From positions 62,001-126,000 of the forward strand of contig JANQFH010000012.1 of NCBI GenBank assembly GCA_028277945.1: a DNA stretch of 64,000 nt. The letters run 5' to 3'. Position numbers and translations under genes: made by a program. Each line of letters starts with the position of its first letter. Positions within the stretch are counted from its first letter, which is position 1. This document shows, one piece after another, positions 1-64,000 of the stretch. This stretch comes from Oligoflexia bacterium (GTDB lineage: Bacteria; Bdellovibrionota_G; JANQFH01). The notes below the pieces were generated by a model. It made no database searches. It was not told where the DNA came from and saw only the letters and a program-made list of their open reading frames with translations.

Positions 1-3000
1 TTCCAGTTAGGGGAGAAAGAGGCGCACTATTACTCACAAGCTGAACACTATTTGCAAGCACTAACAAAAGAGCACAGAACCTTTGGATTCTTAGAAGAAT
101 CCTATTACTTATTAGCCTACAGCCAGCTACAACAGGAAAAGGAAAAAAATGCCATCCAAACCTTTCGTCAGTTGCTAAAACAGTATCCCAAAAGTCGATT
201 TATTGAAGAAGCTAGGGTAAGAATTGGTGAGTACTTTTTTCACAGAGAACTTTTTGATAAAGCACTACCATTTTATCAGAGCATTGTAAACAATCGCCAA
301 AGCCCATTTTATTTTAAAGCATTGTACAAATCTGCCTGGGCATTTTATCTTACGAAACGTTATACGGCTGCTTTGCAGCGGTTTCTGGAAATTAACAGCA
401 CTGGCAAAGAGAGTGAATTCTTCGCTGAATCTTCTGAATACGTGGCTTTCTGTTTATACCGGTTAGACAGAGGCGTGGCTACCATCAATGTATTACGACA
501 GCGAGGCTGGAATGATCAGAGTTACGGCCATATCAGCAGGTATGCCCAGCTACTTGTAGCAGATGGACGTTTCCGTACCGCCGCAGCCATCTATCAACGT
601 TTAAACCGTGAGTTTCCTGAACACCCAGAGGCTTCGGAGACCATCTTCCGGGCTGCAAACGCGCTGCTGGCCAATGGTGATACCAGTGAAGCCATCCAAC
701 TTGAGCGACTCTATCTAAAACGCTTTCCGGAAAAGAATTCCAGACGCAAACAAATACTGTTTCATATTGCCTCATATAAGTATGCACTTTGGCAGAAAGA
801 TAGATCGGCCAAAGATGCCATAGTTGAGTCGCAGCGAGCATTTGCTGAAATTTTTACAGACTATCCTGGCACCATTGAAGCCTATCAAAGTCAATTTTAC
901 GCCTCGGAGGCGGCCTTTATCGTTGGAGACTATGAGCGAGCTGTCCAGGGCTACAAGCGAGTAATCTCTAATCCGACCTACAATAAACATTTTGCGGCTG
1001 CCTTAAGATCGATTGTTGTCTGTCAGGAAAAAAGACTTGAGAAAGCTAAAGACAAATTAGAAAAGAGAACCGTTGCCTTGGAATTGCTTGAATCCTTAGA
1101 TGATTACCTTGCTCGTGGAGATCTTACTGATGAACAACCTAAGATTCTCTTCCGGTCGGGACAGGTGTTCTTGGTACTGGAAGACAACAAGAGTGCTATA
1201 GAGCGATTTGCTAAACTCCTTAACTGGTATCCACAGAGCGATCTAGCCACCGCTAGTGCGACACAGATTCTTGACACCTTGATCAAAGCCAAGCAGTGGG
1301 CGCAGGTTGTGGACTGGGCAGAGTTTCTCGAGACCGTCGCATCTTTTACTCAACTTACTGATTTTATAGGTAAAATTAGAAACGCCGAGTTCGACGCCAG
1401 ATACTCTTTGGCACAGGAGGCAAAGACACGCTCAGAGCTAGCTACGGCAGCTGCCCACTATATGAACATCGTTAGGCGATTCCCAGAAAAAGAAAATGCA
1501 GATCAAATTCTTTTGCATGTCGCCCGTCTTTTCCGTCAGCAAGGACAAATTAGAAACGCTATAAATATTTATCGAAAGTTTCTCAAGAGCTATCCAGAGT
1601 CTTCGATGTATCAAGATGCTGTCTTTGAGCTTTCAAATCTTTCTATAAAGCTCTATTGGTTTGCAGAAGCTTTGGAGGTTCTGAAACAGCTCGTTACCAA
1701 ACAGAACGCGCAAGCAGCTTATAGAGTCGGGCAGATCTACGAGTTTGTTGGAAATCAAGCCGCAGCCATAAGGCACTATGATTTGGCTGCACAATGGACT
1801 AAAGATCGTAAACTACAAAGAAGCAGCCTGCTTAAATTAGTAACGTTGCTAGAAAAGTCCGGGCGTTCCGCAGAGGCCTTACAAACCTCGAACCGTTTAG
1901 TCCGCCTGGAGCCAACAACGACCCATCTTATGAGTACGTGTCGCATTGCGGTAAAAACATTGCCGCCAAATAGCGCCAGGCGGTACTGCCGGAGGCTAGG
2001 CAAACCACAACAATTTCGTCAGCCAAGTGAGGCCGTGCAATACCATCTGTACTACGGCCAGCTCTGGGAAAGCTACTTTGCAAAATCACCATTGTTGAAG
2101 CGTGGGGTCGTTAATGAAGCTAAATTGGTCTATCTCGAACGAGCCGAAGTTGCTTATTTGCAAGCCATTAAGACCAATGCCCAACCATGGAGCCATCAAG
2201 GTCTGTTCCATATAGCAAACATGTATCAAGAACTATCAAGTCTTCTCTTGGAGGCTGCAAAGAAAGATCTCTCACAACAGCTATACAAAAAGTCGATCGA
2301 TCTGTACGACAAGCTTGTCGAAGAATCTCATAAAAATCAAATCTATACAGTTTGGACACAAAAGGCGCTAGAAAAACTACACCAATCTCAATCCAATAAT
2401 CGTATCGCCAACCTCAACTATCGTATCATCGAAGATGACACACTATACACGCCACCTTTGTTCCCAGTGAGTGGTGCTAGCAATCGACAGGAGAAGGCAG
2501 AGCTAGAAAACCCCCTTTTAGTTGCTGCACTGACAAATAATCGCCAACAGATTACACATTCGCGAAATTTTATTGATGATGAGCTGGCTCTACAGCAAGC
2601 TGTAAATACCCTGCCTGGAGATGCAAAGGTTCTCCTCAACGCCGCATTATTACTCTACCCTATTGGACATAAACAGACGGCAAAGGACATTTTAGAAAGA
2701 GTGCCGACGCCTGGGGAATGGCCGATCAGCCTGGTTGTACGAGGTAACATTGATTTTACTCTACGGAATTACCAGCTGGCTGCTAAAAACTATCGACAGT
2801 ATCTCACTCTCTACCCTGGTACGTTGGAAGTGCAGCTGAACCTTGCATCCGCTTACCTAAAACTCAAACGGTATAACAGCGCCATTGCCATTTTACGTCA
2901 GCTGCGCGGAAATGGCTGGCACCATCCGCGCATTCCTGTTCTAGTGGCGCGCTACTTTGATGCCCGTGGCGAAGAAGCAACAGCACTCTCTATTGTCAGT

Positions 3001-3348
3001 AACGCCTTAGAGGACTTCCCACAAGACCTCTCACTGCAGGGTCTCTTTATTAGCCTGAGTTTGACCCAGGGAGGTTTGGCTGACTGTCTACCATTCCTAG
3101 AAACCAAACCGACTCCCGACAACCCATATTTTATTAATCAAATTGGTAGGTTATATTATTACCTCGGTAACCACAGCAAAGGCAGCAGCTGGCTGGCAAC
3201 GGCAGCAAACCTGAAGCAGGACACCGATCTGCTCTACAATCTGGCCCTGTTACAACACGGTGATGGTAAAAGTGAGGCAGCTCGATCCACATATCAAACT
3301 TATCTGCAGCGCGGTGGAAAACCAGACAAGCTCGCAGAGGTGCTATAA
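1..3348 (+). CDS. Large tetratricopeptide-repeat protein, 5' end outside the window
   Basis: The frame is open from base 1, so the true start lies upstream; about 1115 residues are visible. The protein is built almost entirely of TPR helical hairpins, with recurring A-x-x-x-Y and F-P/Y-P signatures such as 'FRQLLKQYPKSRFIEEA' and 'YRKFLKSYPESSMYQDA'. This resembles the YbgF/BamD-like TPRs of periplasmic or envelope scaffold proteins. A second TPR block near the C-terminus is separated from the first by a low-similarity stretch around residues 800-870. It lies just upstream of a small secreted protein and an AgmX/TonB-like protein, with 4 bp between this stop and the next start. I infer an envelope-spanning motility or transport complex in the style of myxobacterial Agl/Glt gene sets. 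The exact role is unknown; the repeat assignment is firm. Confidence 0.85.
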   Translation, partial: FQLGEKEAHYYSQAEHYLQALTKEHRTFGFLEESYYLLAYSQLQQEKEKNAIQTFRQLLKQYPKSRFIEEARVRIGEYFFHRELFDKALPFYQSIVNNRQSPFYFKALYKSAWAFYLTKRYTAALQRFLEINSTGKESEFFAESSEYVAFCLYRLDRGVATINVLRQRGWNDQSYGHISRYAQLLVADGRFRTAAAIYQRLNREFPEHPEASETIFRAANALLANGDTSEAIQLERLYLKRFPEKNSRRKQILFHIASYKYALWQKDRSAKDAIVESQRAFAEIFTDYPGTIEAYQSQFYASEAAFIVGDYERAVQGYKRVISNPTYNKHFAAALRSIVVCQEKRLEKAKDKLEKRTVALELLESLDDYLARGDLTDEQPKILFRSGQVFLVLEDNKSAIERFAKLLNWYPQSDLATASATQILDTLIKAKQWAQVVDWAEFLETVASFTQLTDFIGKIRNAEFDARYSLAQEAKTRSELATAAAHYMNIVRRFPEKENADQILLHVARLFRQQGQIRNAINIYRKFLKSYPESSMYQDAVFELSNLSIKLYWFAEALEVLKQLVTKQNAQAAYRVGQIYEFVGNQAAAIRHYDLAAQWTKDRKLQRSSLLKLVTLLEKSGRSAEALQTSNRLVRLEPTTTHLMSTCRIAVKTLPPNSARRYCRRLGKPQQFRQPSEAVQYHLYYGQLWESYFAKSPLLKRGVVNEAKLVYLERAEVAYLQAIKTNAQPWSHQGLFHIANMYQELSSLLLEAAKKDLSQQLYKKSIDLYDKLVEESHKNQIYTVWTQKALEKLHQSQSNNRIANLNYRIIEDDTLYTPPLFPVSGASNRQEKAELENPLLVAALTNNRQQITHSRNFIDDELALQQAVNTLPGDAKVLLNAALLLYPIGHKQTAKDILERVPTPGEWPISLVVRGNIDFTLRNYQLAAKNYRQYLTLYPGTLEVQLNLASAYLKLKRYNSAIAILRQLRGNGWHHPRIPVLVARYFDARGEEATALSIVSNALEDFPQDLSLQGLFISLSLTQGGLADCLPFLETKPTPDNPYFINQIGRLYYYLGNHSKGSSWLATAANLKQDTDLLYNLALLQHGDGKSEAARSTYQTYLQRGGKPDKLAEVL

Positions 3349-3352
3349 GGCT

Positions 3353-3595
3353 ATGCTACGCTTATTCATACTTTTACTCAGTCTGCTAATGCTCACCCAG
3401 ACCACGGCTGGCGAAGAAAACAAGCCAGAAGAACCTATCGTACTCGACACTCTACGGATTGAAGGTTACATTTATGAACCAGAGGTGCTGTTTATTCTTG
3501 AGAAACCGAGTATCGAGTTGATAACGCTAGAGGAAAAAAAACAGCATGATTTTCTCAAAGATTATGACAAACCTCTTATGGATACGCTCTATTGA
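3353..3595 (+). CDS. Small secreted protein of unknown function
   Basis: This 80-residue protein starts at ATG 3353, which follows the upstream TPR stop closely and has an AGG-type ribosome site; a longer in-frame start would overlap the TPR gene. The N-terminus 'MLRLFILLLSLLMLTQTTAGEE' is a clear Sec signal peptide with a probable cut after TAG or TTAG. The mature part is about 60 residues, acidic, and recognised by no family I know. It sits between the TPR protein and the TonB-like protein with essentially no gaps, so it probably belongs to the same envelope complex. The translation unit is well supported; function is unknown. Confidence 0.65.
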   Translation: MLRLFILLLSLLMLTQTTAGEENKPEEPIVLDTLRIEGYIYEPEVLFILEKPSIELITLEEKKQHDFLKDYDKPLMDTLY

Positions 3596-3597
3596 CG

Positions 3598-4869
3598 ATG
3601 CATCCGTTTATTACCGTAAAGAAAAATCATAAGTTTTTGGATGAGTTTTTTCTCGATTCTGATCGTCCAAAGATCACCATTGGCAGCTCCCACCTGTGTG
3701 ATTTCACTGCGATAGATCAGGTCACGGTCAACCGATTAACGTTATTTGCATACTCGCGTAATCGGCTGACGATAAATCTGGCCATAGGTATGGACTGTCA
3801 CATTATGCTCAATCATGAAGAGCATGATCTACAAACACTTATCAGGCGCGGGATCGCCAAACAGGACAAATGGAAGATCACTATCAAGCTACGACCCCTA
3901 GCAGAGTCTACTGGAAAAGTTCAGCTAGGCGATCTGACCTTTCTATTTGCTTTCCAAAAAAAACCAGTAACGGTTGCACCTATAATAAGGTTGCCGTTAA
4001 CTATCTACCTAAAACAGTCTATTAGAGATTGGGACTGGACCTTTATCACTATCATCTTTTTAATGGTAATTTTGTCACTACAATCAGGCAAGTATCTCTA
4101 CGGCCTGCCATTACCACAACCAACGGCTCAAAAGGCCGACGCCGTGCAGTTTACGTTTACTAGAATCGTGGTGCCTGCTGTCACGGCTGTCAAACCGACC
4201 GTCTTTGAAGAGCGATCTATCGGAAAAGCGTCTTCAAAAGCAACTGTAGATAAAGTGCAACAGCGGGAGTCGTCGCAAAAGCAAAGGAATCAGCTTTTAG
4301 AAACCAGAATTGGCTCACTCCTCGATCGTATTGACAGCTCACTGAAACTACCTACCAGTGAAAGACACCTTGGCAAACGCCAGGATAGAACTAATACAAC
4401 AAAAGAGCGCATCGATGATATAGATCAGAGTGGACTGAATTCTCAACTGAAACTCAGAAGACTCTATAATATCGAACAGAAAAATAGCGTTTTAGAAAAA
4501 CGTATAGCCAACATTCAAACCGATAACAATAGTGATGTACCCATAAAAAAGTCTGCTCGGCTCGATCGATCCAGCGCCAACCGAGTAATACGTAAGGCGC
4601 AAGGCCAGCTAAGGCCCTGTTATGAGCAGGCACTAAAAACAGACCGCGATCTCCGAGGTAGAATCTATATCAGTTTACGAGTTAGACAAGACGGTTTAAT
4701 CTCGGACGTAAAATTAAAGGCAGACCGAACCATCCGTAGTCCTGGGTTACTTCTTTGCCTACGTAGAGTTGTCGAAAAACTTAACTTTCCTCCGGCACAA
4801 ACGGGCTCTGTGCCGATCAGATTTTCTGTGGATTTTACTCCTAGCCAAAGACGTAGTTCCTATAACTAA
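3598..4869 (+). CDS. AgmX/PglI C-terminal domain (TonB-like) membrane protein
   Basis: The C-terminal ~100 residues match the AgmX/PglI TonB-like domain: 'RVIRKAQGQLRPCYEQAL', then 'GRIYISLRVRQDGLISDVKL', then 'CLRRVVEKLNFPPA'. These are the family's conserved CYE, strand-G-V and C..R....FPP elements. A single membrane helix lies near residues 145-168, followed by a charged coiled linker. The N-terminal ~125 residues contain 'ITIGSSHLCDF', which looks like a degenerate FHA fold facing the cytoplasm; that part is inference. In myxobacteria such proteins work with TolQ/TolR-like motors and TPR proteins in gliding or envelope energy transduction. ATG 3598 is chosen; a TTG at 3592 overlaps the upstream stop and is possible. 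Confidence 0.75.
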   Translation: MHPFITVKKNHKFLDEFFLDSDRPKITIGSSHLCDFTAIDQVTVNRLTLFAYSRNRLTINLAIGMDCHIMLNHEEHDLQTLIRRGIAKQDKWKITIKLRPLAESTGKVQLGDLTFLFAFQKKPVTVAPIIRLPLTIYLKQSIRDWDWTFITIIFLMVILSLQSGKYLYGLPLPQPTAQKADAVQFTFTRIVVPAVTAVKPTVFEERSIGKASSKATVDKVQQRESSQKQRNQLLETRIGSLLDRIDSSLKLPTSERHLGKRQDRTNTTKERIDDIDQSGLNSQLKLRRLYNIEQKNSVLEKRIANIQTDNNSDVPIKKSARLDRSSANRVIRKAQGQLRPCYEQALKTDRDLRGRIYISLRVRQDGLISDVKLKADRTIRSPGLLLCLRRVVEKLNFPPAQTGSVPIRFSVDFTPSQRRSSYN

Positions 4870-4878
4870 ATTAGTAAA

Positions 4879-5844
4879 ATGGATGTCAAACAGCTAAAGA
4901 CAGCACTACAGCGTGGTGACAAACGAGCGTTAGCAAAACTCATCACAAGATTGGAAAACGCAGTAGAGATTCCTAAAGCGATGAAGGCTCTATTTGCCGA
5001 TCTTAGCTGGAGTTGCTACTGCATCGGTATTACAGGGCCTCCCGGTGTTGGCAAGAGCACGCTAATCAATACACTATTGTCCTTACTGCGAAAACAAGGT
5101 GATCGAGTCGCCGTCCTTGCCACAGACCCAACTAGCCCCTTTAGCGGAGGAGCCATCTTGGGAGATCGCATCCGTATGGTTGAACACAGTAGTGATCAAG
5201 GTGTCTTCATTCGCAGTCTGGGTAGCCGTGGTAATCCAGATGGCCTATCGACCGCACTGCCCTACATACTAAAAACACTTGATCTATACGGCATGGATTA
5301 CTGTCTCATAGAGACAGTTGGTTCAGGACAGCTTGATGTGCTTATTAAAGCGTTTGCAGATTCGACCATACTCGTTCTTTCACCAGAGGCAGGAGATGAT
5401 ATTCAGGTGATGAAGGCCGGAATTTTAGAAGTAGCTGACATCATGGTAATTAATAAGAGCGATCGCAAAGGAGTCGATCATCTCGCCAATCAATTACAGG
5501 TATGGATAGACCTTCTACCTAAAAACATCACCTGGCATCCACCGATCATTAAAACCGAAGCCAATCGGAATCGTGGAACTGAGGCGGTTTTACAGGCGCT
5601 TAGAAATCACAGAACCCATCTTGAGAGTCTTCGCAAGACGATTCGAGATAACGATGTTCATGATCATGAGCTTGAACACCTAAAGTTTCTTGTATTAAAC
5701 CTAGCGGCGGCACTGTTCCGACGGCAAAGTCTTAATATCATGGAGGGGGATAGATTAAATAAGCTTCTTAAACAGCAGCCTGTAAACATCGTTAAGTTAG
5801 CAACTGAGGTTATCAATGCCTTTAAAGAGAGCCATAACCAATAG
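4879..5844 (+). CDS. meaB: MeaB/ArgK-type P-loop GTPase (mutase chaperone family)
   Basis: G3E-family GTPase of 321 residues, the usual length for MeaB/ArgK. The Walker A is GPPGVGKS at residues 53-60. It is followed by the family block 'LATDPTSPFSGGAILGDRIRM', the 'IETVGSGQ' switch region (the family usually has VGVGQ), and an NKSD guanine-specificity motif. MeaB proteins gate cofactor loading and protect adenosylcobalamin-dependent mutases such as methylmalonyl-CoA mutase. No mutase gene is visible in the window, so the partner must be elsewhere or different. The gene follows the TonB-like gene after 9 bp and overlaps the next lipoprotein gene by 29 bp. Family assignment is strong; substrate partner is unknown. 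Confidence 0.88.
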   Translation: MDVKQLKTALQRGDKRALAKLITRLENAVEIPKAMKALFADLSWSCYCIGITGPPGVGKSTLINTLLSLLRKQGDRVAVLATDPTSPFSGGAILGDRIRMVEHSSDQGVFIRSLGSRGNPDGLSTALPYILKTLDLYGMDYCLIETVGSGQLDVLIKAFADSTILVLSPEAGDDIQVMKAGILEVADIMVINKSDRKGVDHLANQLQVWIDLLPKNITWHPPIIKTEANRNRGTEAVLQALRNHRTHLESLRKTIRDNDVHDHELEHLKFLVLNLAAALFRRQSLNIMEGDRLNKLLKQQPVNIVKLATEVINAFKESHNQ

Positions 5845-6364
5845 ATTATTCTCCTTTATGGTCTTAGCAGTATGCCTCTTACACTCAAGTTGTAGTACGA
5901 GTGACACAACCAACAATGACACTACTACCGTCACAACAATTACCGGCACCATTGATGACACTAACATAACCATCGAGATACTGAATATCATAGCAACAAA
6001 AAGCAGTTTCAATGGTCTTGAAACGGTTCTCTCCTCGCAAGAAAATGGTGCAGCGGATACGACACTGAGTGAAGGTGAAGAACAGTTACGTATTAAGATA
6101 GTTGACATCAGTCAGGTCACACTCGACACTCCGGTTCGGGTTGGCGCAGGTAACGATGCGGTCCAATTTGAGACTCCAACGCAACGCTTTATTGGCACCT
6201 CGGGAACCATAACCTTCTCCAGCATTGGCAACACGATCGACGACGAAGTAAGCGCTGCATTTGATTTAGGTTTGGTTTCTATTGAAATTGGTGCAGACGA
6301 AGCCAGCGCTACCTTAGTAGGTCAATTCTCGACTTCTGTTACGGCATCGACGACCTCGGAGTAG
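5816..6364 (+). CDS. Putative secreted lipoprotein, unknown function
   Basis: The 182-residue product begins with a basic N-region and a hydrophobic core, 'LFSFMVLAVCLLHSSC', with Cys26 as a plausible lipidation site. The lipobox is imperfect because His occupies -3. A Thr/Asn/Asp-rich low-complexity linker follows (residues 27-50), then a beta-rich acidic domain rich in Thr, Ile and Glu. This looks like a surface lipoprotein. The start at 5816 lies inside the end of the meaB gene; a later ATG at 5858 would shorten the signal peptide and is less likely. The 3' end overlaps the convergent msrC gene by 26 bp. No known family recognised. Confidence 0.6.
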   Translation: MPLKRAITNRLFSFMVLAVCLLHSSCSTSDTTNNDTTTVTTITGTIDDTNITIEILNIIATKSSFNGLETVLSSQENGAADTTLSEGEEQLRIKIVDISQVTLDTPVRVGAGNDAVQFETPTQRFIGTSGTITFSSIGNTIDDEVSAAFDLGLVSIEIGADEASATLVGQFSTSVTASTTSE

Positions 6365-6809
6365 TTAGCAGCAAATGCACAACCTGTTTGAGATACCGTT
6401 GATCGGTATGATCAAAGGCTGAATAATCATCACTATCGACATCTAATACGGCTATAAGGTTGTCTTTGTCGATTACCGGTATAACAATCTCGGAATTTGT
6501 GGTCGCATGGCAGCTGATATAGCCGGGAAAAGCGTGAACGTCTTCAACGATAATGACTTCTCGCCGCTGGGCACACGTGCCGCAGACTCCTTTGGCAAAG
6601 GGAATTTTACTACACGCAGGTGGACCTTGATAGGGGCCAATCTCAAGCACATTGGGTTCGGTCACTAAATAGAAACCTGTCCAATGAAAATAGGCCAGCT
6701 TGTGGTGCAAGACAGCGACAACCGTGGCCATCTTGCCCTCTAATCGGAGCGGTTCATCAAGTAAAGAGTTGATTGTAGTTAGGACGTCGCTGTATACAGC
6801 GTCTTTCAA
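6339..6809 (-). CDS. msrC: Free methionine-(R)-sulfoxide reductase (GAF domain)
   Basis: A 156-residue single GAF-domain protein carrying the fRMsr signatures: 'WTGFYLV', 'LEIGPYQGPPAC', 'GVCGTCAQ', 'FPGYISCHATTNSEIVIP' and 'AVLDVDSD'. The three reductase cysteines map to Cys66, Cys76 and Cys100, with the same 10- and 24-residue spacing as the known E. coli enzyme (84, 94, 118). An extra Cys79 is present. The enzyme reduces free methionine-R-sulfoxide in the cytosol using thioredoxin. Start is a TTG at 6809, because no ATG lies between it and the stop of the upstream mglA. It appears to be the last gene of the mglB-mglA-msrC run. Confidence 0.85.
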   Translation of the reverse strand: MKDAVYSDVLTTINSLLDEPLRLEGKMATVVAVLHHKLAYFHWTGFYLVTEPNVLEIGPYQGPPACSKIPFAKGVCGTCAQRREVIIVEDVHAFPGYISCHATTNSEIVIPVIDKDNLIAVLDVDSDDYSAFDHTDQRYLKQVVHLLLTTPRSSMP

Positions 6810-6816
6810 CGCGATG

Positions 6817-7404
6817 CTACTTACCTTTTTTTAGCTCGATGAGTACAAGCTTAGCAATAGATTTAAGCGTATCAAAAACACCTTGGCCTGAGACAGAAAC
6901 AGCCTCAAAGTCTGGTCTGCCCATGGGATTAAGCAGTCGACGTAGTTCCGATACTGCTATGACGTTTGCCAGATCACGTTTGTTGTACTGAACTGCCAAG
7001 GGTATTTTAGTTATATCATAACCCTGTTCTTTGAGATTATCACGCAAATTGGCCATACTTTCGATATTTGCCTCAAGCCGTTCCACCTGAGAGTCGGCAA
7101 CAAAAACAACCCCATCAACACCTTTGAGAATTAGCTTGCGTGATGCATCGTAAAAGACCTGACCCGGCACTGTATAAAGGTGGAAGCGGGTGCGAAAACC
7201 ACGAATCTCACCGAGCGAAAGCGGTAGGAAATCAAAAAACAGTGTGCGTTCGGTCTCTGTGGCGAGGGAGATCATCTTTCCTTTTGCCTGCGGACTCGTC
7301 TTTTTATAGATGTACTGCAGGTTGGTCGTTTTACCACCTAAACCAGGGCCATAGTAAACAATCTTACAATTGATCTCTCTTGAAGAGTAATTAATAAAAG
7401 ACAT
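6817..7404 (-). CDS. mglA: MglA-type small Ras-like GTPase, cell-polarity switch
   Basis: The 195-residue product has the MglA-specific P-loop GPGLGGKTT at residues 19-27, the switch II segment '[18 protein letters not shown]' in which Thr-Val-Pro-Gly replaces the usual D-x-x-G, and an NKRD specificity motif. Length and motifs match the Myxococcus/Thermus MglA group. MglA-GTP sits at the leading pole and controls type IV pili and gliding. Its GTPase-activating partner MglB is encoded immediately upstream (8 bp gap), so the two are surely co-expressed. A full pil assembly cluster lies 34 kb away in the same window, consistent with pilus polarity control. Confidence 0.93.
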
Positions 7405-7412
7405 GAAAAATA

Positions 7413-7898
7413 CTAATCCTTAAATAGATTGTCGATGTCATCATCTGTAATTTCTATAAACGGTACTTGACTATTAGCATTGGTCTCTACTTTTTTCAAA
7501 ATTGCATGAAAAATGGATTCCAATTCTGAAGCCAGCTTTTTCACCCGTAAACGAACCAGACCCAATGATGAACGTTCATCAAAGATAACTACTAGGATCA
7601 CCCGCTGGCCAATCACAGAGATATGTATGTTGTCCTTTTCTCCCTCATGGAACAGGATTGAAAACTCCTTCTCGCCAATGAGCTTGGCTAAACCGCCCGT
7701 AGCCGCAATATTACCAGCTGCTAAGGAAGCGAGTGAGGTGGCATCAATCTGTTGCGCCTCTCCCGCATGGGAGATGAGCTGTCCGTTCTTATCGATAAGG
7801 TAGACGACTTTTGTGTTGGCCTCACGATTCAAACGCTGGATCGCCGCCGTAATCCGCCGGTATTCCTCCTCGTACATAATAAGCTGTGGAGCTGCCAC
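7413..7898 (-). CDS. mglB: MglB-type Roadblock/LC7 GTPase-activating protein
   Basis: A 161-residue Roadblock/LC7-fold protein. It begins with an amphipathic helix ('[17 protein letters not shown]') followed by the domain core '[20 protein letters not shown]', '[21 protein letters not shown]' and '[20 protein letters not shown]'. MglB homodimers stimulate GTP hydrolysis by MglA and mark the lagging pole. GTG 7898 is chosen because a GAGG ribosome site lies about 9 nt upstream; an internal ATG at 7877 lacks one. Gene order mglB-mglA is the conserved arrangement. The C-terminus carries an acidic tail ([11 protein letters not shown]). Confidence 0.9.
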
Positions 7899-7965
7899 CT
7901 GACTAAGCCTCTAACTACTAAATATTCAAGTAAATTTTGACAGATCTGGCAACGATTATCAAGCG

Positions 7966-8577
7966 CTATCCGATTTCACCCCTACCCGCAAGAGCACGGG
8001 CAAGCGTTGCACTGTCTGCATAAGCCAGCGAACCACCTATGGGAATACCTGATGCGAGACGAGTGATCTTTGGTGCACGTGCACCCATCTTGTGAACACA
8101 ATGATAGAGATAATGAGCTGTCGCGTCACCTTCCACATTGTGATTCGTTGCAACAATTAATTCAGTAAATTTATCTCTCTTCAACCGTGTCATGAGTTCT
8201 TGGATTTTCAAATTTTCCGGCCCAGTTCCATCTAGGGGTGAAATCGCACCATGTAGCACATGATATAACCCTCTATAACTCCCACTCGCTTCCAAACAGT
8301 TGAGGTCGGACGGTCTCTCCACAACGCACACGCGCGTCTGGTCTCGATCCGGGTCACGACAGATCTTACACGGCTCCTGTTCGGTTAGGTTAAAACAACT
8401 ACGACAAAAACGAACGCGTTTTTTGACCTCAGTAATACTGTTTATGAGACGGTCGGTATAAGCCTTATCGGCATGGATGATATGATAAGCCAGTCTATCG
8501 GCACTCTTCTCACCAATGCCAGGAAGCGCCTTAAGTGCCTCCATGAGTTCGTTTAATGAGCGCAGACTGAACTGCAC
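7966..8577 (-). CDS. recR: Recombination mediator RecR
   Basis: Full-length RecR (203 aa). The helix-hairpin-helix 'ALPGIGEKSADRLA' lies at residues 17-30, followed by a C4 zinc finger with Cys58, Cys61, Cys70 and Cys73, then a Toprim domain with the acidic 'VVERPSDL' and 'NHNVEGDATAHYL' elements. RecR works with RecF/RecO to load RecA on SSB-coated gaps. Start is GTG 8577, preceded by a very strong GGAGGAGGA ribosome site. It is the third gene of a dnaX-ybaB-recR operon, an order conserved across bacteria. Confidence 0.96.
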   Translation of the reverse strand: MQFSLRSLNELMEALKALPGIGEKSADRLAYHIIHADKAYTDRLINSITEVKKRVRFCRSCFNLTEQEPCKICRDPDRDQTRVCVVERPSDLNCLEASGSYRGLYHVLHGAISPLDGTGPENLKIQELMTRLKRDKFTELIVATNHNVEGDATAHYLYHCVHKMGARAPKITRLASGIPIGGSLAYADSATLARALAGRGEIG

Positions 8578-8588
8578 AATTCCTCCTC

Positions 8589-8915
8589 CTAGACTCCAAG
8601 TCCAGGTATGGGCAGGCCACCGGTTAGTTCGCTCATGGACTGAGATACAACCTGTTGCATTTTTCGTAGCGCTTCGTTGATAGCAGAAGTGACAAGGTCT
8701 TCTAACATGGCTACATCGCCTTCGCGAACAATCTCTGGATCAATACGAATAGAAGCAACCTCCATATTACCTCTTATCTTCACTTCGACCATACCTCCGC
8801 CAGCAGTGGCTACCTCTTCGCGAGACTCCAGCTCTTTTTTCAGTTCCACCATTTTTTCGTTAAGCTGCTTTGCCTGTTGCATCATCTGTTGCAGGTTTCC
8901 CATGTTCTTGAACAT
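8589..8915 (-). CDS. ybaB: YbaB/EbfC nucleoid-associated protein
   Basis: A 108-residue YbaB/EbfC protein ('MGNLQQMMQQAKQLNEKM' helix, then 'VEVKIRGNMEVASIRIDPEIV'). These are small dimeric DNA-binding proteins with a tweezer shape that associate with the nucleoid. ATG 8915 is chosen because AAGGAGG lies about 11 nt upstream; a longer frame opening with TTG at 8942 would overlap the dnaX stop and lacks a ribosome site. It sits between dnaX and recR, as in most bacteria. Confidence 0.93.
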   Translation of the reverse strand: MFKNMGNLQQMMQQAKQLNEKMVELKKELESREEVATAGGGMVEVKIRGNMEVASIRIDPEIVREGDVAMLEDLVTSAINEALRKMQQVVSQSMSELTGGLPIPGLGV

Positions 8916-8938
8916 AGTATCTTTAGCCTCCTTGTCTC

Positions 8939-10210
8939 TCAATCCTTATTTTGGATCTGTATCTTCTCTATCTTTGCATCAAAAAGACCAACCGTCTCTT
9001 TTACGTACGGGTCTTCAATAGTCTCTCGAGACTTTGGGTTCTGTCGCCGGTCAACAATTGATTTTTTCACTTCATGTTGATCACCCTGGAGAAGACTCAA
9101 CGCTTCGCGGACAGTCATAAAATCGCCTCTTACATGGCACATCTTGATAACCGTAGTCTCTACAAGATAAGTCTCTTGCTGTGAGTGATGCATTTCCAAA
9201 ATGGCGCGTTTAACGAGGTCAAAATAGCGTTCCAGTTCAATTTGGGTTGTCTCCGCAAACAATCCCTCTAACTCGGACACTTCATCCGCGGTTAGACTGA
9301 TCTCACTGGCCTTCAGACCCACCTTGATGAGAAGAGCATGGCGGATTTCTTCCAGTAGGCTCTCGAGGAAGCGTCTAAGTTCGTAGCCGGCAAAGTAGAT
9401 TGCATGCATATCTTTGACCGCAGATGCCGTATCCCCTGCAACAACATGCTGTAGCAATTGCATCATGGAACTACGATCCACCAAACCAAGTAGCTCGCGT
9501 GCTTCTTCATCAGGTATCTGCATGCCACAGTAGGATATCAGACGATCAAACAAGGTCAGAGCATCACGCACACTGCCTTGAGCCTCTCTTGCAGTGGCGT
9601 ATAGAATCGTGTCAGAAACATCGATACCTTCTGACTCACTGATCTTCCGCAGCTGTTTGGCAATGACGTCTCTACTGACACGTTTGAAGTCAAAACGTTG
9701 GCAACGAGACACGATGGTATCAGGAAGTTTATGCGGCTCTGTAGTTGCAAAGATAAACACGATACCACTAGGCGGTTCTTCTAGCGTCTTTAACAGCGCG
9801 TTAAAAGCCGCTTTGGAAAGCATGTGCACCTCATCAATGATGTAGATCTTGTACTTCCCTTTAACGGGGAGATACTGGATGTTCTCTTTAAGTTCACGCA
9901 CGTCATCCACTCCGGTGTTGGAGGCGCCGTCAATCTCGAGCACCTCCAGCGAGGCACCCGAGCTGATCGCCTTACAGCTGGGGCATTGGCTGCAGGGTGA
10001 AGGCGTGGGACCGGATTCACAGTTCAGAGCTTTGGCAAGGATTCGCGCGGTTGAGGTCTTACCTACGCCCCTGACACCGGTAAAGAGATAGGCGTGGGCA
10101 ATACGATCTCGCTCAATGCTGTTCTGCAACGTCTTGGCGATATGCGCCTGGCCAATAAGCTCAGAGAATTCGCTAGGTCGCCATTTTCTTGCAAGTACTT
10201 GATATTCCAT
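8939..10210 (-). CDS. dnaX: DNA polymerase III gamma/tau subunit DnaX, short form
   Basis: AAA+ clamp-loader subunit. The Walker A GVRGVGKT is at residues 45-52, a zinc-binding C4 set at Cys64, 73, 76 and 79, Walker B 'YIIDEVHML', and sensor/arginine-finger region 'FATTEPHKLPDTIVSRCQRF'. At 423 residues it stops after the clamp-loader collar domain. The long C-terminal tau extension that binds DnaB helicase and the alpha subunit is absent, so only a gamma-like product is encoded unless recoding occurs; I see no obvious slippery A-run at the end. It starts 11 bp from the 3' end of the SRP RNA gene and heads dnaX-ybaB-recR. Confidence 0.95.
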   Translation of the reverse strand: MEYQVLARKWRPSEFSELIGQAHIAKTLQNSIERDRIAHAYLFTGVRGVGKTSTARILAKALNCESGPTPSPCSQCPSCKAISSGASLEVLEIDGASNTGVDDVRELKENIQYLPVKGKYKIYIIDEVHMLSKAAFNALLKTLEEPPSGIVFIFATTEPHKLPDTIVSRCQRFDFKRVSRDVIAKQLRKISESEGIDVSDTILYATAREAQGSVRDALTLFDRLISYCGMQIPDEEARELLGLVDRSSMMQLLQHVVAGDTASAVKDMHAIYFAGYELRRFLESLLEEIRHALLIKVGLKASEISLTADEVSELEGLFAETTQIELERYFDLVKRAILEMHHSQQETYLVETTVIKMCHVRGDFMTVREALSLLQGDQHEVKKSIVDRRQNPKSRETIEDPYVKETVGLFDAKIEKIQIQNKD

Positions 10211-10220
10211 AATAAAGCCT

Positions 10221-10322
10221 AATAGCCAGGCTTCTCTGCGGCAGGCTCAACCAGCGACTACCGCTGCTTCCTTCCGGACCTGACGGGTTTCATCGTAGTA
10301 AGCTCGCACAGGACCCGGCTAT
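10221..10322 (-). ncRNA. ffs: Bacterial signal recognition particle RNA (4.5S type)
   Basis: On the minus strand the sequence contains the universal SRP domain IV core: the GTCAGGTCCGGAAGGAAGCA segment with the GGAA tetraloop, the asymmetric loop, and matching flanking helices. The ends pair (ATAGCCGGG against CCTGGCTAT), giving a single ~100-nt hairpin of the short 4.5S type without an Alu domain. The RNA binds the Ffh M domain; ffh lies 25 kb away in this window. Placement directly upstream of dnaX is a common gene order. Boundaries are accurate to a few bases. Confidence 0.95.
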
Positions 10323-10398
10323 CAGGCAAGTTAAGACCTCCTTCGGTTTCGCAATCCCTTCGCAATCCCAGGGTTATTTGTCGCAGCTTTGCTGCGAC

Positions 10399-10552
10399 TG
10401 TCACAATTATACGTCTCTCCTTCGGAGAGGGAGGGATGCCGGCGGCCTACGGCCCCGGATCCCTAGAGTTATTAGGCGTCGCTAAAGCGATGCCTGTAAG
10501 AATTGTAAGCCTCTCCGTTCAAGCATTGCGTAGCAAAGCTTGAACGGAGAGG
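10399..10552 (-). repeat. Palindromic extragenic repeat abutting tRNA-Ser(GCU), copy 1
   Basis: This block is shared with 11561-11738. Reading on the plus strand it holds, in order: a short CTCTCC/GGAGAG hairpin (10415-10429); a GC-rich hairpin GGGAT...ATCCC (10433-10463); a GGCGTCGCT/AGCGATGCC hairpin (10475-10494); and a palindrome with arms CTCTCCGTTCAAGC (10511-10524) and GCTTGAACGGAGAG (10538-10551). The last arm contains the 3' acceptor end of the tRNA. A core of about 67 bp is identical to copy 2, with a C/T difference in one hairpin stem that keeps pairing (G-C versus G-U). In this copy the outer palindrome has shrunk to a 3-nt loop form. The minus strand is downstream of the tRNA, so it may act in tRNA 3' processing or termination; no U-run is present. 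Confidence 0.75.
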
Positions 10553-10635
10553 GAGGGATTCGAACCCTCGGTAGAGCTTTTAGGCCCTACAGTCGATTAG
10601 CAATCGACCGCCTTCAGCCACTCGGCCACCTCTCC
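10545..10635 (-). tRNA. tRNA-Ser, anticodon GCU
   Basis: The minus strand folds as a long-variable-arm tRNA. The 5' acceptor GGAGAGG pairs with 3' CCTCTCC and the discriminator is G, the serine identity base. The D-arm is GGCCGAGTGGCTGAAGGC, and the anticodon arm GTCGA-TTGCTAA-TCGAC gives GCU (reads AGC/AGU). The extended variable arm is followed by T-arm GAGGGTTCGAATCCCTC. CCA is not encoded. The 3' seven bases also form part of a palindrome continuing downstream. Confidence 0.95.
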
Positions 10636-10655
10636 AAGTACCCAAAAAGCAAGTT

Positions 10656-10684
10656 AGTCTTATTGAAAAGCAGATAGGTGTCAA
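10656..10684 (-). promoter_or_regulatory. Candidate sigma-70 promoter for tRNA-Ser(GCU)
   Basis: On the minus strand a perfect TTGACA (10679-10684) is followed 17 bp later by AAGACT (10656-10661), a weak -10 (3 of 6 matches). The tRNA 5' end lies about 20 nt further, a suitable distance. The -35 is convincing; the -10 choice is uncertain. Confidence 0.35.
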
Positions 10685-10700
10685 CTCCGCCAACGTCCCA

Positions 10701-11498
10701 TCAAAGCTTGACGCCATTGCCAAACTTTTTTGCAGCCGCGTCGTAGAGTTGCAGAGCCTCGGGTAAGTGCGCCTCTAGATTACGGATTCGTGTTGACGAT
10801 GCTGGATGGGTAGAGAGAAATTCCGGCGGTGCGCCAGCTGAGCTCTGTTGAAAACGCTGCCAAAAGCTCACAGCTGCTCGTGGATCATAGCCTGCCTTGG
10901 CCATATACTTAAGACCGACAAGATCGGCATCCGTCTCATGGCTGCGGCTGTAGGGCAACATAATGCCCACCGTGGCACCCGCACCCATAAGGCCTAACAG
11001 AGTATTCTTCTGCTTTGAATTGCCAAGAGAGAGCTCGGCCACGGACATACCCAGATCCAACACCATAGACTGGGTAATCCGCTGCCCAGAATGGCGTAGG
11101 ATGGCGTGGGCAACTTCATGGCCAAGTACGGCAGCCATACCCGCTTCATTCTGCATGGCTGGTAGAATACCCGTATAGACAGCCACCTTACCACCTGGCA
11201 TACACCAAGCGTTCTGTTCTTTCGACTCGATCAAAGTAAACTGCCAATCAAATCCGGTCTGGCTGGTCTGCGCGGCAATGCCGTTGCCAACCCTCTGCAG
11301 AATTTCGTTGAGACGTGGATCTCTGTTGATCTTAGCCTCTGACAAAACCTCGCGATAGCCGTCAGCACCGAGTTGGTTTTCAAAACTTGGCGAAGTCAGG
11401 ATAAAGGCAGACTTGTTGGAGTCGGGCAGTTTGATGCAGGCGCAGAAGAACAGCACCAGGATCGTTGAAACAACGGCTATTGAATTTGTTGTTCGCAT
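10701..11498 (-). CDS. M48-family zinc metalloprotease, lipoprotein (LoiP/YcaL-like)
   Basis: A 265-residue peptidase whose N-terminus 'STILVLFFCAC' makes Cys21 a plausible lipidation site. The zinc site is HEVAH (residues 127-131), with the third ligand Glu in 'SHETDADLVGLKYMAKAGYDP' and the family tail 'LSTHPASSTRIRNLEAHLP'. This matches single-domain periplasmic M48 proteases (LoiP, YcaL, BepA without TPR) involved in outer-membrane protein quality control. ATG 11498 is chosen because GGAGG lies just upstream; the longer frame to 11555 has no ribosome site. It stands alone between two tRNA-Ser/repeat blocks. Confidence 0.88.
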   Translation of the reverse strand: MRTTNSIAVVSTILVLFFCACIKLPDSNKSAFILTSPSFENQLGADGYREVLSEAKINRDPRLNEILQRVGNGIAAQTSQTGFDWQFTLIESKEQNAWCMPGGKVAVYTGILPAMQNEAGMAAVLGHEVAHAILRHSGQRITQSMVLDLGMSVAELSLGNSKQKNTLLGLMGAGATVGIMLPYSRSHETDADLVGLKYMAKAGYDPRAAVSFWQRFQQSSAGAPPEFLSTHPASSTRIRNLEAHLPEALQLYDAAAKKFGNGVKL

Positions 11499-11560
11499 CT
11501 TTCCTCCATAACTTGCAGGGTTGTTAACCTCTTCCACCATCGAGGGGTGGCTCACCTACT

Positions 11561-11738
11561 GTCACAATTATACGCCTCTCCGTTCAAGTGTTGCATAGCA
11601 ACACTTGAACGGAGAGGGAGGGATGCCGGCGGCCTACGGCCCCGGATCCCTAGAGTTATTAGGCGTCGCTAAAGCGACGCCTGTAAGAATTGTAAACCTC
11701 TCCGTTCAAGCTTTGCTACGCAAAACTTGAACGGAGAG
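11561..11738 (-). repeat. Palindromic extragenic repeat abutting tRNA-Ser(CGA), copy 2
   Basis: Second copy of the block at 10399-10552, here with both bordering palindromes intact. Palindrome 1 (11576-11616) is a perfect 19-bp stem with a 3-nt loop, arms beginning CTCTCCGTTCAAG. Then come the GGGAT...ATCCC hairpin, a perfect GGCGTCGCT/AGCGACGCC hairpin, and palindrome 2 (11698-11738) with one C-A mismatch. Palindrome 2 merges into the tRNA 3' end, and palindrome 1 carries the same GGAGAGGGAGGGAT run found at the tRNA end, as if the tRNA 3' terminus had been duplicated on the far side of the element. The neighbourhood 11499-11904 has no protein gene other than the start of transaldolase. Confidence 0.75.
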
Positions 11739-11818
11739 GGAGGGATTCGAACCCTCGATTCGGTTGCCCGAATAACGGTTTTCGAGACCGCCGCCTTCAA
11801 CCACTCGGCCACCTCTCC
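11732..11818 (-). tRNA. tRNA-Ser, anticodon CGA
   Basis: The minus strand folds into a serine tRNA with acceptor GGAGAGG/CCTCTCC, discriminator G and D-arm GGCCGAGTGGTTGAAGGC. The anticodon loop CTCGAAA gives CGA (reads UCG), and a long variable arm precedes T-arm GAGGGTTCGAATCCCTC. No CCA is encoded. The T and acceptor arms are identical to those of the tRNA-Ser(GCU) 1.2 kb away, and both genes carry the same downstream palindromic element. Confidence 0.95.
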
Positions 11819-11904
11819 ACAACACAACAAACCCGGGTCGCAAGCGAAACAACCATAAAAATAACTACTTGACAAGGTATGAGCGGCTGCATAAGGTGCC
11901 GGCG

Positions 11905-12546
11905 ATGAAGTTCTTTATCGATACCGGTCAGTTGAACGAGATCAAGCAGGCCAACGACTGGGGTTTAATTGACGGCGTCACCACAAACCCCAGCCTGATT
12001 GCCAAAGCCAACACCACCATTGAGGAGCTGATTCCGAGAATCGTTGAAATCGGCGACTGGCCCATCAGCGTTGAGGTTACCGAAAACCACTACGAGGGCA
12101 TGCTGCAACAAGGGCGTGATTTCACGAAGTATGGCAGTAACATCGTCGTTAAACTACCCATGACCCCGGACGGCATCAAAGGTACGCGCACCTTAGCGGC
12201 CGAGGGCATCAAGGTAAACGTCACGTTGATATTCCACCCGATTCAAGGACTCATCGCGGCAAAGGCTGGCGCTACCTATGCCAGCCCCTTTGTCGGCCGT
12301 CTGGATGACATTGCCCATAGCGGTATGGAACTGATTCGTGATTTGGTGAACATCTACGACAACTACGACTACCCCACGGAAGTTCTCGTTGCTAGCGTCA
12401 GACATCCACTGCACGTGGTTGAAGCCGCTAATTTAGGTGCTGATGTTGCCACCATTCCATTCGGCGTGTTGCAAAAGTTTTTTCAGCACCCATTGACCGA
12501 CGCTGGTTTGGAACGCTTCCTGCGTGATGCTGGTAAACAGCCTTGA
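11905..12546 (+). CDS. tal: Transaldolase / fructose-6-phosphate aldolase family (TalC type)
   Basis: The product is 213 residues, the short TalC/FSA length. The N-terminus 'MKFFIDTGQLNEIKQAN' and 'GVTTNPSLIAK' are family signatures. The Schiff-base Lys is in 'NIVVKLPMTPDG', and 'VNVTLIFHPIQGLIAAKAGATYASPFVGRLDD' closes the barrel. It transfers dihydroxyacetone units in the non-oxidative pentose phosphate pathway, in the cytosol. ATG 11905 is chosen over an upstream TTG because the family begins exactly here. It is separated from degP by 44 bp. Whether it acts as transaldolase or F6P aldolase cannot be told from sequence. Confidence 0.92.
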   Translation: MKFFIDTGQLNEIKQANDWGLIDGVTTNPSLIAKANTTIEELIPRIVEIGDWPISVEVTENHYEGMLQQGRDFTKYGSNIVVKLPMTPDGIKGTRTLAAEGIKVNVTLIFHPIQGLIAAKAGATYASPFVGRLDDIAHSGMELIRDLVNIYDNYDYPTEVLVASVRHPLHVVEAANLGADVATIPFGVLQKFFQHPLTDAGLERFLRDAGKQP

Positions 12547-12590
12547 GACAGGCATAGCATTAGAACACACATAGACTTGGAGCTGAAACC

Positions 12591-14078
12591 ATGGACCAAC
12601 AAAAGAATCACTTTGTAAAACGCCTTAGCCAAATCTTGCTAATCTCACTGGTGTTGTTTTCCTGCGTGTTCAATTCCTCATCGAGCGATGAAAAGAATGA
12701 TCGATTCTGGCAAGAGGGCGGGAAAAACCCGACACCAAAATATATCACACCCAATGTCTTTGTGGATATCAGCAAAAAGGTCAATGCTGCGGTTGTTAAT
12801 ATCAGTACGGTGGAAACAGTTAATATACCATCCCAGAGAATACCCTTCGGACAAAGACCGGGACCTTTTTCTTCCCCGCTCGATGAGTTCTTTAGAGACT
12901 TTTTTGACCGCTTTGCGCCGAGAGAGGGTTTGAGACGACAGAGCCTCGGTTCTGGCTTCATCCTTAACAAAGAGGGGTTTATTGTCACCAACAACCACGT
13001 GGTGGAAAGGGCCGATGAGATCAATGTGGTTCTGAGTGATGATGAGTCCTTTAAAGCTACCGTCGTTGGCCGGGATCCCAAAACCGATGTCGCCCTTATC
13101 AAAATTGAGCCCGACAAAGAGACCAAACTGGCTGTGGTGAGCCTCGGTGATTCAGACAAAATGCGTGTTGGCGATATGGTCGTGGCCATTGGCAACCCAT
13201 TTGGCTTAGAGCATACTCTAACGACAGGAGTCATCAGTGCCAAAGGACGCTCACTGAACCTTGGTCAGTATGACGACTTCATTCAGACCGATGCATCGAT
13301 CAATCCCGGCAACAGTGGTGGGCCGCTGCTAAACATCAACGGCGAGGTTATCGGTATCAATACGGCAATCAATGCCGCCGCTCAGGGTATTGGCTTTGCC
13401 ATTCCCATCAACCTGGCAAAAAACATCCTCACCCAGCTCAAAGCTACTGGCAAGGTCACCCGGGGTTGGCTCGGCGTGATTATCATGCGCATGGACAAAG
13501 ACCACGCTAAGGCGCTTGGATTGGATAAGGCCACAGGTGCCGTGGTCTCTGAGGTTCAGGAGGATAGCCCAGCGGCAAAGGCCAAACTGCAGCGTGGTGA
13601 CGTTATTCTCACCTTCGCTGGCAAAAAGGTTGCCGATTATAACGACCTGCCCCGCTTGGTTGCCGATACCGCACCAAACACCGAAGTGGTGTTGGAAATT
13701 CTGCGCAACGGTAAAAAAGTACGCAAACGCGTTACATTGGGTGCCCTTCCCGAAAACGAGATGGTGGCCGAGACCAAAACAGAAAAAAAGAGCGATGAGC
13801 TCGGTGTACGGGTTCAAAATCTCACACCTGAATGGGCACGATCCCAGGGACTGGACCCAGATGACAAGGGCGTTGTTGTGACCTATGTCGACCCCTCTAG
13901 TATCGCCTATGAGAAGGGATTGCGGCGTGGCGATCTGATTCAAGAGATCAACCGTACACCCATTAGCAACATAAGAGATTACCGCAAGACAATCCAGAGT
14001 CTAGACAAGGGTGATGCAGTAATTGTCTGGTTCAAGCGGCGAAATCGTACCGCCTACTTTGCCTTCACCTACAAATAG
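12591..14078 (+). CDS. degP: DegP/HtrA-type periplasmic serine protease with two PDZ domains
   Basis: The 495-residue protein has a signal sequence ending 'LVLFSC', so it may be lipidated at Cys25. The trypsin-like domain has the triad His136 (TNNHVV), Asp166 (KTDVALI) and Ser242 (NPGNSGGPL). Two PDZ domains follow: the first around 'GWLGVIIMRMDKDHAKALGL...GAVVSEVQEDSPAAKA', the second around 'LGVRVQNLTPEWARSQGL...KGVVVTYVDPSS'. A flexible LA-loop-like stretch rich in Phe and Pro (residues 80-110) is present. The family degrades or chaperones misfolded envelope proteins. GGAG lies upstream of the ATG. Confidence 0.94.
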   Translation: MDQQKNHFVKRLSQILLISLVLFSCVFNSSSSDEKNDRFWQEGGKNPTPKYITPNVFVDISKKVNAAVVNISTVETVNIPSQRIPFGQRPGPFSSPLDEFFRDFFDRFAPREGLRRQSLGSGFILNKEGFIVTNNHVVERADEINVVLSDDESFKATVVGRDPKTDVALIKIEPDKETKLAVVSLGDSDKMRVGDMVVAIGNPFGLEHTLTTGVISAKGRSLNLGQYDDFIQTDASINPGNSGGPLLNINGEVIGINTAINAAAQGIGFAIPINLAKNILTQLKATGKVTRGWLGVIIMRMDKDHAKALGLDKATGAVVSEVQEDSPAAKAKLQRGDVILTFAGKKVADYNDLPRLVADTAPNTEVVLEILRNGKKVRKRVTLGALPENEMVAETKTEKKSDELGVRVQNLTPEWARSQGLDPDDKGVVVTYVDPSSIAYEKGLRRGDLIQEINRTPISNIRDYRKTIQSLDKGDAVIVWFKRRNRTAYFAFTYK

Positions 14079-14081
14079 AGG

Positions 14082-15506
14082 TTAATGGGGCAGTCGTTGT
14101 AGCAGGTCATCGCGCGAGATGAGCTCTAAAATCTTGTGCAGCTCTGGGCCATGTTCACGACCCGTAAGCATAATCCTCAGCCCTTTAAAAAACTTGCGCT
14201 TGGGTAGTCCTGTGGCAGTGGCCACGCTTTCAAGCAGATCTCTCCAAGCAACTTCATCGTCCAGCTGGCTGTCCCGAAGCCGCTGTCGCAGCTCTCTGCA
14301 CAGCCGCTGGAAATCGTCACCGCCCAAATGTGGCGACACTTGCGCTGCAACAAAAGGATAGCTGGGACTCTCTTTGTCTGGCCACATCTGATGAACACCA
14401 TCAACATCTAAAAGCGTATTGAAGTTCTCCTGAAAGAGCTCGATGTAGCGCAAGACTCGCTGCCTCGCCACACTAAGAGTGTCGCCAAAGAGCTCGTAAC
14501 GGCCAAGAAGCTCCCTCGCCGACAGCTCATGCAGATAGCGTCTGTTGAAGTAATCCAGCTTTTTCTGTTCAAAGTGGGCAGTACTACCGCCTTTTGGCCA
14601 ACGAAAGTGGACCGCTAACTCCTTTAGATCTTTGCAGGGCTTCTCACCAACTGTGGGACTACCAATCCATAAAAGGTAATGCGCCAACGCCTCTGCCAGG
14701 TAACCACGCTGCAAAAATTCTCTAACAGATAGATCACCTTCTCTCTTCGCCAGTGGCTTGCCAGAGTCACCTACCAACAAAGAGAGGTGCGCAAAGTAAG
14801 GAGAGCGATACTTTAACGCCTGCCAAATCAACATCTGCCTAGCACTATTGGGCAGATGTTCATTACCACGGACAATATGGGTGATCCCGTAATCCATATC
14901 GTCTATTGCGGTAGCAAAGTTAAAACTTGCAACACCATTAGAACGAAGCAAAATAAAATCGCCAAATGCGCCCTTGGGAGTACTAACGTCACCAGCAACC
15001 CTATCACGGAAACGCAGTGGTTGTGGACCAAAACAATCGGTATTAAGACGAACAACCGGTTGCCGAGGCGATTCCTTTGTTAGCGTTTCAATGTCAGATG
15101 TGGATAGACGTTTACATCGGCCACTATACCGCGGTGGTTTACCAGCTCGTCGTGCCCGTTCGTCTTCCGCCTGCAGCTCTTCACTGCTACAGTAACAACG
15201 ATAAGCAATCTGTCGCTTCAGAAGCTCTGCAGCAACCTCCTGATAACGATCTAATCTCTTACTCTGATAAATGGGCTGATCGTCGATAACAATGCCAAGG
15301 CTCTGCAGATCCGCCATGATGTTGGGAACCTGACTGGCATCGGATCGTTGCAGGTCGGTGTCATCCACCCGCAGAAAGAGTTTGCCCCCTTTATGCAGTT
15401 TAAACAGGAAGTTGATGAGAGCAACTCTGGCATTACCCAGGTGTAGCTGGCCCGATGGACTTGGCGCAAAGCGGAGACAGACTCCTCTGCTAGCACTGCT
15501 GCTCAT
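14082..15506 (-). CDS. gltX: Glutamyl-tRNA synthetase
   Basis: Class Ib aminoacyl-tRNA synthetase of 474 residues. The first signature 'RFAPSPSGQLHLGNARVAL' includes HLGN (22-25); the KMSKS-equivalent is 'KPLAKREGD'. The 'RCYCSSEEL' region and a C-terminal helical anticodon-binding domain are present. It charges tRNA-Glu; whether it also charges tRNA-Gln depends on whether a GlnRS or GatCAB exists elsewhere. It overlaps ispF by 4 bp (ATGA), so the two are translationally coupled in an ispD-ispF-gltX run. Confidence 0.94.
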   Translation of the reverse strand: MSSSASRGVCLRFAPSPSGQLHLGNARVALINFLFKLHKGGKLFLRVDDTDLQRSDASQVPNIMADLQSLGIVIDDQPIYQSKRLDRYQEVAAELLKRQIAYRCYCSSEELQAEDERARRAGKPPRYSGRCKRLSTSDIETLTKESPRQPVVRLNTDCFGPQPLRFRDRVAGDVSTPKGAFGDFILLRSNGVASFNFATAIDDMDYGITHIVRGNEHLPNSARQMLIWQALKYRSPYFAHLSLLVGDSGKPLAKREGDLSVREFLQRGYLAEALAHYLLWIGSPTVGEKPCKDLKELAVHFRWPKGGSTAHFEQKKLDYFNRRYLHELSARELLGRYELFGDTLSVARQRVLRYIELFQENFNTLLDVDGVHQMWPDKESPSYPFVAAQVSPHLGGDDFQRLCRELRQRLRDSQLDDEVAWRDLLESVATATGLPKRKFFKGLRIMLTGREHGPELHKILELISRDDLLQRLPH

Positions 15507-15970
15507 GCTCTCTTTTCTAACAGCACAACGGCATGAGCCGCCATACCCTCAGTGGCACAGCCCTCTTTGGTAGTTGCTTTGACACTAATCGCGTCAATGG
15601 AGACGCCGAGATCTGCAGCGAGTGTTTTGCGCATCTCTGTAATGTAGGGTGAGAGCTTTGGTTTATCGGCAATGATCGTACTATCCAGGTGAACAATCGA
15701 ATAACCATCATTGCCAATCATTTGCGTCACCTCCTTGAGGAGGTGACGGCTTGAAATGTTATGATAGCGCGCCTCATTGTCAGGAAAGTGCTGGCCTATA
15801 TCGCCTTTAGCCAGCGCCCCGAGACAGGCATCACAGATAGCGTGGATAAGGACATCGGCATCGGAATGGCCCGCCAGCCCAACATCGTGAGCGATTTTAA
15901 CGCCACCAATGTAGAGTTCGCACTCAGCACTATAGCGATGAAAATCATAACCGTGGCCTATTCTAAACAT
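15503..15970 (-). CDS. ispF: 2-C-methyl-D-erythritol 2,4-cyclodiphosphate synthase
   Basis: Standard 155-residue IspF. The N-terminal 'RIGHGYDFHRY' supplies the Asp and His metal ligands, followed by 'GLAGHSDADVLIHAICDACLGAL' and 'DIGQHFPDNEARYHNISS'. The C-terminal 'AISVKATTKEGCATEGMAAHAVVLLEK' has the conserved KATT/E-G segments. It forms the cyclodiphosphate in the MEP isoprenoid pathway. It overlaps both the upstream ispD (8 bp) and the downstream gltX (4 bp). Confidence 0.96.
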   Translation of the reverse strand: MFRIGHGYDFHRYSAECELYIGGVKIAHDVGLAGHSDADVLIHAICDACLGALAKGDIGQHFPDNEARYHNISSRHLLKEVTQMIGNDGYSIVHLDSTIIADKPKLSPYITEMRKTLAADLGVSIDAISVKATTKEGCATEGMAAHAVVLLEKRA

Positions 15971-16664
15971 AGCCCTCCTCGAGCAGACGCGTCACCGTCG
16001 GCAGATCCTCGCTAACCGTGACTTTAAGGTTACTTGGGTCGCCGGCAATGACCTTTACCGGAATACCCAGCCGTTCTACCAGAGCTGCATCGTCTGTATC
16101 CACATGCCGCTGCTGCAGAGCTTCATCATAGGCACACCGAATAATCTCATATCGAAAACACTGTGGTGTTTGTACTGCCCATAGATCCGTCCGTTCCACG
16201 GTTTCACAGATGACGCCTGCACGTGGTCGCAAACGTTTGATGGTGTCTTGCAGAGGTGTTCCTGGTACCACCGCACCCTCTGTCTCTGTTGCTTTGACGA
16301 GCTTATGCAGTAGGTCTCTGGTAATACACGGCCGAGCCCCATCGTGGATCGCTACAAAGTCACTTCCCTCTGCTGCTAGCAACCCCTGATAGACGGAGTC
16401 ACCTCGACGTTTACCACCCTGAACAACGCGAAACTTCTCTACCTCTTCCATACTAAAGTGTTCATGTAGATAGTTTCTGACGATCTCTATCTGCTGCTGG
16501 GCTACTACTACAACAACCTGTGTAAATATATCTACATCGAGAAACACACGTAGAGGGTAAAAGATAAGTGGACGACCAAGGATCTCTAGGAATTGTTTTG
16601 CCTGTGCAGCATGACCAAAGCGCTCGCCTTTACCAGCAGCAACTATAATCGCTGTCCAACGCAT
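15963..16664 (-). CDS. ispD: 2-C-methyl-D-erythritol 4-phosphate cytidylyltransferase
   Basis: A 233-residue IspD. The CTP-binding 'IIVAAGKGERFG' is at the N-terminus, followed by 'KQFLEILGRPLIFYPLRVF', 'VAIHDGARPCITRDLL' and the C-terminal 'LEERLGIPVKVIAGDPSNLKVTVSEDL' type block ('VERLGIPVKVIAGDPSNLKVT' here). It converts MEP to CDP-methylerythritol. The gene starts 5 bp after the carD stop and overlaps ispF, so ispD-ispF-gltX probably follow carD in one transcript, a frequent gene order. Confidence 0.96.
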   Translation of the reverse strand: MRWTAIIVAAGKGERFGHAAQAKQFLEILGRPLIFYPLRVFLDVDIFTQVVVVVAQQQIEIVRNYLHEHFSMEEVEKFRVVQGGKRRGDSVYQGLLAAEGSDFVAIHDGARPCITRDLLHKLVKATETEGAVVPGTPLQDTIKRLRPRAGVICETVERTDLWAVQTPQCFRYEIIRCAYDEALQQRHVDTDDAALVERLGIPVKVIAGDPSNLKVTVSEDLPTVTRLLEEGYV

Positions 16665-16669
16665 AGGAT

Positions 16670-17194
16670 TCAGGCGTCATCAGAGTCGGTTTGAAAGATT
16701 TTGTTGAGCTCGTTTTCAATGACTCTGTCTTTGACATCTTTCGCAATCGCTAGCTCTTTCACTAATAGGCTTCGGGCTGTGTCGAGCATACGTCGTTCCC
16801 CAAATGAGAGAGTCTTTTGTTTTTTTAAGACGTTGAGGTCACGGAAGACACCGGCAATTTCGAAGACAGAGCCAGTTTTGATCTTCTCCATGTACTCACG
16901 ATAACGGCGGTTCCATGTATAAGCATCAATGACAACATCATGCTTTTTCAGAATGGCAAAGACCTTGGCGACCTTGTTTTTAGTGATGATACGCCGCAAT
17001 CCAACATTTTCGAGATTGGTGGTAGGAATCATCACAGTCATATCGTTATCAAGAATACGGATGATGTAAAAGCTCATCAGCGTTCCAGATATTTCACGTT
17101 GCTCGATACGCTCGATGACACCGACACCATGCGCAGGATAGACTGCCATGTCGCCGACATGAAATTCCAACTCAACGCTGCTAGTTTGCGCCAT
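16670..17194 (-). CDS. carD: CarD/CdnL-family RNA polymerase-interacting transcription regulator
   Basis: A 174-residue CdnL/CarD protein. The N-terminal Tudor-like RID is 'FHVGDMAVYPAHGVGVIERIEQREISG...YIIRILDNDMTVMIPTTN', the segment that contacts the RNAP beta subunit. The helical C-terminal domain 'WNRRYREYMEKIKTGSVFEIAGVFRDLNVLKKQKTLSFGERRML' contacts promoter DNA at the upstream bubble edge. The protein stabilises open complexes at rRNA and other promoters. It is the first gene of the carD-ispD-ispF-gltX run; about 100 bp of AT-rich DNA lies upstream. Confidence 0.94.
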   Translation of the reverse strand: MAQTSSVELEFHVGDMAVYPAHGVGVIERIEQREISGTLMSFYIIRILDNDMTVMIPTTNLENVGLRRIITKNKVAKVFAILKKHDVVIDAYTWNRRYREYMEKIKTGSVFEIAGVFRDLNVLKKQKTLSFGERRMLDTARSLLVKELAIAKDVKDRVIENELNKIFQTDSDDA

Positions 17195-17293
17195 ACCTCT
17201 CCATGATTAGAGAAAAATTTAACATTAACAACAAGTTAGATCTCTACCCGGCCATCAACAAGGCGCATAAATTATCAGATATACTATGGGGTG

Positions 17294-18058
17294 TCAAAGT
17301 GGTGGCGGTTGTTGTGCATAGAGAAAGATCTCCTGATTGCCTTTCGCACCAACAACCGGGCTGGCAAAGCTGCCAAGAATAGTGAGCCCAGCGGCCCGAC
17401 AAGCATGCGCAACTAGATCCACTGCCTGGCTCTGCAGCTCAGGTTCTCGCACAATGCCACCTTTCCCCACCTGCCCTCTCTCGAGTTCAAATTGTGGCTT
17501 CACTAAAGCGAGCAGACGACCCGCTGGTTTAAGAAGACGACATACTGTGGGCAGAACCTTGCGAATACTGATAAAGGAAAGGTCTAAGGTCACCAGGTCA
17601 CAAGTGGTCTCCAGTGAATTTGTAAAACTTGACGGATCACTAAAGAGGTAACGTAGATTGGTACGTTCGAGAAGTTGTACACGAGGATGCTGACGGAGAC
17701 TCAGAGCAACATCGCCATAACCAACATCGACTCCGTAAACCAGAGCTGCGCCGCGTTGCAAAAGACAGTCGGTAAAGCCACCGGTTGATATGCCTGCATC
17801 GAGCACGGTCATACCACGCACACCAATACCAAAGTGGGTCAAGGCGGCGTCAAGTTTCTCGCCGCCACGGCTGACAAAACGCTGTGGTTGCGCCACCTCT
17901 ATAACGCTCGTCGGCTGTACCAGGTGTCCTGCCTTGCGTACTACCACCCCATCCACAGTGACGCGACCCGCGAGAATCAGCGCTTGCGCCTTACTACGTG
18001 AGTCCGCTAGGCCCTGCGTGGTTACCTGTATATCAAGACGCGCTGCTGATTTGTTCAC
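17294..18058 (-). CDS. tlyA: TlyA-family rRNA 2'-O-methyltransferase (S4 + FtsJ)
   Basis: The 254-residue protein starts with an S4 RNA-binding domain ('RLDIQVTTQGLADSRSKAQALILAGRVTVDGVVVRKAGHLV'), followed by a Rossmann FtsJ-like methyltransferase domain. That domain contains 'VLDAGISTGGFTDCLLQRGAALVYGVDVGYGDVA' (SAM site), 'LVTLDLSFISI' and 'LVKPQFELERGQVGKGGIV'. Family members methylate 16S and/or 23S rRNA; some are annotated as hemolysin A. GTG 18058 overlaps the PilZ stop by 4 bp (GTGA). Confidence 0.92.
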   Translation of the reverse strand: MNKSAARLDIQVTTQGLADSRSKAQALILAGRVTVDGVVVRKAGHLVQPTSVIEVAQPQRFVSRGGEKLDAALTHFGIGVRGMTVLDAGISTGGFTDCLLQRGAALVYGVDVGYGDVALSLRQHPRVQLLERTNLRYLFSDPSSFTNSLETTCDLVTLDLSFISIRKVLPTVCRLLKPAGRLLALVKPQFELERGQVGKGGIVREPELQSQAVDLVAHACRAAGLTILGSFASPVVGAKGNQEIFLYAQQPPPL

Positions 18059-18411
18059 GGAGTTGCTTTTATCTGTTCGATAAACTCTTCAATCGCTTGC
18101 AAGTCTTGGTCGGCTATCTGCAAAAATTGCACTCCCATACCAGAAGAGTTCATTTCGATGACAGACGGCTGACGATAGGTCCACATGACTTTGACTTTAG
18201 AATTTATGGGACGATTATAATTTGGCAGATTAAAACGGATTTCTAGTTCAGAACCAACAGGAAGAAGTTCCTGGGTACGAATGTAAACACCACCCTGACT
18301 GATGTTAATGATACGTCTTAGATCATAAGGTGTATAGGTCGAATAATCAACTTCAAGACTTGCGGGAACTCTTGTGGCTTTTCGTTTCTCTCTGCCGTCC
18401 TTTTTAAACAT
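18055..18411 (-). CDS. PilZ-domain protein (c-di-GMP receptor family)
   Basis: A 118-residue single PilZ domain. The N-terminal 'KRKATRVPASLEVDYSTY' carries a KR...R motif close to the canonical RxxxR, and 'NISQGGVYIRTQELLPVGSELEIRFNLP' matches the (D/N)xSxxG element. c-di-GMP binding is therefore plausible. The C-terminal 'MGVQFLQIADQDLQAIEEFIEQI' completes the barrel and helix. ATG 18411 is chosen because GAGG is positioned upstream; a longer frame to 18501 overlaps ccmE and lacks one. It lies between ccmE and tlyA, overlapping tlyA. Confidence 0.88.
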   Translation of the reverse strand: MFKKDGREKRKATRVPASLEVDYSTYTPYDLRRIINISQGGVYIRTQELLPVGSELEIRFNLPNYNRPINSKVKVMWTYRQPSVIEMNSSGMGVQFLQIADQDLQAIEEFIEQIKATP

Positions 18412-18424
18412 CTTGCTGTCCTCG

Positions 18425-18826
18425 TTACTGTAATTTAGCTTCGTATTTTGAGGCACACTTGGCAAGGAGGTGATGTGCTTCAAACACTCTCTTTGTCGCA
18501 TCGAAGCGGCCAGTCACCACAACACTAGAACTATCATTAAAGGTGTCTGGCGCCAATCCCTGGTAACGGACATGAACGCTCTTGCCACCAGCAGTTATGT
18601 CGAACTCATAGCGTGGCTGGTCAGGATGGGGTTTCTGGATGCTGCCTTGTACGACTTTACCCGACAGACGAAACTCCTGATCTTGAACCAGCTCTGTGGC
18701 ATCCAAAAGTTCATCCACTGTGAGATAGTACTGCATTGAATCCTTAAAACTACCAAGCACGAAGAATATCAGTGCAGCAATGATCAACGCGAAACCAATA
18801 AAATACTTCTTTTTTGCTTTAGTCAT
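18425..18826 (-). CDS. ccmE: CcmE-type heme chaperone with the CxxxY motif
   Basis: A 133-residue protein: one N-terminal membrane anchor (residues 7-27) and a periplasmic OB-fold ('FRLSGKVVQGSIQKPHP...YEFDITAGGKSVHVRYQGLAPDTFNDSSSVVVTGRFD'). The canonical CcmE heme-binding site is HxxxY; here it reads CASKY (Cys124, Tyr128), the CxxxY variant known from Desulfovibrio and archaea. The protein would carry heme for c-type cytochrome maturation. No other ccm gene is in the window. ATG 18826 has AGAGG upstream and follows the cysteine desulfurase stop by about 11 bp. Confidence 0.85.
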   Translation of the reverse strand: MTKAKKKYFIGFALIIAALIFFVLGSFKDSMQYYLTVDELLDATELVQDQEFRLSGKVVQGSIQKPHPDQPRYEFDITAGGKSVHVRYQGLAPDTFNDSSSVVVTGRFDATKRVFEAHHLLAKCASKYEAKLQ

Positions 18827-18837
18827 ACAGCCTCTGC

Positions 18838-19983
18838 TCACTGACGTAGTCTCGGCACTAGTTGCCGTAGACTTTCAATAATCCGATCGATTTCTGACCT
18901 ACTGTTATAGAGACCAAAGCTAAAACGGACGGAAGCACGGGCCTCTTCCGGAGAAAGCCCTATGCCTGCAAGCACCGCTGAGGGTTCAGGACTACCAGAA
19001 TGGCAGGCAGAGCCTGCGGAACAGGCAATGCCGTAGAGATCCAAATTCATCACCAAGCTCTGAGCCTCAACGCCGAGAAAGGCTATGTGCGATGTGTTTG
19101 GCAGACGTCCTGCCGTCTTTGCGTGTACACAAACTGCATCGAATTCAGCTACAAGACGCTCTTCAAAATAGTCACGCAGCTGTTCGACTTTGGCAAGCCT
19201 GTCGCAATACTCCTGGCTGTAGAGCACCTCAATGGCCTTAACCATCCCACAGATAGCAACGACGTTCTCAGTACCTGCCCGCAGACCATACTCCTGACCA
19301 CCACCACAAAAAAGTCTCTCAATGCTCGATGGCTTCCGAACCACAAGGGCACCAATCCCTTTTGGGCCATAACACTTATGAGATGAGATAGTCATAAAGT
19401 CTATACCTTCTTGCATAAAATTTACGGGTACTTTGCCAACGCATTGACAGAAATCACCATGTATCAAAATATTTTGCTCTCTAGCCATTTCTGCAAAACG
19501 ATGAGTTGGCATCAAGGTGCCAATTTCATTATTGCCAGCGATAATACTGATCAAGTCAGGACGCTCTGCTAGCGCTCTGCAATACGACTCTTCACAGAGT
19601 ATCCCTTGACGATCAACAGGTAGAATAGTCAACCGACCACCGCGGGCCGCCACCTGTTTTGCAGCCTGCCGCACAGACGGGTGTTCAACCGCCGAAATCG
19701 CTAGATGTGGTCTAGTCGTTTTACAGCCAACACTGTGAATGACCCAGTTGTTCGATTCCGTGCCACCGCTGGTAAAGAAAACCATCTTGGGTTCTGCGCC
19801 CAGTAGCGAGGCCAAAGTCTCACGTGCCTGTTCAAGCCTCGCCTTTGCCTGTCGACCCGATTGGTGCACACTGCTTGGATTTCCCCAAGTCGCCCCTTCA
19901 AGCTCTCGCATGAACGCCACAACTTCCGGAAGCGGCGGCGTCGCGGCGTTGTAGTCTGCATAAATCATTGGATCATTAGCCAC
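18838..19983 (-). CDS. Cysteine desulfurase (NifS/IscS family)
   Basis: A 381-residue fold-type I PLP enzyme. The N-terminal 'IYADYNAATPPLPEVV' is typical, and the PLP lysine lies in 'SSHKCYGPKGIGALVV'. The mobile-loop cysteine is in 'GIACSAGSACHSGSPEPSAVLAGIGL'. It releases sulfur from cysteine for Fe-S clusters or tRNA thiolation. No iscU or mnmA is adjacent, so the acceptor is unknown. GTG 19983 is favoured over ATG 19968 because AGGAAA lies upstream. It heads an operon with ccmE, PilZ and tlyA and is divergent from the TPR/cNMP gene with only 51 bp between. Confidence 0.9.
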   Translation of the reverse strand: MANDPMIYADYNAATPPLPEVVAFMRELEGATWGNPSSVHQSGRQAKARLEQARETLASLLGAEPKMVFFTSGGTESNNWVIHSVGCKTTRPHLAISAVEHPSVRQAAKQVAARGGRLTILPVDRQGILCEESYCRALAERPDLISIIAGNNEIGTLMPTHRFAEMAREQNILIHGDFCQCVGKVPVNFMQEGIDFMTISSHKCYGPKGIGALVVRKPSSIERLFCGGGQEYGLRAGTENVVAICGMVKAIEVLYSQEYCDRLAKVEQLRDYFEERLVAEFDAVCVHAKTAGRLPNTSHIAFLGVEAQSLVMNLDLYGIACSAGSACHSGSPEPSAVLAGIGLSPEEARASVRFSFGLYNSRSEIDRIIESLRQLVPRLRQ

Positions 19984-20034
19984 GAAGATTTCCTATACCT
20001 TAATTTTTGGATACTGTACTATGCCTTACATACT

Positions 20035-21741
20035 ATGAAAGAAACGTCTGTTCAAAGTGTTTTTTCGGCAGACTTCCTCTGTGAAATCGCTAACAAATTT
20101 GTAAAGCAAGAGATGTATGAAGAAGCGCACCGGGTTCTTGTGGACGCCTGCCGCCTCTACCCTAATCACCTCACGCTGAGAATCCAACTAAACCGCGTTC
20201 GTGATATCCAGAGACAGTCTAGTAATTCTACCGTTCTTTCTCCAAAAGCACAGACATTACGACAGCAGCAAGACAGTCAAGCAAATACCTTGATCGGTAT
20301 AGGCGAGCTCTACAAACGCCAGGAGCAACCCACAAAAGCTATCAACGCTTTTAAACAGGCAATTCAGCTCAATCCCTATAACTTCCTACCCTATTTTTCA
20401 CTTGGCATGCTCTATTTCCAACGTCGTGAATACAAGCATGCTGTGGAATTGTTAACACGTGCAAAAGCGCTCAATCCGTTCTATGAAGATGTTTCACAGC
20501 ATCTTGCGCTCGCCTACTTCCATCTGGAACTCTACCACGAGGCCATGCTACATATGGTTGACGCTTTTCTTCTATCGGGGGATCTCGATAAACGAGAAGA
20601 CTCTCCTTACCAACAGAAACTGCGCCTGCTCATGAATAGGACCGATGGCTTTACTCGAGAAAAACGCAACGAACTGATCAAAGAAAGACAGAAAAAATTG
20701 CGCCAGCTCTTTGAAAACACCGATAAACAGCTGCACAAGACCAATGGCAATACCAGTACAGTCAAACCCATGGCCATGATTAACAAACAGAGTCTCTCTC
20801 AAAAAGAACGCAGCCTGGCAACTAAGTTGAAAAAATTCTTCATTCTTCGAAATCTTGATGATCCAACGATCGTCAAGATCGCTCTATTTTCCCGAGAGTT
20901 GACAAAAGCAGCAAAGGACTACGTCTACCAGGAAAACACGGCGGTTCTGGGGCTTCTGCTTGTAGAAGATGGCACGATTGCAATCACTAAAGAGTCTGCC
21001 TACCGAGCAATAGAGCTTCTAACTGTCTCCAAGGGTGGCTTTTTTGGCGATGATGTCCTTCTCTTCGCTCCGCACTACCAAACTTCGGCCGTTGTTACGA
21101 GTAAGAAAGCACAAATCATACTCATCGATCGCAGCCCCCTTTTAGAGCTCTTTGGCCGAGATAGCAAAATCGCTCTGCACTTTTATTGGTATCTCTGGAA
21201 GAGCCTGATTTTTCATATACGTCAGGCCAACGAACAACTAAAAGACTTGTTTAACGAACAAATTCAACAGTTTCAACTGGAAGTCAATCGACGTGGAGAC
21301 CCGCCACAGGAACTACGAATTCACTTACAAGACCTTACTCTATTACTGCAGCATGGAGTTGAAGAGTTTTATAACCAAGGGGAGTATATATTTCGAGAAA
21401 ATGAAACGGGCGATAAGTTCTATATTGTTCTTGAGGGTGGTGTCATAATCTGCAAAGACATTGAAGGCGTTGGTGAGGAGACGCTTGCCACCCTGAGTCA
21501 TGGGGATGTGTTTGGCGAGATGTCCCTAATTAGCACAGAGAATAGAAATGCCAATGCCAAGGCATACCAACCAGGAACCATGGTATTAGCAATCAAACGT
21601 AATATTCTACAAGAGGTATTAAATATGCCAGCAGGCAACGCCTGTGAATTTCTTCTCTTGCTCTACAGATTTCTCTACCGGCGACTCTGGGAAATCCGTG
21701 AAAAGATCTATCACTGGACCATTATGGCAGCGCAACCATAG
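20035..21741 (+). CDS. TPR protein with two cyclic-nucleotide-binding domains
   Basis: The 568-residue soluble protein has TPR repeats at about residues 85-180 ('LIGIGELYKRQEQPTKAINAFKQAIQLNPYN') and a charged coiled region at 205-260. Two cNBD barrels follow: a degenerate one (about 270-390, 'FFGDDVLLFAPHYQTSAVVTS') and a better-preserved one (about 430-540). The second has 'GDVFGEMSLISTENRNANAKA', retaining the Glu and Arg of the phosphate-binding cassette. No output domain is present, so it probably acts through protein contacts. ATG 20035 is chosen; the longer reading frame begins inside the divergent neighbour. Ligand is unknown. Confidence 0.8.
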   Translation: MKETSVQSVFSADFLCEIANKFVKQEMYEEAHRVLVDACRLYPNHLTLRIQLNRVRDIQRQSSNSTVLSPKAQTLRQQQDSQANTLIGIGELYKRQEQPTKAINAFKQAIQLNPYNFLPYFSLGMLYFQRREYKHAVELLTRAKALNPFYEDVSQHLALAYFHLELYHEAMLHMVDAFLLSGDLDKREDSPYQQKLRLLMNRTDGFTREKRNELIKERQKKLRQLFENTDKQLHKTNGNTSTVKPMAMINKQSLSQKERSLATKLKKFFILRNLDDPTIVKIALFSRELTKAAKDYVYQENTAVLGLLLVEDGTIAITKESAYRAIELLTVSKGGFFGDDVLLFAPHYQTSAVVTSKKAQIILIDRSPLLELFGRDSKIALHFYWYLWKSLIFHIRQANEQLKDLFNEQIQQFQLEVNRRGDPPQELRIHLQDLTLLLQHGVEEFYNQGEYIFRENETGDKFYIVLEGGVIICKDIEGVGEETLATLSHGDVFGEMSLISTENRNANAKAYQPGTMVLAIKRNILQEVLNMPAGNACEFLLLLYRFLYRRLWEIREKIYHWTIMAAQP

Positions 21742-21756
21742 CAGAGTCTCGGACGG

Positions 21757-22206
21757 TTACTTGACCTGGGGATTCGAATCAGACGGAGAGGCAATGCCAA
21801 CCCCGCTACCATCGAGATAGATGTCTGCCGTAGGAATCGTGTACTCACCAGCGACCGTAGTGTTATCAGCGTCATCGACCTTCTTGAAGCCGCGAATGGT
21901 GTGAGCGTCTGCTTGCTTGCTTTCGCCTTTTTGCGGTTGCGACTTCGCAAGGGTCACGGTCTTCTGTAAGTTGTTTAACAACCCAGAAAGATCGACCTGA
22001 CGCTTTTTCGCCGCTCGAGCCTTGACCGCCACCGGCGAACGAGCCGTCATAGGATCTTGTGCTATCACAACCTTTTTGCCATCGGCGGCTACTGCCTGGG
22101 TGACTAGGCTATCAAAGCCAACCCCTGAATCTGTGACTCCAGTGGGAAAACCGACCACTAAGACTATGATAGCGATGCTTAGGTAAAAGGCTGTCTGCGG
22201 TTTCAT
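21757..22206 (-). CDS. Secreted protein of unknown function
   Basis: A 149-residue product with an N-terminal hydrophobic signal ('MKPQTAFYLSIAIIVLVVGFP'). The mature part contains a basic 'KARAAKKRQVD' segment, a short amphipathic helix, and an acidic, Gly/Asp/Ser-rich low-complexity tail. No family recognised. ATG 22206 is preceded by AAGGAG at 7 nt, which decides the start. It is convergent with the TPR/cNMP gene, ends 16 bp from its stop, and is followed upstream by about 260 bp of AT-rich non-coding DNA (22207-22470) in which I see no clear structure. Confidence 0.6.
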   Translation of the reverse strand: MKPQTAFYLSIAIIVLVVGFPTGVTDSGVGFDSLVTQAVAADGKKVVIAQDPMTARSPVAVKARAAKKRQVDLSGLLNNLQKTVTLAKSQPQKGESKQADAHTIRGFKKVDDADNTTVAGEYTIPTADIYLDGSGVGIASPSDSNPQVK

Positions 22207-22470
22207 GACCATACTCCTTACTGTTAACACTCTCATGGAGTAAGGCTGTTGCGATAATCGTACCAAAATTACCTATTTCACAACCCAGTGATTTCTATCA
22301 TTTTTTAAAAATCAATGCAACCGCCTACAAGCTAAAATCGGCGCGGTATTGCTAGGCTTGTCGCACCAGTTTATCCTCTAAATCCTATCTATCTGATTTT
22401 TAATTGTTTTTTGTTAACCTTGGGTGAAATTCTCTGCACAGCAGATGAAATCATTGCATAGTGAACATAA

Positions 22471-23175
22471 CTAGGGCGACAATGAAAAAAATTGGTAAAG
22501 TGGCGTCCAAACGGTGCTGGCACCATTGACCTGGCTGGCAGCGCCAAGCACGAATAGTCCGTAACGGTTGAAAATCGCTTGATTTGCGGCTTTAACCACG
22601 CTCTCCTGTCCACCGGGCGTGGTCAGTTTGATTTCATAGGGGTAGAGCAATTTCCCCTCTGCCGCCGCCTGCACCGGTATGTGTAGCCGCTCTCCACCCT
22701 CTTTGCGCAACACCAACCAGGTATGGAGATTGGCGCGAAATACTTCAATCTCAGCTAGTTGAGAAGAGAGAAAGCGGCTCTGCAACCGCAACAGCCGCTG
22801 CATAATGCCAAAATAGGGCTCAAAATAGAGGACGCGCTCTCCCTTCACGCTCTTCGGCTTGTCCCGCACACGACGTTGATACCACTCTGGATCAAAGGAG
22901 ATGAAGAATGCAATGCGTGCTTTTTTTCTGTTGGCAAACAGCTCAAGCGTTAGACGGCTTGGCTGGTTCGTAAGCTTTCGCCCGTACTCAGCAATGGCCG
23001 CAGCATTGACCGCTCGACGAAACTCCTGCCGCAACTCACGACTACCACCGAGGAACTCGACGTGAAAGGAGTAGGCGGTCGTTGACGCGGCTTTGGGCGC
23101 TTCTTGTGCTGCAACCGGAGTGAGGATAGCACAGCCCAAAAGCAACAAGAGCGTCTGTGGCGCTATAGAGTTCAT
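22471..23175 (-). CDS. Secreted protein of unknown function
   Basis: The 234-residue protein has a Sec signal peptide ('MNSIAPQTLLLLLGCAILTPVAAQEAP', cut probably after VAAQ or AQE). The mature region is mixed alpha/beta and rich in Arg and aromatic residues ('ISFDPEWYQRRVRDKP', 'YFGIMQRLLRLQSRFLSSQ'). I recognise no family. It lies 17 bp upstream of the gcvPB stop on the same strand, so it could be read through from the gcv operon, but no functional link is evident. Confidence 0.65.
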   Translation of the reverse strand: MNSIAPQTLLLLLGCAILTPVAAQEAPKAASTTAYSFHVEFLGGSRELRQEFRRAVNAAAIAEYGRKLTNQPSRLTLELFANRKKARIAFFISFDPEWYQRRVRDKPKSVKGERVLYFEPYFGIMQRLLRLQSRFLSSQLAEIEVFRANLHTWLVLRKEGGERLHIPVQAAAEGKLLYPYEIKLTTPGGQESVVKAANQAIFNRYGLFVLGAASQVNGASTVWTPLYQFFSLSP

Positions 23176-23192
23176 GGTACTTACGGCTACTA

Positions 23193-24692
23193 TCAGGCTT
23201 CATCATTAAGCCAGTGAGCATCCCACGTCAAGACGGGCCGACGTGCGGCACGAACCTCATCAAAACGCTCACCCCCTAGTTGGTGTGGCGCCGATCGAAC
23301 CACCTGTGGTTGTTGTTCTGCCTCTTCAGCAATGGCACGCATGGCGGCAACAAATTGATCGAGTTCTTGACGAGAAACGGTCTCTGTGGGCTCGACCATG
23401 AGCGCCCCCTTGACGATCAAAGGAAAGTAGACCGTAGGTGGATGAAAACCAAAGTCCATCAACCGCTTGGCAATATCCATTGTCGTTACATTATTTTTAC
23501 GTTGCTTCTTATCAGAAAAGACGACTTCGTGCAGGGTTGCGCTTGCAAACGGCAGATCGTAGTAATCCTGTAGCTCTTGGCGTAAGTAGTTTGCGTTGAT
23601 TACGGCAGCCCCAGAAACTGCGCGCAGGCCTTCTGCTCCGTGCGCAAGAATATAGGCATAGGCCCTTAACAGCACAGCAAAACTCCCGAAAAAGGGTTTG
23701 ACACGCCCAATGGAACACTCGCCTCTTTCCAAAAGGGTGTAAATACCAGCTCTTTTGGCAACATAGGGGGTGGGTAAGAAGGGTGCAAGGTTCGCCACAC
23801 AGGCCACGGGCCCGGCACCAGGGCCTCCACCGCCATGAGGTGTTGAAAAGGTTTTATGCATATTCATATGCATAACATCGATTCCCATTTTTTTAAAATG
23901 AACTCGGCCTAACAGAGCGTTGAGGTTGGCACCATCGCAGTAAATCATACCCCCACGGCTATGAATAACTTCAGCAATACCGGCAATCTCTTTTTCGAAA
24001 ATTCCTAGGGTGTTAGGAATGGTGATCATCAATGCCGCAACCGATGAATCCATATGACGCGCAACCGTCTTTGCCGTTAGAATACCATCGTCGTTCGACG
24101 CCAAAGGAACCACTTTTAAGCCACAGAGCGAACTGCTAGCAGGGTTGGTACCATGGGCGCTGTCAGGAATCAGCACCTTGGTGCGTTTTTCACCGCGGCT
24201 TTTATGAAAGGCATCAACCATCTTCAGACCGACAAACTCCCCTTGTGCACCTGCCGCACACTGCAGCGTCACATCATCCATACCGGTAATCCCACAGAGA
24301 CTACGTTGCAACTCATACAAAACTGCCAATGCCCCTTGGATACTACTTTCCGGCTGACTCGGGTGTAAGTCTTTGAATCCGCCTAACCCGGCAACGGCTT
24401 CATGTATTTTGGGGTTGTATTTCATGGTGCAAGAGCCTAATGGATACATGCCTTCGTCAACGCTAAAATTGTGCATGGACAGCCGGGTAAAGTGACGCAC
24501 CACCTCAATTTCACTTAGATCTGGAAAGTTTGCTATATCCGATCGGAGCAGCCCTTGTGGCAAATGTGTTTCTGACTTTGGCAGAGGGCTTGATTGCTTT
24601 TTTGCTGATCTCTCCAGTAAAGTTGGCTCATGACGAAAGTAACGTTGAACCAACCCCGGCTTGCTACGCTGCTTCACTACCACGGTAACCAC
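23193..24692 (-). CDS. gcvPB: Glycine dehydrogenase (decarboxylating) subunit 2
   Basis: The 499-residue C-terminal half of P-protein as a separate subunit. The PLP site is 'MHMNMHKTFSTPHGGGGPGAGPVACV' (Lys in the MHKTFSTPHG motif), with 'NPKIHEAVAGLGGFKDLHPSQP' and 'DSAHGTNPASSSLCGLKVV' earlier. With GcvPA it decarboxylates glycine and transfers aminomethyl to GcvH. The start is a GTG at 24692 directly after the gcvPA stop. The two-subunit arrangement is the one found in Gram-positives, Thermotogae and many deltaproteobacterial relatives rather than the fused E. coli enzyme. Confidence 0.95.
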   Translation of the reverse strand: MVTVVVKQRSKPGLVQRYFRHEPTLLERSAKKQSSPLPKSETHLPQGLLRSDIANFPDLSEIEVVRHFTRLSMHNFSVDEGMYPLGSCTMKYNPKIHEAVAGLGGFKDLHPSQPESSIQGALAVLYELQRSLCGITGMDDVTLQCAAGAQGEFVGLKMVDAFHKSRGEKRTKVLIPDSAHGTNPASSSLCGLKVVPLASNDDGILTAKTVARHMDSSVAALMITIPNTLGIFEKEIAGIAEVIHSRGGMIYCDGANLNALLGRVHFKKMGIDVMHMNMHKTFSTPHGGGGPGAGPVACVANLAPFLPTPYVAKRAGIYTLLERGECSIGRVKPFFGSFAVLLRAYAYILAHGAEGLRAVSGAAVINANYLRQELQDYYDLPFASATLHEVVFSDKKQRKNNVTTMDIAKRLMDFGFHPPTVYFPLIVKGALMVEPTETVSRQELDQFVAAMRAIAEEAEQQPQVVRSAPHQLGGERFDEVRAARRPVLTWDAHWLNDEA

Positions 24693-26048
24693 CTAACGCT
24701 GCGCTCTCGCAGTTGCTGCGAGCTTTTCAACAAACCTCTCAACATCCGCCTCACTGTGAGTTTCGGTAAAATTGACTAAAAGGCAGGTTGGCAGATCTAC
24801 TGCGGTGAGAGCTTGTCCAGCAATGATCTTCTCCTTCTGCAGAGCTACTACAACGTTAGCGCTGTTCACGCCAAGATCTACAACACATTCGTTGAAAGCC
24901 ACACCACTAAAACGTAGGCCTAGGTCAGGCGTCTTTTTAAGCAGACTTAAAAATTGCCCCATACGCTTAGCGTTTTTTACTGCTAACTGATGCATACCCT
25001 GTTTACCGAGTAGGGCCATGTAAATGGTTGCACGTAGTGCTAAAAGAAACTGATTGGTACAGATATTCGATGTTGCTCGCTCACGTCTTATGTGTTGTTC
25101 ACGAGTCGCCAACGTCAATACATATCCGTCTTGACCCGTAGCATCTGTGGTTCTGCCAACCAAACGGCCTGGCAGATTACGTAAGTGTCGCTTCATGGTG
25201 GCAAGAATGCCAAGGTGGGGGCCACCAAAGTTTACGGGATTGCCCAGACTCTGGCCCTCCCCAGCAAAAATGTCGATGCCATAGTCTCCTGGCGGCTTTA
25301 AAATACCGTAGGCGATGGGTTCGTTGTTACAGACAATGGATAGCAGCTTGTGCTCCTCTGCATAGCGACTATAAGCGGTAAGATCCTCAAGACACCCCCA
25401 ATAATTGGGAGACTGCACTACCACGGCAAAGGTTTCTTCAGGGACCTGCGTTTGCGCAAAGTGGGTCAAGCCGGTGGCAGCATCATAGGGCACGGTATCG
25501 ACCGCAAATAGACCTTGCGCATAGGTAGCGAGCACCTGACGGTACTGCGGGTGCACCGCTTCACTGACCAAAACTCTGCTCCCAGCCTTGATACGTCTCG
25601 CCATAAGCACTGCTTCGACAAGTGCGTTAGCACCGTCATACATGGAGGCGTTTGCTACATCCATACCCACTAGGTTGGCGACAAACGACTGAAACTCAAA
25701 GCCAGCTTGCAAGTTACCCTGACTGATCTCAGCCTGATAAGGTGTATAGCTAGTAAGAAACTCACCCCGTCCAGCAAGTGCATCTACAGCTGCGGGAATA
25801 TAGTGCTGGTAAGTTCCGGCTCCAAGAAAGGAACACCATCCCTTGCCAGCATCGGCTGTCTGGTTTAATTCGGCAAGACGAGAAAAACGATTAAAGATCT
25901 CTTGTTCGCTAAGCGGACCCTCAACGTCCGCAAGACCGGAAAAACGCACGGTCTCTGGAATCATTGCGAACAGTTCGTCTACTTCTTTTGTCTTTAGAGC
26001 ACTCAGAAGGGCCTGGATTTCGCCCTGATCGTGCGGGATGTAATGCAT
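24693..26048 (-). CDS. gcvPA: Glycine dehydrogenase (decarboxylating) subunit 1
   Basis: The 451-residue N-terminal half of P-protein: 'MHYIPHDQGEIQALLSAL', 'CSFLGAGTYQHYIPAAVD', 'FLTSYTPYQAEISQGNLQAGFEFQS', 'DVANASMYDGANALVEAVLMA' and 'NICTNQFLLALRATIYMALLG'. It forms an alpha2beta2 enzyme with GcvPB. Its ATG overlaps the gcvH stop by one base (TAATG), and its stop abuts gcvPB, so gcvH-gcvPA-gcvPB are tightly coupled. Confidence 0.95.
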   Translation of the reverse strand: MHYIPHDQGEIQALLSALKTKEVDELFAMIPETVRFSGLADVEGPLSEQEIFNRFSRLAELNQTADAGKGWCSFLGAGTYQHYIPAAVDALAGRGEFLTSYTPYQAEISQGNLQAGFEFQSFVANLVGMDVANASMYDGANALVEAVLMARRIKAGSRVLVSEAVHPQYRQVLATYAQGLFAVDTVPYDAATGLTHFAQTQVPEETFAVVVQSPNYWGCLEDLTAYSRYAEEHKLLSIVCNNEPIAYGILKPPGDYGIDIFAGEGQSLGNPVNFGGPHLGILATMKRHLRNLPGRLVGRTTDATGQDGYVLTLATREQHIRRERATSNICTNQFLLALRATIYMALLGKQGMHQLAVKNAKRMGQFLSLLKKTPDLGLRFSGVAFNECVVDLGVNSANVVVALQKEKIIAGQALTAVDLPTCLLVNFTETHSEADVERFVEKLAATARAQR

Positions 26049-26443
26049 TATTCTTTTTCATCACTGACGTAAGCTTTATAAGCGTCTACCCGCATAAGGT
26101 CCTTGAGTTCTGATTCGTCGCTCAGAACGACTTTGATCATCCACGCCTCTCCGTACGGATCATCATTGACAATCTCTGGACTATCAGGCAGCGCATCATT
26201 GACTTCTTTGATCTCTCCACTTACGGGGGCGTAGAGATCCGAAACCGCTTTCACAGATTCGATGACCCCAAAACCCACTTCCTTTTGAACCTCTGTACCT
26301 TCAGCCGGCAACTCAATATAAACAACATCTCCTAGAGAGTCCTGAGCGTACTCGGTAATACCCACAATCGCAATCCCATCCTCTACACGTACCCACTCGT
26401 GCTCACGGGTGTAGTAAAGGTCGTCAGGAAACTCTAAATTCAT
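26048..26443 (-). CDS. gcvH: Glycine cleavage system H protein
   Basis: A 131-residue lipoyl-carrier protein. 'YYTREHEWVRVEDGIAIVGITEYAQDSLGDVVYIELP' opens the hybrid barrel. The lipoylated lysine is in 'GVIESVKAVSDLYAPVSGEI', and 'NDDPYGEAWMIKV' closes it. It shuttles the aminomethyl group from P- to T-protein. It sits between gcvT (30 bp upstream) and gcvPA (1-bp overlap). Confidence 0.97.
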   Translation of the reverse strand: MNLEFPDDLYYTREHEWVRVEDGIAIVGITEYAQDSLGDVVYIELPAEGTEVQKEVGFGVIESVKAVSDLYAPVSGEIKEVNDALPDSPEIVNDDPYGEAWMIKVVLSDESELKDLMRVDAYKAYVSDEKE

Positions 26444-26473
26444 CCGTCAATACTCCAAGGTCAACGCCCGATG

Positions 26474-27577
26474 TCAACGATTGATATTTATAAAGGGTGG
26501 TTTCACTAAGTCAACCTCCTGTGGCTTGTTCCGAACCATCATCTCCAAAGTCGGCTGCTGATCAAAAGGTTTCTGTACGTAGGCTAAGCCAATGCCACAA
26601 TCGAGCGTTGGCGAGTAGCTACCGCTAGTTATCTCACCCACCGGGCTGCCCTCGGCATACAAGCGGTAGCCGCGCCTCGGTATAACCTGCCTGCCGCCCC
26701 GAACCCCTACGAGTCGTCGCTTTAAGCCCTCTTGCTGCTGCTTTACAAGCGCGGCTTTGCCAATAAAATCATCACCATTGAGCTTAACCACCCATTGTAG
26801 ACCTGCCTCTAACGGCGTCGTCGCTTCATCCAGCTCATGACCGTAGAGCATATAACCCATCTCTAGGCGCAGCGTATCCCGCGCCGCCAGACCAATGGGT
26901 TTGACCTTGCCATCACCGAGATTTAGCAATTGCTGCCATAGCGACAACGCTGCAGAAGCTGCACATTCGATCTCAAAGCCATCTTCTCCGGTATAGCCGG
27001 TTCGACTCAGTACCACAGGAACATCAAAGAGCTCACGTTGCACAAAGGAGAAAGGCCGCATAGATTCCAACTCACCAGCAACCTTTTTGGCAAGCAGGCT
27101 CATAGCCTGCGGACCTTGCAGCGCCATCAACGCCGTGGCCTCGGTTCGGTCCTCGATCTCCACATCCCTGTGCGGTTGTTCTTTAAGCCAGGCAATAACC
27201 TGTTTTCGACGCGACGCATTGACAACAAGCTCATAGTGTTCCTGACCAAAACGAAAGATGGTGAGATCATCGACACAGCCACCATTAGCAAGGCAGAGCA
27301 CCGTGTACTGCACACGCCCATCTTTGAGGCGACGGACGTTGTTCACAGAGACAGCCTGGCAAAAGGCTTCGGCTCCAGGTCCACAAATGTGCAAGCGGCC
27401 CATGTGGCTGACGTCAAAGAGCCCTGCAGCCCGTCGCACCTGCAGGTGTTCCTCAACCATCTTGGTGTAGCTAAGCGGCAGAGCGTAGCCAGCAAAGTCA
27501 ACCAGCTTAGCCCCAAGCTCAACATGTGCTTGATAAATCGGCGTCTGCTTTAATCCATTGGCTGCTAAGGTGCCCAT
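26474..27577 (-). CDS. gcvT: Glycine cleavage system aminomethyltransferase (T protein)
   Basis: A 367-residue GcvT. 'TPIYQAHVELGAKLVDFAGYALPLSY' begins the folate-binding domain, followed by 'RRAAGLFDVSHMGRLHICGP', 'DDLTIFRFG' and 'LSRTGYTGEDGFEIEC'. The C-terminal 'GKAALVKQQQEGLKRRLVGV...GEITSGSYSPTLDCGIGLAYV' is standard. It releases ammonia and forms methylene-THF. ATG 27577 matches the family start; the frame runs further upstream without a ribosome site. It is the first gene of gcvT-H-PA-PB, 72 bp after folD, whose product acts on the same methylene-THF. No glycine riboswitch is visible in that gap. Confidence 0.95.
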   Translation of the reverse strand: MGTLAANGLKQTPIYQAHVELGAKLVDFAGYALPLSYTKMVEEHLQVRRAAGLFDVSHMGRLHICGPGAEAFCQAVSVNNVRRLKDGRVQYTVLCLANGGCVDDLTIFRFGQEHYELVVNASRRKQVIAWLKEQPHRDVEIEDRTEATALMALQGPQAMSLLAKKVAGELESMRPFSFVQRELFDVPVVLSRTGYTGEDGFEIECAASAALSLWQQLLNLGDGKVKPIGLAARDTLRLEMGYMLYGHELDEATTPLEAGLQWVVKLNGDDFIGKAALVKQQQEGLKRRLVGVRGGRQVIPRRGYRLYAEGSPVGEITSGSYSPTLDCGIGLAYVQKPFDQQPTLEMMVRNKPQEVDLVKPPFININR

Positions 27578-27649
27578 ATTGCGGCCAAAAGAGCACCACA
27601 ACACCTGAAAAAACGCAAGCAAATTGGCGGTATGAACAAAGACTTGGGA

Positions 27650-28495
27650 TCAGAGGAGACCATTTTGGCGTTTAGCCAGGGTAACCGTGTTTTTTAACAA
27701 CATCGCCACGGTCATCGGACCAACGCCACCAGGTACAGGGGTGATGTGGCTCGCCCGCCGCTCAGCTGCGGCAAACTCTACATCTCCGACAAGACTACCG
27801 TCGGCTAGCCGATTGATACCCACATCAATCACAACAGCGCCTGGTTTTACCCAATCTCCACGAATAAAGTGCGCCTTACCAAGGGCAGCGACAAGAATAT
27901 CAGCACGCTGGACATGCTCTTTGAGCTTTGCAGTACGACTGTGGCAGAGCGTTACGGTTGCATGTCGCATCAACAGTAGTTGCGCCACTGGTTTTCCGAC
28001 AATGTTGCTACGCCCGACAACCACTGCCTCTTTGCCAGTTGGATCACAGCCCACCTCATCAAGCATCGCCATAATACCAGCTGGTGTGCAGGGAACCACT
28101 TGCGGAGTGCCAGCAAACAGTCGACCCAGGTTTAAGGGGTGCAGACCATCGGCATCTTTTTCTGGCGTCACAGCAGCAATCACCGCATCACTATTGAGAG
28201 GTTGCGGCAGCGGCAGTTGCACCAAAATACCGTGAATGGCAGGGTCTTGGTTGAATGCTGCGATCGTTTGCAACACCATGTCGCGGTTCGACTCAATCTC
28301 CACGACTTTGGAATGAATACCAACCTGGCGGCACGCCTTTTCCTTCATGCCAACGTAAATCTTTGACGGTGCGTAGTTGCCATCCAACAACGCCCCAAGA
28401 CCAACTTCAATACCATGCTGCTGTCGCAGTTGTGTTACGTCCTGCTTGAGTTGCGCACGAATCTGTGCTGCTATCGATTTACCGTCGATGATCAT
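27650..28495 (-). CDS. folD: Bifunctional methylene-THF dehydrogenase/cyclohydrolase
   Basis: A 281-residue FolD: 'SKIYVGMKEKACRQVGI' with the catalytic Tyr/Lys pair (YVGMKEKA), 'GILVQLPLPQPLNSDAVIAAVTPEKDADGLHPLNLGRLF', 'VVVGRSNIVGKPVAQLLL' and 'VIDVGINR'. 'ITPVPGGVGPMTVAMLLKNT' is the C-terminal signature. It interconverts methylene-, methenyl- and formyl-THF with NADP. Position directly upstream of gcvT links glycine cleavage to one-carbon metabolism. It starts 16 bp after the divIVA stop. Confidence 0.96.
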   Translation of the reverse strand: MIIDGKSIAAQIRAQLKQDVTQLRQQHGIEVGLGALLDGNYAPSKIYVGMKEKACRQVGIHSKVVEIESNRDMVLQTIAAFNQDPAIHGILVQLPLPQPLNSDAVIAAVTPEKDADGLHPLNLGRLFAGTPQVVPCTPAGIMAMLDEVGCDPTGKEAVVVGRSNIVGKPVAQLLLMRHATVTLCHSRTAKLKEHVQRADILVAALGKAHFIRGDWVKPGAVVIDVGINRLADGSLVGDVEFAAAERRASHITPVPGGVGPMTVAMLLKNTVTLAKRQNGLL

Positions 28496-28510
28496 CAGAG
28501 AGGAAATTCA

Positions 28511-29014
28511 CTAACTCGACTTTTGCATAATCCGAATAGTCTGTTCCGGTGTCTGTTCCTGTTTGCGAGTCTCGCTCATGCTCTCAAGCAACTTGAGATG
28601 ACTGTCAGCCACCGCTTTGATACCGCTCTCAAGACGAGCTCGCTGCTGTTTTAGTTCATGGATGTCATCCGTCAACTTGGCGAGACGTTGATAGGCAACG
28701 TTGATGATCTTCTCTGCTTGTAGTTCGGCCCGTCCAACAATGACTTCAGACTCTTTTTCGGCACCATCTTTAATCTGCGATGTTATCTTCTGTGCTGTAA
28801 TCAGCGTATCTTTAATCATCTTTTCACGCTGTTGGATGTTAAGCAGTTCGTTTTCTTTGCGTCGCAGCTCATCTTTCAATTGCAGATGGTCACGCAACAA
28901 ACTCTCTAATTCGTCAGCAACGAGATCCAAGAATGCCTTCACCTCTTTGGCATCGTAGCCATGAAAGCTTTTCTTGAAGTTCTGCTGCTGGATGTCCAGC
29001 GGGGTAATTCTCAT
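28511..29014 (-). CDS. DivIVA-domain coiled-coil protein
   Basis: The 167-residue protein begins with the DivIVA/GpsB membrane-targeting motif 'MRITPLDIQQQNFKKSFHGYDAKEVKAFLDLVADELE', followed by a long coiled coil (about 37-150). DivIVA proteins recognise curved membrane and organise polar or septal complexes. In delta-proteobacteria they occur next to yggS-type genes; here the PLP-binding-protein gene lies upstream across a repeat-rich gap. A link to polarity alongside MglA/MglB is possible but inferred. Confidence 0.88.
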   Translation of the reverse strand: MRITPLDIQQQNFKKSFHGYDAKEVKAFLDLVADELESLLRDHLQLKDELRRKENELLNIQQREKMIKDTLITAQKITSQIKDGAEKESEVIVGRAELQAEKIINVAYQRLAKLTDDIHELKQQRARLESGIKAVADSHLKLLESMSETRKQEQTPEQTIRIMQKSS

Positions 29015-29083
29015 AACGCCTCCTCATCCCGGGCGGGATTCTAGCCCAAACGAGCTTTCATTATAGCAGGCCGGAAACGAGCA

Positions 29084-29299
29084 GGCTAGAAGCCATCTTC
29101 CTTAATCCTTCGTTGATATGAGCAGGACCCTAGGTATGGTTTGATTCGTGTCGCTCCGGCGGGGGGCGCAGCGCGTATCGGTTTCCCCACGCCTGCGCTC
29201 CCAAGACCCATCGGCAGCCTCCGCAGTCGCTGCCACGAAACAAACCATACCTAGACACCTCCTCCTACAACACTTGGAGATATGGAATGGCTTCTAGCC
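29084..29299. repeat. Long imperfect inverted repeat between divIVA and the PLPBP gene
   Basis: Outer arms GGCTAGAAGCCAT (29084-29096) and ATGGCTTCTAGCC (29287-29299) pair perfectly. Inner arms CTAGGTATGGTTTG (29130-29143) and CAAACCATACCTAG (29241-29254) also pair perfectly, with CGTG/CACG just inside. The 90-nt centre is GC-rich with further GCGCAG/CTGCGC pairing. The whole could form one ~216-nt cruciform or RNA hairpin. Together with the neighbouring element it fills the gene-free stretch 29015-29470. No open frame with coding character is present. Confidence 0.7.
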
Positions 29300-29330
29300 C
29301 ACACTATTCGCAAGACGTACAAAGTCACCT

Positions 29331-29451
29331 CGAAGCTTTGCATTTGGTGCAGATCAAGGCGGGAGGCGAGAACGGAGCGGAGCTTACTGAAGAAGTAAGT
29401 GAGCACCGCTCGCAGCCGATCAACGCAGAGATGCGCCAAATGCAAAGCTTC
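29331..29451. repeat. Second long inverted repeat downstream of the PLPBP gene
   Basis: Arms GAAGCTTTGCATTTGGTGCA (29332-29351) and TGCGCCAAATGCAAAGCTTC (29432-29451) pair over 20 bp with one G-T wobble. Inside, GAGCGG..CTTACT and AGTAAG..CCGCTC form another hairpin around 29373-29410. The 121-bp element ends 20 bp from the stop of the PLPBP gene and is different in sequence from the element at 29084-29299. It could serve as an attenuator or extragenic palindrome; there is no U-run. Confidence 0.7.
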
Positions 29452-29470
29452 CGTCATGAATAATCTATGC

Positions 29471-30160
29471 TTACCGTGGGCCGAAGATGGCACTGCCTAC
29501 GCGCACGATCGTCGCGCCCTCTTCAATCGCCACTTCGAAGTCAGCACTCATCCCCATTGAGAGCTGTTCAACCTGAACACGCCGCAAACTCAAGCTGTTG
29601 ATCTGCTCGCTTAACTGTCGCAACGCTGCAAAATGGCGACGGTTCTCCTCTGGCTTTTCCGTCAAAGGCGGTATCGCCATCAACCCAGAGACGTCAAAGG
29701 CATCCAGAGCATCGACCGTCTCGACAAAGGACTCGACCTCAGCAACGCCCAACCCGCCTTTGCTCTCCTCGCTGGCAATGTTCACCTGAAGAAAGACTCG
29801 TAATCGAGATCGATCGCTCTCCTTTAGACGGCCTGCCAACGCCTTTGCCTGACGCAGGTTTTCTAAACAATGAAAGCAGCTGAAGTTTTGCAGCATCAGA
29901 GCTATCTTATTGGTTTGCAGTCGACCGATAGCGTGCCACTGAATTTCTGTAAGATCCGTAAGCAACTGCATCTTGCTGACTGCCTCTTGCATGTAGTTTT
30001 CACCAAAGCTGCGTTGTCCGGCAACATAGGCAGCCCGAATCATCGCCGCTGGCATGTTCTTAGAAACAGCAACCAACTCAACGTCTGCTGGATTACGGTT
30101 GCAACGCTCTGCTGCTTGGGCAATCCTCTCACGTACTCTGGTTAAGTTCTCCGCTACCAA
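29471..30160 (-). CDS. YggS/PLPBP-family pyridoxal-phosphate homeostasis protein
   Basis: About 229 residues, alanine-racemase-like barrel. PLP Lys is in 'VELVAVSKNMPAAMIRAAY', followed by 'FGENYMQEAVSKM', 'IQWHAIGRLQTNK' and 'LSMGMSADFEVAIEEGATIVRVGSAIFGPR'. It buffers PLP and affects amino-acid pools; it has no known catalysis. A TTG at 30160 gives the usual family length; an in-frame TTG at 30208 would overlap the DegT gene end. It is downstream of the DegT aminotransferase and upstream of divIVA, echoing the ylmE-divIVA cluster of other bacteria. Confidence 0.88.
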   Translation of the reverse strand: MVAENLTRVRERIAQAAERCNRNPADVELVAVSKNMPAAMIRAAYVAGQRSFGENYMQEAVSKMQLLTDLTEIQWHAIGRLQTNKIALMLQNFSCFHCLENLRQAKALAGRLKESDRSRLRVFLQVNIASEESKGGLGVAEVESFVETVDALDAFDVSGLMAIPPLTEKPEENRRHFAALRQLSEQINSLSLRRVQVEQLSMGMSADFEVAIEEGATIVRVGSAIFGPR

Positions 30161-30173
30161 AACAGCGCCGATC

Positions 30174-31319
30174 TTACCGTTTGAAAAAAGCTTGGATGAG
30201 CTCAACAATACGATTTTGATTGGCTTCGCTCAGTTCAGGACACAAGGGCAGCGACACCACCTCTTTAGCAGCACGCTCCGCATACGGTAGAGGTGACGAC
30301 GCCACTCCCAGCTTCTTTAGTGCTGGCTGTTGGTGCAGTGCCACGGGATAGTATATCGCACAACCAATCCCTTGCTGTTGTAGATAGTCTACCAGTTCAT
30401 CTCGCTTTGGCACGCGGATGGTATAAAGGTGAAACACGTGACTCGGGGCATTGACCGGTGATGGACAGACGATCTCAACACCAACGCTCTTGGCAATGGC
30501 TGTGAGCTCGCGATTATACCATTCGGCCAAGCGCAGCCGTTTAGCATTCCACTCGGTCAAATGCCGCAGTTTCACCAGAAGAACCGCTGCCTGCAGAGCG
30601 TCAAGACGACTATTCCAACCCATGCCGTGGTGCAGGTTTTTTTTCAACGTGCCGTGATTACGTAACTCGCGCAGTCTATGAGCCAGCTGCTCGTTGTTCG
30701 TGGTTATGGCGCCAGCATCACCGTAGGCACCGAGGTTTTTACTGGGATAAAAACTAAAGGTTGCTACATCACCACAACTGCCCGCCCGCCAAGATTGACC
30801 ACTCTCTCGCCGTACCAACCGCTCAGCTCCATGTGCCTGCGCAGCATCCTCGATCACTTTGAGCTTGTGCTCACCAGCCACTCGCATAATGGCATCCATA
30901 TCCACAAGGTAGCCGTAAATGTGTACGGGTATAACTGCCTTGGTCTTTTCTGTGACCAAGGCGGGAATCTGTCTCGGCTCAATACAGTAGTTAATGGGAT
31001 TGATGTCGGCAAAGACGGGCCGCGCCCCAACACAACAGATTGCCTCAACCGTGGCCATAAAAGTCCAAGGCGTGGTGATCACCTCATCATCCGCACCTAT
31101 CCCGAGGGCCTGCAGCGCTAGGATCAATGCGTCAGTACCATTACCAACGCCAACACACTGCTTAGCATTGCAAAACTCAGCAAAGGCGACTTCAAACTCA
31201 TGAGCCCTTGAGCCGAGGATAAAGTTGCCGCTCTCAAGCACCTCGGCAACTGCTGCGTCGATCTCCTTCTTGTAGCGACGATACTGGCTGTTAAGATCAA
31301 CTAAGGGTACTTCAATCAC
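30174..31319 (-). CDS. DegT/DnrJ/EryC1/StrS-type sugar aminotransferase
   Basis: A 381-residue PLP enzyme: 'VPLVDLNSQYRRYKKEIDAAV', 'GNGTDALILALQALGIGADDEVITTPWTFMATVEAI', 'VHIYGYLVDMDAI', 'VIEDAAQAHGAE' and the PLP lysine in 'FSFYPSKNLGAYGDAGAITT'. The family makes amino sugars for surface polysaccharide or O-antigen. No other nucleotide-sugar genes are here, so the substrate is open. Start is GTG 31319, 2 bp after the gshB stop, so the two are co-transcribed. Confidence 0.9.
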   Translation of the reverse strand: MIEVPLVDLNSQYRRYKKEIDAAVAEVLESGNFILGSRAHEFEVAFAEFCNAKQCVGVGNGTDALILALQALGIGADDEVITTPWTFMATVEAICCVGARPVFADINPINYCIEPRQIPALVTEKTKAVIPVHIYGYLVDMDAIMRVAGEHKLKVIEDAAQAHGAERLVRRESGQSWRAGSCGDVATFSFYPSKNLGAYGDAGAITTNNEQLAHRLRELRNHGTLKKNLHHGMGWNSRLDALQAAVLLVKLRHLTEWNAKRLRLAEWYNRELTAIAKSVGVEIVCPSPVNAPSHVFHLYTIRVPKRDELVDYLQQQGIGCAIYYPVALHQQPALKKLGVASSPLPYAERAAKEVVSLPLCPELSEANQNRIVELIQAFFKR

Positions 31320-31321
31320 CG

Positions 31322-32299
31322 TTAGTTCCTCTCAGTACTAGTACCATGCAGATGCGATTCGATTGCATCAAAGAGAACGCTCTGCAAAGCGATTCCACTG
31401 AAACGTTCGATCTCCTGAAAGCAGGTTGGACTAGTAACATTGAGCTCTGTCATGGTGCCATCAATGATGTCCAGCCCAACGAGGAAGAGACCATCAGCAA
31501 CCAAGCGTGGCGCAATCGCCCTGCAGATCTGTTGATCACGCTCATTGATCTCAGCAGGTTTTGCCTCACCCCCCATAAACAGGTTGGCCCGAAACTCTCC
31601 CGGCTTGGGCAGGCGGAGCACAGCCCCCACAGGCTCGCCATCGATGAGAATGATACGCTTATCTCCACGTTGTATGCCCTCAAGATACTTCTGTACCATG
31701 ATAGGTCGACTGCTTGATTGTGTCAGACGCTCTACTTTTTCAGCAAGCTTGGGATCCCCAGGTTCGCTGCATAATACATCCTGCCCTCCAAACAAATCGA
31801 GCGGCTTCAGCACTATGGCACCCTGCTCTTTCTGGAATGTGGCAATGGCTTCAATTTGAGAACTGACCAAGGTTGGCGGTATCCACTCAGGAAAGTTCAA
31901 GATGTAGAGCTTTTCATTGGCACGCCGCAGACCATCTGGATGGTTGATCACCAATACGTCGTTGCTGATCAAATCCAACAGGTGGGTGAGAAAGAGGTAG
32001 CCCAGATCAAAGGGTGGATCTTTCCTAACTAACAAAACGTCTAGCTGCTTTAACTCCATGGTTTTGGTCTGCGGTGCAAAGTAATAGGGCTCTTGACGCT
32101 TCACCTCTAGCTGCTTGGTCTGTGCCAGCAGCTGGTTGTCACGCACAAAGAGATCCTTTGCCTCCATGACAAAAAGCTCGTGACCGCGGGCGCACGCCTC
32201 CACCATCATGACAAAGCCACTGTCCTTAGAGACCTTGAGCGTCTCGAGTGGATCAATGACCACACCAACTCGTAGCGGCTTGCTAGCATCAACCCTCAT
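31322..32299 (-). CDS. gshB: Glutathione synthetase (ATP-grasp)
   Basis: A 325-residue GshB-type ATP-grasp enzyme. 'RVGVVIDPLETLKVSKDSGFVMMVEACARGHELFVME' is the typical N-terminus, followed by 'VLLVRKDPPFDLGYLFLTHLLDL', 'VLKPLDLFGGQDVLC', 'PIMVQKYLEGIQRGDKRIILIDGEPVGAVLRLP' and 'GLDIIDGTMTELNVTSPTCFQEIERFSG'. It ligates glycine to gamma-glutamylcysteine. gshA is not in the window. ATG 32299 is used; a GTG sits one codon upstream. About 215 bp of AT-rich DNA separates it from the divergent gene at 32517. Confidence 0.93.
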   Translation of the reverse strand: MRVDASKPLRVGVVIDPLETLKVSKDSGFVMMVEACARGHELFVMEAKDLFVRDNQLLAQTKQLEVKRQEPYYFAPQTKTMELKQLDVLLVRKDPPFDLGYLFLTHLLDLISNDVLVINHPDGLRRANEKLYILNFPEWIPPTLVSSQIEAIATFQKEQGAIVLKPLDLFGGQDVLCSEPGDPKLAEKVERLTQSSSRPIMVQKYLEGIQRGDKRIILIDGEPVGAVLRLPKPGEFRANLFMGGEAKPAEINERDQQICRAIAPRLVADGLFLVGLDIIDGTMTELNVTSPTCFQEIERFSGIALQSVLFDAIESHLHGTSTERN

Positions 32300-32516
32300 C
32301 ACCGTGCCCCCACTCTAATCGTGACTACGGCTTTTGCAAACCGAGTGAAAACTCTTCGCGGCGTGCCCATTTATAAATCCTCTAGCAATCACTAACCCAT
32401 TGTTTTGTTTGATTTTATTAGTTCGGCTGAAGTAAGCTTACGCCTCATTTATATTGTTGACGCATGGCGCTATCTATACTAACATGCCGTTGATCTTCAT
32501 CTTGAAGGGAGACAGC

Positions 32517-33587
32517 ATGTTTCGTGGCTTTAAGATCTTAGCAGTCCTTGGCAGCCTCGCCAGTTTAACATCTTATTCTGGATTGGTTTACGCGCAAGCA
32601 GGCAGTACCGAGATTCCACCCTTGGAAAGGTGGAAAAGCGATTCTAGTAAGGTGTCGTTAACTGTTTTTGAAGAGCGTCTCACAGTGGGAGGATACTTTA
32701 AAACCATTGGTGGTATCCAAGCAACCCGTGTTGCCAGTTGGAATGGGACCACGTGGGTGGCGCTTGGCACCGGACCTACAAATCCAGCCGGCAGCCTTGT
32801 TGCGTACAATGATCAACTTTATTCTGCCACTACGTCTGCAAAGCAGTCATCTTCTTTTTCCATCGTCACCGACCACTTCGTGGATGTGTTCGATGGTGAG
32901 AATTGGTTGCCTATTGAGGACACCTTAGAGAACGGATTTGTAAGTCTGATTGGCACAAAAACGAACCAGATATGGTTGTCTCACAACAAATTGGACATTG
33001 ACTCACCAGGGAAAACCTTTACGACTGCCTTATTTAGTTTTGACGGCATCTCTACCTTTACTGAGGTTGCCTCTGTTGGCAACAGAGAGAAAGGCGAAAT
33101 CACGGTTGATGGATTTGGTAGGATCATTATTGCCGGAAAAATCAATGGCTCTGAGTTGCCAGGAACCGTACAACCCACAAACATTGAGCAGGGTGTGGTC
33201 CGTCTACAAAGTAACAGTGGAGATAATGTGATCTGGAATACTATAGCGGGCACTCTTCCAGACACTATGGATCCATCCGGCTGGATTTCCAATGTCGTCT
33301 TTGACACCAGTAATGGAGATCTCTATTTGGCCATCACTAAGAAAGACAAGTCGCTGAGATTTTCAACTAGCATTTTTCGTTACGATAACTCTGAGGAAGA
33401 GTGGGAAGCATTAAATTGGCGTGTTCTGGGCTCTTCCGGCAACTCGTCTCCGGAGGACCCTACCGGCAACTTGAAAGACATGCTGATCTTCGATAACCAC
33501 TTGATCGCGGTTGGTAAATTTAAACAGGCAGGTATTGGTTCTGAGATTGAGAAAGCGCCGGGCGCCTATTTCTGGGAGTTACCTTAG
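32517..33587 (+). CDS. Secreted propeller-like protein, unknown function
   Basis: A 356-residue protein with a signal peptide ('MFRGFKILAVLGSLASLTSYSGLVYAQAGS', cut after YAQA or AQA). The mature part shows repeated strands of the form 'VASWNGTTWVALGTG', 'LVAYNDQLYSATT', 'VDVFDGENWLPIEDT' and 'IFRYDNSEEEWEALNWRVLG', typical of kelch or similar beta-propeller blades about 50 residues apart. ATG 32517 is chosen because AAGGGAG precedes it. A -10-like TATACT lies about 40 nt upstream. Single gene, no obvious partner. Confidence 0.7.
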   Translation: MFRGFKILAVLGSLASLTSYSGLVYAQAGSTEIPPLERWKSDSSKVSLTVFEERLTVGGYFKTIGGIQATRVASWNGTTWVALGTGPTNPAGSLVAYNDQLYSATTSAKQSSSFSIVTDHFVDVFDGENWLPIEDTLENGFVSLIGTKTNQIWLSHNKLDIDSPGKTFTTALFSFDGISTFTEVASVGNREKGEITVDGFGRIIIAGKINGSELPGTVQPTNIEQGVVRLQSNSGDNVIWNTIAGTLPDTMDPSGWISNVVFDTSNGDLYLAITKKDKSLRFSTSIFRYDNSEEEWEALNWRVLGSSGNSSPEDPTGNLKDMLIFDNHLIAVGKFKQAGIGSEIEKAPGAYFWELP

Positions 33588-33622
33588 ATCAGGGCTTCAT
33601 CTGGAGCAACCCTATTATCCAT

Positions 33623-33672
33623 GTACGTTAGGTACAACTTAACTTGACAATAAAAAGTACATTGAGTACACT
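33623..33672 (+). promoter_or_regulatory. Promoter and operators of the toxin-antitoxin operon
   Basis: A near-consensus promoter TTGACA (33644-33649), 17-bp spacer, TACACT (33667-33672) lies only 6 nt before the antitoxin ATG. Two copies of a 13-bp palindrome-like box GTACRTTRRGTAC flank it: GTACGTTAGGTAC (33623-33635) and GTACATTGAGTAC (33657-33669). They are spaced 34 bp start to start, the second overlapping the -10. This is the layout expected for autorepression by the antitoxin or the antitoxin-toxin complex. Confidence 0.75.
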
Positions 33673-33678
33673 ATATTC

Positions 33679-33993
33679 ATGCGGCGTAAGAGAGCACAGA
33701 AACAGGTTCACGGCGAGCGCGTTGCTGTGCGGGAGTTTCGTACAAACCTCGCCTATTACGTTGATCTTGCAAATCGCGGCCAGGCAGTAACGATTATCAA
33801 AAACAACCGCCCGGTGGCACGATTAATGCCGCCTCCTGAGAAAGAGTTGGACCTGTGGCAAGATCTCATTCAAGCTGGCTCGCTAATGCCCGCAAAACGT
33901 CGAGACCGCAAGTTGCCGCCAAAGTTGAAAATCAAATCAGCCGCCGCAGTTGTAGACACCCTCTATCGCAATCGTGATGAGGAAAGGTATTGA
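33679..33993 (+). CDS. Phd/YefM-type antitoxin
   Basis: A 104-residue protein with the Phd/YefM fold: 'GERVAVREFRTNLAYYVDLANRGQAVTIIKNNRPVARLMPP'. The N-terminal domain binds the operator; the basic C-terminal tail (residues 65-104, 'AKRRDRKLPPKLKIKSAAAVVDTLY') should wrap the toxin. ATG 33679 is the first codon after the promoter, so the mRNA may be leaderless or nearly so. Its stop TGA overlaps the start of the PIN toxin (TTGA). Confidence 0.9.
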   Translation: MRRKRAQKQVHGERVAVREFRTNLAYYVDLANRGQAVTIIKNNRPVARLMPPPEKELDLWQDLIQAGSLMPAKRRDRKLPPKLKIKSAAAVVDTLYRNRDEERY

Positions 33994-34403
33994 GCTGCTA
34001 CTACTTTGACACCTCGGCGTTCTTAAAACTTTGGCTACCAGAGAAAGAACAACCGCTGGTCCGTTCCTACTACGAAGAGGCCGACGCTTGTGTCTCCTCG
34101 CGCCTCTTGCTTTTAGAGACGGCAACAGCGCTACACTGCCTGCGACAAGAGAGAGTCCTCTCTGCAAAGGAGTTTAAAGCAGCCAAAGAACGGGTAACGT
34201 TTACCCTGGAGAGGTTTAATCTTTTGTCCATGGACAGCGTCGTCCCAGCCGCAATGGAACTTCTTAGCAAGGTCGATCGCCTAAGATCCCTTGACGCCAT
34301 CCATCTCGCTAGCACCATACAGCTATCTTCTACCTTCATATGTTTCGACCAAAGGTTACGCAGGGCCGCGGCAAAGCTTGGCTTACCTCTGCTACCTGAG
34401 TAG
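33990..34403 (+). CDS. PIN-domain ribonuclease toxin (VapC-like)
   Basis: A 137-residue PIN domain. The four acidic metal ligands map to Asp7 ('YYFDTSAFLKLW'), Glu43 ('LLETATALHCLR'), Asp102 ('RSLDAIHLAST') and Asp120 ('CFDQRLRRAA'). Such toxins cleave tRNA or other RNA with Mg. Start is a TTG overlapping the antitoxin stop by 4 bp, giving translational coupling. It pairs a PIN toxin with a Phd/YefM-type antitoxin, a known mixed combination. Confidence 0.9.
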   Translation: MSCYYFDTSAFLKLWLPEKEQPLVRSYYEEADACVSSRLLLLETATALHCLRQERVLSAKEFKAAKERVTFTLERFNLLSMDSVVPAAMELLSKVDRLRSLDAIHLASTIQLSSTFICFDQRLRRAAAKLGLPLLPE

Positions 34404-34453
34404 TGAAATTTCATCCGGCTGGGAATCCTTCTCAAAATAGCCTATAAGAAGAT

Positions 34454-35080
34454 ATGGTCCAGATCCTTACCGGCAGTTTTCTGTTGAGCATCATCCACGC
34501 CGCCATCCCTAACCACTGGCTACCGCTGGTGGTGCTGGGTAAAAACCAGGGCTGGTCGCATCGGGAGACGCTCATGATTACCGTTATCACTGGTATCGCG
34601 CACACGCTGAGCACTATCCTTATTGGTATTGTCGTTGGTATTCTTGGCTACAAACTGGCTGCCAGCCATGAACTGTTCACCAAAGCCATAGCACCGGTCA
34701 TTTTGATCGTCCTCGGCCTCATCCTTGTAGTAGCTGACTTAAAGGGCAGTCACCACCACCATCACTTTGATCGCAATGTATCTGCCCAACGCCGCTCTAA
34801 GTATCGTATTGTTGCGGCTCTGAGCATGGCCATGTTCTTCTCACCCTGTCTAGAGATTGAAGCCTATTACTTTACTGCCGCGCTCTTCGGTTGGCTTGGT
34901 ATTCTTACGGTGTCGATCGTCTACCTCTCGGTTACGGTAACCGGCATGGCGATACTGGTGGATCTAGCACTCCGCGGTGTACAAAAAATCCGCTGGCACT
35001 TCCTCGAACACCATGAAAGAGGGTTAACGGGTGCCGTGCTGGTGGTTTTGGGAGTTCTCGCCTACCTAGTCGATTTATAG
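34454..35080 (+). CDS. Polytopic membrane protein, NicO/RcnA-like (metal efflux?)
   Basis: The 208-residue protein has about six predicted membrane helices. The first carries 'HAAIPNHWLPLVVLGKNQGWS', resembling the HALEPGH-type motif of NicO/RcnA transporters, and the second 'GIAHTLSTILIGIVVG' is similar to their AHTLS helix. 'MFFSPCLEIEAYYF' recalls the third. A loop with five consecutive His ('GSHHHHHFD') near residue 98 could bind metal. Transport of Ni/Co or another divalent ion is an inference. It ends 2 bp before ffh and may share its transcript. Confidence 0.6.
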   Translation: MVQILTGSFLLSIIHAAIPNHWLPLVVLGKNQGWSHRETLMITVITGIAHTLSTILIGIVVGILGYKLAASHELFTKAIAPVILIVLGLILVVADLKGSHHHHHFDRNVSAQRRSKYRIVAALSMAMFFSPCLEIEAYYFTAALFGWLGILTVSIVYLSVTVTGMAILVDLALRGVQKIRWHFLEHHERGLTGAVLVVLGVLAYLVDL

Positions 35081-35082
35081 AG

Positions 35083-36381
35083 ATGTTCGATGCACTAACC
35101 GAAAAGATCCGTTCTGCTATCTCACCGCTACGCCAAAAGGGCAAGATTCGTGCTGCTGATCTTGCGGCAACCATCCGCAAGATCAAACTCAGCTTACTTG
35201 AGGCCGACGTCCACTACCGTGTGGTGCAGGATCTTATCACCCGAGTATCTGAGAGGCTCCTAAATCAAAAGGTGTTACCTACCCTCAACCCTGAGCAGCA
35301 GATCCTCGCCACCATCCAGCAAGAGATTGAAGAGCTGTTGGGGGGATCCTGTAGCGTTGATTTTCGCATCACCCTGCTCATCGGCCTGCAAGGAAGTGGT
35401 AAGACCACTACCGCAGCCAAACTGGGGCACTGGCTCAAAAAGAATCAGCGGGGCAACCCACTGCTGGTACCGGCCGACACCCGACGCCCGGCAGCTGTGG
35501 AACAGCTAAAGCGGCTAGGCAAAAAACACCGCATCGACGTATTCGACGCACCCACAACCAGCGGAGCTGAGAAAATCTGTAAGCAGGTGGTTGCAGCCCA
35601 CGCTGACAAAAACCTCATTATTGACAGCGCCGGCAGGTTGCAGATGGACCAGCCGTTGATGCGAGAACTTGAAAGGCTTATTAAGATAGCCAAACCCACG
35701 ACTAAGCTCTTGGTTGTGGATGCGATGATCGGCCAGGAGGCGTGCAATATTGCCAAGAGCTTTCACAACGAGTGTGGCCTCGATGGCATTGTCCTCACCA
35801 AAATGGAGGGGGATGCCCGAGGTGGTGCCGCCCTCTCTATGCGTGCTGTGACTGGCGTGCCGATCCTCTTTCTTGGTACTGGCGAGGGCATCGACACGCT
35901 TGAGCGCTTTGACGCTGCTAGCATCGCCGGACGTATCCTTGGCATGGGAGATATGCGCGCCCTGCTAGAGCGCAGTAAAAGTGTGATTGACAATGAAAGC
36001 GCCGTTGATGTACAAGAGCTCGGGAATGTTAGGGAATTTACCCTGAACAGCTTTCTCAAGCTTAACCGGATGCTCAGCCGTATGGGGCCGGTTGCTGAGA
36101 TGCTAGCGATGATTCCGGGTTTCTCTAAGGTTTCTAAAGGGTTGGACTTAAGCGCGGCCGAGGCGACCCGCAAACGGGTCGAAGCCATGATCCTCTCCAT
36201 GACCCTAGAGGAGAGAGGCAACCCCCGCATCCTTAATGCCAGCCGACGGCAGCGCATTGCCGCTGGAAGCGGCACCAGCGTGCCGGAGTTGAACCGCTTT
36301 CTAAAGCAGTATGAGCAGATGAAAAAGCTTCTGCAAAAACAGGGGGCCGCGGCTCTATTCAAGGGCCTAGCAAGGAGATAG
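35083..36381 (+). CDS. ffh: Signal recognition particle protein Ffh
   Basis: A 432-residue Ffh/SRP54: N-domain helices, G-domain with GLQGSGKTTT, 'PADTRRPAAVEQL', 'IIDSAGRLQMD' (the usual DTAGR reads DSAGR here), 'TKMEGDARGGAALS' and 'FLGTGEGIDTLERF'. The Met-rich M domain follows ('LNRMLSRMGPVAEMLAMIPGF'), ending 'MEEQMKKLL'-type helices. With the 4.5S RNA at 10221-10322 it forms the SRP. It leads ffh-rpsP-khpA-rimM-trmD-rplS, a widely conserved order. Confidence 0.96.
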   Translation: MFDALTEKIRSAISPLRQKGKIRAADLAATIRKIKLSLLEADVHYRVVQDLITRVSERLLNQKVLPTLNPEQQILATIQQEIEELLGGSCSVDFRITLLIGLQGSGKTTTAAKLGHWLKKNQRGNPLLVPADTRRPAAVEQLKRLGKKHRIDVFDAPTTSGAEKICKQVVAAHADKNLIIDSAGRLQMDQPLMRELERLIKIAKPTTKLLVVDAMIGQEACNIAKSFHNECGLDGIVLTKMEGDARGGAALSMRAVTGVPILFLGTGEGIDTLERFDAASIAGRILGMGDMRALLERSKSVIDNESAVDVQELGNVREFTLNSFLKLNRMLSRMGPVAEMLAMIPGFSKVSKGLDLSAAEATRKRVEAMILSMTLEERGNPRILNASRRQRIAAGSGTSVPELNRFLKQYEQMKKLLQKQGAAALFKGLARR

Positions 36382-36385
36382 GTGT

Positions 36386-36664
36386 ATGGTAGTCGTACGT
36401 ATGGCGCGGTATGGGGCAAAGAAACGGCCTTTTTACCGCATGGTGGTCGCTGACAGTCGCTTCGCCAAAGAGGGACGCTGTATTGAAACCATTGGTTACT
36501 ATGATCCAACAACCGAGCCGGCAACGGTTCAGTTTGATGTGGAGAGACTAACGCATTGGAAGAGTAAAGGAGCCAGGCTAACGCCAACAGTCAATAGCTT
36601 GTACAAAAAGCACTCGACGACAAATCAGAAGAAGTCCCAGAAGAAACCCCAAGAGAAACCATAG
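36386..36664 (+). CDS. rpsP: 30S ribosomal protein S16
   Basis: A 92-residue S16: 'VRMARYGAKKRPFYRMVVADSRFAKEGRCIETIGYYDPTTEPATVQFDVERLTHWKSKGARLTPTV', with a basic Lys/Gln-rich tail. It follows the ffh stop by 4 bp. A second ATG two residues into the frame ('MARYG') is a less likely start. Confidence 0.97.
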   Translation: MVVVRMARYGAKKRPFYRMVVADSRFAKEGRCIETIGYYDPTTEPATVQFDVERLTHWKSKGARLTPTVNSLYKKHSTTNQKKSQKKPQEKP

Positions 36665-36727
36665 AGGGGAAAGATCAGCCGGTTGCGTTCGACTTTTGCT
36701 GCTGCCGCTGCTGCTCAGGAGGTTGAG

Positions 36728-36958
36728 ATGAAAGATTTGGTTGAATACATTGCCAAGGAATTAGTGGATCTACCAGATGAAGTCTCTGTCACCGAGGTTG
36801 AAGGTGATCAAACAACTGTAATTGAACTCAAGGTATCCAAAGACGATCTAGGTAAGGTGATTGGCAAACAGGGTAAAACTGCCAGAGCCATTCGGACGAT
36901 ACTCAGTGCGGCCTCTACAAAGCTACGCAAGCGCTCCCATTTGGAGATCATTGAGTAA
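36728..36958 (+). CDS. khpA: KhpA-type KH-domain RNA-binding protein
   Basis: A 76-residue protein with a single type II KH domain: '[26 protein letters not shown]...[28 protein letters not shown]'. GKQG is the GxxG RNA-binding loop. KhpA pairs with KhpB/Jag in RNA regulation in other bacteria. ATG 36728 is preceded by AGGAGG at 6 nt; a longer frame from 36683 is low complexity (Ala-rich) and lacks a ribosome site. Conserved position between rpsP and rimM. Confidence 0.94.
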
Positions 36959-37017
36959 AAACGAATTTCATTACTTCAAACAGTGCAGCGGGTCCTGCCG
37001 CGCCGTAAGGTTATGAA

Positions 37018-37548
37018 ATGAGTTCTAGATCAGGCGAGAAAATCGCTATCGGTAGAGTTTGCCGTCCCCACGGTCTTCATGGCTTGTTGAAAGTACAGCT
37101 CTACAATCCAGCTTCGACCATAGTACAAAAGTGCCAGGAACTACTCATTGGCGAATCTCCTGAAACTGCCCAAAGATACCATATCACCTCCTTGCAGACC
37201 GCCAGCAAATCACTGCTCGTTGCTCTCAAGGAGTGTGACACGATTGAAGCAGCAGAGTGCTTACGCAATCAGCAGATCTGGGCCGACGTCGCGCAACTGC
37301 CGAAACTCGCAGATGGAGAGTTCTACCATTTTCAACTCGTTGGCTTACGTGTGATCAATACCAAGGGACAGGTGGTCGGCAAGGTTACCGCTGTCGAAGA
37401 AAACGAATCCGCAGACAGCCTAGTCGTGCGTGGCCGAGACAAGACCCATTTGATTCCTCTGATTAGCGATGCCGTTAAACAGATCGACGTCAACGCAGGA
37501 GAGATTTATCTCACTGACATGGAAGGTCTTCTTGATTATGGATTTTAA
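37018..37548 (+). CDS. rimM: Ribosome maturation factor RimM
   Basis: A 176-residue RimM: N-terminal 'IAIGRVCRPHGLHGLLKVQLYNP' (G-R-x-x-x-x-H-G-x-x-G signature) and the C-terminal PRC-barrel 'EFYHFQLVGLRVINTKGQVVGKVTAVEEN...HLIPLISDAVKQIDVNAGEIYL'. It assists 16S 3'-domain maturation with S19. Its stop overlaps the trmD start by 11 bp. Confidence 0.95.
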   Translation: MSSRSGEKIAIGRVCRPHGLHGLLKVQLYNPASTIVQKCQELLIGESPETAQRYHITSLQTASKSLLVALKECDTIEAAECLRNQQIWADVAQLPKLADGEFYHFQLVGLRVINTKGQVVGKVTAVEENESADSLVVRGRDKTHLIPLISDAVKQIDVNAGEIYLTDMEGLLDYGF

Positions 37549-38209
37549 CCTGCTTACCATCTTTCCAGAGATGTTTAGCGGCTTTCTCAAGTCCCAGATT
37601 CTTCGCCGCTCTATCGCAGCTGGCCTCTTCCAAATCCACATTCACGATCTACGCGAGTTCACCAACGACAAGCACCGTAGTGTCGATGACACTCCTTACG
37701 GTGGTGGCCCGGGAATGATCATGAAGCCAGAACCACTGGTCCACGCCATCGAATCTGTCTCTGCTAAAAAGAGCGGCACCATCCGCCGCATCTACCTCTC
37801 GCCTAAGGGCAAGCTTTGGTCGCAAACAGAGGCAACGCGACTTCTCAAGTACGAAAACCTCATTCTGCTCTGTGGTCGCTATCAAGGTATCGACCAGCGG
37901 GTTATTGATGGCTGGATTGATGAAGAGATCTCCATAGGTAACTATATTCTTAGCGGTGGCGAAATCGCCGCCATGGTGTTAATGGAAACCATGGTACGGC
38001 AGATTCCCGGGGTGCTTGGCAACCAAGCCTCGCTCAAACAGGAGACTGGGAGTGATGCGGACATCGAACCACCTCACTATACTCGTCCCCGTGAATTCCG
38101 CGGTCGGGTGGTACCCGAAATTTTGTTTTCAGGCAATCACGACGCTATCGCCAGCTGGCGACAACAACAACGTCAGCAACCCACCAAGCCAAAATCAAAA
38201 CGAAAGTAA
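37538..38209 (+). CDS. trmD: tRNA (guanine-N1)-methyltransferase TrmD
   Basis: A 223-residue SPOUT methyltransferase: '[20 protein letters not shown]', '[21 protein letters not shown]', '[17 protein letters not shown]', and the knot '[54 protein letters not shown]'. It methylates G37 of tRNAs reading CNN codons. ATG 37538 lies inside the rimM end, as is common; the longer frame from 37469 is unlikely. The C-terminus is basic and slightly shorter than in E. coli. Confidence 0.96.
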
Positions 38210-38289
38210 TAATTTCGGGTTATTACCTTTTTATTTGCCCTCCCCTAGCAGGTATGCTATGCATCCGGCCACACTTCACGGAACATACC

Positions 38290-38622
38290 ATGCCTGCAGC
38301 TCAAAAAAACAATAACTCCAGCAAATTACCTGGCTTTGACATCGGCTCTCGCATACGTGTCCATGTCAACATCAAAGAAGGTGACAAAGAACGCGTTCAA
38401 GCCTTTGAAGGCACGGTCATCAGCAAACAGGGGGGCGCCCATGGCACCTTTACCGTACGCAAGGTCTCTTTTGGTGTCGGCGTCGAGCGTATTTTCCCGA
38501 TGGATTCCCCGAAGATTGTCAAAATTGAAGTGAAGGGGCGAAGCGCCGTGAAGCGGGCCAAGCTCTATTACCTACGCAAGCGACAGGGAAAAGCGGCAAA
38601 ATTGACCGAACTAAAGAATTAG
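38290..38622 (+). CDS. rplS: 50S ribosomal protein L19
   Basis: A 110-residue L19: '[88 protein letters not shown]'. ATG 38290 ('MPAAQ') is chosen over an upstream in-frame ATG at 38254 because the family begins near this point. Last gene of the ffh-rplS run. Confidence 0.95.
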
Positions 38623-38682
38623 ATACGGCTTCACGCACAAAATCCATGGTTTCGAAAAGTTTACGCTATATAATAACAGGCG

Positions 38683-40545
38683 ATGACGCTTGTTGAGTTG
38701 ATTGCTCAAGGACTTGGCCTTTCCCAAGACACTACGAAAATCCGTCTTCAGCAAGGCCTGAATTTTATCCATACTAGCTCGCCTGGCCTGAGTGAGACCG
38801 TTAAAGGAGTTCTGCTATCCCTACTCTATAAGCCAACGAAATTGGTAAAAGAAATTATCACAAGCGAACAAGGTCGTGTTCGTGGCGGCCTCACTTTTCA
38901 CCATAACAACGACCTGATCCGACTGGTGAAAGACTTCTCTTCAGACTCCATCAGCCTTAGTCAATACAGACCAAACAACAAAGACTTCCACGAAATCTCT
39001 CGAGACCAAGCATTCGTTCGCGAATACTTGCAAACCAGATTGAAACTGCCGCCAGCACAAACCTATGTCAGCCTTTATTGTATTGGCGGTGAAGTATTTA
39101 AACGACAGTTATCGACATTACATAGCTCGAAATCTCAACTGACAACAGGACAAGAGTACTTCAAAGTCTTAGACGGCTCCTCTGCTACCACAAAGAAGGT
39201 GGCTCAGCTTGAAAAATTGAAGAAAGAGATCAGCAATATGGATCAGTTGCAGACATTAGAATTCAAGATGGATGAGCTGCAACAGCAGGCCTTTGAAAAA
39301 GAGGAGGTACTTAGCAAAGTCACGGCTAAAGAGGAAGAAGTTGCCGATGCCAAAAAAGAGCTTCAAGGTCTGTTGCAGAACAACCAGAAGGTGGCGATTC
39401 CAGATGACATTCGTGAAAGAGTAGAAAAATACAAACAGTCATTTACCGATCGCGATAAAGAACTGGGCCGTCTGGAAAATAGAGCCGAAAGCATTATGCG
39501 AAATCTGGCCAATCTTCCCTTAAAACCAGTCCACAAAAATAAACCTATCATCTTTGGCATCATTGGCCTGCTCATATTCACCGGCGCTGCCGTCTACTTC
39601 GTCAATCTACGCGTTCCCTGTACGATTGGCATTGTCCTCTCTATTGTCACGGCTGCTGCCGGTTTTATCCAACAGACCACGCGCCAGGAACAGAGCCGAA
39701 GCCTCAAACAACAGCTTGATAAGCTCGATGTCGAAAAAAAGGCTATTGAGAAAAAGTTTGAGATCGAAATGGCAACAGTCACCCACCTTATGAAGCGTCT
39801 CAAACTAACTGAGCCTGAAGAGATACTCGAACTCATCAACGAACGCGAGGCCGCTACTGAAAAACTCAAAAAAGCAAAGACAGAAATGGAAAACACACGG
39901 CAGCGCCTTAATCAAACACAAGTCACTAACGAACTCAATGCTCTCAGACAACAGATCCAACAAATACAAAAACAGATGGAGAGATTTAGTGCCGGTAACT
40001 TCGATCCCATGGCAGTACGTCGAGAAATTGAAAGTCTGGAACAAGAACTCGGCATCACGCACTCCTTCTCCCAGGCAGTGATTAGCAACGCGGACGAACC
40101 ATTTGTCGATCCCCTGCAGCGTCTGCTCCAGTCAGCCAGTCAACTACTTGGAATTCCTGCCGGTAAGCTGCTGACAAGTATAGAACAGGGCTTTAATACC
40201 AACCTGCTGGCAATAACCAGCAGGCAGTTTGCCGCGGCTATCATGGAGAACGAACAGATTGTCGCGCTCTCTACTGGCAAGGGGGGCCAACCGGTGATGG
40301 TTCATGACCTGGGACAGCGGCAGATGGGCTATGTCCACTTTGCCTTGCAGTTTACCCTGCTACAACTGCTAGCAAAGAACGGCTTTCCCTTTCCGGTCAT
40401 CTTCTTGGATCTGCCAGATCAGATGGCCGATTCGCTGACGATTGTCCAAAAGGCTATCAACCTTCTCAGTCAATCCATACAAGTAATTGAATTAACTAGC
40501 AATGTAGGCTTTAAGGCGCTGGTGAAACCGAGTATGACGCTTTGA
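38683..40545 (+). CDS. YhaN/SbcC-like coiled-coil membrane protein with a degenerate ATPase
   Basis: The 620-residue protein is laid out like YhaN. An N-terminal RecF/SMC-like head fragment ('GLNFIHTSSPGLSETVKGVLLSLLYKP', then 'GRVRGGLTFHHNNDLIRLVKDF') is followed by coiled coils (175-280, 340-450). Two membrane helices lie in the middle (about 288-307 and 312-329). A C-terminal head half has 'HDLGQRQMGYVHFALQFTLLQLLAKN' and 'PVIFLDLPDQM'. The expected Walker A GxxGxGK[ST] is absent, replaced by TSSPGLSETV, and the Walker B reads FLDLP without the second acid. It therefore looks like a pseudo-ATPase; this family reading is inference. A TATAAT box 8 nt before ATG suggests its own near-leaderless transcript. 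Confidence 0.65.
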   Translation: MTLVELIAQGLGLSQDTTKIRLQQGLNFIHTSSPGLSETVKGVLLSLLYKPTKLVKEIITSEQGRVRGGLTFHHNNDLIRLVKDFSSDSISLSQYRPNNKDFHEISRDQAFVREYLQTRLKLPPAQTYVSLYCIGGEVFKRQLSTLHSSKSQLTTGQEYFKVLDGSSATTKKVAQLEKLKKEISNMDQLQTLEFKMDELQQQAFEKEEVLSKVTAKEEEVADAKKELQGLLQNNQKVAIPDDIRERVEKYKQSFTDRDKELGRLENRAESIMRNLANLPLKPVHKNKPIIFGIIGLLIFTGAAVYFVNLRVPCTIGIVLSIVTAAAGFIQQTTRQEQSRSLKQQLDKLDVEKKAIEKKFEIEMATVTHLMKRLKLTEPEEILELINEREAATEKLKKAKTEMENTRQRLNQTQVTNELNALRQQIQQIQKQMERFSAGNFDPMAVRREIESLEQELGITHSFSQAVISNADEPFVDPLQRLLQSASQLLGIPAGKLLTSIEQGFNTNLLAITSRQFAAAIMENEQIVALSTGKGGQPVMVHDLGQRQMGYVHFALQFTLLQLLAKNGFPFPVIFLDLPDQMADSLTIVQKAINLLSQSIQVIELTSNVGFKALVKPSMTL

Positions 40546-41071
40546 GTTTGGCAATCAACTTGTTGACATCCTGCTTGCACTCTGGCGAAAGCCCCGGGCT
40601 CTCACTTAGGCGTTCGAGTTGATAGAGCACCTGTTCGCGAAAACCATGGTAGTGCTGCACGACTTGGTTGAAGTTATCTTTAAACTCCTGCATGAAGTCG
40701 TGTCTGCGCAGGGTCACCACCGGAACCTCACCCCCGGCAAGAATCTGCTTGAAAACGCTGTTCAAACGATAAATCGGACCGCTGATACGACTACTGAAAT
40801 AAGCCCCTAGCAAGGTTATCAGAGCAGCTTGCAGCAAAAAGCCAAAGAGCGCTACCTTGAGGAGGAGCTGCTTCTGAGAGGCCATATAGTCAACGGGTAG
40901 CTCGGCCACCACCGCAGAAGTCATATACAACGTATTAATTTCATTAAAAAAGTACACCATAGTAAAGAGGTAGAAGAGCAGATTGAGCGTGCCAATAAGC
41001 AACAACACCAAAATAAGCTTGAACTGCAGACCACGATCGGTAAGCCACTGGCTACGGCCTGCCTGCCTCAC
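40511..41071 (-). CDS. Two-helix membrane protein with a HAMP-like domain
   Basis: A 186-residue protein with membrane helices at about residues 17-40 and 70-92. A HAMP-like segment follows ('SSRISGPIYRLNSVFKQILAGGEVPVVTLRRHDFMQEFKDNFNQVVQHYH') and the protein ends in a short coiled coil. No methyl-accepting, kinase or cyclase output domain is present. It may be a stand-alone signal relay or membrane scaffold. Start is GTG 41071. Its 3' end overlaps the convergent upstream gene by 35 bp. Confidence 0.65.
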   Translation of the reverse strand: MRQAGRSQWLTDRGLQFKLILVLLLIGTLNLLFYLFTMVYFFNEINTLYMTSAVVAELPVDYMASQKQLLLKVALFGFLLQAALITLLGAYFSSRISGPIYRLNSVFKQILAGGEVPVVTLRRHDFMQEFKDNFNQVVQHYHGFREQVLYQLERLSESPGLSPECKQDVNKLIAKLKASYSVSPAP

Positions 41072-41185
41072 TGCGCAACTCGCTTCAAAAGTATAATCAT
41101 TGATAATAGTTAATAAAATTAAACTAAATGAGGGTATAATAACATAACAATTGTCTATATTTTTACTAAATTTGCGACAATGTGC

Positions 41186-41214
41186 TTGACAGCTTCAGAG
41201 CCACTTTCTACTAT
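41186..41214 (+). promoter_or_regulatory. Sigma-70-type promoter upstream of the XRE regulator
   Basis: Consensus TTGACA (41186-41191), 17-bp spacer, TACTAT (41209-41214). The start codon of the XRE-family gene lies 61 bp downstream. This is one of the best promoter matches in the window and probably drives the regulator and possibly the pil operon. Confidence 0.6.
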
Positions 41215-41275
41215 GTAAGTTAGATTATTTCTTCCGCCACCTTTTTTTAAATTTGTATAGAAGAAGCTGGAGCCT

Positions 41276-41506
41276 ATGGCACAGATGCATAGTAACGGTG
41301 AAAAACGAGTTTCTAACAACGTCCGTAAGATTCGCGAAGCGAAACTTATGAGTCGGTCGGAACTTGCTAAACATGCAGGGCTTTCTGTACTTACAGTGGA
41401 GAGGGTGGAACAAGGAAAGAGCTGTCGAATGTCAACAAAGCGCAAACTCATCAAAGCTCTTGGTATGAAATTGAGCGACAAGGGCAAAGTCTTCTACGGC
41501 GAATGA
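41276..41506 (+). CDS. XRE-family helix-turn-helix regulator
   Basis: The 76-residue protein is essentially one HTH_3 domain: 'VRKIREAKLMSRSELAKHAGLSVLTVERVEQGKSCRMSTKRKLIKALGMKLSDKGKVF'. The recognition helix is around 'SVLTVERVEQG'. It has no ligand or dimerisation domain. ATG 41276 has GGAG upstream. It lies 97 bp upstream of pilM on the same strand, so pil-operon regulation is likely but not shown. A minus-strand frame here is a shadow. Confidence 0.85.
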   Translation: MAQMHSNGEKRVSNNVRKIREAKLMSRSELAKHAGLSVLTVERVEQGKSCRMSTKRKLIKALGMKLSDKGKVFYGE

Positions 41507-41603
41507 GTGCGGCAACGTAGGCCCGAGTGCCTATACCCCACCATTTATCATCTAAGAAATCTCAGCAAAGAAGTCGCGGACAACGCAGGACTAGGAGAGA
41601 CGA

Positions 41604-42680
41604 ATGTTTGGTAAAAGTAAAGGCCTCATTGGTTTAGACATCGGCTCGAGCTCCATCAAGATAGCTGAAATCAAAGATGGTAAACGAGGCTACGAGCTCA
41701 ACAGCTTTGGCATGGTACCGCTGCAGTCTGAAGCCATTGTTGATGGCGCCTTTATGAACACAGGCGCCGTTGTCGATGCCATTATGGATCTCATCCAAAA
41801 AGAGAAGATCAAGACACGAGATGTAGCAACCTCTGTATCCGGACACTCTGTCATCATTAAAAAGATTAGCCTGCCACAAATGACTGAGGAAGAGCTGGAA
41901 GAGTCCATCCAATGGGAGGCAGAACAGTATATTCCTTTTGACATTAACGACGTCAATATGGACGTACAGATATTGGGAGAGGACGATACCGACGTAGGCC
42001 AGATGAAAGTAATCCTCGTGGCCGCGAAAAAGGATATTATCAATGATTACGTGCAGGCAATCTCTGAGGCCGGCCTCAATCCAATCATTATGGACGTGGA
42101 TTGCTTCGCTATAGAGAACATGTTCGAGCTCAACTATGACATTGATCCAGGACAGACTGCTGTTCTCGCAAACGTTGGCGCGAGTATCGTCAACATCAAT
42201 ATTCTTAAAGGTGGAGTATCCACGTTTACTCGCGATATTAATATGGGTGGCAACCAGTTTACTGAAGAGATCCAAAAGCAGTTAAACGTAAGCTATGAAG
42301 AAGCCGAGGCTCTCAAGTTAGGCGGCGAACTCGGTGGTCCCTCAGATACGACCGAAGCGATTATACCGCAGGAAGTTGGTGGAATTATCCGCTCTGTGTG
42401 TGAGACACTGGCCTCTGAAATACAGCGAAGCCTTGACTTCTACGCTGCGACATCGGTGGAGGATCAGATAGCCAAAATCTATCTTTGTGGCGGCACGAGT
42501 AAAGTCCCTGGTCTGACGACAGCCATCGAAGGCAAGTTAGGCATTGCTACTGAGATTATAAATCCGTTCCAGTCTATTGAAATTGATGAGAAACGTTTTG
42601 ACATTAACCACCTGCAGGAGATCGCGCCTATGGCTGGGGTAAGCGTCGGTTTGTCACTCAGAAGGATAGGTGACAAATGA
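41604..42680 (+). CDS. pilM: Type IV pilus inner-membrane platform protein PilM
   Basis: A 358-residue actin-like ATPase-fold protein: 'GLIGLDIGSSSIKIAEIKDG', 'SVSGHSVIIKKISLPQMTEEELEESIQWEAEQYIPFDINDVNMD', 'AVLANVGASIVNINIL' and 'IYLCGGTSKVPGLTTAIEGKLG'. It is cytoplasmic and binds the N-terminus of PilN. AGGAGAG precedes the ATG. Its stop overlaps pilN (ATGA). Confidence 0.95.
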   Translation: MFGKSKGLIGLDIGSSSIKIAEIKDGKRGYELNSFGMVPLQSEAIVDGAFMNTGAVVDAIMDLIQKEKIKTRDVATSVSGHSVIIKKISLPQMTEEELEESIQWEAEQYIPFDINDVNMDVQILGEDDTDVGQMKVILVAAKKDIINDYVQAISEAGLNPIIMDVDCFAIENMFELNYDIDPGQTAVLANVGASIVNINILKGGVSTFTRDINMGGNQFTEEIQKQLNVSYEEAEALKLGGELGGPSDTTEAIIPQEVGGIIRSVCETLASEIQRSLDFYAATSVEDQIAKIYLCGGTSKVPGLTTAIEGKLGIATEIINPFQSIEIDEKRFDINHLQEIAPMAGVSVGLSLRRIGDK

Positions 42681-43225
42681 TTCGCATAAACTTACTTCCA
42701 ACTAAGGCGGCAAAGAAAAAAGAATCGGTTATTCAACAACTGGTGGTTGCCGTGTTGGTTTTCGCTGTCTATGGCGGTGGAATTGCTTGGATCCACATGC
42801 AGAAAGGCAAACAGATTGAGCAACAGCGGGTCGAAAACAATCGCCTGCAGGAAGAGATCAACCAACTGGCCAGCATCATTGCCCAGGTAGAAAACTATAA
42901 AAAGAAGCAACAGGATCGCAACAGTAAGATCGACGTTATAAGAAAGCTGCATCAAGGCCGTAGTGGTCCGGTAAAGATGATGGACGAATTTACGTACACC
43001 CTACCAGACAGAATATGGCTTGCTTCTTGGAAAGAAAAAAATAAGCGAGTGGAAATACAAGGGATTGGACTCAACGGAGCAGTCATTGCTGATTTCATCG
43101 ATAATCTAAGGGCTTCAAAATACTTTTCCGGCGTCACATTAGTACAAACACAACTTAAGTCACAGGGCAATGTGCAGATGCAACAGTTTAGAGTCAATAT
43201 GAACGTAAACTATACACCAGATTGA
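42677..43225 (+). CDS. pilN: Type IV pilus assembly protein PilN
   Basis: A 182-residue bitopic protein that begins 'MIRINLLPTKAAKKKES', the conserved PilN INLLP motif that docks into PilM. It has one membrane helix (about 22-40), a coiled coil (45-80) and a periplasmic ferredoxin-like domain ('MDEFTYTLPDRIWLASWKEKNKRVEIQGIGLNG'). It pairs with PilO. Overlaps pilM by 4 bp. Confidence 0.94.
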   Translation: MIRINLLPTKAAKKKESVIQQLVVAVLVFAVYGGGIAWIHMQKGKQIEQQRVENNRLQEEINQLASIIAQVENYKKKQQDRNSKIDVIRKLHQGRSGPVKMMDEFTYTLPDRIWLASWKEKNKRVEIQGIGLNGAVIADFIDNLRASKYFSGVTLVQTQLKSQGNVQMQQFRVNMNVNYTPD

Positions 43226-43243
43226 TATGAGTAGGATTAAGGC

Positions 43244-43843
43244 ATGAATCAGATTATTGACCAGTTTGCCAGACTTTCGCTAACCAACAAGATCGCTGTT
43301 CTCTTAGTGACTCTGATAGCGATCGGTGTGGTTTACTACTTTTTGGGCTATTCGCCCCTACAGGAAAACCTCAACAAATTACGTGACACCGAGACCGACC
43401 TTACAGAAAAACTCATGGAAAATCAGGCTATTGCCAAGAATTTGGAAAAGTTCCGGGAAGAGGTCAGTGTGCTCGATGAAGAGCTCAAACAAGCACTCGC
43501 CCTACTTCCCAATGATAAAGATATCCGTTCCCTCTTGCGGCAAATTTCTGTTCTACAAAAGAAGACGAATGTAACCAACCTCCTTTTTAAACCTGCCAGC
43601 GAAGTGCGAAAAGGGTTCTATTCTGAAATCCCGATTCAGATGAAACTCAGAGGCAGCTTTCATGATGTGGCGCAATTCTTTGATAAGGTAGGCAAGTTAG
43701 AGCGTATTGTTAACATTAGCGAGATCGAGTTGAGCAACCCAAAAGAAGAGAATGGTCGGATGATTCTGAATGTCAACTGCACTGCGACAACCTTTAAGTT
43801 TGTTGGTGGGGCGGGATTACCATCCCCGCGTAAAAAAGGTTAA
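43244..43843 (+). CDS. pilO: Type IV pilus assembly protein PilO
   Basis: A 199-residue protein with a cytoplasmic N-tail, membrane helix (about 17-36), coiled coil ('LRDTETDLTEKLMENQAIAKNLEKFREEVSVLDEELKQALALLP') and the PilO ferredoxin-like domain ('FKPASEVRKGFYSEIPIQMKLRGSFHDVAQFFDKVGKLERIVNI'). It forms the PilN-PilO alignment complex. Confidence 0.94.
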   Translation: MNQIIDQFARLSLTNKIAVLLVTLIAIGVVYYFLGYSPLQENLNKLRDTETDLTEKLMENQAIAKNLEKFREEVSVLDEELKQALALLPNDKDIRSLLRQISVLQKKTNVTNLLFKPASEVRKGFYSEIPIQMKLRGSFHDVAQFFDKVGKLERIVNISEIELSNPKEENGRMILNVNCTATTFKFVGGAGLPSPRKKG

Positions 43844-43846
43844 TCG

Positions 43847-44410
43847 ATGAAAACACAACACAAAAATAGATTTGTTTTACCTTTGTTGGTTACTATGATT
43901 TTTGGACTATCAGGTTGTGCAGATGACAAAGCGGACAGCAAGCGCGGACGTGATGCGCGCGTAAGCCAAAGTAAAAGTAAACCTGTGGCAAGAAGAGAAG
44001 TCCGCGACCTCTTTAACTTGAAATCAAAAATGCTTGAGTATTCGTACAATCCCATTGGCAAACGCGACCCCTTTAAGGAGTCCTCTGGCTCCTCCCAACT
44101 CGTCCAGGTGGGTGGTGGTGGACCGCTAACGGTCTATGAAATCGACCAAATGAAGCTGGTAGCGGTCATCTGGGGCATATCCGAACCACGTGGCATGGTT
44201 GTTCTACCCGATGGTAAGAGCTACATTGTAAAACGCAACTCACCCATAGGACGTCACTTTGGTAAGGTTGCCCGCATCACGCCTACTGCTTTGATAGTAG
44301 AAGAAGAATTTAGGGGAGCTTTGGGAGATTTGCAGATCAAAGAGACAAAATTGCTATTGCACTCTGAAGACGGTCAAAATCTTAAAGTTGAGTCTGTGAA
44401 TATTCCGTAA
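43847..44410 (+). CDS. pilP: Type IV pilus lipoprotein PilP
   Basis: A 187-residue lipoprotein: signal 'FVLPLLVTMIFGLSGC' with a clean LSGC lipobox. A disordered basic linker follows, then a beta-sandwich domain starting 'RDPFKESSGS...GPLTVYEIDQMKLVAVIWGISEPRGMVVLPDGKSYIVKRNSPIG'. The D-P-F and L-x-x-Y/I-x-L-x-Q-M-K-L-V signatures identify PilP. It connects PilNO to the secretin PilQ. Confidence 0.93.
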   Translation: MKTQHKNRFVLPLLVTMIFGLSGCADDKADSKRGRDARVSQSKSKPVARREVRDLFNLKSKMLEYSYNPIGKRDPFKESSGSSQLVQVGGGGPLTVYEIDQMKLVAVIWGISEPRGMVVLPDGKSYIVKRNSPIGRHFGKVARITPTALIVEEEFRGALGDLQIKETKLLLHSEDGQNLKVESVNIP

Positions 44411-44423
44411 AGGAGAAACGACA

Positions 44424-47400
44424 ATGTCGCGAGCAATGATTAGAACTGTAATTCCAATCTTCGGGCTTGGCCTCGTTCTAATACTGAGCTCATGTGGTGG
44501 TTCGCCAACACCGAAAGGCGCGGATCTAGACCCGGGCGAAACAGAACTCAACACCCTGACGAATATCTCGGTAAATGAACTCGACGCCAGCACCCTAATT
44601 GAGATAAGCGCTGAAAAGGATTTGACACCCAATGTCTTTAAATTGACTGATCCTTTACGGGTGATCATTGACTTTACAGATACAAAACTCGGAGAAATTC
44701 AAACTCCGCTGGCAGTAAATAACGGCATTATCAATGAAATCTCCGTGGATCAGTTTGACGATGTTTCCAGCTCGCTTAGCCGGGTCGTCATCGGCTTTGA
44801 TGCTCTCGTGGATTATGAAGTTTCTCCAGAGAGCAATGTGCTGACGGTCAGTGTTCCAAAAGAAGGCGCTGTTGCAGCCGATGCGGAGCTTGCTGTAGAA
44901 GAGTTCGCCGAGACAGATGAGCTTATAGCCGAGCCCGCTGCAGAGACAGCGGAAATAGATATTATTGATGTTTTGGATGACATACCCGTAGAGGAAACTC
45001 CTACGCCTAGCGTTCCTGCCACCATGTTGGCGGACATTACCCTCTCGACATCAGGTGGAGAGACTGTCATATCGCTACAAGGCGATGGAAACTTCGAAAA
45101 CATCGATGATTTTATCCTTGATGACCCAGAACGGTTAGTAATCGACCTCAAGGGAGTGAAGTCTAACGTTGGCGCTAAGAGTCGCATCGCTGTAGACGAG
45201 GGTCTAGTAGCTTCGGTTCGCACAGGATCCCATACAGATAAGGCGCGGGTGGTTGTCGACTTTACTCCGGGTAGTTCTCCTAACTACCGGCTCGACCGGC
45301 GCAATGATGGACTTGATATTGTCGTCTCCGCAAGCCTGTTAGACACCGAGCCATTTGCTGAAACCACCAGCCCTAGCATCACAGAGGAACCCGCGGAAAC
45401 GATCGTGGATATCTCCGAGCTGCCATTGGCGCAGCTGCCCGTGGAAGACCCTTTTGCTGCCGAAGTCGCTGTTGCTGCTGAAGCAGAGCCCTTTGCCGAG
45501 ATTCCGCAAGCGCCCATAGCCACAACGCCGTCATACCAGATAGACTCGGTGGATTTCGTGCAGACTCAGGCTAGCTCACGCCTTGTTGTCAAAACAACCG
45601 CTCCTGCCTCCTATAGTACTTACGATGAAGGCTCGGATACGGTGGTGCTAACCCTAAATGGTGCGACAATTTCCCAAGCAGCAAGCCGTTTTCTCGATAC
45701 CTCTGCTTTCAACAGCGCCGTCTCCCTCGTTGTCCCTAAACAAGTTGGTAAAGATACTCGTATAGTAACGACACTTAAAGAGACTGTGCCATACAAGGTC
45801 ACTCAGGATGGCAACCTCCTCTACTTGGACTTTGAACGCAGTAAAGACTTTGCCACAGATCTCGCTCCTGCCGTCACAGATGCAACAACGCCCAGCGAAG
45901 AGCCGGCCGCAATTGCCGAAGCTGTGCCCGCAGAAGCCCCTCCCGCACCAGCAGAGAAAACTGAAACAGCTGACGAGATTATTATTGAAGATGAGGCAGA
46001 GCTCTTTGAGCCGGTCGCCACTAAAGAAGACGACGATACCAGATACGAATATGTCAAAGAGGAGTTGCTCAGCGAAACCCTATCGCGCACAGGAGAGTCG
46101 CAGGAGTTCAACGATGATATGATCTTCGAAGCCGGCTCGGCGCCTTCCTCCAAGTACACTGGCAGAAAGATCAACCTTGATTTCAAGGATGCCGACATTC
46201 GTTCGCTGTTTCGGCTGTTTGCCGACATCTCCAAGCTCAACATCATTGTTGGTGATGATGTTAAGGGCAAGGTTACCATTCGTCTGCGCGACGTACCCTG
46301 GGATCAGGCTTTTGCCATCTTACTGCAGACCCGGGGTCTTGGCGCCATCAAGTATGGCAACATCATCCGCATAGCTCCAGCTGGAAAGATTCAAAAAGAA
46401 CGCGAGCTCTTTGCCCAGGCAAAGAAGGCCGCTATTGCCGCGGCACCGCTCGATACTCTGTTCAAGGCTGTCTCCTATGCTACGGCTGCTGAAATCGCTG
46501 CGCACGTACGGACGGTGCTCTCGGAACGGGGTAGTGTTGATATTGACAACCGCACAAACACGCTGATCATTCGCGACGTACGTGAAAAGCTAGTCGAAGC
46601 CAAGACTCTCATCGATAAGCTCGATGCCCAGACACCGCAGGTGAGCATTGAAGCGCGCATTGTTGAGGCCAACGACACTTTTGTACGTAACTGGGGTGTA
46701 CAGTGGGGTGCCACTGCCGACTTTAGTGCAGCCACAGGCAACCCTACCGGTATACTCTTTCCCAACAGTATCGGCGCTACAGGAAGTGTCTTACCCACGC
46801 CGCCGCTGGGTGGTACCAATCCAGTACTGTTAAACTTTCCACCAACGGGTGCGAACTCCTCGGTGACACTCAATCTCGGCAGCATCAACAACGTCTTGGA
46901 TCTAGATCTGCTGCTTGGCTATGAAGAGAGTGAGGGTAACGCCAAACTGATCAGTAGTCCTAAAGTCACGGTTCTGGACAATCGACCGGCGACAATCCTC
47001 TCTGGTACCAAGATCCCATTCTTAACCCAGACTGCAAATGCCGGTAGTAACGTCCGCTTTGAGAGCGCGGTCATCTCAATTACCGTAACACCACATATCA
47101 CCGCCGATGGTTCAGTGATTATGAACATTACCGCCACGCGCAATGAGCCAGACTTTGGTCAACAGGTACTAGGCAACCCAACGATTATTCAGCGTGAGGC
47201 CACCACCGAGGTGCTGGTTAAGAGCGGTAACACCACGGTGATCGGTGGCATCTACCGTATCAACCGCACGCGCAATACTTCTGGATTCCCCTTTCTGCGC
47301 AAGGTGCCCATCCTTGGCTGGTTCTTTAGATCAGACAACCGCCGTTTAGAGCGCCAAGAGCTGTTAATATTTGTGACACCAAGAATCGTTGGCGATGAAC

Positions 47401-47429
47401 GAACGGTCATACGACAGGTACAGGGTTGA
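44424..47429 (+). CDS. pilQ: Type IV pilus secretin PilQ with three AMIN domains
   Basis: The 1001-residue secretin starts with 'GLGLVLILSSCGGSP', a lipobox at Cys24, suggesting the secretin itself is lipidated. Three AMIN-like domains follow (about 45-150, 200-300, 370-475), separated by Ala/Glu/Pro-rich linkers. Next come an STN-type N0 domain ('INLDFKDADIRSLFRLFADISKLNIIVGDDVKGKVTIRL'), an N1 domain, and the secretin barrel ('GNAKLISSPKVTVLDNRPATILSGTKIPFLTQT', 'VSITVTPHITADGSV', 'QELLIFVTPRIV'). It is the outer-membrane pore for the pilus. It follows pilP after 13 bp. Confidence 0.95.
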   Translation: MSRAMIRTVIPIFGLGLVLILSSCGGSPTPKGADLDPGETELNTLTNISVNELDASTLIEISAEKDLTPNVFKLTDPLRVIIDFTDTKLGEIQTPLAVNNGIINEISVDQFDDVSSSLSRVVIGFDALVDYEVSPESNVLTVSVPKEGAVAADAELAVEEFAETDELIAEPAAETAEIDIIDVLDDIPVEETPTPSVPATMLADITLSTSGGETVISLQGDGNFENIDDFILDDPERLVIDLKGVKSNVGAKSRIAVDEGLVASVRTGSHTDKARVVVDFTPGSSPNYRLDRRNDGLDIVVSASLLDTEPFAETTSPSITEEPAETIVDISELPLAQLPVEDPFAAEVAVAAEAEPFAEIPQAPIATTPSYQIDSVDFVQTQASSRLVVKTTAPASYSTYDEGSDTVVLTLNGATISQAASRFLDTSAFNSAVSLVVPKQVGKDTRIVTTLKETVPYKVTQDGNLLYLDFERSKDFATDLAPAVTDATTPSEEPAAIAEAVPAEAPPAPAEKTETADEIIIEDEAELFEPVATKEDDDTRYEYVKEELLSETLSRTGESQEFNDDMIFEAGSAPSSKYTGRKINLDFKDADIRSLFRLFADISKLNIIVGDDVKGKVTIRLRDVPWDQAFAILLQTRGLGAIKYGNIIRIAPAGKIQKERELFAQAKKAAIAAAPLDTLFKAVSYATAAEIAAHVRTVLSERGSVDIDNRTNTLIIRDVREKLVEAKTLIDKLDAQTPQVSIEARIVEANDTFVRNWGVQWGATADFSAATGNPTGILFPNSIGATGSVLPTPPLGGTNPVLLNFPPTGANSSVTLNLGSINNVLDLDLLLGYEESEGNAKLISSPKVTVLDNRPATILSGTKIPFLTQTANAGSNVRFESAVISITVTPHITADGSVIMNITATRNEPDFGQQVLGNPTIIQREATTEVLVKSGNTTVIGGIYRINRTRNTSGFPFLRKVPILGWFFRSDNRRLERQELLIFVTPRIVGDERTVIRQVQG

Positions 47430-47434
47430 TCGCG

Positions 47435-47920
47435 ATGATATCTCGTAGAATGTTGCAGCTAGTACTGCTCTCTCTTCTGTTTCTCGTGCCTAGCTGTGGT
47501 GACAACATCCCGGGAACAGCAGGTTCAATCACCTTTACGCCCAGCGGAGTTGATCTAGAAACTTCTACCATTGGCGTCAGTAGGCAGAAGGTAACCTTCA
47601 ATATCGCTGATTCAGACGGCAACCCAATCCAAGACATTGAGTACCGTATTATGACCTACCTGCATGACAAACTACCGCAGGCAGGAGCTGCCGGTGTCAT
47701 TGCCTTTACCGATGAAAATGGTAATCCTCTTAACATTGCCTCCCCAGATAGCTCTAGCGATCAAAACAACGTCATTGAAGGTACCACCAATAACCTGGGC
47801 AATGGTGAATTCTTCTATCAGTTTCCCACTGGTGGTAACGATTATGAATTCAGCATCTTCGTACTTGCGGCAAGGGCCATAGGTACCTTTACTCAGACAG
47901 TATCAGGGCCATCATCGTGA
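47435..47920 (+). CDS. Lipoprotein with an Ig-like fold, pil-operon associated (paralogue 1)
   Basis: A 161-residue lipoprotein with lipobox 'LFLVPSC'. The mature part, 'GSITFTPSGVDLETSTIGVSRQKVTFNIADSDGNPIQDIEYRI', looks like a Big_1/invasin-type Ig domain with 'GNGEFFYQFPTGG'. ATG 47435 is just after the pilQ stop. Its stop overlaps the next gene's start (TGATG). It shares the 'GS.T..PSGVDL' opening with the next gene, so the two are tandem paralogues. Role unknown; a pilotin-like or secretin-associated lipoprotein is a reasonable guess. Confidence 0.7.
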   Translation: MISRRMLQLVLLSLLFLVPSCGDNIPGTAGSITFTPSGVDLETSTIGVSRQKVTFNIADSDGNPIQDIEYRIMTYLHDKLPQAGAAGVIAFTDENGNPLNIASPDSSSDQNNVIEGTTNNLGNGEFFYQFPTGGNDYEFSIFVLAARAIGTFTQTVSGPSS

Positions 47921-48345
47921 TGCGGTTCGTAGCCATAGTAAAGATGCTTTGTCTTGTTGCCAGCCTGGCGCTTTTTGGCTGCAACGACGACATTGCGCCA
48001 ACAGGATCGACCATTACTGTCTTACCCTCTGGTGTGGACCTTCAAGACATTGGTGTGGCTGGTGATCGCACCTTTGCCACCTTCATTGCTGAAGTACGCG
48101 ATCCTGAAGGCAATCCAACCAGCGATATCGAAGTAGAGGTAACCACCTTTTTTCTCCGCGTCCAAGATGCCAACGGTGTATTCCAAGACCCTCCAGCTAC
48201 GACCTTCCGCACCGACGACAATGGCCAGGTGGTTTTCGTTGTAGAAGTCCCCATCCAAACGGCCTCCTATCGCGAAGCCATGCAAGTAAATTCCGGCATT
48301 GCCAGTTCCGGCCCCATTGAAATCGAAGTCTCCCCCGCAGAATAG
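47920..48345 (+). CDS. Lipoprotein with an Ig-like fold, pil-operon associated (paralogue 2)
   Basis: A 141-residue lipoprotein with lipobox 'SLALFGC'. 'GSTITVLPSGVDLQDIGVAGDRTFATFIAEVRDPEGNPTSDIEVEVTTFFLRV' again resembles a Big_1-type domain and closely parallels the preceding protein; 'FRTDDNGQVVFVVEVP' is the typical second half. The in-frame GTG at 47917 is one codon before the ATG used. It is the last gene of the pil operon and ends at a perfect 27-bp palindrome. Confidence 0.7.
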   Translation: MRFVAIVKMLCLVASLALFGCNDDIAPTGSTITVLPSGVDLQDIGVAGDRTFATFIAEVRDPEGNPTSDIEVEVTTFFLRVQDANGVFQDPPATTFRTDDNGQVVFVVEVPIQTASYREAMQVNSGIASSGPIEIEVSPAE

Positions 48346-48355
48346 TATTCCCTAG

Positions 48356-48411
48356 AAGGTACGGCCTTACTTTTAGGGAACGGTCGTTCCCTAAAAGTAA
48401 GGCCGTACCTT
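48356..48411. repeat. Perfect 27-bp inverted repeat, bidirectional terminator/foldback element
   Basis: Left arm 48356-48382 starts AAGGTACGGCC and ends TAGGGAACG; right arm 48385-48411 is its exact reverse complement; loop is GT. Plus-strand sequence continues TTTGTACC, a short U-run. It lies between the convergent ends of the last pil-operon lipoprotein and panD, so it can terminate both. The arm sequence recurs as the flanks of the 55148-55396 element, which makes it a member of a repeat family rather than a one-off terminator. Confidence 0.85.
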
Positions 48412-48419
48412 TTGTACCT

Positions 48420-48770
48420 CTACGATTTTGGTTGGTTGTTGGCGTCAACAAGGACGATCGTTGGCCTGTGGCTGGCGACCTCGTCTGGTTCCAACTGCAC
48501 GTAGGTGACAATGATCACCTCGTCCCCAGGTGAGGCCAGTCGCGCTGCAGCACCGTTGACGCAGATCTCCCCCGAGCCGGCAGCCGCACTAATGGCATAG
48601 GTGGTAAAGCGGGCGCCATTGTTGAGGTTGTAAACCTCAACCTGTTCATACGCGGTGATGCGGGCCCGATCCATCAAGCTCGCATCGATACTGAGGCTAC
48701 CTTCATACTCCAGCAAGGTTTTTGTCACGGTAGCGCGATGCAGCTTTGAGTTGAGAAAAGTCAGCTTCAT
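48420..48770 (-). CDS. panD: Aspartate 1-decarboxylase proenzyme
   Basis: A 116-residue pyruvoyl enzyme. The self-cleavage site Gly24-Ser25 lies in 'LEYEGSLSIDASLMDRARI'; 'YEQVEVYNLNNGARFTTYAI' supplies the essential Tyr, and 'GSGEICVNGAAARLASPGDEVIIVTY' is the classic closing block. It makes beta-alanine for pantothenate. It is divergent from the KARI-like/panB/panC operon with about 75 bp between, so the two arms can be co-regulated. Confidence 0.95.
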   Translation of the reverse strand: MKLTFLNSKLHRATVTKTLLEYEGSLSIDASLMDRARITAYEQVEVYNLNNGARFTTYAISAAAGSGEICVNGAAARLASPGDEVIIVTYVQLEPDEVASHRPTIVLVDANNQPKS

Positions 48771-48809
48771 TTCATTTTGATATCAAAAAGTTACCCCACT
48801 TTGCCGGGC

Positions 48810-48838
48810 TGGACTCCCATTTGGGGTTGTTATATAGT
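48810..48838 (+). promoter_or_regulatory. Candidate promoter of the pantothenate/CoA operon, near-leaderless
   Basis: TGGACT (48810-48815; 4 of 6 to TTGACA), 17-bp spacer, TATAGT (48833-48838). The ATG of the KARI-like gene begins 9 nt after the end of the -10, so the transcript would have essentially no 5' leader. No Shine-Dalgarno is visible before that ATG, which agrees with leaderless initiation. Confidence 0.5.
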
Positions 48839-48846
48839 CGCCTCCC

Positions 48847-49725
48847 ATGAGGGGGCAGCGCAGTATAACGATCATCGGCTACGGCAGTCAAGGGTGCGCC
48901 TGGGCACACAACCTAAGGGATCGTGGCTACGAGGTGAACCTGGTTCTGCCAGATTCCAGCCGCTCGCATGCCAGAGCGCTGACGGATGGCTTTATCACTA
49001 CTGCCCTAAGCGATAGCCTGCCGCAGAGCCACCTCTATGCCCTACTCATTCCCGACGAGCACCAGAGCAGCTTTCTGCAAAATTATCAGCAACAGCTGCC
49101 TGCTGGAGCGACACTGCTCTTTGCCGATGGCTACAGCGTGGTATTTGACCAACCCAAGCTACGCAGCGATATCGATGTATTGCTGTTGGCCCCACGCTGC
49201 ATCGGCCCAAAACTGCGAGAAAGCCATCGGCGTGACCTCCCTGTTACCTTTGTCCTCGCGGTGTGGCAAAATGTCAGTGGCCAGGTCTGGCGCCAGCTTG
49301 CCAAACTCGCGCATGATCTTGGCGGAACTAAAAGCAAGCTGCTCCACTCCACTTTTAAAGAGTGCGCTGTTGCCAACCTCTTTTCTGAGCAGGTACTGCT
49401 GTGCGGTGGCCTACCGGGTCTCGCTGCAGAGACCTGTCAGCAGATGATCGAGCGTGGTATTCATCCACAGTTGGCCATTGTCAGCTGTTTCCATGAGCTC
49501 AAGCTCATGACTGAGATGATCGCCGAGTTCGGTGTGGACGGCATGTTTAAACGCATCAGTCCCATTGCCAGGCTCGGTGGGGCTAGAGCTCGTCGCTTTC
49601 TCTTTGACCAAGGGTTTATAAAAAAGATGCACAAGCTCTATGATGATATTGAAGATGGTAGCTTCGATCTCTTTGTGAAGTCCCAATTAGGCACAAACGC
49701 CCAAACCAAGGATGCCTCTTTATGA
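48847..49725 (+). CDS. KARI-like NAD(P)-dependent reductase, candidate ketopantoate reductase
   Basis: The 292-residue protein aligns along its length with class I ketol-acid reductoisomerase (KARI, IlvC). The Rossmann motif IIGYGSQG is at 9-16; 'LLIPDEHQSSF', 'LLLAPRCIGPKLRE', 'TFKECAVANLFSEQVLLCGG' and 'SCFHELKLMTEMIAEFG' follow. Against family numbering, Mg ligands Asp190 and Glu226 are Asn177 and Ser213, while Glu194 and Glu230 are kept (Glu181, Glu217). His107 is Asp94 and Lys130 is Arg117. The N-terminus is trimmed and the C-terminus about 40 residues short. These changes argue against acyl migration but leave the reductase fold. Operon position beside panB, with no panE visible, suggests it reduces ketopantoate to pantoate. 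A TAG 12 nt upstream fixes the start region. Overlaps panB by 4 bp. Confidence 0.8.
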   Translation: MRGQRSITIIGYGSQGCAWAHNLRDRGYEVNLVLPDSSRSHARALTDGFITTALSDSLPQSHLYALLIPDEHQSSFLQNYQQQLPAGATLLFADGYSVVFDQPKLRSDIDVLLLAPRCIGPKLRESHRRDLPVTFVLAVWQNVSGQVWRQLAKLAHDLGGTKSKLLHSTFKECAVANLFSEQVLLCGGLPGLAAETCQQMIERGIHPQLAIVSCFHELKLMTEMIAEFGVDGMFKRISPIARLGGARARRFLFDQGFIKKMHKLYDDIEDGSFDLFVKSQLGTNAQTKDASL

Positions 49726-50492
49726 AAAAACGCAAAACCGTTGTCGACATCTTACAGATGAAAGGCAAAGAGACCATCTCTAGCCTTACTGCCTACGACT
49801 GTGTCACCGCTGCCCTACTAGAGCGCGCTGGCTGTGACATCCTGTTAGTTGGTGACTCGCTTGGCAACGTCCTCCTCGGCTATCCACACACACTGCAGGT
49901 TACCATGGAAGATATGCTCCGCCACGCTGCTGCAGTTGCTCGAGGCAGTAAACAGGCTCTGCTCGTCGCTGATATGCCCTTTCTCTCCTACCAGGCTGGC
50001 CTGGAGAGTGCGCTGCAAAACGCTGGCAGGTTCCTTGCAGAATCTGGTGTGCAAGCGGTAAAAATCGAGGGTGGCAAGCGTAACCAGATGCTCATCCAAA
50101 GGATGGTTGAGATCGGTATTCCCGTCATGGGCCATATTGGTATGACACCGCAGTCTGTACACACCTTTGGTGGTTACCGCCGCACCGGTAAAACCTCAAG
50201 AGATGCGGAAACGCTCATGCAAGAAGCACTCGCTATAGAAGAGGCCGGCGCCTTTGCCATTGTGCTCGAGTGCGTTGAACATGAGGTGGCAGCCAAAATC
50301 ACCAGTGAACTGAAGATCCCGACCATTGGTATTGGCTCGGGAGAGGCGTGTGACGGCCAGGTTCTGGTCATTAACGACCTACTTGGCTATTCACTGCAAC
50401 CACCACCTGGTTTTGTCAAACCAGCTATTGATCTGGCAGCCATGGTCTCGGAGACCGTCAGCAACTACATCCAACAGTTGAAAAAGTCATGA
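49722..50492 (+). CDS. panB: 3-methyl-2-oxobutanoate hydroxymethyltransferase
   Basis: A 256-residue PanB barrel: 'ISSLTAYDCVTAALLERAGCDILLVGDSLGNVLLGYPHTLQVTMEDML', 'LLVADMPFLSYQ', 'AVKIEGGKRNQMLIQRMVEIGIPVMGHIGMTPQSVHTFGGYR' and 'IPTIGIGSGEACDGQVLVINDLLGY'. It makes ketopantoate from ketoisovalerate and methylene-THF. Overlaps both neighbours by 4 bp. Confidence 0.97.
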   Translation: MKKRKTVVDILQMKGKETISSLTAYDCVTAALLERAGCDILLVGDSLGNVLLGYPHTLQVTMEDMLRHAAAVARGSKQALLVADMPFLSYQAGLESALQNAGRFLAESGVQAVKIEGGKRNQMLIQRMVEIGIPVMGHIGMTPQSVHTFGGYRRTGKTSRDAETLMQEALAIEEAGAFAIVLECVEHEVAAKITSELKIPTIGIGSGEACDGQVLVINDLLGYSLQPPPGFVKPAIDLAAMVSETVSNYIQQLKKS

Positions 50493-51265
50493 TCGCCATC
50501 GACATCGGCAATACAGAGACGATTGTCGGCCTATACGAACAAGAAGAGCTCCTCGGACACTGGCGTCTACAGACACGAGTAGGTATGACAACCGACGAAG
50601 TACGGGCCATCCTCACACCGCTCATGGCCACGGTCGGCAAAGACCTACACGAATGCCGGCAGGTTATTATGGCAACAGTGGTTCCCGATCTCAAACAGGT
50701 TTGGGGGAATCTCTTTCGCAACAGAGCTGTGCAGTTTGTTGACAGCCACTCTCCCCTCTCCTTTACCATTGCCGTGGATAACCCAACTGAAGTTGGTGCA
50801 GACCGTCTCGTCAACGCGGAAGCAACCTATCAGCTCTATGGCAAGCCAGCGATTATTGTCGATGCTGGCACTGCCACCACCTTTTGTGTTCTCAGTGAAA
50901 ATGGCGCATACATTGGTGGCGCGATCGCTCCAGGTCTCAGTACAGCAGCTAGTGCCTTGGTGGATCGAGCCGCGCTCTTGAGTCACGTTGATCTTCGCCC
51001 AGCTGAAGGTTTTATCGGTAGCAACAGCAGCAGTGCGCTACGTAGCGGTGTCATCAACGCCCATGCCGTGATGATCGATGCTGTCATTGCCCGACTGCAG
51101 CAAGAGATGGCCGCTAGCAAGGTTCGTGTGGTCGCAACCGGAGGACTCATGCCGCTCTTACGACCGCTGCTTGAAAAGGTGGATCACCATGATGAACTGT
51201 TAACCCTCAGAGGTTTGCGACTTATCGGCAACCGCCTCTTTAACGGGGACAATCATGACTCCTAG
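50489..51265 (+). CDS. coaX: Type III pantothenate kinase
   Basis: A 258-residue ASKHA-fold CoaX: 'MIAIDIGNTETIVGLYEQEELLGHWRLQT', 'NPTEVGADRLVNAEATYQLYG', 'IIVDAGTATTFCVLSENGAYIGGAIAPGLSTAASALVDRAALL' and 'VRVVATGGLMPLLRPLL'. It phosphorylates pantothenate, is not inhibited by CoA in known members, and needs a monovalent cation. It overlaps coaBC by 11 bp. Confidence 0.96.
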   Translation: MIAIDIGNTETIVGLYEQEELLGHWRLQTRVGMTTDEVRAILTPLMATVGKDLHECRQVIMATVVPDLKQVWGNLFRNRAVQFVDSHSPLSFTIAVDNPTEVGADRLVNAEATYQLYGKPAIIVDAGTATTFCVLSENGAYIGGAIAPGLSTAASALVDRAALLSHVDLRPAEGFIGSNSSSALRSGVINAHAVMIDAVIARLQQEMAASKVRVVATGGLMPLLRPLLEKVDHHDELLTLRGLRLIGNRLFNGDNHDS

Positions 51266-52496
51266 AGTTCTGCTCGGTATCACCGGCAGTATTGCCGCCT
51301 ACAAGAGCTGTGAGATCATCTCGCAGTTGGTCAAAGACGGTGTCGAAGTGAAGGTAATCATGACCGAGTCTGCCAAGAACTTCATCAGCCCGCTAACCAT
51401 TGAGACCTTAAGCCGCAACCCCCTACACACCGAGCAGTTTCTCAGCCATGAGACGCCCACCGAACACATTGCACTGGCACGTTGGGCTGATGTTGTTTGT
51501 GTAGCGCCTGCGTCCGCAGATACTATCTGTAAGTACGCCGCTGGCATTGCCGACAACCTGCTGATTACGGAACTACTAGCGTATACAGGGACTGTGCTTA
51601 TGGCACCCGCCATGAACCATAAAATGTACACGAGCTTTCAAGTGCAAAATGCCATTGCCCTGCTAAAACAGCACGGCGTCGGTTTTGTCGATCCCTGGCA
51701 TGGTGAGCTTGCCTGTGGTGAGGTTGGTATCGGCAAGATGGCGCCTCCAGAGCAGATCGTTAGCCGTATCATGCAGACTCTTAGGGCGCAGCCGACCACG
51801 GCTACAGCCAGTCTGCTGCAAGGCAAACGATTACTGATTACTGCAGGCCCAACACGATCTTATATCGATCCAGTGCGTTTCATCAGCAATCCCGCCTCCG
51901 GCAAAATGGGCTTTGCGCTGGCCGAGGCGGCAGCGCAGATGGGAGCAAAGGTCACCTTAATCACGGGCCCGTGTGACTCCTCACTGCACTTTCCGCAGAT
52001 GATTCGTGTGGAGACCGCGGCTCAGATGCGTTGTGCGGTCTTTGAGCAACTCAGAGATGGCGTGGACATTTTTATGGGTGCTGCTGCAGTCAACGACTTT
52101 GGCCTTGAACAACCACACGCGCAAAAAATTAAAAAAGATGGCAAGAGGCTGACTCTAACGCTACAACCTGAAGAAGACATCATTGCTGCAGTGGCCACAG
52201 CAAAACAGAGGCCGCAGCTGGTCGTTGGCTTTGCCGCAGAAACAGAGCAGCTGTTAAACAACGGTCGTGCTAAACTGTTGCAAAAAAACCTCGACTACAT
52301 CGTCATCAACGATGTCTCCAAGCCAAATCAAGGATTTGCTGCTGAGGACAATGCCGCACTTATCCTCTCACGCTTTGGTGAGCAACACGAGCTACCAAGG
52401 ATGCCAAAGCGTGATCTGGCACTGCAAATTTTAGAGGTGATCCATGCAAGTTATCAAAAATATCGCCGAGCTGTGCAAACTCAACTTCAGCCCTGA
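51255..52496 (+). CDS. coaBC: Bifunctional phosphopantothenoylcysteine decarboxylase/synthetase
   Basis: A 413-residue CoaBC (Dfp). The N-terminal flavodoxin-like CoaC part has 'LLGITGSIAAYKSCEIISQLV', the catalytic His in 'TPTEHIALARWADVVCVAPASADT', 'APAMNHKMYTS' and 'GELACGEVGIGKMA'. The CoaB part has 'LLITAGPTRSYIDPVRFISNPASGKMGFALAEAA', 'AAVNDFGLEQPHAQKIKK' and 'VINDVSKPNQGFAAEDNAALIL'. Produces 4'-phosphopantetheine. It overlaps panC by 53 bp, an unusually long overlap. Confidence 0.96.
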   Translation: MTPRVLLGITGSIAAYKSCEIISQLVKDGVEVKVIMTESAKNFISPLTIETLSRNPLHTEQFLSHETPTEHIALARWADVVCVAPASADTICKYAAGIADNLLITELLAYTGTVLMAPAMNHKMYTSFQVQNAIALLKQHGVGFVDPWHGELACGEVGIGKMAPPEQIVSRIMQTLRAQPTTATASLLQGKRLLITAGPTRSYIDPVRFISNPASGKMGFALAEAAAQMGAKVTLITGPCDSSLHFPQMIRVETAAQMRCAVFEQLRDGVDIFMGAAAVNDFGLEQPHAQKIKKDGKRLTLTLQPEEDIIAAVATAKQRPQLVVGFAAETEQLLNNGRAKLLQKNLDYIVINDVSKPNQGFAAEDNAALILSRFGEQHELPRMPKRDLALQILEVIHASYQKYRRAVQTQLQP

Positions 52497-53286
52497 ACAG
52501 CGCCCTTTGGGCTTTGTTCCCACCATGGGCTGTTTGCATGAGGGACATCTCTCTCTCGTGCGCCAGAGCAGAGAGCAGTGTCAAACCACGGTGGTCAGTA
52601 TCTATGTCAATCCAACGCAATTCGGTGCCCATGAAGACTTCGACAACTACCCACGAACTTTTGCGCGCGATTGTGAGCTGCTGCGCCAAGAGGGCGTTGA
52701 CCTGGTCTTTGCACCAACAACTCAACAGATCTATCCTGATGGTTTCTCCACCTACGTCATTGAAGAGAAGCTCTCTACATCTCTGTGCGGTGGTTTTCGG
52801 CCTGCCCACTTTCGTGGTGTCACCACCATCGTTGCCAAACTCTTTAACCTGGTTAAACCTGATATCGCCTTCTTTGGTGAAAAAGACCTGCAGCAGTTTA
52901 AGGTGCTAGAGAAGATGGTGTTGGATCTTAATATGGATATCACCATGCGCGCCTGCCCGACAGTGCGAGAGAAAGATGGGCTGGCCATGAGCTCACGCAA
53001 CAACTACCTTACACCAGAACAGCGTGAAGTCGCACCAAAGCTCTTTTATACGCTGAAGCAGATGCAACAGCGCTACCACCAAGGTGAACACGATGCCGTT
53101 GCCCTAGTACAGTGGGGTAAAAGCCAGCTCGAGGAGACTGGCGACCTTAGAGTGCAGTATCTGGAAGTCTGTTCGCTAAGGGATTTACAACCGGTCACCC
53201 AGCTCTCCAATACAGCTGGCAAGACCTTTATTGCGGCTGCTGTCTATCTTGGTGAGACTCGATTGATCGACAACCTCAAGCTTTAG
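52444..53286 (+). CDS. panC: Pantothenate synthetase
   Basis: A 280-residue PanC: 'PLGFVPTMGCLHEGHLSLVRQSREQC' (HxGH motif), 'VVSIYVNPTQFGAHEDFDNYPRT', 'FFGEKDLQQFKVLEKMVLDLNM' and 'TVREKDGLAMSSRNNYLTPEQR' (KMSKS-like). It joins pantoate and beta-alanine with ATP. The start at 52444 within the coaBC end is supported by a GAGGTG ribosome site and by the family N-terminus. Confidence 0.96.
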   Translation: MQVIKNIAELCKLNFSPEQRPLGFVPTMGCLHEGHLSLVRQSREQCQTTVVSIYVNPTQFGAHEDFDNYPRTFARDCELLRQEGVDLVFAPTTQQIYPDGFSTYVIEEKLSTSLCGGFRPAHFRGVTTIVAKLFNLVKPDIAFFGEKDLQQFKVLEKMVLDLNMDITMRACPTVREKDGLAMSSRNNYLTPEQREVAPKLFYTLKQMQQRYHQGEHDAVALVQWGKSQLEETGDLRVQYLEVCSLRDLQPVTQLSNTAGKTFIAAAVYLGETRLIDNLKL

Positions 53287-53292
53287 TTTTGT

Positions 53293-54357
53293 ATGGTAGA
53301 CTTTATCAGCAATTTAAGCCTCATTGATTTACACATTCACGTGGGTGGATCGGTTGCACCACACGTCCTGTGGCGACTCGCGCACGAGCAGGGTTTTAAG
53401 CTTCCGGTAGACAACTACTGGCAGTTCAAGCAGCTGGTCACGGCAACGTCTGAAAACGTCAGCAGCTTAGACGACTATCTGAAGATCTTACACGAATGGA
53501 CCGAGAAAATTCAGTCCTCGCCCATGGCTGTAGAGCAGTCGGTCTATGAGATCATCAGCAAAGAGTATCGCAGCTCTAACGTCACCGCCATGGAGTTACG
53601 CTTCAACCCCATGAAGCGCAATAGCGGTGGTGAACTCGATCTCGATCATATCATCCACGCAGCGCTGCGGGGCATGGACCGAGTCTGTTTGGAGTATGGG
53701 GTGCAGGCGGGTTTGATCTTCTGCCTGGCAAGAGAGTTTGATTTTGAGCGTAATAAGATTCTAGTGGAGAAGGCCATCCGTTACCATGGCCGCGGTGTGG
53801 TTGGTATTGATCTCGCGGGCACAGAAAAACGCCGCCTCGAAGACGATCCAGCACTGCTCAAATCCTATGGCGAGCTCTTTGCCTATGCGCGCCAACATGG
53901 CCTCAAGACAACCGTGCACACCGGTGAGACCAGAGTCACGAGTGGTGAGGCGGTGATTGCCGTACTTAAACATTTAAAACCACACCGCATTGGTCACGGT
54001 ATCCGTGCCGCTTACAATCCTAAAGCCATGGCAATGTTGCGTGAGCAAGCAGTCACCTTGGAAATCTGTCCTACTTGTAACCTGCGTACCGGAGCGGTTG
54101 CCAACATGCAGGAATTTCAACAGATCTTTACCAACTTCAATCAAAATGGCGTTCGCTACACCATCAACACCGACGGTTCCTATCTGTTACAAACCAACAT
54201 GCAACAGGAACTACGGCTGCTGCATGAAAACCGTATCCTCAGCCAAGAGCAGATCGAGCAGTCCCTGCTATGGGCCAAAGAGGCTTGTTTTATCTTTGCA
54301 CTGCGCTACAACCCAAACAGCTATCTCACCCCTTCGCACCAAGCCGAGGAGGAGTAA
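53293..54357 (+). CDS. Adenosine deaminase-family amidohydrolase with a variant active site
   Basis: A 354-residue ADA-like barrel. Zinc ligands: His14 and His16 ('LIDLHIHVGGS'), His209 ('TTVHTGE'), Asp294 ('INTDGSYL'). The catalytic Glu212 and His235 ('RIGHGIRA') are present, as is 'LEICPTCNLRTGAV'. The usual Asp-Asp pair reads Asp294-Gly295, so the second Asp that contacts adenosine N7 in known ADA is missing. Substrate may be adenosine, an adenosine derivative or a related aminopurine. It lies 6 bp after panC in the same operon. Confidence 0.8.
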   Translation: MVDFISNLSLIDLHIHVGGSVAPHVLWRLAHEQGFKLPVDNYWQFKQLVTATSENVSSLDDYLKILHEWTEKIQSSPMAVEQSVYEIISKEYRSSNVTAMELRFNPMKRNSGGELDLDHIIHAALRGMDRVCLEYGVQAGLIFCLAREFDFERNKILVEKAIRYHGRGVVGIDLAGTEKRRLEDDPALLKSYGELFAYARQHGLKTTVHTGETRVTSGEAVIAVLKHLKPHRIGHGIRAAYNPKAMAMLREQAVTLEICPTCNLRTGAVANMQEFQQIFTNFNQNGVRYTINTDGSYLLQTNMQQELRLLHENRILSQEQIEQSLLWAKEACFIFALRYNPNSYLTPSHQAEEE

Positions 54358-54368
54358 GGAGACAAAAG

Positions 54369-55118
54369 ATGAAAACATTGCACAAATATTCAACCCGAGG
54401 TTGCCTCATATTGCTGTTGCTGCTCATGTCCTCGACCCAGACCTATGTCCATGCGGAGCCGGCTAAGAGTTTTGCAGATCTCACTGTCTACTTAAACGAA
54501 ATCTTTATGAAACAGCGTAAGCTAGACGAAACCATTGTTGAGAAGCTTGGAAGCGTTCATGGAGAGAGTTATGGTCCAAGAGATCGAGCTAAAGTGGACA
54601 CAATATTGAAACCGCTGCTAGAAGATGCTGATTTTGGCTCTTTACTCCAGGAATACCTGGACTCACGGCCGCCACAGCACGCGGTTTGGTTGGTTGAAAA
54701 GTACCTCCTACGTGATCGTGATGCCGATTTGGAAGTTGAAAGTGTCAATCTTGGGAAGTATACATTCGACGCCACCCTTCCTGATAATACACTTCCTGCT
54801 GGAAGAGAATGGTACCGCTTTGAATTTTACTTTAACGACTGCATTTACCAGAAACACATAACCCCTAATATACTTGGCCATATAGTCGTATTGCATACCC
54901 ATGCCACCTCAGGCAATACCGATACCTTTCCTCCATCTAGCATAGTCAGGAAAGCACGAGAAGAGCGGAAACTTACTGTATCTGTCAGAAGAAATCTGCA
55001 CCCAGGTGACCGGCTTGAGATCGTCTTCGAATCTGGAAACCCAAGAAAGCTTATGAGCTGTGATTTGAGAAGGTATATGGCCGACGGGAAATATCCCTTT
55101 ACCTTTGAAGTGCAGTAG
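54369..55118 (+). CDS. Secreted protein of unknown function
   Basis: The 249-residue product has a signal peptide ('CLILLLLLMSSTQTYVHAEP', cut after VHA). The mature part is alpha-rich at the N-end and beta-rich after residue 130 ('WYRFEFYFNDCIYQK', 'GHIVVLHTHATSGNTDTFPPS'), with the tail 'LTVSVRRNLHPGDRLEIVFESGN'. No family recognised. ATG 54369 has GGAG upstream and follows the ADA-like stop by 11 bp. Confidence 0.6.
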   Translation: MKTLHKYSTRGCLILLLLLMSSTQTYVHAEPAKSFADLTVYLNEIFMKQRKLDETIVEKLGSVHGESYGPRDRAKVDTILKPLLEDADFGSLLQEYLDSRPPQHAVWLVEKYLLRDRDADLEVESVNLGKYTFDATLPDNTLPAGREWYRFEFYFNDCIYQKHITPNILGHIVVLHTHATSGNTDTFPPSSIVRKAREERKLTVSVRRNLHPGDRLEIVFESGNPRKLMSCDLRRYMADGKYPFTFEVQ

Positions 55119-55147
55119 TAGCAAAATTCCTAACGAGTATTCCCTAA

Positions 55148-55396
55148 AAGGTACGGCCTACCTTTTAGGAACTATTCAATAGTGCAAGTCTTGTAGACGT
55201 TGTACGGACATCGGCAGGTTTTTTCTTAGGGCCGTTCGGCGGATGTTCCGCGATCCGCCTCACTCTGTCCTCGCCGCCGTATCATGATACGCAGTTGCGA
55301 CGGCGGCTGCGGATGCCCTCAGAAAAAACCTGCCGATGTCCGTACCACACCTGTAAGATTGCTTAGTTCAACATTTTCTAAAAGCAAGGCCGTACC
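55148..55396. repeat. Foldback element with terminal inverted repeats and a 144-bp hairpin core
   Basis: Terminal copies of the AAGGTACGGCC family lie in inverse orientation at about 55148-55170 and 55376-55396. Inside, a perfect 25-bp inverted repeat (55202-55226 against 55321-55345, beginning GTACGGACATCGG) encloses a GC-rich centre. The centre holds two smaller hairpins: GGCGGAT...ATCCGCC, and GCCGCCGTATCATG against its inverse. The terminal sequence matches the arm of the palindrome at 48356-48411. It fills most of the gene-free stretch 55119-55526 between two secreted-protein genes. No open frame; this resembles a MITE or large extragenic palindrome. Confidence 0.75.
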
Positions 55397-55526
55397 TTGG
55401 ATAACTGTTTGTTTTGATTGGTATTAATGCGATGCATTAATAGGGTGGCATTTCTGACGCAGATCTGGCAATATAACGCCGTCTACATGCGGACTAGCCT
55501 GGAAGCCTCGATTAAAGGACACCAGC

Positions 55527-57677
55527 ATGAGAAGCCTCGCAATCCATCGACGCCTGCGTCCTTTTGTTCTCATCACACTTGCGGCACTCCTCTGTGTAGC
55601 TCCCATCGCCTGTGACCAAAGCAACAAAGATGACCCGGACGAATCTAGTACCGACGGCACTGGCGGCACTACACCAGACAACCAAAAGCCGCGCACCTAC
55701 AAGATCGTTGGCAGGATCCAATTCGACCGAGAAGCACCGCTGACCCTAACACGCAAGGCAGACACCGATCTGCTCTTCAACTTCAAGAGTAGTAGCAGAC
55801 CTAAAGAGACAAGCAGCGAGACAGTCAGCACTACCGCCGCTAGCATAATGTCATCTCTGCCACAACAACAGTCAAAGGCACCGGAGTTTGGCAACCCCTC
55901 CCCAAAACAGCGTGCTCTGGGTGAGTATATTGTGCGGTTTGAAGATAAAAAGGCATTTGAAGACAACCCATTGCCTGATGAATTTGAAAAAATTGCTTGT
56001 GAGCCCTTACTCGCCTATCAATTCAGGCTAAAAGATGAGCCAAGTCCGTTAAGAAGGATCGAGCAGTTCCAGAACTACATTGTTGGCATGAGAGACGAAG
56101 GCTTCCGCGTCGAATCGCAAGACTTTGATTTGGCTCCCGATACTAAGACCGACAAAGCGGAAAAAGAGAAGGTAGAATTCATTGCCAACTACATCCGTCG
56201 CCCCTATCAAAGTGAGCTCCCGGTGGATGACCCCCTCTATGACAAGCAATGGGGCATTCCAGCAACCATGATAGATGAAGCTTGGCAGATAGAAAAGCCG
56301 GAGGATGATGGGGAAGCAGCAGAACCCGTACTCGTCGCTATCATTGATTCGGGCATCTATAGCGAGCACCCTGATCTTCAAACATTTGTTAAAGGCGGTC
56401 GTATCCTTGGCAAAGGCAATGGCGGTTTTGACTTTGTCTCGGATCCAGACAGAGCCAATGAGAATGATTCTATGACGGGTCGAGACGACGGCATCGATGA
56501 TGATCCAGAAGATACCGACCACGGCAAGTCACGCTCCTATGGCCACGGTACTCACGTGCTTGGCACCATAGCAGCTACGGTCAATAATAGCCTCGGCGTA
56601 GTCGGTGTGGCTACTTTGCCTGTTCACAATGTCTACTTTGTCGTCATCCGCGCACTTGGGGTGGGGGGTGGTTCGGATTTTGATATTATCAACGCCTTTC
56701 GCTACGCAGCTGGCCTGTCCAATAGCTCAGGAGAGCTGCTTGCAAAGAATCTTCCAGAGGTTGATGATCTCAAAAACAAAGTACGCGCTGACATTATCAA
56801 TGCGAGCTTTGGTGGTCGGGGCAGCAACCCTCTCTTTAATGAAACTCTAGAGCAGGTCCATAAGGCAGGCAGCTTGGTGGTTGCGGCCGCAGGTAACGAA
56901 GCAACCAACTTTCCAGTCACGCCTGCTTCGCACCCAAGTGTGTTGGCTGTTGGCGCTGTGGCTCCAAAAGGTGCACTACCCGATGATCCTTCACAACCTA
57001 TAATGACACGCGCACTCTTTTCCAACTTTGGTATCAACCTTGAGATCATGGCCCCAGGGGGCGACACCAGGTTCGATGTCGAACGTGGTATTCTAAGCAC
57101 AGGTGTGCGCATGGTGCGCCTCTTCCGCCAACCAGCAAAACCAGAGCCAGCATATATATACGAACAGGGCACCTCCATGGCAGCCCCCCATGTCACTGGC
57201 ATTGCCGCGATTGTAAAAACCATCAACCCCAAGCTCACCAACATCGGCATCCGCTCTGTGCTGGTGGCTACGGCAAACAGAGAGTTTGCTGACTACGATG
57301 AATTTCTCTATGGCCAGGGTGTGGTCAATGCCAAAGCCGCTGTCACTCGTGCCAGAGAATTGCGCGATGAAAAACCCTTAGAGGTCTATGCCATGGACGC
57401 CAAAACCAAACAAGTGGTGGCAACCACGACGGCGCGACCAGAAGATGGCTTTGACTTCACCCTCGACAACCTCCGAGCCGGCAGCTACCTTCTCAGAGCC
57501 GGAGAGCTAGAGAGCAGCGAGCAGGGTGAGTGTATCTGCACGCCAGCTCAGCTCTGCGGCACCATCGGCCGGGAAGGCGAGCAAGAGGTCGTAGTCAAAG
57601 GCAGCAAAGCCGCTCTGCCGGTAGAGATGAACGTGGCACTCACCCTTGATCCCAACATGCAGGTGTGCAAGATTTAA
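55527..57677 (+). CDS. Subtilisin-like serine protease (S8), lipoprotein
   Basis: The 716-residue protein has lipobox 'LLCVAPIAC' (Cys29) followed by a Ser/Asp/Gly linker. A large prodomain-like region (about 55-240) contains 'GEYIVRFEDKKAF'. The S8 catalytic domain has Asp274 ('VAIIDSGIYSEHPDL'), His340 ('YGHGTHVLGTIAA'), Asn457 ('VVAAAGNEAT') and Ser550 ('QGTSMAAPHVTGIAA'). The C-terminal ~100 residues look like a carboxypeptidase-regulatory beta-sandwich with paired cysteines ('CICTPAQLCG'). It probably acts at the cell surface. The next gene starts 14 bp downstream. Confidence 0.9.
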   Translation: MRSLAIHRRLRPFVLITLAALLCVAPIACDQSNKDDPDESSTDGTGGTTPDNQKPRTYKIVGRIQFDREAPLTLTRKADTDLLFNFKSSSRPKETSSETVSTTAASIMSSLPQQQSKAPEFGNPSPKQRALGEYIVRFEDKKAFEDNPLPDEFEKIACEPLLAYQFRLKDEPSPLRRIEQFQNYIVGMRDEGFRVESQDFDLAPDTKTDKAEKEKVEFIANYIRRPYQSELPVDDPLYDKQWGIPATMIDEAWQIEKPEDDGEAAEPVLVAIIDSGIYSEHPDLQTFVKGGRILGKGNGGFDFVSDPDRANENDSMTGRDDGIDDDPEDTDHGKSRSYGHGTHVLGTIAATVNNSLGVVGVATLPVHNVYFVVIRALGVGGGSDFDIINAFRYAAGLSNSSGELLAKNLPEVDDLKNKVRADIINASFGGRGSNPLFNETLEQVHKAGSLVVAAAGNEATNFPVTPASHPSVLAVGAVAPKGALPDDPSQPIMTRALFSNFGINLEIMAPGGDTRFDVERGILSTGVRMVRLFRQPAKPEPAYIYEQGTSMAAPHVTGIAAIVKTINPKLTNIGIRSVLVATANREFADYDEFLYGQGVVNAKAAVTRARELRDEKPLEVYAMDAKTKQVVATTTARPEDGFDFTLDNLRAGSYLLRAGELESSEQGECICTPAQLCGTIGREGEQEVVVKGSKAALPVEMNVALTLDPNMQVCKI

Positions 57678-57691
57678 AGAAAGAGACAGGT

Positions 57692-58660
57692 ATGCGAGCA
57701 AAAAGTTGGAAAAAATTACACATAGCCGTTGCCCTTCTTGTTATCGGCCTCGCTCTGCCCATGGTGGCAGCAGAAAATACACCACCGGCATATTTTGAGT
57801 ACTATGAGCTTGCCATCAGGTCAGTACACCCAGATGCCTTTAAGACAGACCCTAAGGCAAAAGAGGCTCAAGTTGCACCTGATGCTATTATGGTTCACCC
57901 CTTTATCAACCCAGCGTGGTTGCAACATCTCTGTTTTCACGACCCAACAAAAGATCATACAGATCCGCATGTAGCCATGTTTCGTTATGCCGAGGTTGCA
58001 GAAGGAGACGTCTCCACTGACAAGGAGCTTTTGAGAAAACAGATGAATAGCTTCATGCCAGCTTTGGAAGAGCGCAAGGTTTTGTTGCTCTTCATCGTCC
58101 TGGAAAAACCCACACCTCCTCCGAGCGATCCTCTCAAGGCAAAAGCGGTACAGGCCAAGCCACAAGTCGACAAAATAAGAATAGAGAGAGACACACAGCT
58201 CTACGACTCTGAGACCAAAACCTTTACTGCAAAGATTCAGGTAGACTATGTAGATCCCGGCTTTGAATCCAAAAGCAAAACTCTTGGAGGAGCACAACAG
58301 CCCGATCCTGTGAGACAAGACTACACAGCACAACGCCGAATTGAGCTCTTTGTTCTGGACTGGGGTCAAACCATCCCGTGTCCAAACTCACCAGAAGGTG
58401 CGGAGGAAGTTGAGGTACAGTGTATTGACAAACTTATCTTTACTTATGAAGCCATCCATAAGGAAGACACCTACAAAAAGTCAAATGTCGCTATCTCCGT
58501 AAATCTGCGTGAACTTGATGTACAGCCTGCCGAAGACCTACCTGCGGGAACGGACTTTGATCGTAATAATATTGATACGGTAAAAAAATTCTTGCATGGC
58601 TCCAATGCACGTTCAAGAGCGTGCAACCTCAACTCCGGCTATACTTTCGATCTATCTTGA
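57692..58660 (+). CDS. Secreted protein of unknown function, downstream of the subtilase
   Basis: The 322-residue product has a signal peptide ('KKLHIAVALLVIGLALPMVAAENT', cut after VAA). The mature part is beta-rich with several Pro/Lys-rich stretches; two Cys pairs appear near the end. I recognise no family. ATG 57692 follows the subtilase stop by 14 bp with an AGG-type site, so it is co-transcribed with the protease and may be its partner or substrate; that is inference. Confidence 0.6.
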   Translation: MRAKSWKKLHIAVALLVIGLALPMVAAENTPPAYFEYYELAIRSVHPDAFKTDPKAKEAQVAPDAIMVHPFINPAWLQHLCFHDPTKDHTDPHVAMFRYAEVAEGDVSTDKELLRKQMNSFMPALEERKVLLLFIVLEKPTPPPSDPLKAKAVQAKPQVDKIRIERDTQLYDSETKTFTAKIQVDYVDPGFESKSKTLGGAQQPDPVRQDYTAQRRIELFVLDWGQTIPCPNSPEGAEEVEVQCIDKLIFTYEAIHKEDTYKKSNVAISVNLRELDVQPAEDLPAGTDFDRNNIDTVKKFLHGSNARSRACNLNSGYTFDLS

Positions 58661-58672
58661 TTGATATTAAAA

Positions 58673-59278
58673 TTAGCCGCGACGGCGACCGGCTCTGTTA
58701 CCCTGACGCTGTGGGTTTTTATCTCGATACCTTTGCCGCTGCTGTTTAAGATAGCGCTTCCTCTGCTCAGGAGACATCTCACGCAACCGCTGCTTTGCCC
58801 GCTCGCGCTTCTCCGGTGGTAGCTGCCGCAGATTTTGCTTGATGCGCTTGCGCGCCTGACGTTTTTTGGCTAGCCGACGTTTCTGTTCTGGTGAGAGATT
58901 TTTCCACTTTTCACGCAGCTCCTGGCGTCTCTCCTTTTTCATCTTGCGAAAGCGACGATGCTCCTCGAGCAGTTTGGCGCGCTCTTCAGGCGACTTACTG
59001 AGAAACCGCCGCGCTTGGCGACGAAACCGCCGCTTTTCCTTGGGTGATTTGTTCTTGTACTTGTTGCGATAAAACCTAATGAATCTTCGCCTCTCCTCTG
59101 GTGACATCTGTTGCCACTTCTGTTTTGCTCGCTGGCGCTTGTCTGGACTCACCTCATTGAGCTCTTTGCTGACAGATGGTTCGTCACCGCGTCCCTCTGT
59201 TGCATCCTGAGCAAAAGCGAAGCCTGCTGGCAAGGCTAGCAACGCTAGTAAAATGATAATGTTTTTTGTCTGTCTCAT
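58673..59278 (-). CDS. Highly basic secreted repeat protein (DUF3106-like)
   Basis: The 201-residue protein has a signal peptide ('IIILLALLALPAGFAFAQDA'). The rest is a string of 15-20-residue repeats with the core 'W..MSPEERRR', e.g. 'MSPEERRRFIRFYRNKYKNKSPKEKRRFRRQARRF' and 'LREMSPEQRKRYLKQQRQRY'. This matches DUF3106-type helical repeats, but it is extremely Arg/Lys-rich. In other bacteria, DUF3106/CpxP-like proteins are periplasmic sensors for ECF systems. Its ATG overlaps the anti-sigma gene stop by 4 bp. Confidence 0.75.
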   Translation of the reverse strand: MRQTKNIIILLALLALPAGFAFAQDATEGRGDEPSVSKELNEVSPDKRQRAKQKWQQMSPEERRRFIRFYRNKYKNKSPKEKRRFRRQARRFLSKSPEERAKLLEEHRRFRKMKKERRQELREKWKNLSPEQKRRLAKKRQARKRIKQNLRQLPPEKRERAKQRLREMSPEQRKRYLKQQRQRYRDKNPQRQGNRAGRRRG

Positions 59279-59685
59279 TGCTCTTGTCCTCCTTGTGGGT
59301 TCTCTAGGTTGTTTAATTCGAGTAAGAACTCCGCATCTGGCATGTCGCCATCAAACATCTCCAAGAGTTCAAGCATCTCCATATCCTCGATCAACTCGTA
59401 GCTCTCCAGTAGCTCCACATTGGCTAGCAACTCCATGGCCTCAGGCTCATTGAGATGTGGCTGCTGATATCTTAGATAGGCGAAGCTACCAACCAGAAAG
59501 ATGCACAGCATTGCCACAGCTGACGCTAGCCGTGGCTGCTTGAAAGCGTTGTCCAGCCACTGCAAAAACTTTGGTCTCTGCTCCAATGCATGAATCTTGC
59601 GGTAGAGCCCCTGGCGTAAGTTAGCTGAAGGATCCACTTCACCTCGCTTCTGCAAAAGCTCTCGCAGCTCATCTTCAATGGACAT
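59275..59685 (-). CDS. Single-pass membrane protein, probable anti-sigma factor
   Basis: The 136-residue protein has a cytoplasmic N-terminal helical segment ('MSIEDELRELLQKRGEVDPSANLRQGLYRKIHAL'), one membrane helix (about 53-70) and a very acidic periplasmic tail with 'ELLESYELIEDMEMLELLEMFDGD'. It lies between an ECF sigma gene (3 bp gap) and a basic secreted protein (overlap), the usual slot for an anti-sigma factor. No zinc-anti-sigma (ZAS) motif is visible. The acidic tail and basic partner could bind each other electrostatically; this is inference. Confidence 0.65.
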   Translation of the reverse strand: MSIEDELRELLQKRGEVDPSANLRQGLYRKIHALEQRPKFLQWLDNAFKQPRLASAVAMLCIFLVGSFAYLRYQQPHLNEPEAMELLANVELLESYELIEDMEMLELLEMFDGDMPDAEFLLELNNLENPQGGQEQ

Positions 59686-59688
59686 GAT

Positions 59689-60237
59689 CTAGTTACCCCT
59701 CTGTAAACGACGCTCCAACTCGACATAAGCACGGTGGAGCAGTGACTTCACTGCATTGGCACTCAGCTTTAGCACGCTGGCAATCTCCTCATGGCTCATC
59801 TCCTGGTAGCAGCGCATAATCACTGCAGCCTGCTGCTTGTGCGGCAATCGTAACACCGCCTGTCGTAGCTGTTCTCTTCTCTGCGCTTTAGCCAGCCGCT
59901 CATCTGCTAACGCCATCTCGCTTGTATCCCTCTCACTTTCAAGCGGCAGACTTTGGTAGCGATGTTCATGACGCTTAAGCCATTTGAGCGCCACGTTCGT
60001 AGCAATGGTAAAGATCCAGGTACGAAACTTCGCCTTAACCCGATAACCCCGACCTGCTTTAAAAACACGGATAAAGACATCCTGGGTCAACTCCTCGGCA
60101 ATGGCGCGTATTGGAACAAAACGCCAGATAAAGTTAAGGATAGGACGCTCGTAACGTTTGAACAGCAGATCAAAGGCAGCCGCATCCCCTGCGGCAAATT
60201 GAAGCATTAGCTGTTCATCTGAAACCGCGCCATCCAA
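59689..60237 (-). CDS. ECF-family RNA polymerase sigma factor
   Basis: A 182-residue group IV sigma factor. Region 2 is 'DAAAFDLLFKRYERPILNFIWRFV...AEELTQDVFIRVFKAGRGYRVKAKFRTWIFTIATNVALKWLKR'; region 4 is 'RLPHKQQAAVIMRCYQEMSHEEIASVLKLSANAVKSLLHRAYVELERRL'. Start is TTG 60237, supported by AAGGAG eight bases upstream. It heads the sigma/anti-sigma/basic repeat protein operon. The stimulus is unknown; envelope stress is likely from context. Confidence 0.92.
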   Translation of the reverse strand: MDGAVSDEQLMLQFAAGDAAAFDLLFKRYERPILNFIWRFVPIRAIAEELTQDVFIRVFKAGRGYRVKAKFRTWIFTIATNVALKWLKRHEHRYQSLPLESERDTSEMALADERLAKAQRREQLRQAVLRLPHKQQAAVIMRCYQEMSHEEIASVLKLSANAVKSLLHRAYVELERRLQRGN

Positions 60238-60283
60238 CCTGTATACTCCTTATGGTTAAACCCCCTGGGCGGCCAAAGGTTGC

Positions 60284-60307
60284 AAAAAAATAGCGGCGCT
60301 AGCCGCC
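60284..60307 (-). terminator. Short hairpin plus U-run upstream of the sigma-factor gene
   Basis: On the minus strand GCGGC (60302-60306) pairs with GCCGC (60293-60297) over a 4-nt loop, followed by a run of seven T (60284-60290). The stem is short, so this is a modest terminator. It would stop transcripts coming from the PilZ gene side before the sigma operon. Confidence 0.5.
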
Positions 60308-60464
60308 GGATTTCGGAGGGTTTGAATCGAGAGTATTCTAAAAACAATCGTCTCTGCCGTCGATTGAATTTACAAGGTCTTAAAATAACTAGTTTTTTTG
60401 TTTGGAATAGAATTTGCTGGGAGGAGGGCTGCTTGGTGAAGAGAGATGGGTGAAGCCCGTCTAG

Positions 60465-60668
60465 GAGCCCGGTAAAGATCCGCCCGATCGACCGGGCTCT
60501 CGATTATTTTCGAGAGCCCGCAAGGGCTTTGAGGAGGCTACTCGCATCAATTATAGCCTTTTAACGCCCTTACGATGCTCTCGAGCTCTGCACAGCGTCG
60601 GAACTAAATTCCGACGCTGTTTTTATATTTTGGGGGTCCTGCCAAGCTCGTAAGGATGCTACTCGCAT
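60465..60668 (+). other. Structured gene-free region with nested hairpins, candidate small RNA
   Basis: The 497 bp between the sigma gene and the PilZ gene contain no plausible protein gene. On the plus strand two hairpins share a segment and cannot form together: 60465-60472 with 60492-60499 (GAGCCCGG/CCGGGCTC), and 60494-60503 with 60510-60519 (GGGCTCTCGA/TCGAGAGCCC). A GCCCGCAAGGGC mini-hairpin follows, then an AGGCTA...TAGCCT hairpin, then a strong terminator. The word GCTACTCGCAT occurs twice (60537-60547, 60658-60668). I cannot assign it to 6S, tmRNA, RNase P or a known riboswitch. Confidence 0.4.
60593..60630 (+). terminator. Rho-independent terminator on the plus strand
   Basis: An 11-bp perfect stem, CAGCGTCGGAA (60593-60603) with TTCCGACGCTG (60609-60619), a 5-nt loop and a T-rich tail (60620-60630). 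No plus-strand protein gene ends nearby, so it implies a transcript starting within the preceding ~250 bp, i.e. a possible small RNA. Confidence 0.8.
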
Positions 60669-60734
60669 TCGAGCCATCCACTGAGGCCTAGCTGTCGATG
60701 CCCTTGCAACGCTGTTATCGATAACTCGGAGTGA

Positions 60735-61103
60735 TCAGGGGGATTCGTGCTGGACGTTATCGACAATGCCGTCGATCATCTCTGCCGTGAAAAAGCGGCT
60801 CTGGACAAAACGCACGCCCATCATGCCTGGACGTCTGGCACGTCGTTGACGGATACGTGACTGCGGCTTTGACCAGATAACCTCACCCTCAACATTATAT
60901 TGAATTGGGCTGTCTTTAGTAACAATCTTGAAAAACGATTGGCTCTTCACGGGCAAGACGTTGGCGGTCTTCACACACATGCCGCCAGTGCCAATGTTGG
61001 CGACCTCAGCAGATACGAGCTGCTGCTTACTGCGGAATTCTACCGGCAGCATGACATCAAAACGAGGAGATTTACGCATTTTCTGACCTGGTGTTTTCGA
61101 CAT
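60735..61103 (-). CDS. PilZ-domain protein
   Basis: The 122-residue protein is a single PilZ domain: 'RKSPRFDVMLPVEFRS' (R-x-x-x-R motif), 'EVANIGTGGMCVKTANVLPVKSQSFFKI' (N-x-G-x-G-G) and 'MMGVRFVQSRFFTAEMIDGIVDNV'. c-di-GMP binding is plausible. ATG 61103 has GGAGGAGG ahead, which settles the start over the in-frame codon at 61124. A good promoter lies just upstream and it appears monocistronic. Confidence 0.88.
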   Translation of the reverse strand: MSKTPGQKMRKSPRFDVMLPVEFRSKQQLVSAEVANIGTGGMCVKTANVLPVKSQSFFKIVTKDSPIQYNVEGEVIWSKPQSRIRQRRARRPGMMGVRFVQSRFFTAEMIDGIVDNVQHESP

Positions 61104-61126
61104 GGTCCTCCTCCTATAATACAATA

Positions 61127-61155
61127 ATCATACCAGCCAGCCTACCCAATGCCAA
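61127..61155 (-). promoter_or_regulatory. Promoter of the PilZ gene
   Basis: Minus strand: TTGGCA (61150-61155), 17-bp spacer, TATGAT (61127-61132); expected start about 7 nt later gives a leader of roughly 17 nt holding the GGAGGAGG site. An AT palindrome (61167-61184) just upstream could act as an UP-like element. Confidence 0.6.
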
Positions 61156-61267
61156 CTATAACATGCTGATTTTTTTAAAAAATCCAACTTGGACAAACAG
61201 CCAGTCGCGACTTTCCAAGACACTTCAGTAACAAAAGTTAACGAAATCTAGTAAAGTTACCCTTGAG

Positions 61268-62254
61268 TTAACCTCCATCTAAAAGCTCTTTGAACGCCTT
61301 GGTAATCTCTGGCACCAAGACAAACAGATCGCCAACAACGCCATAGTCTGCCTTCTTAAAGATAGGTGCCTCAGCATCCGAGTTCACCGCCACAATCACC
61401 TTGCTTGTACGCATACCAGCTAAGTGTTGGATCGCCCCGGAGATACCAAACGCCAGATAGAGCTTAGGGCTCACCGTCTTACCGGTCTGTCCGACCTGCA
61501 TGGAGTGCGGTACATAACCGGCATCTACAGCAGCACGCGAAGCACCAACCGTTGCACCGATGACATCCGCAAGCTCCTCGAGAATTTTGAAGTTTTCACT
61601 ATTTTTCAACGAGCGCCCACCAGAAACAATAATGTCTGCTTCCGTAAGATCGGCTCTTTCGCTCTTTGCCTGCTGCACTTCCATAAGCTTACCGCCAACC
61701 TGTGCAGGAACCTGGAAGGACTGCTTGTCGATGCTCACTTCCACAGCGCCCTGCTTCTTTGCTGCAAAGACATTAGGGCGTAGGGTAGCAATGTGGGGTG
61801 ATTTGCCCACAAAGGTCATATCAACAAAGGCCTTGCCAGCATAGACTGGCCGCTGCAGATGCAACTTGCCATCGCTATATCTAATCTGCGTGCAATCGCT
61901 AGCCATGCCCACACCAAGACGAGCCGCTATCCGTGGCAACAGATCCTTACCAAGCAATGAGGCTATAGCTAAGACCACTTGCGGTTTTTGTTGCTGCAAC
62001 CACTCGGTCATAATTGGAGCGTAATAGTGCACGTTGTAATCTACCAACTCCGCACCGGCCACATAGTGAACCTTATCAACTCCGTATTCACCAAGCTGTG
62101 ACAACGACTCCTCTAGGCCATCGCCAAAAACAACAGCAACAACCTCACTATCCAGCTGATCGGCAAGCTCTCTACCCACAGTTGCTAACTCAAAGGCGCT
62201 CTTTTTCAGCTGCTGCCCTGCCGTCTCCAGAAAAATCACAACACTGCCAGCCAT
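61268..62254 (-). CDS. etfA: Electron transfer flavoprotein alpha subunit
   Basis: A 328-residue EtfA. The N-terminal AANH-like domain precedes the FAD domain with 'ADIIVSGGRSLKNSENFKILEELADVIGATVGASRAAVDAGYVPHSMQVGQTGKTVSPKLYLAFGISGAIQHLAGMRTSKVIVAVNSDAEAPIFKKADYGVVGDLF'. It passes electrons from acyl-CoA dehydrogenases to ETF-quinone oxidoreductase. It follows etfB after 19 bp; no dehydrogenase is near. Confidence 0.96.
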   Translation of the reverse strand: MAGSVVIFLETAGQQLKKSAFELATVGRELADQLDSEVVAVVFGDGLEESLSQLGEYGVDKVHYVAGAELVDYNVHYYAPIMTEWLQQQKPQVVLAIASLLGKDLLPRIAARLGVGMASDCTQIRYSDGKLHLQRPVYAGKAFVDMTFVGKSPHIATLRPNVFAAKKQGAVEVSIDKQSFQVPAQVGGKLMEVQQAKSERADLTEADIIVSGGRSLKNSENFKILEELADVIGATVGASRAAVDAGYVPHSMQVGQTGKTVSPKLYLAFGISGAIQHLAGMRTSKVIVAVNSDAEAPIFKKADYGVVGDLFVLVPEITKAFKELLDGG

Positions 62255-62273
62255 CAGTCAAAGCCTCGCTGCA

Positions 62274-63053
62274 TCAAATCACCTTTGCCTCTTCTCTTAA
62301 TAGACGCACCAAGGTCGCCGCCTGTTCAGCTGGCTCACCCTCAATTATTTTAACCTCACCTCTCTCCGGAGGCAGCGCCATGGCATCTATATGAAAGGTT
62401 TGCAAGGTTCCAAGGTCAACCCCGAGATCACTATGTAAAAGGGTCTTAATCTCTTTCTTCTTTGCCGCCATAATCCCCTTGAGAGCCGCATAGCGAGGCT
62501 CGTTAATACCCTTGGTAACCCCAACAACACAGGGTCTCTGTAAGGCGAGGATTTCGCGGCGACCCCCCTCAACTTCGCGTGTCGCAACAACACGGTCCCC
62601 TTCAAACTGCAGGGCAATGACGTTCAACGCCTGCGGCCAATCCAGTAAGCCAGCCAACATCGGGCCAACCTGATAGCAGTCGTCATCGACAGCCTGTTTA
62701 CCAAGGAATACCATATCGACAGACTCTGCTGTAATCATCTTGCTCAGCAGGGTTGCTACCATAAAGGTTTCATTAAAACCAATACCGTCATCGTCAACAA
62801 AAACGGCACGGTCCGCCCCCATTGCTAGAGCTTTACGAATGGTTTCACTGGCACGTTTTGGACCGACGGTAAAGGTTATGACCTCGACTGACTGATCTTG
62901 ATCTTTTTTCCGCAGCGCCTCTTCAAGAGCAAATTCGTCATAAGGGTTGATGATGTGCTTGATATTGGTTTTATCAATGCTCTGTCCATCGTCGCTGATG
63001 ACAATTTTCGTCGCTGTATCTGCTACTTCTTTTATACAGACACCAATCTTCAT
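62274..63053 (-). CDS. etfB: Electron transfer flavoprotein beta subunit
   Basis: A 259-residue EtfB: 'MKIGVCIKEVADTATKIVI', 'INPYDEFALEEALRKK', 'RKALAMGADRAVFVDDD', 'VFLGKQAVDDDCYQVGPMLAGLLDWPQ' and 'VEGGRREILALQRPCVVGVTKGINEPRYAALKGIMAAKKKEI' (the C-terminal recognition loop region). It binds AMP and docks partners. ATG 63053 is used; a GTG two codons earlier overlaps the upstream gene's stop. Confidence 0.96.
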   Translation of the reverse strand: MKIGVCIKEVADTATKIVISDDGQSIDKTNIKHIINPYDEFALEEALRKKDQDQSVEVITFTVGPKRASETIRKALAMGADRAVFVDDDGIGFNETFMVATLLSKMITAESVDMVFLGKQAVDDDCYQVGPMLAGLLDWPQALNVIALQFEGDRVVATREVEGGRREILALQRPCVVGVTKGINEPRYAALKGIMAAKKKEIKTLLHSDLGVDLGTLQTFHIDAMALPPERGEVKIIEGEPAEQAATLVRLLREEAKVI

Positions 63054-63058
63054 AGCCA

Positions 63059-63625
63059 CTACAAAAAGAACTCAACACCGGCAAGCACAGAATAAAACAG
63101 ATCATAAACATTGTCATTAGAGATATTAGCAAGACTAACCAACTGCAAAGCCAAGTTGGGTTTAAGGAAGTGGCTAACTCCCGGGCCGGTGGTCACAATG
63201 AAATTGTGAAAACTAAACCCCTGATCCCTTTTAAAGAAGTAGCCCGCACCGAGTTGATAGTTGAATTCAGTGTCTTTAATAAAAGAGAGCGGTATGTGGA
63301 AACGTCCGCCGGCGGTAGTCGTAAAGAAGAAACGCGACTGCAAACCACTAACCTGAACCAGAGGACCGACAGAGATATAGCGATTTAGATAGAAATCCGC
63401 GTGGAGGGCGCCGGCAATGTTCTCTGGGTCTATATGGATACCGGCCAACGCGCCCAGTGACAGCGGCCAAGTTTTAAGAAAGGGATCTGCAGATACACTT
63501 GCCGCTTTTGTTGTCGATGCCGTCGGCTCATCACCCTCTGCTATAAGCAGAGCCGGATGTGCCAACCAGAGCGTAATCAAAATGAGCAAAAGCTTAGTGA
63601 TGTTCCAGCAAGGTTGTTGTCTCAT
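63059..63625 (-). CDS. Putative outer-membrane beta-barrel protein
   Basis: A 188-residue protein with a signal peptide ('ITKLLLILITLWLAHPALLIAEGDE') and alternating hydrophobic strands ('LHADFYLNRYISVGPLVQVSG', 'FFFTTTAGGRFHIPL', 'FNYQLGAGYFFKRD') ending in a C-terminal Phe-Leu ('GVEFFL'), typical of small OM barrels. ATG 63625 has a TGAGG site; the longer frame to 63802 runs into the divergent gene. Stop lies just ahead of etfB. Function unknown. Confidence 0.65.
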   Translation of the reverse strand: MRQQPCWNITKLLLILITLWLAHPALLIAEGDEPTASTTKAASVSADPFLKTWPLSLGALAGIHIDPENIAGALHADFYLNRYISVGPLVQVSGLQSRFFFTTTAGGRFHIPLSFIKDTEFNYQLGAGYFFKRDQGFSFHNFIVTTGPGVSHFLKPNLALQLVSLANISNDNVYDLFYSVLAGVEFFL

Positions 63626-63694
63626 AGCCTCATACAAACCCGAACTCCTTGATCTGTCAAGACAAAGCGTGCTACGGTACAGTTCGGTGGTAGG

Positions 63695-64000
63695 ATGTGG
63701 AAGAAGACCGTCGTCAGTGTTGGTATTGGTATTGTTTGCGGCTATTTCGCCATCAAAAACGTTGATTACCACCAGCTGTTCGCAAGCCTGAGAAATATCC
63801 AACTGATCTACTTCGGTTATGCGGTTATACCGATGGTTCTGTCACATCTCTTACGCGCTCTACGTTGGCAAATCATCCTCTCCCCTTGTGGTCATATTCC
63901 TTTTGGCTCTCTATTTGGAATCAACGCTGTCGGCTTTATGATGATCACGGTTCTGCCGTTGCGGCTTGGAGAACTGGTACGTCCGCTGTTGCTAAGCCGT
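63695..64000 (+). CDS. Flippase-like (UPF0104/AglD, LPG-synthase-type) membrane protein, 3' end outside
   Basis: The frame from ATG 63695 (GGTAGG upstream) is open to the window end, giving 102 residues. It contains membrane helices at about 4-20, 35-52 and 75-95. 'SHLLRALRWQIILSP' and 'NAVGFMMITVLPLRLGELVRPLLLSR' are hallmarks of the UPF0104 / flippase-like family that includes the membrane part of lysylphosphatidylglycerol synthases and AglD. It is divergent from the OM protein gene. Confidence 0.8.
   Translation, partial: MWKKTVVSVGIGIVCGYFAIKNVDYHQLFASLRNIQLIYFGYAVIPMVLSHLLRALRWQIILSPCGHIPFGSLFGINAVGFMMITVLPLRLGELVRPLLLSR

Follow-up and report, generated by a model that had tools for sequence, protein, structure and literature searches.

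Trailer cassettes bounded by copies of the tRNA 3' end in an Oligoflexia bacterium, with a layout like that of the RtT repeats of E. coli tyrTV

The two tRNA-Ser loci

The window, a stretch of 64,000 nucleotides from an Oligoflexia bacterium (contig JANQFH010000012.1, positions 62,001 to 126,000), contains two tRNA-Ser genes located 1.1 kb apart in the same orientation. A gene for an M48 peptidase lies between them; the SRP RNA gene and dnaX are found downstream of tRNA-Ser(GCT), and a transaldolase gene lies beyond tRNA-Ser(CGA). Each tRNA gene is followed by a trailer, here called a cassette, whose parts are given below in window coordinates. The genome containing the window is referred to as G000, and R1 denotes a model built from the core of its cassettes.

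10221-10320: SRP RNA (Rfam)
10324-10421, minus strand: degenerate second unit behind the GCT cassette, with a TATAAT box at 10406-10411, ending beside the SRP RNA gene (R1 match, E 8e-6)
10423-10437, minus strand: far copy of the tRNA 3' end (ATCCCTCCCTCTCCG), GCT cassette (sequence; survey of tRNA-end copies)
10423-10543, minus strand: first cassette unit of tRNA-Ser(GCT), 121 nt, far tRNA-end copy included (95% identity to 11610-11730; R1 match at 10423-10517)
10432-10464, minus strand: arm AGGGAT...ATCCCT of the GCT cassette, paired to the T-stem portion of the far tRNA-end copy (fold)
10474-10495, minus strand: middle stem-loop of the GCT cassette, with one A.C mismatch on the tRNA strand (inverted repeat and fold)
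10502-10509, minus strand: CTTACAAT box of the GCT cassette (read from the sequence; common to other loci)
10510-10552, minus strand: long hairpin of the GCT cassette, its outer 8 bp being the acceptor 3' strand plus base 73 paired with their own reverse complement (inverted repeat I6)
10544-10636, minus strand: tRNA-Ser(GCT), CCA not encoded (ARAGORN; Rfam RF00005, 60 bits at 10545-10635)
11558-11617, minus strand: start of a second unit behind the CGA cassette, with a hairpin (11575-11617) located on the far copy and followed by CGTATAATTGTGACAG (sequence, inverted repeat)
11610-11624, minus strand: far copy of the tRNA 3' end, CGA cassette (sequence; survey of tRNA-end copies)
11610-11730, minus strand: first cassette unit of tRNA-Ser(CGA), 121 nt (95% identity to 10423-10543; R1 match)
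11619-11651, minus strand: arm AGGGAT...ATCCCT of the CGA cassette (fold)
11661-11682, minus strand: middle stem-loop of the CGA cassette, perfectly paired (inverted repeat and fold)
11689-11696, minus strand: TTTACAAT box of the CGA cassette (read from the sequence; common to other loci)
11697-11739, minus strand: long hairpin of the CGA cassette (inverted repeat I7)
11731-11819, minus strand: tRNA-Ser(CGA), CCA not encoded (ARAGORN; Rfam RF00005, 62.1 bits at 11732-11818)

Read on the minus strand, both cassettes have the same order: tRNA 3' end, long hairpin, TTACAAT box, stem-loop, CTCTAGGGAT, second arm, and ATCCCTCCCTCTCCG. At both loci the ATCCCTCCCTCTCCG at the far edge duplicates positions 59-73 of the tRNA. 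In the long hairpins, the outer 8 bp derive either from the tRNA itself, from its acceptor 3' strand with base 73 (10510-10552 and 11697-11739), or from the far copy (11575-11617). A second unit, partial or degenerate, stands behind the first at both loci.

The original prediction had described two blocks sharing about 67 identical bp plus hairpins, each ending in a tRNA-Ser with a different anticodon. The shared sequence is real and longer, a match of 148 nt at 95% identity (10423-10570 vs 11610-11757), and ARAGORN and Rfam both place the two tRNA-Ser genes (GCT and CGA) on the minus strand. The tRNA-end run CGGAGAGGGAGGGAT does recur at the far edge, but in both copies (10423-10437 and 11610-11624) and not in the second alone. 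The hairpin said to pair in spite of a C/T difference (10474-10495 vs 11661-11682) does so on the plus strand, through a G.T pair; on the tRNA strand, however, the GCT copy has an A.C mismatch.

Compared between the two loci, the trailers show 95% identity and the last 22 tRNA bases 100%, whereas the remaining tRNA reaches 69% and the flanks 52% and 45%. The likeness stays between the tRNA ends, except for 24 nt of the second unit. Because the identity is confined in this way, it is a cassette bounded by tRNA ends that the loci share; the tRNA gene was not duplicated. A simple local duplication of one tRNA gene with its trailer, the other origin originally offered, would fit two tRNA-Ser genes so close together and in the same orientation, but we find it scarcely credible: neither the tRNA bodies nor the flanks are as similar as the trailers, and the same core is found behind other tRNAs.

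Cassettes across the genome and the phylum

We surveyed the 47 distinct tRNAs of G000 for tail copies, defined as at least 10 nt of the tRNA's own end located 15 to 400 nt downstream. Twelve of the 47 have such a copy and none has one upstream; tRNA-Tyr, with 9 nt, narrowly misses the threshold. One core occurs on nine tRNA loci (Ser GCT, Ser CGA, a displaced Ser TGA, Tyr GTA, Lys TTT twice, Arg CCG, Pro CGG, and Pro GGG) and consists of TTATAAT or TTACAAT with variants, CCCTAGGAT or a near match, and a closing arm; each locus has the 3' end of its own tRNA. The idea of a small element at tRNA-Ser 3' ends therefore came close, but the element is not specific to Ser, since the core also lies behind Tyr, Lys, Arg, and Pro tRNAs. 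Looser relatives of this core are found behind Ala GGC and Lys CTT, and three of the 12 tRNAs with tail copies (Gln CTG, Ala CGC, and Phe) carry other cores. The unit size is roughly 80-125 bp, with 121 at the two Ser loci.

In nine of 13 G000 cassettes, the reverse complement of the own tRNA end within the cassette outscores the end of every other host; in the other four (Lys TTT at L051, Lys CTT, Phe, and Ala CGC) the own end is equalled or beaten by at least one other host. At Lys TTT the hairpin arm complements the 3' strand exactly; it does not copy the tRNA 5' strand, where a G.U pair occurs at this place. At Ala GGC, an inverted copy of 17 nt extends into the T-arm, past the far direct copy. 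Core similarity tracks the similarity of the host ends (rho 0.60 for 36 pairs, which are non-independent). CCA is encoded in nine of the 47 tRNAs of this genome (from a list read by eye) vs 100 of 106 tRNAs ending in CCA in the phylum relatives.

Several other repeats were seen in G000. The core of the Tyr cassette is tandemly doubled at L045:641-852, the second copy being without the long hairpin. Another dispersed palindromic repeat (TTATAG/TTACTG, GGGG(G)NCC..., CCCCGCGCTCAC) was seen behind tRNA-Arg TCT and CCT and inside the Lys CTT trailer, and a related palindrome behind Gln CTG (loci L019, L027, L013, and L048). The genome also has two tRNA-Ile/tRNA-Ala pairs of very different sequence (L008 on contig C45 and L009 on C63); C63 may be a foreign contig or hold a divergent operon.

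Whether copies exist outside tRNA loci had been left as a question by the original prediction. Two copies have no adjacent tRNA, L005 and L007, and the first of these proved to be the cassette of tRNA-Ser(TGA), displaced from it by an island that encodes a phage-type integrase (PF00589, E 1.8e-25) and leaves the tRNA-end copies ~8.2 kb apart. As the island is situated between tRNA and cassette, it is distinct from the cassette. The island (L043:5387-12992) also encodes an AbiEii-family gene and a Cro/C1-type regulator. L007, on contig C92, is a truncated copy of the core whose left flank is partly similar by eye, and there is no tRNA within the retrieved stretch.

No integrase was found in or beside the 121-nt unit, and the sole integrase examined belongs to the tRNA-Ser(TGA) island. 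The tRNA attachment sites of phages and integrative islands likewise have direct repeats of the tRNA 3' end at both edges, so that the earlier comparison with a duplicated attachment site is right about the direct repeat, although what it encloses is a trailer without an integrase. The cassettes could be attL plus attR, left after tRNA-targeting phages or islands lost their bodies: such integration leaves tRNA-end direct repeats, a real integrase island uses tRNA-Ser(TGA) in this very genome, and a longer partial tRNA copy is present at a tRNA-Thr of a relative (L095). We nevertheless consider this origin very unlikely, because independent decay would not yield one shared core between repeats at different tRNAs with unlike ends, inverted copies that match the host, and tandem units.

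G000 and four other genomes of the phylum have 153 distinct tRNAs (47 + 106). Tail copies of at least 10 nt occur downstream of 26 of the 153 and upstream of none (Fisher p 9e-9), and are not due to chance. The four relatives account for 14 of 106 downstream and 0 of 106 upstream; some of these 14 may be partial tRNA duplications or attachment sites (as at Thr L095). In the control genomes G014, G016, and G050, 0 of 88 distinct tRNAs (part of 133 tRNA matches) have a downstream copy, after discounting one match inside a tRNA, and there are two upstream matches; the difference between 26/153 and 0/88 has a p of 5e-6.

In the relative G001, one quite different core stands with tail copies behind Cys, Gly, Ser TGA, and Leu TAA, most of them ending exactly at CCA, and is damaged behind Arg TCG and Ser GCT. 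The inverted copy of the own end is absent from most cassettes of the relatives. Trailers L087, L157, L082, and L140 in G001 and G003 have a reversed T-arm copy (GATTCGAAC type), GTTCG/GTTCA, a T-rich run, a hairpin, CATGG, and the acceptor end, and are perhaps another cassette family.

Model R1, run over 385 genomes, gave nothing convincing beyond G000. Weak matches in three other genomes (E 0.002-0.008) were rejected, one being a tRNA cluster and the others lying without a nearby tRNA. A pattern search of viral contigs returned 6 loci, and no tRNA was present within 600 bases of any of them. A plasmid search returned 50 weak records, all with less than 80% query coverage; the ten matches listed are to the tRNA part.

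RtT repeats and similar trailers elsewhere

The tyrTV locus of E. coli K-12 is organised in the same way, as GGGGAAGGAT ... ATCCTTCCCC with AATCCTTCCCCCACCACCA for its tail copy, and its units are the RtT units of RF00391. As in G000, RtT (RttR) units lie directly behind the tRNA, repeat the tRNA 3' end (from position 58/59 onward) as their closing segment, have an outer helix in which this copy pairs with a reverse complement of the tRNA end, and occur in tandem. The G000 units differ in having another core (TTAYAAT, CCCTAGGAT), a long hairpin on the tRNA's own acceptor, and many host tRNAs. The motif TGAGAA, which follows the outer 5' strand, is invariant in the units of E. coli and of the genomes G095 and G135 and absent from the nine G000 cores. 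At E up to 5, RF00391 does not match the window stretch; it also has no match in L010, L051, L014, L035, L042, L045, and L040 at E up to 2, or in G000 at E up to 0.1. Rfam matches to sX4 and others fell below their gathering scores and were dismissed.

Over 143 genomes, RF00391 gave two sub-threshold matches, in G095 and G135, both behind tRNA-Ser with its own tail copies and host-matched outer helices. We built a model, R2, from the units of these two genomes and E. coli and ran it with strict filters over 385 genomes. Four genomes matched, two of them the model's own sources; the new ones are G363, with a match behind tRNA-Ser at one locus and no intact tRNA beside the match at its other loci, and G091, with a match behind tRNA-Arg(TCT). 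The order tRNA-Ser, SRP RNA, dnaX seen in the window (8939-10636) also occurs in the distant G095 (L238; SRP RNA and dnaX suggested by eye only), whose tRNA-Ser genes carry RtT-like cassettes.

The E. coli tyrTV query matched 5375 of 5426 genomes, and units were counted in the 60 records listed of 5391. Among these 60, loci have 4, 3, 2, 1, or 0 annotated RtT units, with ~178-bp steps in locus length. The first tRNA-Tyr of strains FWSEC0010, LF82, and 3150 joins directly to the sequence that lies behind the far copy in K-12; 3150 has no RtT unit, and E302 has one tRNA-Tyr left in a rearranged locus. Whole RtT units are precisely present or absent between E. coli strains, leaving aside the direction of change. 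E. coli records annotate RtT as an sRNA processed from the tyrT transcript. To our knowledge, RtT has so far been regarded as peculiar to a single E. coli tRNA operon, and among open-licence papers we found none on trailer cassettes flanked by tRNA ends in other bacteria. One paper mentions RtT in passing (PMC7657543).

Role, origin and meaning of the cassettes

Nine units fold with z from -1.8 to -7.0, and an alignment of four sequences has paired changes in the middle stem, above shuffles and slides. These observations are consistent with a functional RNA trailer that is co-transcribed with the tRNA, takes a tRNA-like fold on the tRNA's own acceptor, and is excised by tRNA-processing enzymes, its match to the host being kept by compensatory change. 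The far copy ending at base 73 or CCA, the sRNA annotation of RtT, and the relatives' units, which favour the tRNA strand in 9 of 14, point the same way. We regard such a trailer as possible but doubtful: DNA palindromes yield the same paired changes, E. coli strains without any unit exist, and in G000 pairing is strand-neutral (31 vs 30 G.U pairs, 7 vs 4 A.C mismatches, the tRNA strand better in just 6 of 13). When tRNA and cassette were folded together to see whether the far copy frees the acceptor stem, strand exchange was predicted in 12 of 13 and rescue in 0 (the 13th, Lys TTT L051, is mis-bounded by ARAGORN); energy rules that lack coaxial stacking do not decide this point, and the prediction carries no weight here.

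C-GNA-G triloops occur on either strand in 11 of 41 distinct G000 cassette hairpins (the related ones among them not being independent), in 2 of 327 hairpins in the rest of the window, in 8 of 711 in other G000 loci, and in 3 of 40 in the relatives' cassettes. GNA loops are unusually stable in DNA. Since pairing in G000 has no strand preference and the many C-GNA-G triloops stand in either orientation, we lean towards hairpins that act at the DNA level at least as much as at the RNA level.

Our preferred explanation, which we hold to be probable, is that the blocks are tRNA-trailer cassettes with the layout of RtT in tyrTV and another core, exchanged through the tRNA-end copies. A cassette sits flush against the tRNA 3' end and repeats that end (roughly positions 59-73) at its far edge, so that the tRNA would stay intact whether the cassette is absent, present, or doubled. 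Recombination between the flanking copies could expand or remove the cassette, or transfer a copy to a different tRNA gene with an identical 3' end, and exchange by this route between tRNAs with equal ends is likely; it would account for two Ser blocks that are alike exactly between the tRNA ends. By analogy, gain and loss of units in G000 would resemble that among E. coli strains. For ends that match a different tRNA, compensatory change, gene conversion, and fold-back copying are candidate routes. On the best reading, the G000 cassettes are a new, multi-tRNA variant of RtT-type trailer cassettes, RtT being the sole named relative found.

A different origin of the matching ends would be a mobile element that rewrites them: small hairpin parasites of tRNA genes would copy the new host's 3' end, direct and inverted, at each insertion. 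Synthesis folding back from the tRNA end is one conceivable mechanism, and a Y1 transposase or some other hairpin enzyme might supply the activity in trans. Ends matched to the host on six or more different acceptor sequences would agree with such an element, as would the Lys TTT arm that follows the 3' strand and the long inverted copy at Ala GGC, and Y1 transposase genes are present in all five phylum genomes. The situation recalls REP/RAYT systems, in which short palindromic hairpin repeats share a genome with Y1 transposase genes; the cassette ends, however, are derived from tRNA, and the repeats flanking two Y1 genes of G000 are, by eye, unrelated to the cassettes. Moreover, no enzyme is linked to the cassettes, no reverse transcriptase (RVT_1) was found in the five phylum genomes, and slow compensatory change could give the same result. 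We judge a self-rewriting element unlikely. If it did exist, its loss would always restore a working tRNA, and E. coli RtT, the trailers of G095, G135, and G091, and the phylum cassettes would be branches of one class.

The two G000 Y1 genes (L275, C61:13.1k, and L276, C9:48.8k) are flanked by inverted short repeats. One of these repeats has copies flush with the 3' end of tRNA-Thr(CGT) (L016), and copies of the other follow closely on the far tRNA-end copy in the Pro GGG cassette (L042). Two of 13 Y1 matches in the phylum lie ~140-200 bp behind a tRNA-Leu TAG and a tRNA-Trp, in the same orientation (L266, G002 C47, and L278, G004 C73).

The same layout is found behind many tRNAs and across several lineages, and its ends follow the host tRNA. 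Given this occurrence at many tRNAs and the precise presence or absence of units in E. coli, the nature and origin of the tyrT repeats can be tested in comparisons of tRNA 3' flanks among genomes. A direct repeat of a tRNA end is often taken for an integration site but can also mark a short cassette free of integrase, which calls for caution in interpretation.

Follow-up and report, generated by a model that had tools for sequence, protein, structure and literature searches.

We describe a gene of the ketol-acid reductoisomerase (KARI) family that opens a pantothenate operon and, in our view, is highly likely to encode a dedicated ketopantoate reductase. The gene lies at 48847–49725 of the window, by which we mean the whole stretch of 64,000 nucleotides of Oligoflexia DNA analysed here. 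Its sequence and its surroundings suggest that the product catalyses the PanE step (EC 1.1.1.169), that it evolved from a class I KARI and that it serves outside branched-chain amino-acid synthesis. The operon and its divergent neighbour are composed as follows:

48420–48770, minus strand: panD, aspartate decarboxylase, transcribed away from the KARI-panB operon (TIGR00223, 137 bits)
48847–49725, plus strand: KARI-derived putative ketopantoate reductase, 292 aa, the sole KARI homologue of the genome
48877–48894, plus strand: Rossmann motif GYGSQG of this protein, residues 11–16, intact in the sequence
49722–50492, plus strand: panB, ketopantoate hydroxymethyltransferase (PF02548, 341 bits; TIGR00222 above cut-off)
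50489–51265, plus strand: coaX, type III pantothenate kinase (family models)
51255–52496, plus strand: coaBC (TIGR00521, 412 bits)
52444–53286, plus strand: panC, pantoate-beta-alanine ligase (TIGR00018, 346 bits)

The order KARI-panB-coaX-coaBC-panC with panD divergent, first proposed in the initial annotation from the letters of the window, is borne out by family models for the neighbours, and the overlap of 4 bp that it reported is the ATGA shared by the KARI stop and the panB start (49722–49725). The codon-position GC of the KARI gene resembles that of the neighbouring genes. With these genes, the route from ketoisovalerate to phosphopantetheine is complete bar the reduction of ketopantoate, and it is this place in the set that the KARI gene occupies.

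The assignment of the gene to class I KARI, also made in that annotation, stands. Both KARI domains of Pfam are recognised above cut-off in the product, KARI_N with 119 bits and KARI_C with 76 bits. Its AlphaFold model has a pLDDT of 90 and a pTM of 0.84 (29-sequence alignment), and all 50 matches listed by Foldseek for this model in the PDB are KARIs, the top ones with a TM of 0.83–0.92. Every NCBIfam ilvC equivalog nevertheless scores below its cut-off (TIGR00465, 215.3 vs 226.15; NF004017, 210 vs 336), and accordingly the product is a KARI homologue that a curated model would not call IlvC. Of the features expected from a functional IlvC, we found the two KARI domains and the predicted fold; the full set of four acidic Mg ligands, an equivalog score above cut-off and an ilvD gene in the genome are missing. 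PanE/ApbA proteins have the same predicted reaction and belong to the same 6-phosphogluconate dehydrogenase-like superfamily, but the ApbA model reaches the window protein over residues 7–42 only, a Rossmann match of 36 residues below cut-off (19.2 vs 22.2 bits), with no ApbA_C. PF10728 (DUF2520, PanG-type) does not match it.

Class I KARIs bind two Mg ions that share D191 as a bridging ligand; E195 is the other acidic ligand of Mg(I), and E227 and E231 are those of Mg(II) (Sulfolobus numbering, PMC5940873). We use the family numbering (Asp190, Glu194, Glu226, Glu230), which is the Sulfolobus numbering minus one. The reference alignment holds 39 ordinary KARIs from other phyla, and the residue counts for ordinary KARIs are taken from that set. 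The positions that matter in the window protein are these:

49126–49128, plus strand: Asp94 replaces His107 (His in 38 of 39 ordinary KARIs, alignment)
49195–49197, plus strand: Arg117 replaces Lys130 (Lys in 39 of 39, alignment)
49375–49377, plus strand: Asn177 replaces Asp190, which in class I KARI bridges the two Mg ions (Asp in 39 of 39; role of the Asp from PMC5940873)
49384–49386, plus strand: Ser180 replaces Gly193, giving FSEQ instead of FGEQ (Ser in 10 of 10 pan-associated KARIs, Gly in 39 of 39 ordinary ones)
49387–49389, plus strand: Glu181 (Glu194), kept, as in 10 of 10 pan-associated KARIs
49483–49485, plus strand: Ser213 replaces the metal ligand Glu226 (Glu in 39 of 39 ordinary KARIs)
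49495–49497, plus strand: Glu217 (Glu230) of the HELK helix, kept, as in 10 of 10 pan-associated KARIs

The alignment thus upholds the four replacements read in the initial annotation (Asn177, Ser213, Asp94 and Arg117) together with its intact Rossmann motif and ELK helix, and adds the change of Gly193 to Ser180, which had escaped it. Gln182, the GxGxxG motif and Ser238 (family Ser251) are also unchanged. A displacement of the metal ligands is rejected, as the alignment runs without gaps through the LFxEQ and HELK motifs that flank them. Loss of His107 is no diagnostic mark, since Asp also stands at this position in an ordinary Egibacter KARI whose four ligands are complete. Overall, the window protein resembles class I KARI (IlvC, EC 1.1.1.86) in fold, domain order, Rossmann motif, Glu194, Glu230 and Ser251, at about 30–34% identity and with KARIs as its top structural matches. 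It differs in the replacement of Asp190, Glu226, His107, Lys130 and Gly193, in its shorter ends, and in an operon and genome context of pantothenate rather than branched-chain amino acids.

A protein with four nearly invariant residues changed and a shortened C-terminus might be in decay or have lost catalysis altogether, perhaps with a regulatory role left. We regard this as very improbable given that the frame is intact, that the gene overlaps panB translationally, that the fold is predicted with high confidence, and that changes at the same two ligand positions recur in other lineages under purifying selection, as described below.

The source genome (G000) is a draft of 92 contigs (2.86 Mb, 95.6% complete). 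The initial annotation, which saw no panE in the 64 kb, had pointed to the full genome as the place to look for one and for a normal ilvC. Our search of the whole of G000 found neither a second KARI nor a hidden ilvC, and ilvD (PF00920) was found in none of five genomes of the phylum (G000–G004) by a search that was positive in 14 of 14 controls. The ApbA matches of G000 are GpsA or nucleotide-sugar dehydrogenase-like proteins with no true PanE among them, and a PF10728 search of G000 returned no DUF2520/PanG-type protein. Three candidates for PanE were rejected individually: the best ApbA match is GpsA (421 vs 257 bits), the match on contig C28 reads as a nucleotide-sugar dehydrogenase, and an ORF on C59 appears by eye to be an NmrA/NAD-binding-like protein.

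The reduction of ketopantoate by IlvC is itself already established. Salmonella IlvC carries it out with 20-fold lower activity and the ilvC of Buchnera rescues E. coli lacking both panE and ilvC (PMC4306246); B. subtilis IlvC is a third ketopantoate reductase (PMC11487621), and C. glutamicum IlvC acts as one according to a passage of PMC4353338 that cites this result. These cases agree with the side activity that the initial annotation had invoked. In them IlvC is part of branched-chain amino-acid synthesis. Neither a dedicated KARI-derived ketopantoate reductase nor ligand-lost KARIs were described in the literature we searched, which lay mostly outside subscription journals. In the window protein, this promiscuous activity seems to have become the business of a dedicated and metal-site-depleted enzyme.

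The documented bifunctionality of IlvC raises the question of whether the window protein also isomerises acetolactate, as in Corynebacterium glutamicum or Buchnera, with which it would share the performance of the PanE step by a KARI-family protein. Two of the four metal ligands remain, and an acetolactate synthase (PRK08322 type, 879 bits; G000:C61:95136-96725) is encoded in G000, so that the cell may contain the substrate for isomerisation; no biosynthetic-type ilvB exceeds the cut-off in this genome. However, bifunctional IlvC also serves valine and isoleucine synthesis, whereas without ilvD acetolactate in G000 cannot reach valine by the known route. Besides the five phylum genomes, ilvD is absent from all eight further panB genomes that we checked, seven of which have a KARI. 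The bridging Mg ligand and a second ligand are moreover lost from the window protein. We therefore consider a bifunctional enzyme highly unlikely. The gene for the acetolactate synthase (L055 1501-3141) adjoins an Na/H-antiporter-like gene.

The dedicated reductase that we favour finds support in the four other genomes of the phylum (G001–G004). G001 and G002 represent two other genera. In G001 a 311-aa KARI ends 5 nt upstream of panB, in the order KARI-panB-coaX-coaBC-panC, and in G002 the gene of a 315-aa KARI overlaps panB. KARI therefore adjoins panB in three genera of the phylum, and in G000 this conserved linkage goes together with the presence of panB and the absence of any other recognised ketopantoate reductase. 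FSEQ, GG[LV]P and SPxA are common to the three KARIs. Those of G001 and G002 keep all four metal ligands, the His and the Lys, which indicates that ligand loss is no requirement for the proposed pantothenate role.

The two remaining genomes of the phylum lack a KARI. G003 has panB-coaX-coaBC and carries a DUF2520 (PanG-type) protein; in G004, which is 74% complete, panB is missing as well. The DUF2520 family, which we take to be the PanG of Francisella, is different from that of the window KARI, and its members seem to supply the missing step where panB occurs with neither KARI nor PanE (G003 and, below, G110). The single exception to one reductase per genome is G002, which also has a PanE-family protein (TIGR00745, 225 vs a cut-off of 141; L042 8295-9239 on G002:C36). 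Its presence means that the G002 KARI may be redundant or that the PanE-like protein has another job; seen from its own side, the PanE-family protein may be the redundant one, or a reductase of a different 2-keto acid.

We used the FSEQ segment to query a set of 84,980 species genomes. Apart from ordinary planctomycete KARIs, this turned up ligand-lost ones in Neoehrlichia lotoris, Anaplasma capra, A. marginale and one Diapherotrites MAG. The ligand-lost KARIs carry ANLFSEQ (D190N) with AY[FL]GC or AYLYS (E226G or E226Y). All four genomes have panB; ilvD and PanE are absent from all four, and the ApbA matches, where present, are GpsA. The Anaplasma and Neoehrlichia KARIs (annotated ilvC; KAR in PMC7142369) are like the window protein in the two ligands lost, in FSEQ and GGxP and in genome context, but they keep His107 and Lys130, and no KARI-panB linkage was found within the Anaplasmataceae flanks examined. 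In the Diapherotrites archaeon (G058; L058 1232-2158, L096 1195-2001), the ligand-lost KARI has also lost His107 and Lys130, and the genome, which contains panB, gave not one ApbA or ilvD match. We think a bacterial contaminant unlikely in this case, the neighbouring ORFs looking archaeal by eye.

Among 55 Anaplasmataceae genomes, KARI is present in 6 of the 7 with panB and in 0 of the 48 others (Fisher p = 2.4e-7, for genomes that are related and not phylogenetically independent). A published table agrees independently with this co-occurrence: it credits A. marginale and A. centrale with KAR, PanB and PanC but not with KPR, and shows KAR, PanB and PanC as all absent from Ehrlichia, A. phagocytophilum and Neorickettsia (PMC7142369). 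The seventh panB genome (G110) carries a Rossmann-like/DUF2520 protein beside panB-panD, and neither KARI nor PanE. This panB-panD-DUF2520 cluster (L103 163-2313) has a Glu/Leu-dehydrogenase-like gene just upstream and may correspond to the panB-panG set described in some Wolbachia (PMC9903615).

This distribution also bears on the substrate. KARI reductase activity is broad on 2-keto acids (Tyagi et al. 2005, as cited in a passage of PMC11487621), and the window protein could reduce another one, e.g. ketoisovalerate or a hydroxypyruvate-like compound, and be co-transcribed with panB by chance. Nonetheless the presence of KARI tracks panB over two bacterial phyla and one archaeon, KARI alternates with DUF2520 proteins among panB genomes, and without it the pathways of G000, G001 and the Anaplasmataceae have no recognised reductase. 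A different substrate is for these reasons an unlikely explanation.

Where measurable (Anaplasmataceae), dN/dS between ligand-lost genes is 0.06–0.19, i.e. they are under purifying selection and thus maintained. Since ligand loss recurs in Anaplasmataceae and in an archaeon that have panB and lack ilvD and the usual reductase, the window protein is very probably a dedicated enzyme of vitamin B5 synthesis. The initial annotation had arrived at a specialised ketopantoate reductase from the loss of the isomerase metal site with the fold retained. The specialisation gains support from the panB linkage in two more genera and from the parallel cases in Anaplasmataceae and Diapherotrites, and remains a prediction from sequence; the loss of the metal site does not stand as its condition, given the intact ligands of the G001 and G002 KARIs.

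We then considered descent. A tree built without the trait columns places nine of the ten pan-associated KARIs in one group (96/95) and the window KARI with those of G001 and G002 (99/94). The likelihood is slightly better with all ten held together than in the free search. The branches are long, and a single clade of pan-associated KARIs is consequently favoured, not proven. One origin and parallel loss of the ligands are both compatible with the AU test, which gives p = 0.41 for a single clade holding the eight ligand-lost rows. Given the ligands kept in G001 and G002, loss of the metal site may have come after the switch to pantothenate duty, or in parallel with it.

A mechanism can be proposed for the dedicated reductase. 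PanB would convert 2-ketoisovalerate, which in the absence of ilvD probably derives from valine, into ketopantoate. The KARI-like protein would bind NAD(P)H in its Rossmann domain and reduce the 2-keto group to give pantoate, and PanC would join pantoate to beta-alanine. The dinuclear Mg centre is used for alkyl migration, and because ketopantoate requires no such step, the two-magnesium site would be dispensable. Substrate positioning or proton donation probably falls to the retained Glu194, Glu230 and Ser251 with no dinuclear centre involved, much as PanE works without metal, and the isomerase step was presumably lost along with the dinuclear site.

Beyond the window, there is a reasonable likelihood that these proteins form a separate clade of Mg-independent ketopantoate reductases derived from KARI, found in bacteria and DPANN archaea without branched-chain amino-acid synthesis, misannotated as ilvC (including in Anaplasma), marked by FSEQ and mostly GGxP, and working without the dinuclear metal centre. 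If true, the PanE gap in the pantothenate pathway would be filled in several lineages, including the tick-borne Anaplasmataceae, and an ilvC annotation that wrongly implies branched-chain amino-acid synthesis would be corrected. Such enzymes would also exemplify in nature the loss of the isomerase half and the metal site from a bifunctional enzyme whose reductase half is kept, making the division of labour within the KARI active site directly testable.

Finally, we observed two further gene arrangements elsewhere in the window. Recognised by eye only, a split glycine decarboxylase with two GcvP subunits lies at 23193–26048 (minus strand), with a gcvT-like gene nearby at 26474–27622. Directly after a pilQ-like gene, two overlapping and mutually similar small lipoprotein-like genes (47426–47920 and 47917–48345, plus strand) both contain the motif PSGVDL and have the look of a tandem duplication.
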